A stretch of 20,090 bases of DNA. Source: a virus. Below the pieces are notes generated by a model, which worked only from the letters and a program-made list of their open reading frames with translations, made no database searches and was not told where the DNA came from. Positions 1-20,090 of this stretch are shown here, piece after piece. Every line of letters starts with the position of its first letter. The first letter of the stretch is position 1. The stretch lies in IMG/VR virus record IMGVR_UViG_3300038309_000298, positions 1 to 20,090 of that record. One strand, written 5' to 3'. Position numbers and translations under genes: made by a program.

Positions 1-1239
1 CTATCTGTTTTTTAAATTTTTACTTTGAGTATCATTTTCCTTTTTGGGTATATTTTGTATACTCAAAACCGGTATTCCGGCGATGGTTTTCCGCCTCATT
101 TCGTTCGATACATGCTGGTAATGATCCATTAAAGTCTTCGGGCTGGATCCGACAATTTCTGCCAGGGTTTTGATGTCATCGCCTCTCTCCAGTGCGTCTG
201 TTACGAATTTGTGCCGCATGTCATATGGCCGGATCCGCCTGGTGATGCCGGCTCGATCCAGGGCGCCCGCCCAGGACTTCTGAATCTTCTTTATTCCCCG
301 GCCGTGGTAATGAATGATTGGTTTGCTGGGATGACGGTTCAGTTCTTTCTTGATCAGCCTTTTTTCTTCTTTGCTGAGTTCACCCGTATCGATGTTTTCG
401 CAAAAGATCCAGGCTTCTTCTCTTTTGGCGTTCTCAGGGAGCCCCAGGCGCTTCAGGAGGTCCTTCAGTTCTTTTCCCATTGGTTCTGTATGCGTGTCAT
501 CCTGGTACCAGGTCCAGAGAATATCAATGAAGTCCGGATGCAAAGGAACCTGGCGCTGTCTGACGCCGCCCTTTTCAGCCGATCGGATTAAAATGGTCTC
601 AGATTCCCAATGCACATCTGGCCAGGATAACCTTAACAACTCGACCGCCCCTGGCCGTAACCCTGTATAATACGATAGCATGAGTGCTCGTTTTAAATGC
701 GGTGAGGCGTGCTGCAAAATTGCGGACGTTTCTTCCTGGGACGGTGGAATAATAATCTCGTCATCTGTTTGAGGCTTAACGTAGTCTCGGATCGGGTTGT
801 AAGGGATCATGGTCGGACGTCTCTTGGCGGCGAAATTAAGGATAGCCTTGATGTCGGTCAGTTCTCTCCGGATCGTGCTGTCCTTGACGCCATCACGGCG
901 TCTCTGGGCGACGTAATGGTCCAGGTCCTGGTCAGTGATTCGGAATGCTTTTATGTGCCCGAGGATCGGCAGAATGTTTGCGTGAAGGCGAATTTTAACG
1001 TGCTTGCGAGAATTGTCATTAAAATTCTTCGATTCAATATATACGTCGGCACAATCAGAAAAATCCGGCCCACTGTGCTGCCTGTTTGGCGGCCGGCGCT
1101 TACGGAGGCCCAGTTCTTTATCCCGAGCCCGGGCGTTCGCCTCCGCCGCCGGTCCGCGCCCGAAGTACTCACGTTTTATTTTTTCGTCGCGGCGGTAATA
1201 AACTTGCCAGCGTCCGTCTGGGAGTTGTTGGATTGCCAT
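1..1239 (-). CDS. int: Phage-type tyrosine recombinase (integrase), 412 aa
   Basis: Site-specific recombinase expected to integrate and excise the prophage. Residues 1-50 form a short basic arm-type N-terminus, about 58-150 the SAM-like core-binding domain, and about 165-385 the catalytic domain. Visible catalytic residues are R195 in TGLRPGA, K223 in the beta-hairpin, R342 and H343 in YDMRHKF, and the nucleophile Y374 in DHYQHVS. Two usual histidines are replaced: position 339 is Y instead of H in HxxR, and the GHSS-like motif reads GSS. Such variants are known in active family members. The length and N-terminal arm fit a phage integrase, not an integron IntI. The ATG at 1237-1239 has no clear Shine-Dalgarno upstream, and the region before it is very A+T-rich, so translation may be weak or the mRNA leader short. 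The stop codon is the first three bases of the window, so attP should lie just outside. Confidence 0.95.
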   Translation of the reverse strand: MAIQQLPDGRWQVYYRRDEKIKREYFGRGPAAEANARARDKELGLRKRRPPNRQHSGPDFSDCADVYIESKNFNDNSRKHVKIRLHANILPILGHIKAFRITDQDLDHYVAQRRRDGVKDSTIRRELTDIKAILNFAAKRRPTMIPYNPIRDYVKPQTDDEIIIPPSQEETSAILQHASPHLKRALMLSYYTGLRPGAVELLRLSWPDVHWESETILIRSAEKGGVRQRQVPLHPDFIDILWTWYQDDTHTEPMGKELKDLLKRLGLPENAKREEAWIFCENIDTGELSKEEKRLIKKELNRHPSKPIIHYHGRGIKKIQKSWAGALDRAGITRRIRPYDMRHKFVTDALERGDDIKTLAEIVGSSPKTLMDHYQHVSNEMRRKTIAGIPVLSIQNIPKKENDTQSKNLKNR

Positions 1240-1295
1240 TGTTTATTTTGTTTATTGTACTTGTTATTTTTGAATAAAAATTTTGAAACCTCAAA

Positions 1296-2246
1296 TCAAA
1301 ATGGTCCTAAAAACTCAGAGTTAGGAGTTTCTGGCAAGGTTCGATACCATTCTTGCTCAAGTTTATCTGATAATTCAAGACGGGGACAAAGGTTATTAGG
1401 ATCCCTTCCCCTGAGTATGTTCTTTAAATGACGTATCGTTTTGAAGAAATAGTACAATTGATCAGATATTTCCTTTTTACACTGAGCATTATTACAAGAA
1501 TCAATTTGAGTCATTATAGTCTTTGTTAACTTAGCATAAGTAAAACCAATGCTCTCAATCGTATTAATAAGATCAGGGGGAAGATTAGATGGGTGAAAAC
1601 CTGCACTCAAAACTTTTGATAAATATTCAGCCGGAAGTATTTCAGATGGGTTTCTCAATAATTTCTGATTAAGTCTTGTGAGCTCGAGTATTTCTTCTAA
1701 AATCTTTTCAGATCGAGAGTCTGGAACCGATAATTTCGCACCTTGCTGCCGCCCCTGATCTTGAAGCTCATCTCCTAAAGAATCTAATCCCTCTTCTAAT
1801 ATGGGCCACCAAACATCAAAGGATTTGTCTAGACGGGAGTCATCGATGCTCTCATCAACACATGCTGTATTCATCGTTTTAATTAGCTTAAATACGTCTT
1901 CTTTTTCATATATTGTCGATTGAAATTGGAGTATTGGGCCTTCTACTTCCGATCTTTTGATATTAAACAAAAAGGGGCACACATTGCTCTTATTAATGCT
2001 TTTACTCAAAGCTCCAGCCTCAAAATTTACCCAAGGAGCGCTAAGATTATCTTTTGTAACACAAATAATCCCAAACGAGGATTCATCAAGTTCGCCAGCA
2101 ATATCAGTCGACCACCTGGCTCCTTTATCAATGTCTTCGGAAGATACATATGGAACAATACTTTGAATGACAGATGGTAACCAATCTCTGAAAACCTTGG
2201 CTACTTTATGACTTGTTTCACCAGACCAGCTAATAAAAACTTTCAT
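1296..2246 (-). CDS. TIR-domain protein, probable NAD-targeting defence effector, 316 aa
   Basis: The N-terminal ~130 residues are a bacterial TIR domain: the first strand MKVFISWSGE, then SSEDIDKGARW at about 35-45, and PWVNFEAGAL at 71-80. E76 is placed where TIR NADases keep their catalytic glutamate. Residues 130-316 have no family I recognise. They are largely helical and may sense the trigger or mediate assembly. TIR proteins of this sort cleave NAD+ or make nucleotide signals during phage infection; activity here is inferred. The start at 2246 is chosen because MKVFISW is the usual TIR beginning and a TTAGGA ribosome site lies 8-10 bases upstream; an 18-residue extension to 2300 is open but lacks support. 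No partner such as ThsA is adjacent. The gene is clearly A+T-richer than the phage replication genes. It sits alone between a candidate attC site and int. Confidence 0.85.
   Translation of the reverse strand: MKVFISWSGETSHKVAKVFRDWLPSVIQSIVPYVSSEDIDKGARWSTDIAGELDESSFGIICVTKDNLSAPWVNFEAGALSKSINKSNVCPFLFNIKRSEVEGPILQFQSTIYEKEDVFKLIKTMNTACVDESIDDSRLDKSFDVWWPILEEGLDSLGDELQDQGRQQGAKLSVPDSRSEKILEEILELTRLNQKLLRNPSEILPAEYLSKVLSAGFHPSNLPPDLINTIESIGFTYAKLTKTIMTQIDSCNNAQCKKEISDQLYYFFKTIRHLKNILRGRDPNNLCPRLELSDKLEQEWYRTLPETPNSEFLGPF
1320..1326 (-). other. Possible closing R'' box of the TIR cassette (TCCTAAC)
   Basis: On the minus strand the heptamer TCCTAAC lies inside the last codons of the TIR gene, 22 bases before its stop. 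It is the exact complement of GTTAGGA (2256-2262), the box just upstream of the TIR start. In an integron cassette the opening TTRRRY and the closing RYYYAAC are complementary, so this may mark the cassette end. No matching R' box or hairpin partner is visible further left, where int begins, so the rest of the site is either lost or this is chance. Confidence 0.3.
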
Positions 2247-2255
2247 GATATATAA

Positions 2256-2349
2256 TCCTAACAAATTAAAAGTTATGCGCCCTTTTGTCCTCGTTGGCAT
2301 ATGCCAGAAATAATCCCAATATATTTTACCGTCGATGGCTTTGTTGGGT
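2256..2349 (-). other. attC-like recombination site C (between hamB and the TIR gene)
   Basis: Minus-strand reading: ACCCAAC (2349-2343) 60 bases after the hamB stop, and GTTAGGA (2262-2256) 9 bases before the TIR ATG; total 94 bp. The outer boxes extend to AACAAA/TTTGTT. A 12-bp perfect palindrome (TGGCATATGCCA, 2295-2306) lies in the middle. ACCCAAC matches 6 of 7 bases of the complement of GTTGGGC, the box that opens the hamAB cassette at site B. The inner stem is poor compared with site B, so this is the weakest of the three. Confidence 0.4.
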
Positions 2350-2409
2350 TAGTTTCTTCCTGAGTAGGCGCCCTCGACGTCCTCATCACAAGAGACCATT
2401 CGGTGTTAG

Positions 2410-4698
2410 TTAATCGGGTAGGTACCACTCAACGAGTTCTTTCATGTGATCGGGAGCAGAACCAATGGAATCTCGGAAAACAATATTTTTTTCACTGACC
2501 GATTCAACATACTCGCTGACTTCTTGTACGCACTCCGATGGAAACCCGTATCGCATGAGTAGAATGTGCCGGGGGTTGTTCGTTCCATATCGAAGCAGTT
2601 CGATCATTCTGTTCGCACGCTCATCATCAGTCTGCTCGCCATATATCTTAAAAGCTGCGACAAAGACATCTGAGAGGCAGAAAGAGATAACCTGATCAAG
2701 ATAGTCATATGTATCAAACATCACTGCATCGTAACTGACTTCCTGAGCAAGAGTTCCGGTGGTGAACAGGGGAAATACCTTTACCATCGTCTTGTTTGGC
2801 AGTTTGCTGGCCGCCTGCGTAAACTGAGCTTTTCCCTGTCTTTCAGAATCTCTTTTCGATACGTAGCTATACCTGATTCCAACGATTTCTTTAAACGACC
2901 GGCCTTGGATCGCATGAAGAAAGATCTGAATAGCTTGACTGAATACGGCAGATTCACCTTCAACAAGTTTACGCCCCAGGGATGCCTCGTAGATTGTCTG
3001 GAATTTGTCGAGCACGCTCTTTCTCACGTGTTGTTTGTTTTGCCCTCCTATGCTTGCCCTGATGTCAACCGGGTCAAAAAAAATACTGTCTAACAGTTGT
3101 TGTGCACTCTGGAGAACACTTGCGGTCGATAGACGCTCAACCTTCGAGAGGGGCAAATTCTTGTCCTCGTCAAACGTGTTATCACGGAGAGATTGCAGAA
3201 ACTCATCAGTATCACTTTCATTTGTATAATCGCCACTCTCAATTGTGGATTCTTCATTGAGCTCGAACGACTCATTCATTCGGTTGATGAAGAGCTTAGG
3301 GCTTGTGGTATATACATACCCAAAGTCAAAACGGGTCTCGCTCGTAAGTCTACCGGCACGACCAATCAAGTTTTTGAATGCCAAGGCTCGCTCCTTCTCA
3401 CTGCCCGGTAATCGGGAACTCTTGAGCCATACCACGTCAAAAGGCATATTCACCCCTTGAGCTAAAGTGCTTGTAGCAAAGCAAAGAACGGCATTTCCTC
3501 CGCGAATGAAGGCCTCAACAAGAAAGCGAACTTCAAGAGGAACAGATCCATGGTGGATGACGACGCCTTTCCGTAGAAGGGCTATCATGTCGGATCGGTG
3601 TTCGTTTTCATTTGCTCCGATAATGTCAATGATTCTGTCGATGATCTGGAGAGCCTCTTGGTTCTTAATCGAACGCAACTTTTTAATGTAGTCGGCGAAG
3701 TCATCAAGATATGATCCGTTATAGATGGAAGTTTTAGATACGTAGACCAAGGTTGAGTGCTTAGGGGTAAGGCAAAAGGTCGGAAAATCATGCTCAAATG
3801 GTATACAGTGTCTAAGGAGGTGTCCATCGGCCAAATGCGGTGAGAAGCAGTAATCTCGCCCGTTAGTGTGTCTGAAGATACAAATTCTACCGACAGCTCC
3901 GTGGCTATATGAATGTGCGTATCCATGAGTACTGTTAATTTTATGTTTATTGAATTGAGCCTCGGGATTACTAACAAAGGGGTGAGCAAAGATTAACTTG
4001 GCCTTAGGGAAGTGCCTTATGATCCGTCGCACTGCGACATCAAAGATTAGCCCCCGATCATTGTCTTCCGCTATCTGTGCTTCGTCCAGGAAGAAAGTAC
4101 CTAAAGAGAGCAACTCATGGGATAGTCTAAATAGATCTTTGGTTCTTTCGGGGGTAAGGACAAAAATCCGACGAGGTGATCGAGCAGTGAAAACCCGGTC
4201 GACGAATGAACATATCATGACTTTTTTGTCTTCGCGGAAGCGCTCTTTGAAAATCCCCACATACTCCGCGATCAAAGCTCGCGACGGCACAATAACGACG
4301 GCATCGCGATGGTCTTGTGCTATGAATTCACGAACTGAATAGGATTTCCCAGAACTGGTTGGAGCAGAAATCGACACGTACTGAAGACTGTCAATAGACC
4401 GCCAGATGCTTGCCTGTACCGGCGTCAGACATGCCCCGAAGTCTCTCTCATGGGTTCGTCTAAAACCAGACATCAGGAAGGAATAGAGACTGGCGTCTTC
4501 TTGCACTTTGTGAAACAGTCCCAGCGCTGTTAAAACTTGCCTCTCAACTCTCTCGAATTCGTCGCTGTGGTGCAATTTGTAATAGGTGAGCGATTCAAGG
4601 ACGGTCGGTGAGACTGGACCCTCCCGATGTAATCGCCCCATAAGGTCTGCCAATTCCTCTTGGACGGTGTCACTGTTGAATATTTCCCTAATTGTCAT
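2410..4698 (-). CDS. hamB: Hachiman HamB, superfamily 2 helicase, 762 aa
   Basis: This is the ATPase/helicase half of the Hachiman anti-phage system, thought to survey DNA and release the HamA nuclease on damaged or phage DNA. Residues 108-118 carry Walker A (SAPTSSGKS, K118), 204-208 the DEAQ box (FLDEAQ), and about 395-470 the second RecA domain with HHGSVP, TSTLAQGVNMP (motif V) and NLIGRAGRLT (motif VI). The layout is Ski2-like. The remaining ~280 C-terminal residues have no motif I can name. The start is set at 4698 because GTGGGAG lies 7-8 bases upstream and it gives an 11-base overlap with the hamA end, typical of translational coupling; an open extension to 4770 would lie inside hamA. 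Length and partner fit HamB. A generic helicase of another two-gene system is the alternative. Confidence 0.85.
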   Translation of the reverse strand: MTIREIFNSDTVQEELADLMGRLHREGPVSPTVLESLTYYKLHHSDEFERVERQVLTALGLFHKVQEDASLYSFLMSGFRRTHERDFGACLTPVQASIWRSIDSLQYVSISAPTSSGKSYSVREFIAQDHRDAVVIVPSRALIAEYVGIFKERFREDKKVMICSFVDRVFTARSPRRIFVLTPERTKDLFRLSHELLSLGTFFLDEAQIAEDNDRGLIFDVAVRRIIRHFPKAKLIFAHPFVSNPEAQFNKHKINSTHGYAHSYSHGAVGRICIFRHTNGRDYCFSPHLADGHLLRHCIPFEHDFPTFCLTPKHSTLVYVSKTSIYNGSYLDDFADYIKKLRSIKNQEALQIIDRIIDIIGANENEHRSDMIALLRKGVVIHHGSVPLEVRFLVEAFIRGGNAVLCFATSTLAQGVNMPFDVVWLKSSRLPGSEKERALAFKNLIGRAGRLTSETRFDFGYVYTTSPKLFINRMNESFELNEESTIESGDYTNESDTDEFLQSLRDNTFDEDKNLPLSKVERLSTASVLQSAQQLLDSIFFDPVDIRASIGGQNKQHVRKSVLDKFQTIYEASLGRKLVEGESAVFSQAIQIFLHAIQGRSFKEIVGIRYSYVSKRDSERQGKAQFTQAASKLPNKTMVKVFPLFTTGTLAQEVSYDAVMFDTYDYLDQVISFCLSDVFVAAFKIYGEQTDDERANRMIELLRYGTNNPRHILLMRYGFPSECVQEVSEYVESVSEKNIVFRDSIGSAPDHMKELVEWYLPD

Positions 4699-5425
4699 GG
4701 CTGACTCCCACAACGATAACTGCATGAGAGTTATTGATTCGCTCATACTCTTGAGCTCGTTTAACTGCATTGCGGAAAACGTAGAGAGGCCGTTGTGCCT
4801 CTAGTGAAAACGCTATGACGACCCCCCAAATATCATTGTCAAGATCAGCCATACCTTCAGAGGCAAGGAGATTGAGGTGAGGGGTGTCCCGAAGATGCTT
4901 CTCTTCTTGAAAAAATTGGTCTGCCTGCTCTGCAGCCTTTCTGTAAGGGTTGAAGTTTGAAGAGTACTTCGCTTCCCCGAAGTGGATGACGTTAGCGGAG
5001 CATATGGTGTGAAAATCGAAACCCTCGTTTCCGCTGACCTGTGCCTTCCAAAGTTCTGATATCGGAAGCGCTGTGTGTGAAAAAACGACTTCCAGGGCCT
5101 TCGACGCTCCCATAGAAACCATCAACTCTCCGAACTCGCATCCCACGTTGTCCTTGGACGCTGCATTCCGAAATAGAGATGAGAGACGAATTGCGGTTTC
5201 TGTTACAGTTTGTCGGTATGCACGTTGCGATCTTGGGTCCAAGTCCATAATCCAAGATGTGTCCAGCACATCGGCTGCTAAGTGCTTCGCCATCTGTTCG
5301 ACGTCTGATACATTAACGTGGCAAATAAGGATGTGCGATTGCCCATGGTCTCCCTCGACCTCGGACATTTCACACCCCAGCTCTGCTACTGACTGGATTG
5401 CCAAAAATTTGTATCCGTTACACAT
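4688..5425 (-). CDS. hamA: Hachiman HamA, DUF1837-type nuclease, 245 aa
   Basis: This is the nuclease half of Hachiman. The conserved DUF1837 pattern is visible: FGELM at 98-102, K127, GFD at 135-137, and HFGEAKYS at 148-155. D137, E151 and K153 form a PD-(D/E)xK-like catalytic set. Known HamA proteins cut or nick DNA when HamB is triggered, causing nucleoid loss and aborted infection. The gene overlaps hamB by 11 bases with hamA first, the usual Hachiman order. The ATG at 5425 has only a weak GAAAG ribosome site, and a 35-codon ORF ends across it (ATGTGTAA), so coupling to a leader peptide is possible. The family assignment rests on motif plus the adjacent large helicase; I could not run a profile search. 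Confidence 0.83.
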   Translation of the reverse strand: MCNGYKFLAIQSVAELGCEMSEVEGDHGQSHILICHVNVSDVEQMAKHLAADVLDTSWIMDLDPRSQRAYRQTVTETAIRLSSLFRNAASKDNVGCEFGELMVSMGASKALEVVFSHTALPISELWKAQVSGNEGFDFHTICSANVIHFGEAKYSSNFNPYRKAAEQADQFFQEEKHLRDTPHLNLLASEGMADLDNDIWGVVIAFSLEAQRPLYVFRNAVKRAQEYERINNSHAVIVVGVSHDN

Positions 5426-5525
5426 GTTCTTTCATCTCAGGGTGGCTAGGCGCTTTTTCACTACACATGTCGCGATCTTGAGACAGTCCCCTGTCAGATT
5501 TGACATTCACGTATGGGATATTCAT
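5418..5525 (-). CDS. Possible 35-aa leader ORF overlapping the hamA start
   Basis: An ATG at 5525 just downstream of attC-like site B opens a 35-codon frame whose TAA (5420-5418) overlaps the hamA ATG in the string ATGTGTAA. It has only an A-rich weak ribosome site (GAAAAG). Its amino acid content shows no domain. Cassette genes lack their own promoters and sometimes depend on leader ORFs for translation, which makes it worth listing, but it may be chance. Confidence 0.22.
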   Translation of the reverse strand: MNIPYVNVKSDRGLSQDRDMCSEKAPSHPEMKEHV

Positions 5526-5536
5526 CTTTTCGTGAA

Positions 5537-5627
5537 GCCCAACGGCCTACATCACCAGCGGCCCACCCAAGCTTGCCGCGCCAGCGCCACTGTGCTTCTC
5601 GCCGTCTTGTGAATGCGATGGTTATGT
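5537..5627 (-). other. attC-like recombination site B (between the Mrr gene and hamA)
   Basis: Minus-strand reading: ACATAAC (5627-5621), 31 bases after the Mrr stop, and GTTGGGC (5543-5537), a perfect GTTRRRY. Inside the AAC/GTT pair are unpaired spacers of 6 and 5 nt (5544-5549, 5616-5620). Then 5550-5562 pairs with 5601-5615 as 3+3+2+4 bp, with one mismatch and two single bulged bases (5605, 5612). Both bulges are on the arm that would be L''. That is the attC plan: R box, unpaired central spacer, L box, extrahelical bases, variable loop. The orientation is the one expected for a leftward cassette gene. Confidence 0.62.
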
Positions 5628-5658
5628 GATTTTCTTGTTTTCATTGTGGTTTATCCCA

Positions 5659-6429
5659 TCAGTATTTTCTAAGCCAAGACTTGATAGCTTCATAGTCCTT
5701 CAAATCAAGTTGGTTCTCAAAAGCCTTCGCCTCCTTAATTGCATCTGGAGAGAAAAAGCTGGTTGTAACAATAAGACTTTTTGTCGCATGTTTGATGTGA
5801 TGAACACCGGTGACTTCACGAATAATGCCCACCCCAACTTTATTTTCTGGGGAATATTTCTTACACTCAACCAATGTGAGGTATTCACAGACAGCATTGC
5901 GAATATATGCAATAATATCTGAACCTCCGTCGCGGGTTGCTTGAGTTAGTTCAACTTCGAAACCAATGTCCTCTAAAATACTTGCGATAAGCTCTTCGAA
6001 TTTGCGAGGTATGAGATCATACAGGACCTCTGGATGTTTCTTCAGGTATCGCTTTAGTTCAGTATTTATATCCGTAACTAGTATCGAGCCGTTGGATTCG
6101 CTCTCAGTTGGTTCCGCTGCTGTAAAAAGTGGCTCTTCTGCTTGGTCAGTTTGCTCCATGCGCTCCATCGTAGAAACGAGTTCAGCTTCCGCATCATCGC
6201 GAGCCTCAATAGAGACCTCACCTTCAATCCAGCGGTACCGACCATCTTCGTGTCGAGCCAGAATGGCATAACCCCAGTCTTTATCGGTTTTATCAAAAGA
6301 GAGAGTCCCGATGATATTTCGATTAGAATCTGCATACCATCCGTTCTCTTGTATGAAAATATTGATCATCGGACCCCTTGCAGGATCAAATGAATCAAAT
6401 TCTTTAAGACTAATTGAGTCGATTGCCAT
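5659..6429 (-). CDS. Mrr-type restriction endonuclease, 256 aa
   Basis: The C-terminal half (about 140-235) is an Mrr_cat domain of the PD-(D/E)xK fold: FEELIAS with E145/E146, RDGGSD with D171, and LVECKKY with E188 and K190. The characteristic downstream part (VGVGIIREVTGVHH and LIVTTSFFSPDA) follows. Such enzymes cut modified or foreign DNA; the target here is unknown. Residues 1-100 form a separate region rich in aromatic and acidic residues with no family I recognise, possibly a reader domain. It stands alone, with no methyltransferase nearby, which suits a modification-dependent or stress-activated nuclease. It is flanked by the complementary boxes GTTATGTG (upstream) and CACATAAC (downstream), as an integron cassette would be. 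There is no strong Shine-Dalgarno before the ATG at 6429. Confidence 0.85.
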   Translation of the reverse strand: MAIDSISLKEFDSFDPARGPMINIFIQENGWYADSNRNIIGTLSFDKTDKDWGYAILARHEDGRYRWIEGEVSIEARDDAEAELVSTMERMEQTDQAEEPLFTAAEPTESESNGSILVTDINTELKRYLKKHPEVLYDLIPRKFEELIASILEDIGFEVELTQATRDGGSDIIAYIRNAVCEYLTLVECKKYSPENKVGVGIIREVTGVHHIKHATKSLIVTTSFFSPDAIKEAKAFENQLDLKDYEAIKSWLRKY

Positions 6430-6449
6430 TTAAGGTCTCTATACCCGAC

Positions 6450-6571
6450 ACATAACGTTTCAAGCCAATAGCAGCCAGGGGTACCATTGACTTGGTTAAT
6501 GCTCTTGGATGTTCGATCCCCCCAATTTTGGAAAACCAAGTGCCCTGACTGTCCTTTGAGCTTCGTTAACC
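6450..6571 (-). other. attC-like recombination site A (between the zinc-motif gene and the Mrr gene)
   Basis: Minus-strand reading: GGTTAAC (6571-6565), which includes the TAA stop of the upstream gene, and GTTATGT (6456-6450), 20 bases before the Mrr ATG. Between them are paired blocks: TCAA/TTGA with one bulged T (6555) on the L'' arm; CAG and CAGGG (6472-6480) with CCCTG and CTG (6543-6551); and ACTTGG (6490-6495) with CCAAGT (6536-6541). The arms are unequal in length, so the fold is looser than site B. A stop codon inside R'' is common in integron cassettes. Confidence 0.5.
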
Positions 6572-7438
6572 TTTTTTTTGATTCATCAACGTAGATAATG
6601 CTTTAGAAAGCTCGGCTTCATCTTTTAGCGCTTGAGATAACCGCTCAGACAACTCTCCAAGAACAATTCGTACGCTGCTTGCCAACTCGAGACAATCTTC
6701 ATCGGAAAGAGCATGTACTCCCTCACTAAGCGCTCTGTGTAAAAGTAAAATCGGACTGTGCCCGTTAATTAGTAAGCTCTCAGGAATTACATCTTTAGCC
6801 ATATCCAAGGCTTTGCTAAATTGCGTCTCTGAAACCGCTGCCTTTAGCGTTTCAATTTTTTCTTGTGAAGCACCAATTTTTTCAGAAACTTTGATAATTT
6901 CTTCTAATATTCTGTTTTTTTGATTTTCTACTACTCTACGATAGTAAACAAATGCACCAATCCCTAACCCTTGGTTTTCACATCTCCTTTCTTTTAAAAA
7001 CGAGTCTCGATCTGGGCCTATCAATTTGATTAACCTGGCAGGAGTCGGCGGCCCGAATGTTGGCCTTTCCCCAAATTTAAGAAGTACCCCAACAGGTTGT
7101 CCTTCTTTATATAAACGAGCAGCAAGAGCATATATCTTCTGATATTCCTGGCAGTTGGAGCATCTATACGTGACGTAAATATTACGATAGCTTGTAGAAA
7201 GCTGTACTTCCTTACTTGAAATACACCTAAAAAACCTAATCCCATTACACACGTCGCTTGGGCAATGCAGTTGAATATCCGGCGTATTCAATATGTCCTG
7301 CAAAGAGCCAGTTATTAATTTGTATTTAGAAAGATCAGAAATATAGGATAAACTATTTGGTGGAGTACTCTCAAGAAAGTCCGACAGAGTTTTAACTTCT
7401 AAATCTTCAGTTACATCTTGTCCATTTTCTTCTGACAT
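6566..7438 (-). CDS. Conserved-looking protein of unknown function with a zinc motif, 290 aa
   Basis: I cannot assign a function. Residues 58-64 (HCPSDVC) and the later CSNC pair form a likely zinc-binding ribbon with an aromatic strand between them. A well-ordered middle segment (about 125-170) has GPPTPARLIKLIGPDRD and RRCENQGLGIGAFVYYRRV, the kind of motif-rich block seen in real families. The C-terminal third (170-290) is helical with strong heptad character and probably coils. The ATG at 7438 follows GAGGAAGGGAG and comes only 14 bases after the BRCT gene stop, so both are likely on one transcript. Its stop codon lies inside attC-like site A. By position it may be another defence component, but that is guilt by association only. 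No signal peptide or membrane segment is visible. Confidence 0.75.
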   Translation of the reverse strand: MSEENGQDVTEDLEVKTLSDFLESTPPNSLSYISDLSKYKLITGSLQDILNTPDIQLHCPSDVCNGIRFFRCISSKEVQLSTSYRNIYVTYRCSNCQEYQKIYALAARLYKEGQPVGVLLKFGERPTFGPPTPARLIKLIGPDRDSFLKERRCENQGLGIGAFVYYRRVVENQKNRILEEIIKVSEKIGASQEKIETLKAAVSETQFSKALDMAKDVIPESLLINGHSPILLLHRALSEGVHALSDEDCLELASSVRIVLGELSERLSQALKDEAELSKALSTLMNQKKG

Positions 7439-7452
7439 TTATACTCCCTTCC

Positions 7453-8394
7453 TCAATCATTCTTCGGTAAAAACTTGAAGCCGTCATTTTTTTTAACAGC
7501 ATCTATAAAAGTGCTTTCATCAACAATTCTGATTTCCCCAGTATTTTCTCGTTGCTTAATGGCTTTTTCAATTTTTCTGCCATATGTAGAATAAACCCAG
7601 GCTGGTGAACTTTGACCTCCAATAACCAAATAATCCAATCCTCCACTAACGCTGTCAGAACAAGAACCGCCCAGTTCGGAAACGATATTATGTAAATCTT
7701 TCCTTTTTCCGGTTATGGCCGGGCCGGTAAAACAAAAAACTTTGTGTTTAAATACGACTTCTACTTTATCACAAATCGAAGAGATCGGATTAAAGACGGG
7801 GCTGTCATTCATCAACCATGGCAATTCATATTCGTCGTCATGAATTTGGGGCGTATTGACAACAACTTCATTAAAGTCGTTGAAAAAGGTTCGTAGTAAT
7901 TCTGCTTCGGCGTCATCAATTATTCCGTCTTCAAGGATTTTGCTGATAAGACTGCCTAGCTCAGAGAACGGCCATATATCGGAAAACCTTTCATAGTCCC
8001 GCAGCCAGTCTTTTAGCCCTTCGATCTCGTCTTGTTTAATAAGATTATCGATATCGATTCCTGACAAAACACCGTGTAAGCGCCTGACAGCTTGTGTAGC
8101 ATTTTTAAGAAATGGATTATAATTAATAAAATCCGAACACCAATCGAGGAAGTCTTCTTTCTCCTGTTCATCAATAATTTGATCTTCGAGTATCTTCTGA
8201 ATCTCAGCGTAAACGCTTTTAAATGGCTCCATGCATATCAGACATTCATGACTTTCCAGCCAATTGTTTAAAGCCGTGATTTCACCGCTTTCCATTTCGC
8301 AATCAATAGCGATTCCTTCAATGATTCCAAGTAACCTTTCTATTGATTTTCGGACATAACGAACATTTGCGCTTTCAGATGCTTTATAAGCCAT
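7453..8394 (-). CDS. BRCT-domain protein with duplicated N-terminal helical repeats, 313 aa
   Basis: Residues about 217-302 are a BRCT domain of the bacterial DNA-ligase type: VFCFTGPAITGKRKDL, then VSELGGSCSDSVSGGLDYLV, then KIEKAIKQ and a final RIVDESTFIDAV. BRCT modules bind partner proteins or DNA ends. The N-terminal half holds two similar acidic helical units (about 18-95 and 102-178), each ending in ILEDxIIDxxE followed by a phenylalanine-rich helix. This resembles TerB-like or EF-hand-like repeats and is a clear internal duplication. Phage-borne and accessory BRCT proteins of this make-up are known, but I know of no defined role. The gene starts 11 bases inside the csrA end, preceded by AAGG ten bases upstream, so translation is probably coupled to csrA. 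Confidence 0.85.
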   Translation of the reverse strand: MAYKASESANVRYVRKSIERLLGIIEGIAIDCEMESGEITALNNWLESHECLICMEPFKSVYAEIQKILEDQIIDEQEKEDFLDWCSDFINYNPFLKNATQAVRRLHGVLSGIDIDNLIKQDEIEGLKDWLRDYERFSDIWPFSELGSLISKILEDGIIDDAEAELLRTFFNDFNEVVVNTPQIHDDEYELPWLMNDSPVFNPISSICDKVEVVFKHKVFCFTGPAITGKRKDLHNIVSELGGSCSDSVSGGLDYLVIGGQSSPAWVYSTYGRKIEKAIKQRENTGEIRIVDESTFIDAVKKNDGFKFLPKND

Positions 8395-8578
8395 GATTCA
8401 GTGCCTTATGGTTTTGTGTTGGACGATCGTGATTCTTTATATCCCCTCTTTCAATATTCGTCTTGTCCGGTGCTTCGATACCCAGTTTGACAGCGTCCCC
8501 TTTGATTTTTACAACTGTTACTTTGATGTCTTCACCGATGATGATGACCTCGTCTACCTTCCGTGTAAGGACAAGCAT
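8384..8578 (-). CDS. csrA: CsrA-family translational regulator, 64 aa
   Basis: Aligns to CsrA without gaps from residue 1: MLVLTRK at the start, GED at 15-17, VTVVKIKGDAVKLGIEAP at 20-37, and IERGDI at 42-47. The RNA-contact residues L4, R6 and R44 are kept, but the usual VHREE reads IERGD and the loop glycine at position 9 is D. CsrA dimers bind GGA motifs in mRNA leaders and block or protect translation. The start at 8578 follows GGAGGG by 6 bases; a TTG two codons upstream lies against the ribosome site. That GGAGGG could itself be an autoregulation target. The tail after residue 50 (HDRPTQNHK) is unlike chromosomal CsrA. Presence inside a prophage next to a BRCT gene, with 11-base overlap, is unusual. 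Confidence 0.88.
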   Translation of the reverse strand: MLVLTRKVDEVIIIGEDIKVTVVKIKGDAVKLGIEAPDKTNIERGDIKNHDRPTQNHKALNHGL

Positions 8579-8601
8579 TTTCAACCCTCCATGGTTTTTG
8601 A

Positions 8602-8630
8602 GTTATAAATTCTCTGTTATGGACTGTTAC
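8602..8630 (-). promoter_or_regulatory. Possible promoter for csrA and the downstream defence genes
   Basis: Minus-strand GTAACA (8630-8625) and TATAAC (8607-8602) are separated by 17 bases, matching 4/6 and 5/6 of the sigma-70 boxes. A start near 8595 would give a leader of about 17 bases before the csrA ATG, containing its GGAGGG site. It would serve csrA, the BRCT gene and, by read-through, the promoterless cassette genes. Confidence 0.4.
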
Positions 8631-8635
8631 CGTGT

Positions 8636-8992
8636 TTACGCTACTTTTTGTTCTGTAGAAGATTTTGGAATAAAGGCTCGCAAAATCACTGTTTCATTGT
8701 CAGGCGGGATTGCATAGCCGACACGATCCCCCCACGTCACCGGGTGTTTGAAGTATATAGGTTGAATTATCCCGGTTTTCATTGCCAGGCGCGCACGCGC
8801 CCAGACGCCGTCAAAGCCATATTCTGGTAAGACATACATCAATTCGTCAACAGTGAGACCGACCATTAAGCTACTTGGGATCGGCTCTTTATAATCACCA
8901 CAGGTCCTGAAATCCAGTATTAGGCCATTTTTATCAATCGTTTTCTCTGCGAATCCGTCCACCCACCCATCATACCAGCAATGCCCCGACAA
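8636..8992 (-). CDS. Unknown small protein, start uncertain, 118 aa
   Basis: The frame encodes a plausible globular protein rich in Trp, Tyr and Gly, with FKHPVTWGDRVGYAIPP near the end, but I recognise no family. The first in-frame start, TTG at 8992, sits directly against GGGAGGAG with no spacing, which is poor. The same frame stays open upstream through the repressor gene end (QWGLTAPRLTPWEEL before the TTG), without ATG or GTG. Possible readings are a protein beginning at an unusual codon within the repressor gene, a shorter protein starting at the ATG in LMVGLTV (about 76 aa), or the remnant of a longer gene that lost its 5' end. Confidence 0.5.
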   Translation of the reverse strand: MSGHCWYDGWVDGFAEKTIDKNGLILDFRTCGDYKEPIPSSLMVGLTVDELMYVLPEYGFDGVWARARLAMKTGIIQPIYFKHPVTWGDRVGYAIPPDNETVILRAFIPKSSTEQKVA

Positions 8993-9021
8993 CTCCTCCC
9001 AAGGGGTCAGACGGGGCGCTG

Positions 9022-9465
9022 TCAGCCCCCACTGTTGTTCTTGATTGCTTTTTGGGTGTTTGATTTAATTTTTTTATGTTTAATTTTTACAAAATCAAAA
9101 ATATCTTCATAACCTTCCGGGCAGTGTTTCTCTATATCCTTTAGCTTGCTGCAGAGTTCACGGGCTTTTTCCGGATCTATGAAACTGTTAAATAGTTTTT
9201 GCTCTTCGAGCTCGCGAAAATCAAATACTTGTCCGTTTTCGCCTTCGGCCAAGTCTTGGCCCAGCTTTATTGTGTCAACATAAGTGGTTCCTAAAATTTC
9301 AGCTATTTTTATTTTCTTTTTATCAGAGTAATTACGGCCGCCTTTTAAGAAATCATTCAGGTTTGGCGGAGAAACTTTTAACTGTTTTGCCAAACTTAAC
9401 TGGGTCATCTTTTTTTCTTTTAAAAGATGATAAACGGCTTTTCTAAATAAATCGGAGGGATCCAT
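9022..9465 (-). CDS. Prophage repressor, XRE-type helix-turn-helix, 147 aa
   Basis: Probable lysogeny (CI-like) repressor. The N-terminal 70 residues are a helix-turn-helix domain: MTQLSLAKQLKVSPPNLNDF, where the recognition helix is SPPNLNDFLKG. The basic, helical C-terminal part (about 75-147) has no LexA/CI peptidase motif visible, so induction is probably not by self-cleavage. It faces away from a Cro-like gene across a short operator region, the classic switch arrangement. I prefer the ATG at 9465 (MDPSDLF) over a TTG at 9501, because 9501 lies inside the probable -35 box and the extension MKKNISKYRVYF adds nothing domain-like. With a start point near 9466 the mRNA would be nearly leaderless, as for lambda cI. 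The stop overlaps a GGGGC/GCCCC hairpin (9014-9030). Confidence 0.85.
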   Translation of the reverse strand: MDPSDLFRKAVYHLLKEKKMTQLSLAKQLKVSPPNLNDFLKGGRNYSDKKKIKIAEILGTTYVDTIKLGQDLAEGENGQVFDFRELEEQKLFNSFIDPEKARELCSKLKDIEKHCPEGYEDIFDFVKIKHKKIKSNTQKAIKNNSGG

Positions 9466-9472
9466 AAAATAT

Positions 9473-9501
9473 ACTCTATATTTGGAAATATTTTTTTTCA
9501 A
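9473..9501 (-). promoter_or_regulatory. Probable repressor maintenance promoter
   Basis: Minus-strand TTGAAA (9501-9496) and TAGAGT (9478-9473) are 17 bases apart. Initiation would fall at about the repressor ATG. The left operator (9502-9518) ends exactly where this -35 begins, a place from which a bound repressor can contact RNA polymerase or block it. Confidence 0.4.
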
Positions 9502-9518
9502 TTTCCTAAAAAAGGAAA
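9502..9518. promoter_or_regulatory. Repressor operator, left copy (17 bp)
   Basis: TTTCCTAAAAAAGGAAA: an inverted repeat TTTCCT/AGGAAA around a 5-base A centre. Its reverse complement is identical to the right copy. It lies between the two divergent promoters, next to the -35 box of the repressor promoter. Confidence 0.75.
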
Positions 9519-9526
9519 CTTATTGC

Positions 9527-9555
9527 TTGACATTTCCTTTTTTAGGAAACATCAT
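9527..9555 (+). promoter_or_regulatory. Rightward early promoter (PR-like)
   Basis: Perfect -35 TTGACA (9527-9532), 17-base spacer, and CATCAT (9550-9555) as a 4/6 -10. The spacer is exactly the right operator, so a bound repressor must exclude RNA polymerase. It drives the Cro-like gene, whose AGGAGGT site is at 9564-9570, and probably the replication genes beyond. Confidence 0.7.
9533..9549. promoter_or_regulatory. Repressor operator, right copy (17 bp)
   Basis: TTTCCTTTTTTAGGAAA, the exact reverse complement of the left copy, centre to centre 31 bp (about three helical turns, same DNA face). It fills the spacer of the rightward promoter. Confidence 0.75.
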
Positions 9556-9578
9556 GGCTACTCAGGAGGTGAAAAGTT

Positions 9579-9800
9579 ATGAGATTGAAAAAAGGGACAC
9601 TTCAAAGGCTGTCAGCCTTAACAGGCATATCGAAACCAAGGTTATGTGATTACACGGCAACTAGAGTTCGGCCAAGACCCAACCGGGCGCGTGAATTAGA
9701 GTCAGTTTGCCAGAAACTGGGTATCGACATACCTGCCCACATATGGCTGCTGGGATCATCTTCTGAAATCAAGGGACGGCTGTTTTTAAGTGAAAAGTAA
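9579..9800 (+). CDS. Cro-like small helix-turn-helix regulator, 73 aa
   Basis: First gene of the rightward early transcript. Residues 8-45 read as a helix-turn-helix (LQRLSALTGISKPRLCDYTA), with conserved-looking TGIS at the turn and a basic recognition region. It is the size of Cro proteins and is divergent from the repressor across shared operators, so it is likely to bind the same sites and shut off repressor synthesis; that role is inferred from position. AGGAGGT lies 8 bases before the ATG. Confidence 0.75.
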   Translation: MRLKKGTLQRLSALTGISKPRLCDYTATRVRPRPNRARELESVCQKLGIDIPAHIWLLGSSSEIKGRLFLSEK

Positions 9801-9811
9801 AAAGGTCCGGC

Positions 9812-10006
9812 ATGAGTAACGATGTACAGGAACTGCTGATGGTGAAGATGTCTCTGTCTGCGATCCGCACGCGGGTTAATGAGGAGCTGGACGCATTGGA
9901 GTGCCAGATCGCCCGTCTCCTACCGGATGACGTACCCACACGTAAGGTCCCGACCGGGCGTAAGGCCCGCCAGAAGTATTACAAAGAGCGATTGTCTAAA
10001 TTGTAA
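9812..10006 (+). CDS. Small basic protein of unknown function, 64 aa
   Basis: Eleven bases after the Cro-like gene, with AAAGGT upstream of the ATG. The first half is an amphipathic helix with acidic residues (RVNEELDALECQIARLL); the last 20 residues are strongly basic (GRKARQKYYKERLSKL). A small dimeric nucleic-acid-binding protein would fit, but I recognise no family. Confidence 0.6.
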   Translation: MSNDVQELLMVKMSLSAIRTRVNEELDALECQIARLLPDDVPTRKVPTGRKARQKYYKERLSKL

Positions 10007-10038
10007 TTTTTTTTATCAATAATTGGGAGGGGAAAAGC

Positions 10039-10560
10039 ATGGGCAAAAAACCACCGAATGTCCCACCGCTTACAACATGGGAGTTCTTCAGGTTTATCAA
10101 AAAGACAATGGGGATGACGTATCTTCAGAATGTCTTCTCCATCGGTTATGGTCAGATACAGCGCTATCAGCGTAATCCTGATGTTGAATATGGCGATAAG
10201 TCCTCACGCAATCCTTTGGATCGATATGAGATCCTTCTACGTGATCTTATGGATGACGGCTTGGTTGATGTGGCTCGGGCAGTAGTCTCGCGCCAGGCTC
10301 TGATCGTAGGCTGCAGCTTGGCTCCCATCGACTGTCCCACTCCGAACCAACCCACAATTGAGCGGGAGCTGCTGGATAACGAGCAAGTAAAGGCTCGCTA
10401 TAACGAGGTGCTTTTAGATCCTCAGTCTACCTTGGAGGAGGTGATGTATGCCACGGACAAGCTTATTGATGAAATCCGCCAGGACGTGGTCAAGCTGGCC
10501 GAGGAGCGCGGCTGGGAGTTGGATGGTTGCTCTATTTCGAAGCCGAGGGGCTCTGATTAA
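10039..10560 (+). CDS. Early phage protein of unknown function, 173 aa
   Basis: GGGAGGGG precedes the ATG by 8 bases, a strong ribosome site. The N-terminal 50 residues (WEFFRFIKKTMGMTYLQNVFSIGYGQIQRYQRNP) could form helices with a DNA-recognition turn, and the segment RNPLDRYEILLRDLMDDG is helical. The C-terminal part is an acidic helix (about 115-160). Position after a Cro-like gene and before the replication helicase is where CII-type or replication-control proteins sit, but there is no clear match. Downstream, 186 bases without a gene follow, containing a perfect palindrome GCCAATTGGC at 10719-10728. Confidence 0.65.
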   Translation: MGKKPPNVPPLTTWEFFRFIKKTMGMTYLQNVFSIGYGQIQRYQRNPDVEYGDKSSRNPLDRYEILLRDLMDDGLVDVARAVVSRQALIVGCSLAPIDCPTPNQPTIERELLDNEQVKARYNEVLLDPQSTLEEVMYATDKLIDEIRQDVVKLAEERGWELDGCSISKPRGSD

Positions 10561-10746
10561 GAGGCGCCGGCTTCCGGACCGCCGCCCTTTACCCATTAAA
10601 AATAAATTCAGATCAACACTCAAAAGCGGCGGGAGAGGGCGGGTCCTTCTGGGGAGTTTGTTCTATGCGGGTCAACGAAGCCCGAATAGTCCGCGATTTT
10701 TGCGGCCAAAATTAAATGGCCAATTGGCAATAACTGATGGGCAGCT

Positions 10747-12411
10747 ATGACAGACAATTCCGCGTTGCCTCCCTCTGAAAACCAGGGGGATGAAAAAGAG
10801 CCAGTGCCGCCGGCACCGGAAAATTCCGGGGATGATGAAAGTCCGGATCCGGAAAAATCAGGTGAAGCAACGGCCACAGAAAATTCAGCCAATAAAGCTG
10901 AGGAAGCTCCTCAGACACCGAAGCCTGGTGATGAGATCACTTCTAATTTTGTGATGGAGTGCCTCCAGGCCGAGCAGCTGGGTGACGGCATGCTTTTCGC
11001 CGAGCTTCTTCGGGGCCAGTTTGTTTTCAATAAAATCACCCAGGAGTGGTTGTCCTGGCAAGGCCATCACTGGGAGGTCGACTTGATGGATAAAGCCAAG
11101 ATGGCTGTTGAAACGGTGGCCCTGCGGTATGGCCAGGAAATGACGCGACTGAGAAAGGAAATCGCCGAGGCCTCTGCTAAAGAGGAAAAGGACCGGGAAA
11201 AATTTTTGAAGGATCTAAGGGATTATCTTAATTCGCGGGTCAAGCGTCTTCGAAAAAGTACCGGCCGTATCAATTGCCTGGAGTTTGCTCATACCGGGCC
11301 GAACGGATCCAGCCTGGCGATCCGCGGTGATGAACTCGACCAGAATCCGTGGTTGCTGGGAATGAAAAACGGCATCATGGATTTGCGGACCGGGGAACTC
11401 AGGCCCGGCCGATACGATGATTGGATATGTAAGGCCTGCAACGTAGAGTGGGATTCCCTGGAGGCTCCACGTCCGACTTGGGAAAATTTTCTGTGGGAGT
11501 CACTGGAACATCAGGCAACCATTGATTTTCTTCGGCGCTGGGCCGGTTATTGCCTGACGGCTATGACGACAGAACAAAAATTTTTGATCCTGGCCGGTGA
11601 AGGGAGGAACGGCAAGGGCGTGTTTGTTGAAACATTACTTGAAATCATGGGGGAATATGCCGGGCCGATCAAGGTTGAAATGTTACTGGACCAGGGCGCC
11701 CGGCAGGGAGCCAACAGCGTCACCCCCGATGTCATGAGTCTCATGGGCCGGCGCCTGGCTGCTGCGAGTGAGTCCGACGAAGGCCGGCGGTTTTCCGCGT
11801 CAAAGATTAAGTGGTTTACCGGCGGCGATATGCTGGTCGGTCGTAATCCGTACGACCGGCGGGAGACCAGTTTCCCTCCGACTCACAAACTCATGCTGAT
11901 GACCAACAACGATCCCCAGGCGCCGGCAGATGACCGTGCCTTCTGGGATCGAGTTTTGAAGGTCGACTGGAAATATAAATTCCTGGATACCCCACGTCAT
12001 GACGATGAAAAGCAGCGTGATCCCCGGCTTCGGGAAAAATTGCGCGAGGAATTGCCGGGGATTATGGCTTGGGTTGTACAGGGTTGTCTGGAATGGCAAC
12101 ACCAGGGACTGGATCCACCTGGCTGCGTCCTGGAGGCTGTCACCGGTTACCAGCGTGAACAGGATATTATTCAGGATTTCATTGACGGCCGGTGTTATGT
12201 GAACCTGGACGATCAGTCGCTGACGACATCGGGCGGGGATCTCTACGCTGCATTTAAAGACTGGTTCATGGAATATCACAATAAAGCCCGGGCACCATCG
12301 ATTACCTGGTTCGGCCGACGCATGGCCAAAAAATTCAAAAAGAGCAAAGGTGCCGTGGTTCAGTACCACGGTGTAGGGCTTTTATCGGCCGTTTTGGGTG
12401 AATCGACCTGA
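10747..12411 (+). CDS. P4/D5-family superfamily 3 replicative helicase, 554 aa
   Basis: ATP-driven DNA helicase that should open the phage origin and unwind DNA for replication. Residues 1-60 are an acidic, proline-rich, probably disordered tail. About 60-240 include the D5_N-type region (FNKITQEWLSWQGHHWEVD, then WLLGMKNGIMDLRTGELRP). The motor is at 270-420: Walker A GEGRNGKG at 284-291 (K290), motif B RRLAAASESDEG near 340, motif C with TNN at 386-388, and an arginine-finger-like DRAFWDRV. There is no primase active site in this polypeptide; the zinc-ribbon/Toprim primase is a separate gene downstream, so the P4 alpha activities are split over two proteins. The stop codon TGA runs directly into the first iteron of the candidate origin. 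Confidence 0.92.
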   Translation: MTDNSALPPSENQGDEKEPVPPAPENSGDDESPDPEKSGEATATENSANKAEEAPQTPKPGDEITSNFVMECLQAEQLGDGMLFAELLRGQFVFNKITQEWLSWQGHHWEVDLMDKAKMAVETVALRYGQEMTRLRKEIAEASAKEEKDREKFLKDLRDYLNSRVKRLRKSTGRINCLEFAHTGPNGSSLAIRGDELDQNPWLLGMKNGIMDLRTGELRPGRYDDWICKACNVEWDSLEAPRPTWENFLWESLEHQATIDFLRRWAGYCLTAMTTEQKFLILAGEGRNGKGVFVETLLEIMGEYAGPIKVEMLLDQGARQGANSVTPDVMSLMGRRLAAASESDEGRRFSASKIKWFTGGDMLVGRNPYDRRETSFPPTHKLMLMTNNDPQAPADDRAFWDRVLKVDWKYKFLDTPRHDDEKQRDPRLREKLREELPGIMAWVVQGCLEWQHQGLDPPGCVLEAVTGYQREQDIIQDFIDGRCYVNLDDQSLTTSGGDLYAAFKDWFMEYHNKARAPSITWFGRRMAKKFKKSKGAVVQYHGVGLLSAVLGEST

Positions 12412-12690
12412 AACTGTCACAAACTGTCAGGGAAAATGAAACCAATAATATATCAGAGTGTTACAGTGGCAAAAGGCCAAAAATCAAAGCCAGTTTGTGA
12501 TAGTTTGGGCCTAAAAACAAATCTTTTCTATTTTTTATTATTTTCTCTTTTTCTTCTATTTTTTTATAAAAACTATCTTTACTATCTAAAAAAAGAAAAT
12601 AATAAATATAAATATATAATATATAAAGAAAATCCTTCCAGAGGGTTTATGCCTCAAACCCTCTTAAAACTATCACTCAACTATCACAAA
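12411..12690. other. Candidate replication origin: iterons flanking an A+T-rich stretch
   Basis: Gene-free stretch between helicase and primase (12412-12722). Copies of a 10-mer related to AAACTATCAC: tandem AAACTGTCAC and AAACTGTCAG at 12411-12430; an inverted AAACTATCACAAACTG at 12491-12506; degenerate ACTATC pairs at 12569-12589; and AAACTATCAC plus CAACTATCAC at 12667-12687. Spacing of neighbours is 10-11 bases, one helical turn. Between the clusters, 12520-12640 is almost pure A+T with long T and A runs, suitable for unwinding. The adjacent superfamily 3 helicase is the natural initiator. A 96-codon frame here is T-run-driven and not believable as a gene. Confidence 0.55.
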
Positions 12691-12722
12691 TCCTGTTTTG
12701 TAGAACACCGGAGGTGCGCATT

Positions 12723-14105
12723 ATGATCCTGACGCTTCTGGCTGAGCACGGGTGTACTCCGAAAAAAGTCGCTGCGACCAAGGGCGGTGAATATGCCGGG
12801 GCCTGTCCCAGGTGCAGTGGTAAGGACCGATTTCGATGCTGGCCGGCCCAGAGTAACGGGGAGGGGACCTGGTTTTGTCGAGGGTGTGATAAGGGCGGTG
12901 ACGCGATCGCTTTTCTGATGGAGTTCGCGGGGATGGATTTTCGGGAAGCAGCTGCCAGGGTTGGCCGTGATGTCGGCGATTATGTCCGGCCGGCTGTTCG
13001 TACTCCACGTCCACCGAAGGCCTCCTCTCCACCGGAACTTTCTTCAAGTGAAGTTACGGATCCGGCTGAACTGTGGCGGCAAAAAGCCGGGAAGCTTGTC
13101 GACCATGCGCATCAGGCCCTGCTGAATAATGCAGACCAGATGGCCTGGCTGAAAAAGCGGGGTATTTCCGATATCACTGTCCACTGGTTCAAACTTGGAT
13201 GGGTTGAGGGAAAAGACGGCGGGGATCTGTTTCGGCCACGTGAGTCCTGGGGGCTGCCGACGATCGTTAAGGAAAACGGCCGAAAAAAAATGCTGTGGAT
13301 TCCGCGTGGCCTGGTGATCCCGAAGTTTTCAAGATCCGGTGAACCAGACCGGATCCGGATCCGCCGGCCGGAAGGTGAACCTCGCTATTTCATCATGCCC
13401 GGCGGTGCGGTAGATCCACAGCCGATGTTGTATATCCCATCCACCTGGCCCGGGCCGCACACGGCTCTAGTGATCGTCGAGACCGAGCTGGACGCAATGC
13501 TGATCGCGCAGGAAGCCAGGGATCTCGTGTCTGTCCTGGCGATCGGTAGTGCCCTATCTAAACCGAAAGACCCGGAGGCCGTGGCCCTGGTGAAACGTGC
13601 CGCATGGATCGGCCTTGCTCAGGACCGGGACCGGGCCGGTGAACAGGCCGTGGCCTGGTGGAAAAGTGTGTATCCGGATTCAAAGGATATTCGACCAGAG
13701 GGAGTTAAGGATCCGGGAGATTTGGCCAAGGCTGGTGGCAGTATCCGGGAATGGATTCTGGGAGCCCTTCCACCGGCCTGGCGGGTTGGCTTGAAACAAC
13801 AAAAAGAAAAAAGCGCGAAAAATTCTTATGCCGCAGCGCGTGGTGTGTCTGTATCAGTCAACCGGTTAAAGCAGCTGCTCGACCAGGTTGATCATCTGGT
13901 GATGATGGTGCGGGCGGAGAATGAGACGGATTTGTACGGGCTGGATGATACCGGGAAAAGGGATGGGGCCTGGGAGAATCATCCTGCTGCACGTGAGCTG
14001 ATTGAGCTTTTTATCCGGGATGATGAGGTGGGCGCCTATCTGTCTCGGCATCCTGCCCGGGCGGATGGTATCTGCCGGGATAATTATTGGGAGGGGTTGA
14101 GCTAA
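12723..14105 (+). CDS. DNA primase with zinc ribbon and Toprim domain, 460 aa
   Basis: Makes RNA primers for phage replication together with the upstream helicase. The N-terminal zinc ribbon has C28-x2-C31 (CPRC, followed by SGKDRFRC) and C52-x2-C55 (CRGC), then DKGGDAIAFL, typical of P4-type primase zinc domains. The Toprim core is at about 250-330: VIVETELDAMLIAQEA with the metal-binding glutamate, and LAQDRDRAGEQA with the DxD pair. The last ~110 residues are unassigned. The start is ATG 12723 with GGAGG 8 bases upstream; a GTG at 12714 would overlap that site. The stop is followed immediately by the methyltransferase ATG, so they are coupled. Confidence 0.88.
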   Translation: MILTLLAEHGCTPKKVAATKGGEYAGACPRCSGKDRFRCWPAQSNGEGTWFCRGCDKGGDAIAFLMEFAGMDFREAAARVGRDVGDYVRPAVRTPRPPKASSPPELSSSEVTDPAELWRQKAGKLVDHAHQALLNNADQMAWLKKRGISDITVHWFKLGWVEGKDGGDLFRPRESWGLPTIVKENGRKKMLWIPRGLVIPKFSRSGEPDRIRIRRPEGEPRYFIMPGGAVDPQPMLYIPSTWPGPHTALVIVETELDAMLIAQEARDLVSVLAIGSALSKPKDPEAVALVKRAAWIGLAQDRDRAGEQAVAWWKSVYPDSKDIRPEGVKDPGDLAKAGGSIREWILGALPPAWRVGLKQQKEKSAKNSYAAARGVSVSVNRLKQLLDQVDHLVMMVRAENETDLYGLDDTGKRDGAWENHPAARELIELFIRDDEVGAYLSRHPARADGICRDNYWEGLS

Positions 14106-15470
14106 ATGGGTTGTTTCCAGGTTGAGTTAAAAAAGATTTCAGAGATTATCCCCTACGCACTGAACGCGAAAAAACACCCGGATCAGCAGGTTGAAGATAT
14201 CGCGGCCAGCATCAAAGATTTCGGATTTAATGTTCCGGTTCTGCTGGACAAACAAAGCGTAATACTCGCAGGGAAAGGTCGTTATCTTGCCGCACAGAAG
14301 CTCGGGCTGGATGAGGTGCCGGTGATTTATTTGAGGCACCTGACGCCAGAACAGGAGCGGAAATTTCGCCTGTCAGACAACAAGGTGGCCGAAAGCAAAT
14401 GGGATGAAGTGCTGCTGATAAAAGACCTGACGTCTCTGAAGGAGACCGGTTGCAGCGTGCTGGATATCCCAGGTTTCTCTGAGGCGGAAATCGACAAACT
14501 ACTCAGAGGCCTCCAGGATCAAAAGGGTTTGGCTGATCCGGACAGCGTTCCTGATGTGCGGGAAGATCATGACATCATGCCCGGGGATATGTTTGATCTT
14601 GGTGGTCATAGATTGCTCTGTGGCGATTCCCGGTCGGTGGACGATGTCCAGGCTTTACTGGCCGGCAAGGAGTGCGCCATGTGCTTTACAGATCCGCCAT
14701 ATAACGTCAACTACCAGGGCGGGAAAAATAAAAAGCGTGAAAAGATCAAAAACGACAAGATGTCGCCAAAAGATTTCTACCAGTTCATGAACGCTGTTTA
14801 TAAATGCATTGCGCTGGCACTCTCTGCCGGCGGCGCTTTTTATATCTGCCATGCTGACACCATGTGGAAACAATTCCGGGAGCCACTGGAGAAACATAAT
14901 CTGATCCTTCGACAATGCCTTGTCTGGATTAAGTCTCAGTTTGTCCTTTCCCGGGCTGATTATCATTACCGCCATGAGCCGATCCTTTACGGCAACAAAA
15001 AAGGCACGCATTTCTGGAACGGCGACCGGGATAAAAATTCGGTCCTGTTTCATCAGAACCCGGCCATAACCGTCCAGGAAAACGGTGCCGGCAAGACGCT
15101 GTACATCAACACCAGCGAAGCATCGATTATTATCGAGGTTTCGGATTTTAAAATCACATATCAGGATGACGGCCTGGAGTCTGCCTGGTTTTTTGCAAAG
15201 CCGATCACGTCTGATGAGCATCCGACCATGAAACCCGTTGAACTGGTCAAGCGGGCCGTCAGAAATTCATCGGCAATAAACGATTTTGTTTTTGATCCAT
15301 TCCTTGGCAGCGGGACAACGTTGATCGCCTGTGAGGACTTGGGACGGAAATGCTACGGGATAGAACTGTCGCCGGACTATTGCGATGTGATTATCCGGAG
15401 GTGGGAAGAATATACGGGAGCCAAGGCGGAACTGATTTTTTCTAAAGAGCGGAATGGTGTGGCTGAATGA
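14106..15470 (+). CDS. ParB-domain / beta-class DNA methyltransferase fusion, 454 aa
   Basis: Residues 1-110 are a ParB/sulfiredoxin-like domain (IAASIKDFGFNVPVLL, then VILAGKGRYLAAQKLG, then LSDNKVAESKWD). Residues about 155-450 are an N6-adenine or N4-cytosine methyltransferase: DPPY at 196-199 comes before the AdoMet motif FDPFLGSGTT at 396-405, the beta-class order, with the recognition region between them. Such fusions are common in phages and prophages next to terminase genes. They probably protect phage DNA from host restriction or mark it for packaging; the target sequence cannot be read from the gene. No cognate endonuclease is adjacent. It begins right at the primase stop and overlaps the next gene by 4 bases (ATGA). 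Confidence 0.92.
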   Translation: MGCFQVELKKISEIIPYALNAKKHPDQQVEDIAASIKDFGFNVPVLLDKQSVILAGKGRYLAAQKLGLDEVPVIYLRHLTPEQERKFRLSDNKVAESKWDEVLLIKDLTSLKETGCSVLDIPGFSEAEIDKLLRGLQDQKGLADPDSVPDVREDHDIMPGDMFDLGGHRLLCGDSRSVDDVQALLAGKECAMCFTDPPYNVNYQGGKNKKREKIKNDKMSPKDFYQFMNAVYKCIALALSAGGAFYICHADTMWKQFREPLEKHNLILRQCLVWIKSQFVLSRADYHYRHEPILYGNKKGTHFWNGDRDKNSVLFHQNPAITVQENGAGKTLYINTSEASIIIEVSDFKITYQDDGLESAWFFAKPITSDEHPTMKPVELVKRAVRNSSAINDFVFDPFLGSGTTLIACEDLGRKCYGIELSPDYCDVIIRRWEEYTGAKAELIFSKERNGVAE

Positions 15471-16264
15471 GTAACGATCTGGAGAAGTTTTTAAGAGTAG
15501 CGAGCGATGAAGAGTCTGTTGAACTGCAGATATTTCACAACGCGGTGATTAAAAACATGAAGGTTTACCAGGAGTCTCCTACAAAAAAGAACAGGGACAA
15601 TCTGGATGCGGCGCGGGAGAGTCTTGCTCAAAAAAAAGAGGAGTTGATGAACAAATATTTTGATAACACCGGCGCCGATCCTTGGCAGGGAGCGCCGGAA
15701 GTGTTTGTCAATATATCGGCGGTGGCAAAGTTTGTGTCCGGCCGGTTCAAGACGTCCGGCAATAAGACGTTATCTGAGCGTACCGTGCGCGGACATCTCC
15801 AGGGCCGTGGCAAAAAAGGAAAGCTTCTTTTTCCCCGGCCGGAAGGTGGCTATGCCTTGGCAGATGTCCAGGATTATGCTGGCCGCATGGGGTTTGTTGC
15901 GCTGAATGCAGATCCCAACGCTGACGATAAGGATGTTTCCAGACGGTCACTTGAGCTCATAAATGCCCAGGAGGAAAAAAAGCTGGAGAAGCTGGCCCTG
16001 CAGAACAGGCGCCTGGAATTTGAGCTGGCTGAAAAAGAAAAAGCGTTTGTCCGCCTGGATGATCTGGATGCTGAACTGGCTGCCCGTGGTCTGGCCTTAC
16101 GGCATTTTTTGGAGCGGTATTTTGATGATCATATCAACACCGTCCTGGAAATGGACCGGCCCGGTGCGCTGCAACTGCTGATGGACGCGGTTAACCAGGC
16201 ATTAAACGACTATGTGTCTCTGGACGCGTTTTACGTGCTGCGTCCGGAAAAGGAGGGGAAGTGA
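15467..16264 (+). CDS. Probable small terminase subunit, 265 aa
   Basis: Likely DNA-recognition subunit of the packaging motor. Residues about 78-145 form a winged-helix-like region (VNISAVAKFVSGRF, LSERTVRGHL, GGYALADVQDYAGRMG), as in Nu1-type proteins that choose the packaging site. Then comes a long charged coiled coil (about 160-200) with the LDDLDAELAARGLALRHFLE segment, which resembles the terminase small-subunit or phage packaging Nu1-like C-termini. The large subunit lies about 1.8 kb downstream; the intervening small genes separate the two more than usual. The identification rests on domain order and position, not on a recognised signature. Four-base ATGA overlap with the upstream methyltransferase. 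Confidence 0.62.
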   Translation: MSNDLEKFLRVASDEESVELQIFHNAVIKNMKVYQESPTKKNRDNLDAARESLAQKKEELMNKYFDNTGADPWQGAPEVFVNISAVAKFVSGRFKTSGNKTLSERTVRGHLQGRGKKGKLLFPRPEGGYALADVQDYAGRMGFVALNADPNADDKDVSRRSLELINAQEEKKLEKLALQNRRLEFELAEKEKAFVRLDDLDAELAARGLALRHFLERYFDDHINTVLEMDRPGALQLLMDAVNQALNDYVSLDAFYVLRPEKEGK

Positions 16265-16407
16265 GTCTTGAGGATATGGAACGGCAGATTGATCGGTTTT
16301 TAACGGTCTGGTTCCCCTGGGTATCAGGCGTAGCGTGCGCGGTGGCGGCGTTGTATTTCGGGGTGCATATCGTCATCTGGGCGGTTTTACGGGGGTGCCA
16401 GGTATGA
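16261..16407 (+). CDS. Tiny single-span membrane protein, 48 aa
   Basis: GTG start overlapping the previous stop (GTGA), with GGAGGGGAA just upstream. The N-terminal 18 residues are polar and acidic, followed by one hydrophobic segment (about 16-43: VWFPWVSGVACAVAALYF then VHIVIWAVL) and a short basic end. It has no recognised family. Tight coupling on both sides (ATGA with the next gene) supports it being real. Confidence 0.55.
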   Translation: MSLEDMERQIDRFLTVWFPWVSGVACAVAALYFGVHIVIWAVLRGCQV

Positions 16408-16565
16408 CGTGTGATGTCTGCGGAAGTAACCAGGTGGAGGATCTGCGGAATGGTGATGATGAAGCGCCGGTGTTTTGCTGCTGTCATGATTGCGGCGCGC
16501 ATTATTATCGCGGCCAGTGGTGGGCCAGAAACGAGTGGGACGGCTGGACGCACAACAAGGATTAA
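16404..16565 (+). CDS. Tiny zinc-ribbon protein, 53 aa
   Basis: The ATG at 16404 overlaps the stop of the membrane ORF (ATGA). The sequence has C3-x2-C6 (CDVC) and a CCCHDC cluster near residue 28-33, then a Trp-rich end (GQWWARNEWDGW). This is the spacing of a small treble-clef or zinc-ribbon finger. An upstream start at 16335 is open but would overlap the membrane gene and lacks a ribosome site. Confidence 0.6.
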   Translation: MTCDVCGSNQVEDLRNGDDEAPVFCCCHDCGAHYYRGQWWARNEWDGWTHNKD

Positions 16566-16569
16566 AGTC

Positions 16570-17136
16570 ATGAAAGTGGATTTTTTAGTTGAGGCGGTTT
16601 TTTCATCGGAAAAAATGGATGTCCGTAAGGTCGGGGTGATGGGCGCTCATGGCACAGGCAAGACGACAATGGCCCGGGCGGCTGCTAAAGAGATGATGAA
16701 TTATTATCCGCGTACGGCCCTGGTCCAGGAGCAGGCCCGGGAATGTCCCTACTCGATAAACAGGAATATGTCCATGATCAGCCAGCGGTGGTTGTTCGGT
16801 CGCCAGATCGTGTCCGAGCACGTGGCGGCGCGGGATGCCGAGATATTGGTTTGCGATCGCACGATTCTGGATTCCATTGTGTATTCCACCTGGCTGGAGG
16901 AACACGGCCGCAATGAAATCACGCCGTTTCTAAATGCTGTCATGCCTTTTGCCCTGCAATACATGGAATCATATTCCGGCCTGGTGTGGTGCCGGCCGAA
17001 CGGATCACCGCCGGCTGACGATGGTTTCCGGGATACGGATCCGGATTTTCAGCATGAGATCGACGCCATCTTTGAACGGTTCGTGATCGGGTATGGATTA
17101 CCGGTATTGGTAACCCAGAAGGAGATGACGGTATGA
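16570..17136 (+). CDS. P-loop NTPase/kinase-like protein (AAA_28-like), 188 aa
   Basis: Nucleotide-binding protein. Walker A GAHGTGKT at 25-32 (K31) follows the strand RKVGVM. EILVCDRTILDSIVY at 91-105 is the kinase-type Walker B/DR motif (D96), as in NadR-like, nicotinamide-riboside-kinase-like and deoxynucleoside-kinase-like families. The C-terminal lid region has RDTDPDFQHEID. The substrate is unknown; nucleoside, nicotinamide riboside or a nucleic-acid end are options. The start at ATG 16570 follows AAGGA by 9 bases and the previous stop by 4 bases; a longer frame reaching 16411 would overlap the zinc-ribbon gene. It overlaps the phosphoesterase by ATGA, suggesting a linked function. Confidence 0.75.
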   Translation: MKVDFLVEAVFSSEKMDVRKVGVMGAHGTGKTTMARAAAKEMMNYYPRTALVQEQARECPYSINRNMSMISQRWLFGRQIVSEHVAARDAEILVCDRTILDSIVYSTWLEEHGRNEITPFLNAVMPFALQYMESYSGLVWCRPNGSPPADDGFRDTDPDFQHEIDAIFERFVIGYGLPVLVTQKEMTV

Positions 17137-17831
17137 AAATTCTATGTTTCAGTGACGCACATTTATTGCCGACAGATCTGGTTGCTGAGGATGATAAGTT
17201 GGCTGATCTGTTGGAAAGGGCTTTGTCTGATTTCGATATGGTTGTGGTTGTCGGTGATTTACTGGAGATGTATGCAGCCAAGGGGAGGCAAAAAGCTCAT
17301 TTTAAACGAATTATGGCCAGGTATCCCAGGACTTTTTCTGCGTTGCGTCACAAGAATGTTAAGCTGGTTAAAGGCAATCATGATGACGGATGCCTCGCTT
17401 TTCTTTCCTGCCATATCCCGGTTAATAAGCTGATTATCGACGGGTATATGTTCATGCACGGACATCAGGCGGACGTCATGTATTCATCTGGTATGATGGA
17501 GTCCGTCTCGGAGTTTATCGTCAAACGCGTCTTCTGGCTGGAATCCTTTTTTAGCCGATTTACTGGTTTCCGAATCACTGAGCGATTCGTTGAGGGCCAA
17601 CGAAAAAAACGCGTGGGCGCTGATAGCCAGCGTAAATACGCTGAGGTTTTCTTAAGGGCCAACCCGAAATTAAAGGGGATTGTCATGGGGCACACCCATA
17701 TCCCCTTGGTGGAGTTTTATGGCCGGCAGGTTTACCTGAACACTGGCGCCTATATCGATGGTGACGCATTCCTGCTGAATACAACCACCGGAGCAGTAGA
17801 AATAGCGTGGGAGGATTCTAATGATGCCTAA
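17133..17831 (+). CDS. Calcineurin-like metallophosphoesterase, 232 aa
   Basis: Binuclear-metal phosphoesterase. All core motifs are present in order: SDAH at 7-10 (D8, H10), GDLLE from 41 (D42), GNHDD at 81-85, MHGHQAD near 108, and GHTHIP near 188. The substrate cannot be told from sequence. The general outline, with a capping helix pair around 125-160, resembles small LpxH/YfcE-like enzymes. It starts inside the stop of the P-loop kinase gene and overlaps the next gene by 11 bases. A kinase and phosphatase pair encoded together may act on the same molecule. Confidence 0.88.
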   Translation: MKILCFSDAHLLPTDLVAEDDKLADLLERALSDFDMVVVVGDLLEMYAAKGRQKAHFKRIMARYPRTFSALRHKNVKLVKGNHDDGCLAFLSCHIPVNKLIIDGYMFMHGHQADVMYSSGMMESVSEFIVKRVFWLESFFSRFTGFRITERFVEGQRKKRVGADSQRKYAEVFLRANPKLKGIVMGHTHIPLVEFYGRQVYLNTGAYIDGDAFLLNTTTGAVEIAWEDSNDA

Positions 17832-18054
17832 TAGAAAAACTTATGGTAAAAGCGCGCGCAATCAGCAACACATTGAGCTGTATTTTTCAGCCATCGATGA
17901 GACCGATAAGGGCCTGCGGGTCTCGGACGGTGTCCATCGGGTCTGGTTGCCAAAATCACAGATAACCGTCAACCGGTTTCGGGGTCCGCAAAAGTCAGCG
18001 GTGATTGTATCCATGCCGTTGTGGCTGGCAAAAAAAACGGGGTGTGTTGAATAG
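17821..18054 (+). CDS. Small protein of unknown function, 77 aa
   Basis: GGAGGA precedes two adjacent ATGs (17821 and 17824); either could be used. The sequence is basic at the start (NRKTYGKSARNQQ), then a beta-rich stretch (GLRVSDGVHRVWLPKSQITV and SAVIVSMPLWLAKKTG). It could be a small OB- or SH3-like nucleic-acid-binding fold, but I do not recognise it. It overlaps the phosphoesterase end and touches the terminase start. Confidence 0.6.
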   Translation: MMPNRKTYGKSARNQQHIELYFSAIDETDKGLRVSDGVHRVWLPKSQITVNRFRGPQKSAVIVSMPLWLAKKTGCVE

Positions 18055-20090
18055 TGGCTAACCACCTGAAAATAACAATCCCGGTGTCGCCGGCGGTCCC
18101 GTGGCTTTCACGGGCCATCATAGACCAGCTGGCCGATCGGGAATTTAAACCACTGCCTGGAGAGCGCAAGGCCCTGAGAAAGCCGAGGCGGATCCGGCCG
18201 TCCAAGTGGGCAGAGCGGTACCGGATACTTCCACCAAAGGTCTCAGCTTTGCCCGGGCGGTGGCGTAACTCTGTGACGCCATATTTGGCAGGTATTATGG
18301 ACTCAGCAGCCCTGCCTTTTATCCGAGATGTAAATATTTGCAAATCTCCACAGGCGGGTGTCACCGAAGCTGTACATAATTTCGTCGGCAGTAGCATTGA
18401 CCAGGATCCCGGGCCGGTCTTGTATGTTTTCCCAGATGAGGATATGGGCCGGGAAAACATGAAGGACCGGATCGAGCCCATGGTGTCTGCCACACCTCAC
18501 TTGCGGAAATATCTGTCCGGGTCAGCCCATGACAGCGCGTCTGTCCGCCTGGATCTGAGACATGTCAACATCTATGTCGCATGGGCCAGGTCGGCATCCA
18601 AGCTGGGGAATAAACCCATCCGTTATGTATCCATGGATGAGGTGGATAAATATCCGGATACGGCCGGGCGTAGAGAGTCTTCCCCGATCGCTTTGTCAGA
18701 GGCCCGGACGATCTGGTTTTCAAAAAATTGTAAAAGGTTCAAATATTCCACGCCGACAATTGAGCAGGGTAACATCTGGCAGGCCCTGCTGGACGCCGAG
18801 ATGGTTTTTGTGTTTGAGGTCCGGTGTCCTGTCTGTGGTGTCAGGCAGGTGATGGTGTTTGATCAGATCAAGTGGGAGGGTGGTTCATCGGTGGATCCGA
18901 ATGCAGTGGAATCCTGGTATGAATGCATTGACTGCCATGTGACCTGGGATGATGATGCGCGCAATCGGGCCGTCTCTCGCGGCGTGTGGCGGGAGCTGAT
19001 CGTTCCGGAAAACAAAACCATGGCCGATGCCATCCGGAATCCCAAGACCGTAGGCCGTCAGTTGTTTTACGCTTTGAAGAAAGACCGGCCGGAAAATATC
19101 GGTTTCCATCTGCCGGCCTGGTTATCCCGCTTTGTCCCTTTGTCCGATTGTGTGGCCGCGTTTATCCGTGGTCAGCGAAGCAAGGTTGCCCTGCGGAACT
19201 TCATGAACAATATCAAGGCAGAGCCGTGGGTGGAGTACGATGTCGATCGGGAAACAGATCTGATTCTAGCCCTGAAAGATGCCAGGCCGGCCGGTCTGGT
19301 CCCTGGAGACAACCAGGTGGCTGCCCTGCTGGGTGAGATCGACACCCAGGATGACGGATTCTGGTACGAGATTCGAGCCTTTGGTTTTGGCTTTGCGGCC
19401 GAGTCCTGGCAGATCCGGGCCGGGTTTATCGCAGCTGATTGGACCCGGGTAAACCGAAAAAACTTGGCCGGCAGGCAGTGGCGGTATCACCCAGCCTTTG
19501 ATACCTTGAGAAAAGTCCTCTGGGAAGATGTATACCGAGATCCGGATGGCAAGACCTATCCTGTTTATTTTTCCGGCATCGATGCCATGGGGCATCATAC
19601 CTCTGAGGTCTATGATTTCTGCCGGGCACACCGGGGGAAGATTGCGCCTATCCAGGGCATGAATACCCGCAGCAACACGCCGTATAAATGGAAAAAGATC
19701 GATTATTATCCCGGTACCAACAAACCGATTCCGGGCGGCATTAAGCTGCTGCAGTTGGATGTCCATCACTATAAGGACGAATTGTCCGGAAAGCTCCAAG
19801 TGGCTCCGCTGGACCCTGGGGCCTGGCACATGAACCGGGACACCATCGATGCCTGGGCGGAGCAGTTGTGTGTGGAGTACCTGGATGAAAAAACAAACCG
19901 ATGGGAGTGCCCGTCCGGCAAGGCCAACCATGCCTGGGACTGCAGCGTCTATGGCCTGGCCCTGGCGGATGTGGTCGGCATAAAACACTGGCCGGAACCT
20001 GGTGATGAGCAGCCTGTCATAGGCAAAACAAAACTACTTCAATCCCGCCGGGATGAACGTGTACCCGTCTTCTTCCTGAATTTTCTTCCA
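18054..20090 (+). CDS. terL: Large terminase subunit, GpA family, 3' end outside the window (679 codons seen)
   Basis: Motor and nuclease that packages phage DNA into the procapsid. The GTG at 18054 overlaps the previous TAG by one base, and the frame is open to the last base, so the gene is incomplete. The ATPase part has the GpA-type Walker A variant KSPQAGVTE at 97-105, Walker B YVSMDEVD at 191-198, and the SPIALSEARTIWFSK region after it. A zinc ribbon follows (C258, C261, C291, C294). The nuclease part begins near 505 with FSGIDAMGHHT (D510), the RNase-H-like acidic strand, and continues to HAWDCSVYGLALAD. GpA-type enzymes belong to lambda-like cos packaging and related phages with long tails. 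The Shine-Dalgarno is weak, so translation is probably coupled. Confidence 0.92.
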   Translation, partial: MANHLKITIPVSPAVPWLSRAIIDQLADREFKPLPGERKALRKPRRIRPSKWAERYRILPPKVSALPGRWRNSVTPYLAGIMDSAALPFIRDVNICKSPQAGVTEAVHNFVGSSIDQDPGPVLYVFPDEDMGRENMKDRIEPMVSATPHLRKYLSGSAHDSASVRLDLRHVNIYVAWARSASKLGNKPIRYVSMDEVDKYPDTAGRRESSPIALSEARTIWFSKNCKRFKYSTPTIEQGNIWQALLDAEMVFVFEVRCPVCGVRQVMVFDQIKWEGGSSVDPNAVESWYECIDCHVTWDDDARNRAVSRGVWRELIVPENKTMADAIRNPKTVGRQLFYALKKDRPENIGFHLPAWLSRFVPLSDCVAAFIRGQRSKVALRNFMNNIKAEPWVEYDVDRETDLILALKDARPAGLVPGDNQVAALLGEIDTQDDGFWYEIRAFGFGFAAESWQIRAGFIAADWTRVNRKNLAGRQWRYHPAFDTLRKVLWEDVYRDPDGKTYPVYFSGIDAMGHHTSEVYDFCRAHRGKIAPIQGMNTRSNTPYKWKKIDYYPGTNKPIPGGIKLLQLDVHHYKDELSGKLQVAPLDPGAWHMNRDTIDAWAEQLCVEYLDEKTNRWECPSGKANHAWDCSVYGLALADVVGIKHWPEPGDEQPVIGKTKLLQSRRDERVPVFFLNFLP

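Follow-up and report, generated by a model that had tools for sequence, protein, structure and literature searches.

A probable attC site at the 3′ end of a single-gene Mrr-type nuclease cassette in a temperate phage

Results

Genetic context of site B

The analysed window is the 20,090-bp IMG/VR virus record IMGVR_UViG_3300038309_000298 (positions 1–20,090), a metagenome-derived viral contig. The genes at its left end lie on the minus strand and encode a phage-type tyrosine integrase, a TIR protein, a HamB-like helicase and its partner, an Mrr-type nuclease, a further protein and a BRCT protein, while primases, a methyltransferase and the terminase large subunit are encoded on the plus strand in the right part. 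Integrase, repressor, primase and terminase genes are all in the window, which gives the attC-like element studied here, site B, a phage context. The site is placed in the gap between the stop of the nuclease gene (5659) and the start of the HamB partner gene (5425). The contig was seen once and comes from a metagenome, and it may possibly be chimeric. The features referred to below are as follows.

1–1239, minus strand: phage-type tyrosine integrase (PHROG integrase, E 3e-49; TIGR02249, 58 bits against a cut-off of 265)
1296–5425, minus strand: defence-type cluster adjoining the cassette (TIR gene, HamB-like helicase, overlapping 245-aa gene)
5537–5627, minus strand: attC site B, complete R″-L″-loop-L′-R′ (36.7 bits with covariance model R1, 39.2 bits with R2, 0/600 shuffles)
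5537–5543, minus strand: R′ box GTTGGGC, perfect GTTRRRY, predicted cut between G5543 and T5542
5544–5549, minus strand: spacer′ TAGGCC, 6 nt (covariance model alignment, shuffle geometry test)
5550–5562, minus strand: L′ arm GCCGCTGGTGATG (covariance model alignment, shuffle geometry test)
5563–5600, minus strand: variable terminal structure, a 38-nt loop containing competing hairpins (folding)
5601–5615, minus strand: L″ arm CAT-T5612-CACAAG-A5605-CGGC, two extrahelical bases 6 bp apart
5616–5620, minus strand: 5-nt spacer″ CATCG, one half of the central spacer, which is unpaired (placed by the register of the 47 attCs used for training)
5621–5627, minus strand: R″ box ACATAAC, 6/7 to RYYYAAC (sequence and covariance model alignment)
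5543–6455, minus strand: gene cassette of 913 bp, inferred to be complete (its start TTATGT is complementary to R″ ACATAAC, 7/7)
5659–6429, minus strand: Mrr_cat restriction-endonuclease-like gene, 256 aa (Pfam PF04471, E 3.7e-24)
6450–6456, minus strand: left cassette boundary G/TTATGT, 20 nt from the ATG at 6429 (the slash marks the cut)
6450–6571, minus strand: site C, an inverted repeat resembling an attC, located where the upstream boundary is predicted, possibly a diverged attC
6566–7438, minus strand: gene upstream of the cassette, family of unknown function (three relatives of 56–60% identity on viral contigs, L105–L107)

In the defence-type cluster, the TIR gene matched PADLOC TIR-TM (E 8e-115) and the helicase gene the PADLOC HamB model (E 1e-56). 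The 245-aa gene that overlaps the latter stands in the HamA position, and it had no match in Pfam, PADLOC, NCBIfam, PDB or plasmids. The integrase, HamB and the nuclease of the window had no close relatives in IMG/VR. An Rfam search of the window gave no match, and no tRNA was found in it.

Site B has the layout of an attC

Read on the minus strand from 5627 to 5537, site B consists of ACATAAC-CATCG-CAT-T-CACAAG-A-CGGC, the 38-nt loop and GCCG-CTGGTG-ATG-TAGGCC-GTTGGGC. It thus carries the AAC…GTT core together with RYYYAAC and GTTRRRY boxes, and known arrays often have ACATAAC as their R″. The seven-base outer boxes, the unequal unpaired spacers of 6 and 5 nt, and the inner stem of 12 bp with one mismatch, all described in the first-pass annotation, were recovered; the stem spans 13 positions, of which 12 are Watson–Crick pairs and one is an A/G mismatch, and the spacer lengths are those of the trained alignment. 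The two single extrahelical bases that it had placed at 5605 and 5612 are likewise present, on the L″ arm only and 6 bp apart. The polarity of attC sites is defined by such bases on the L″ arm, 6–8 nt apart (PMC2727003). The first of them, counted on the bottom strand, is A5612 and not the conserved G, while the second is the usual T; this G is called “particularly conserved” but it is not obligatory (PMC2727003). The cut position of integron integrases, G/TTRRRY, is established (PMC9892861), and from the cut predicted at site B the TTGGGC of the R′ box belongs to the downstream flank, outside the cassette.

The layout was compared with covariance models trained on known sites. The training set for model R1 comprised 47 attCs from IntI-bearing IMG/VR contigs, from Vibrio, Shewanella and Tetrasphaera phages and from plasmids with class 1 integrons, with the window excluded. 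Their alignment follows a single register, in which R″ is succeeded by a 5-nt spacer, 3 bp, one extrahelical base, 6 bp, another extrahelical base and the remaining stem, and the loop by the returning stem arm, 5–6 nt and R′. Site B fits this register position by position, and the geometry of the outer pairs is present in at least 40 of the 47. Model R1 matched site B at full length with 36.7 bits (E 6.3e-7), while the next-best match within the window scored 12.3 bits and the maximum in 382 kb of integron-free control DNA was 13.8 bits. The rebuilt model R2 (150 attCs) gave 39.2 bits (E 5.7e-8) and had no match in 432 kb of control DNA at E values up to 5; the E-values for site B refer to the whole window. 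Such scores are typical of real attCs: the attCs accepted among 172 hits in integron loci range from 24 to 64 bits, and the sites of phage TJE1, which have been tested with IntI1 (PMC9892861), from 35.8 to 41.8 bits. As the match at 5537–5627 was obtained on the minus strand only, which is the gene strand, the agreement between the polarity of the site and the gene direction noted earlier was borne out. A shuffled-sequence control had been proposed as the refuting test, but none of 600 locally dinucleotide-shuffled windows reached at least 12/13 pairs with at least 6/8 in the boxes, and site B withstood it. Arm complementarity alone was rejected as an attC diagnostic, because the loosest arm score ranked several in-gene places higher.

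Among wider searches, the L″ half of site B had no second exact copy in IMG/VR, a search of plasmids for similar attCs gave only chance-level matches, and the Vibrio cholerae repeat had no match in the phage collection. Dozens of IMG/VR “viral” contigs (L025–L087) carry integron integrase genes and attC arrays; in one of these IntI-bearing contigs (L064, 10001–13639) the array and intI share a strand and intI comes first, which is an inverted integron layout. Some of these IntI- or attC-bearing contigs are probably plasmid or chromosomal sequence.

The cassette start complements the R″ box of site B

In known arrays, 41 of 48 adjacent cassettes begin with a G/TTRRRY that is the 7/7 reverse complement of the R″ box. 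The R″ box of site B is ACATAAC, therefore the predicted cassette start is G/TTATGT. GTTATGT occurs twice on the minus strand of the 20-kb window, once at 6456–6450, just in front of the nuclease gene. An ORF (6429–5659) with an attC directly 3′ to it and the start TTATGT at 6455 was thus found, and the gene fills the cassette, with a 26-nt leader and the stop codon 31 nt before R″. A single gene followed by its attC is the standard arrangement of a cassette. The fold plays no part in this argument.

The N-terminal part of the Mrr-type nuclease (residues 4–98) resembles PD-T7-1 (PADLOC, E 1.2e-20), which together with the Mrr catalytic domain suggests, as far as homology can tell, a cassette of defence type. 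Close relatives of the gene were not detected in any integron. The two full-length relatives (48–49%) are located on a Flavobacterium MAG contig and on a plasmid of Acinetobacter, and in neither case was an adjoining attC detected. The cassette DNA itself had no match among plasmids and phages.

Site B is predicted to fold poorly as single-stranded DNA

The first-pass annotation had also proposed folding the bottom strand as ssDNA, and this check did not favour the site: the unconstrained minimum free energy (MFE) structure (−15.3 kcal/mol) is a different one from the attC hairpin, which reached −6.3 kcal/mol when the L stems and AAC/GTT were enforced. The MFE corresponds to a z of −1.1, and 34 of 200 shuffles folded at least as well; plain ssDNA folding was rejected as proof of an attC on account of this z value. 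The recombinogenic pfold of the bottom strand (2.4e-6) corresponds to the 7th percentile in a set of 150 known attCs, whereas that of the top strand is 1.3e-4, an advantage of about 50-fold. Of the known attCs, 79% favour the bottom strand and 21% the top strand, and 25% have a pfold below 1e-3. Ready folding of the bottom strand, a typical but not a defining attC trait, is therefore not seen at site B. The claim of a full attC folding plan stood as regards geometry and canonical register, but not as regards good folding, with a pfold among the lowest 7% and the top strand favoured. Because the unconstrained fold misses the hairpin, the evidence for site B lies in geometry and sequence, not in stability. 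Sites with a pfold near 1e-5 recombine poorly (PMC5371416), and low recombination activity is expected for site B from the folding model; such low activity would stabilize the cassette at its position.

The poor thermodynamic fold (z −1.1) and the occurrence of a single site would also fit an inverted repeat that arose by chance or has nothing to do with integrons, for instance a terminator or a regulatory hairpin. We consider this reading very unlikely in view of the strand-specific full-length match (E 6e-7 to 6e-8), the result of 0/600 with shuffles, the cassette start that follows the rule and the lack of a T run after the stem. Considering these results, we concluded that site B is very probably a real attC, the 3′ site of a complete single-gene Mrr nuclease cassette (5543–6455) in a temperate phage. 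The points against this conclusion are the MFE, the low pfold, the preference for the top strand, the non-G first extrahelical base, the single attC, the lack of a second exact L″ half in IMG/VR, the failure to find close integron relatives of the Mrr gene and the possibly chimeric contig.

Site C and other attC-like spots

Site B is the one significant attC of the window, while the usual threshold for a CALIN is two attC sites. The second could be site C, if a piece of an array had been taken up and site C were the diverged attC of an upstream cassette. The predicted cassette start coincides exactly with the R′ of site C, whose R″ shares bases with the stop codon of the upstream gene; its arm score was reached by 3 of 1,000 shuffles and 1.2% of real control positions, and the covariance model match is full-length and on the minus strand. 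However, this match amounts to 7.4 bits (E 3 for the window), site C misses the canonical register of extrahelical bases, and the complementary start GTTAACC expected for the upstream cassette is absent. The three viral-contig relatives of the upstream gene, moreover, have differing neighbourhoods and no attC adjoins any of them. Site C is thus weakly supported as an attC, and the two-site remnant array, a sub-case of the conclusion reached above, is a real possibility to which we would give somewhat less than an even chance.

The other sub-case is that a single circular cassette was inserted by a host IntI at a secondary, non-attI (attG-like) site, with site C as mere flank. Such an event would be expected to leave exactly one cassette with exactly one strong attC as its 3′ end, and attG insertion is known from the literature (discussed in PMC12444791). 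No empty site was found for comparison, and the inverted-repeat structure of site C is above chance; this course of events appears to us conceivable, at slightly below even odds.

Further spots were inspected in the defence-type cluster. A third attC after HamB (2255–2412) was rejected, having no model match and an unremarkable fold, and the local covariance model matches at 2256–2278 and 3088–3105 are at chance level. The former (12.6 bits), just upstream of the TIR gene, reads TCCTAACAAAT..GTTATGC and resembles fused outer attC ends without arms. After the HamB stop, at 2338–2349 on the minus strand, ACCCAACAAAGC resembles an R″ box with its spacer and nearly complements the GTTGGGC of site B. 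No L′/R′ half follows it, and it is possibly a truncated attC or a chance occurrence.

The record does not encode an integron integrase

No IntI is encoded in the record, whose sole integrase is of the phage type, with a TIGR02249 score far below the cut-off, and the combination of an intI gene with an attI in cis, by which an integron is recognized, does not occur in the window. CTX phage uses a folded single-stranded attP with XerCD, and site B might by analogy be a folded attP, the substrate of the phage's own tyrosine integrase, as a tyrosine recombinase gene is present in the same element. The site is, however, 4.3 kb from this gene, lies precisely where the cassette ends and agrees closely with the known family of IntI substrates, which makes this reading highly improbable.

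Discussion

On the attC reading of site B, the nuclease cassette is part of the cargo of a temperate phage, in the region flanked by the integrase on one side and by the repressor and replication genes on the other. As the record encodes no IntI, the phage is presumably unable to recombine site B by itself, and capture would have relied on an integron integrase from elsewhere. The circular cassette may have been inserted at G/TT by an enzyme supplied by the host or by an earlier carrier; alternatively, a short piece of a cassette array may have moved in bodily. The bottom strand of site B, which is the plus strand of the window, would be the IntI substrate when folded with its R and L stems, and the two extrahelical bases on the L″ arm would fix the orientation of the cassette to that of the gene. 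We infer that the cassette was mobile in the past and that some, probably low, recombination activity remains. It could further be imagined that temperate phages draw exchangeable superinfection-immunity genes from host integrons, capture by IntI in trans at a weakly folding attC being nearly irreversible, but at present we regard this as rather unlikely.

Site B joins two recent lines of research, one on integrons as reservoirs of anti-phage genes and the other on phage-borne attCs, by a concrete defence-type cassette with defined boundaries, which adjoins HamB-like helicase and TIR genes in a temperate phage. It is also a single phage-borne attC, below the two-site threshold, that could be verified by the complementary cassette start, and this rule would allow single-cassette insertions to be found on a large scale.

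Site B resembles the attCs (59-base elements) of IntI-linked arrays in its R″ and R′ boxes, the 5- and 6-nt spacers, the pair of extrahelical bases on L″ with 6 bp between them, the L stem and loop, the position 3′ of a cassette gene, the polarity and the complementary cassette start. It differs from them in the bottom-strand first extrahelical base (A, not G), the low stem stability and the lack of an integrase in cis. AttC sites and CALINs have been described in phages, for example in Tetrasphaera phage TJE1 (Qi et al., 2023, PMC9892861), and five of six phage attCs tested recombined with IntI1 (PMC9892861). As in those phages, an attC-bounded cassette is found here in a phage genome without IntI, and the score is similar to those of the TJE1 sites (36.7 versus 35.8–41.8 bits). 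Here, however, there is one significant attC, the cassette carries a defence-type nuclease whereas methyltransferases were noted there (PMC9892861), the phage is temperate and further defence-type genes lie alongside. Anti-phage defence cassettes of integrons have been reported by Darracq (2025), Getz (2025) and Kieffer (2025), as cited in PMC12444791. The cassette described here is similar to these in being a single-gene, apparently defence-type cassette with an attC, but it lies in a phage, outside any integron, and its defence role is putative. Phage-borne attCs (2023) and defence cassettes of integrons (2025) were thus already known, and site B is a new, well-supported example.
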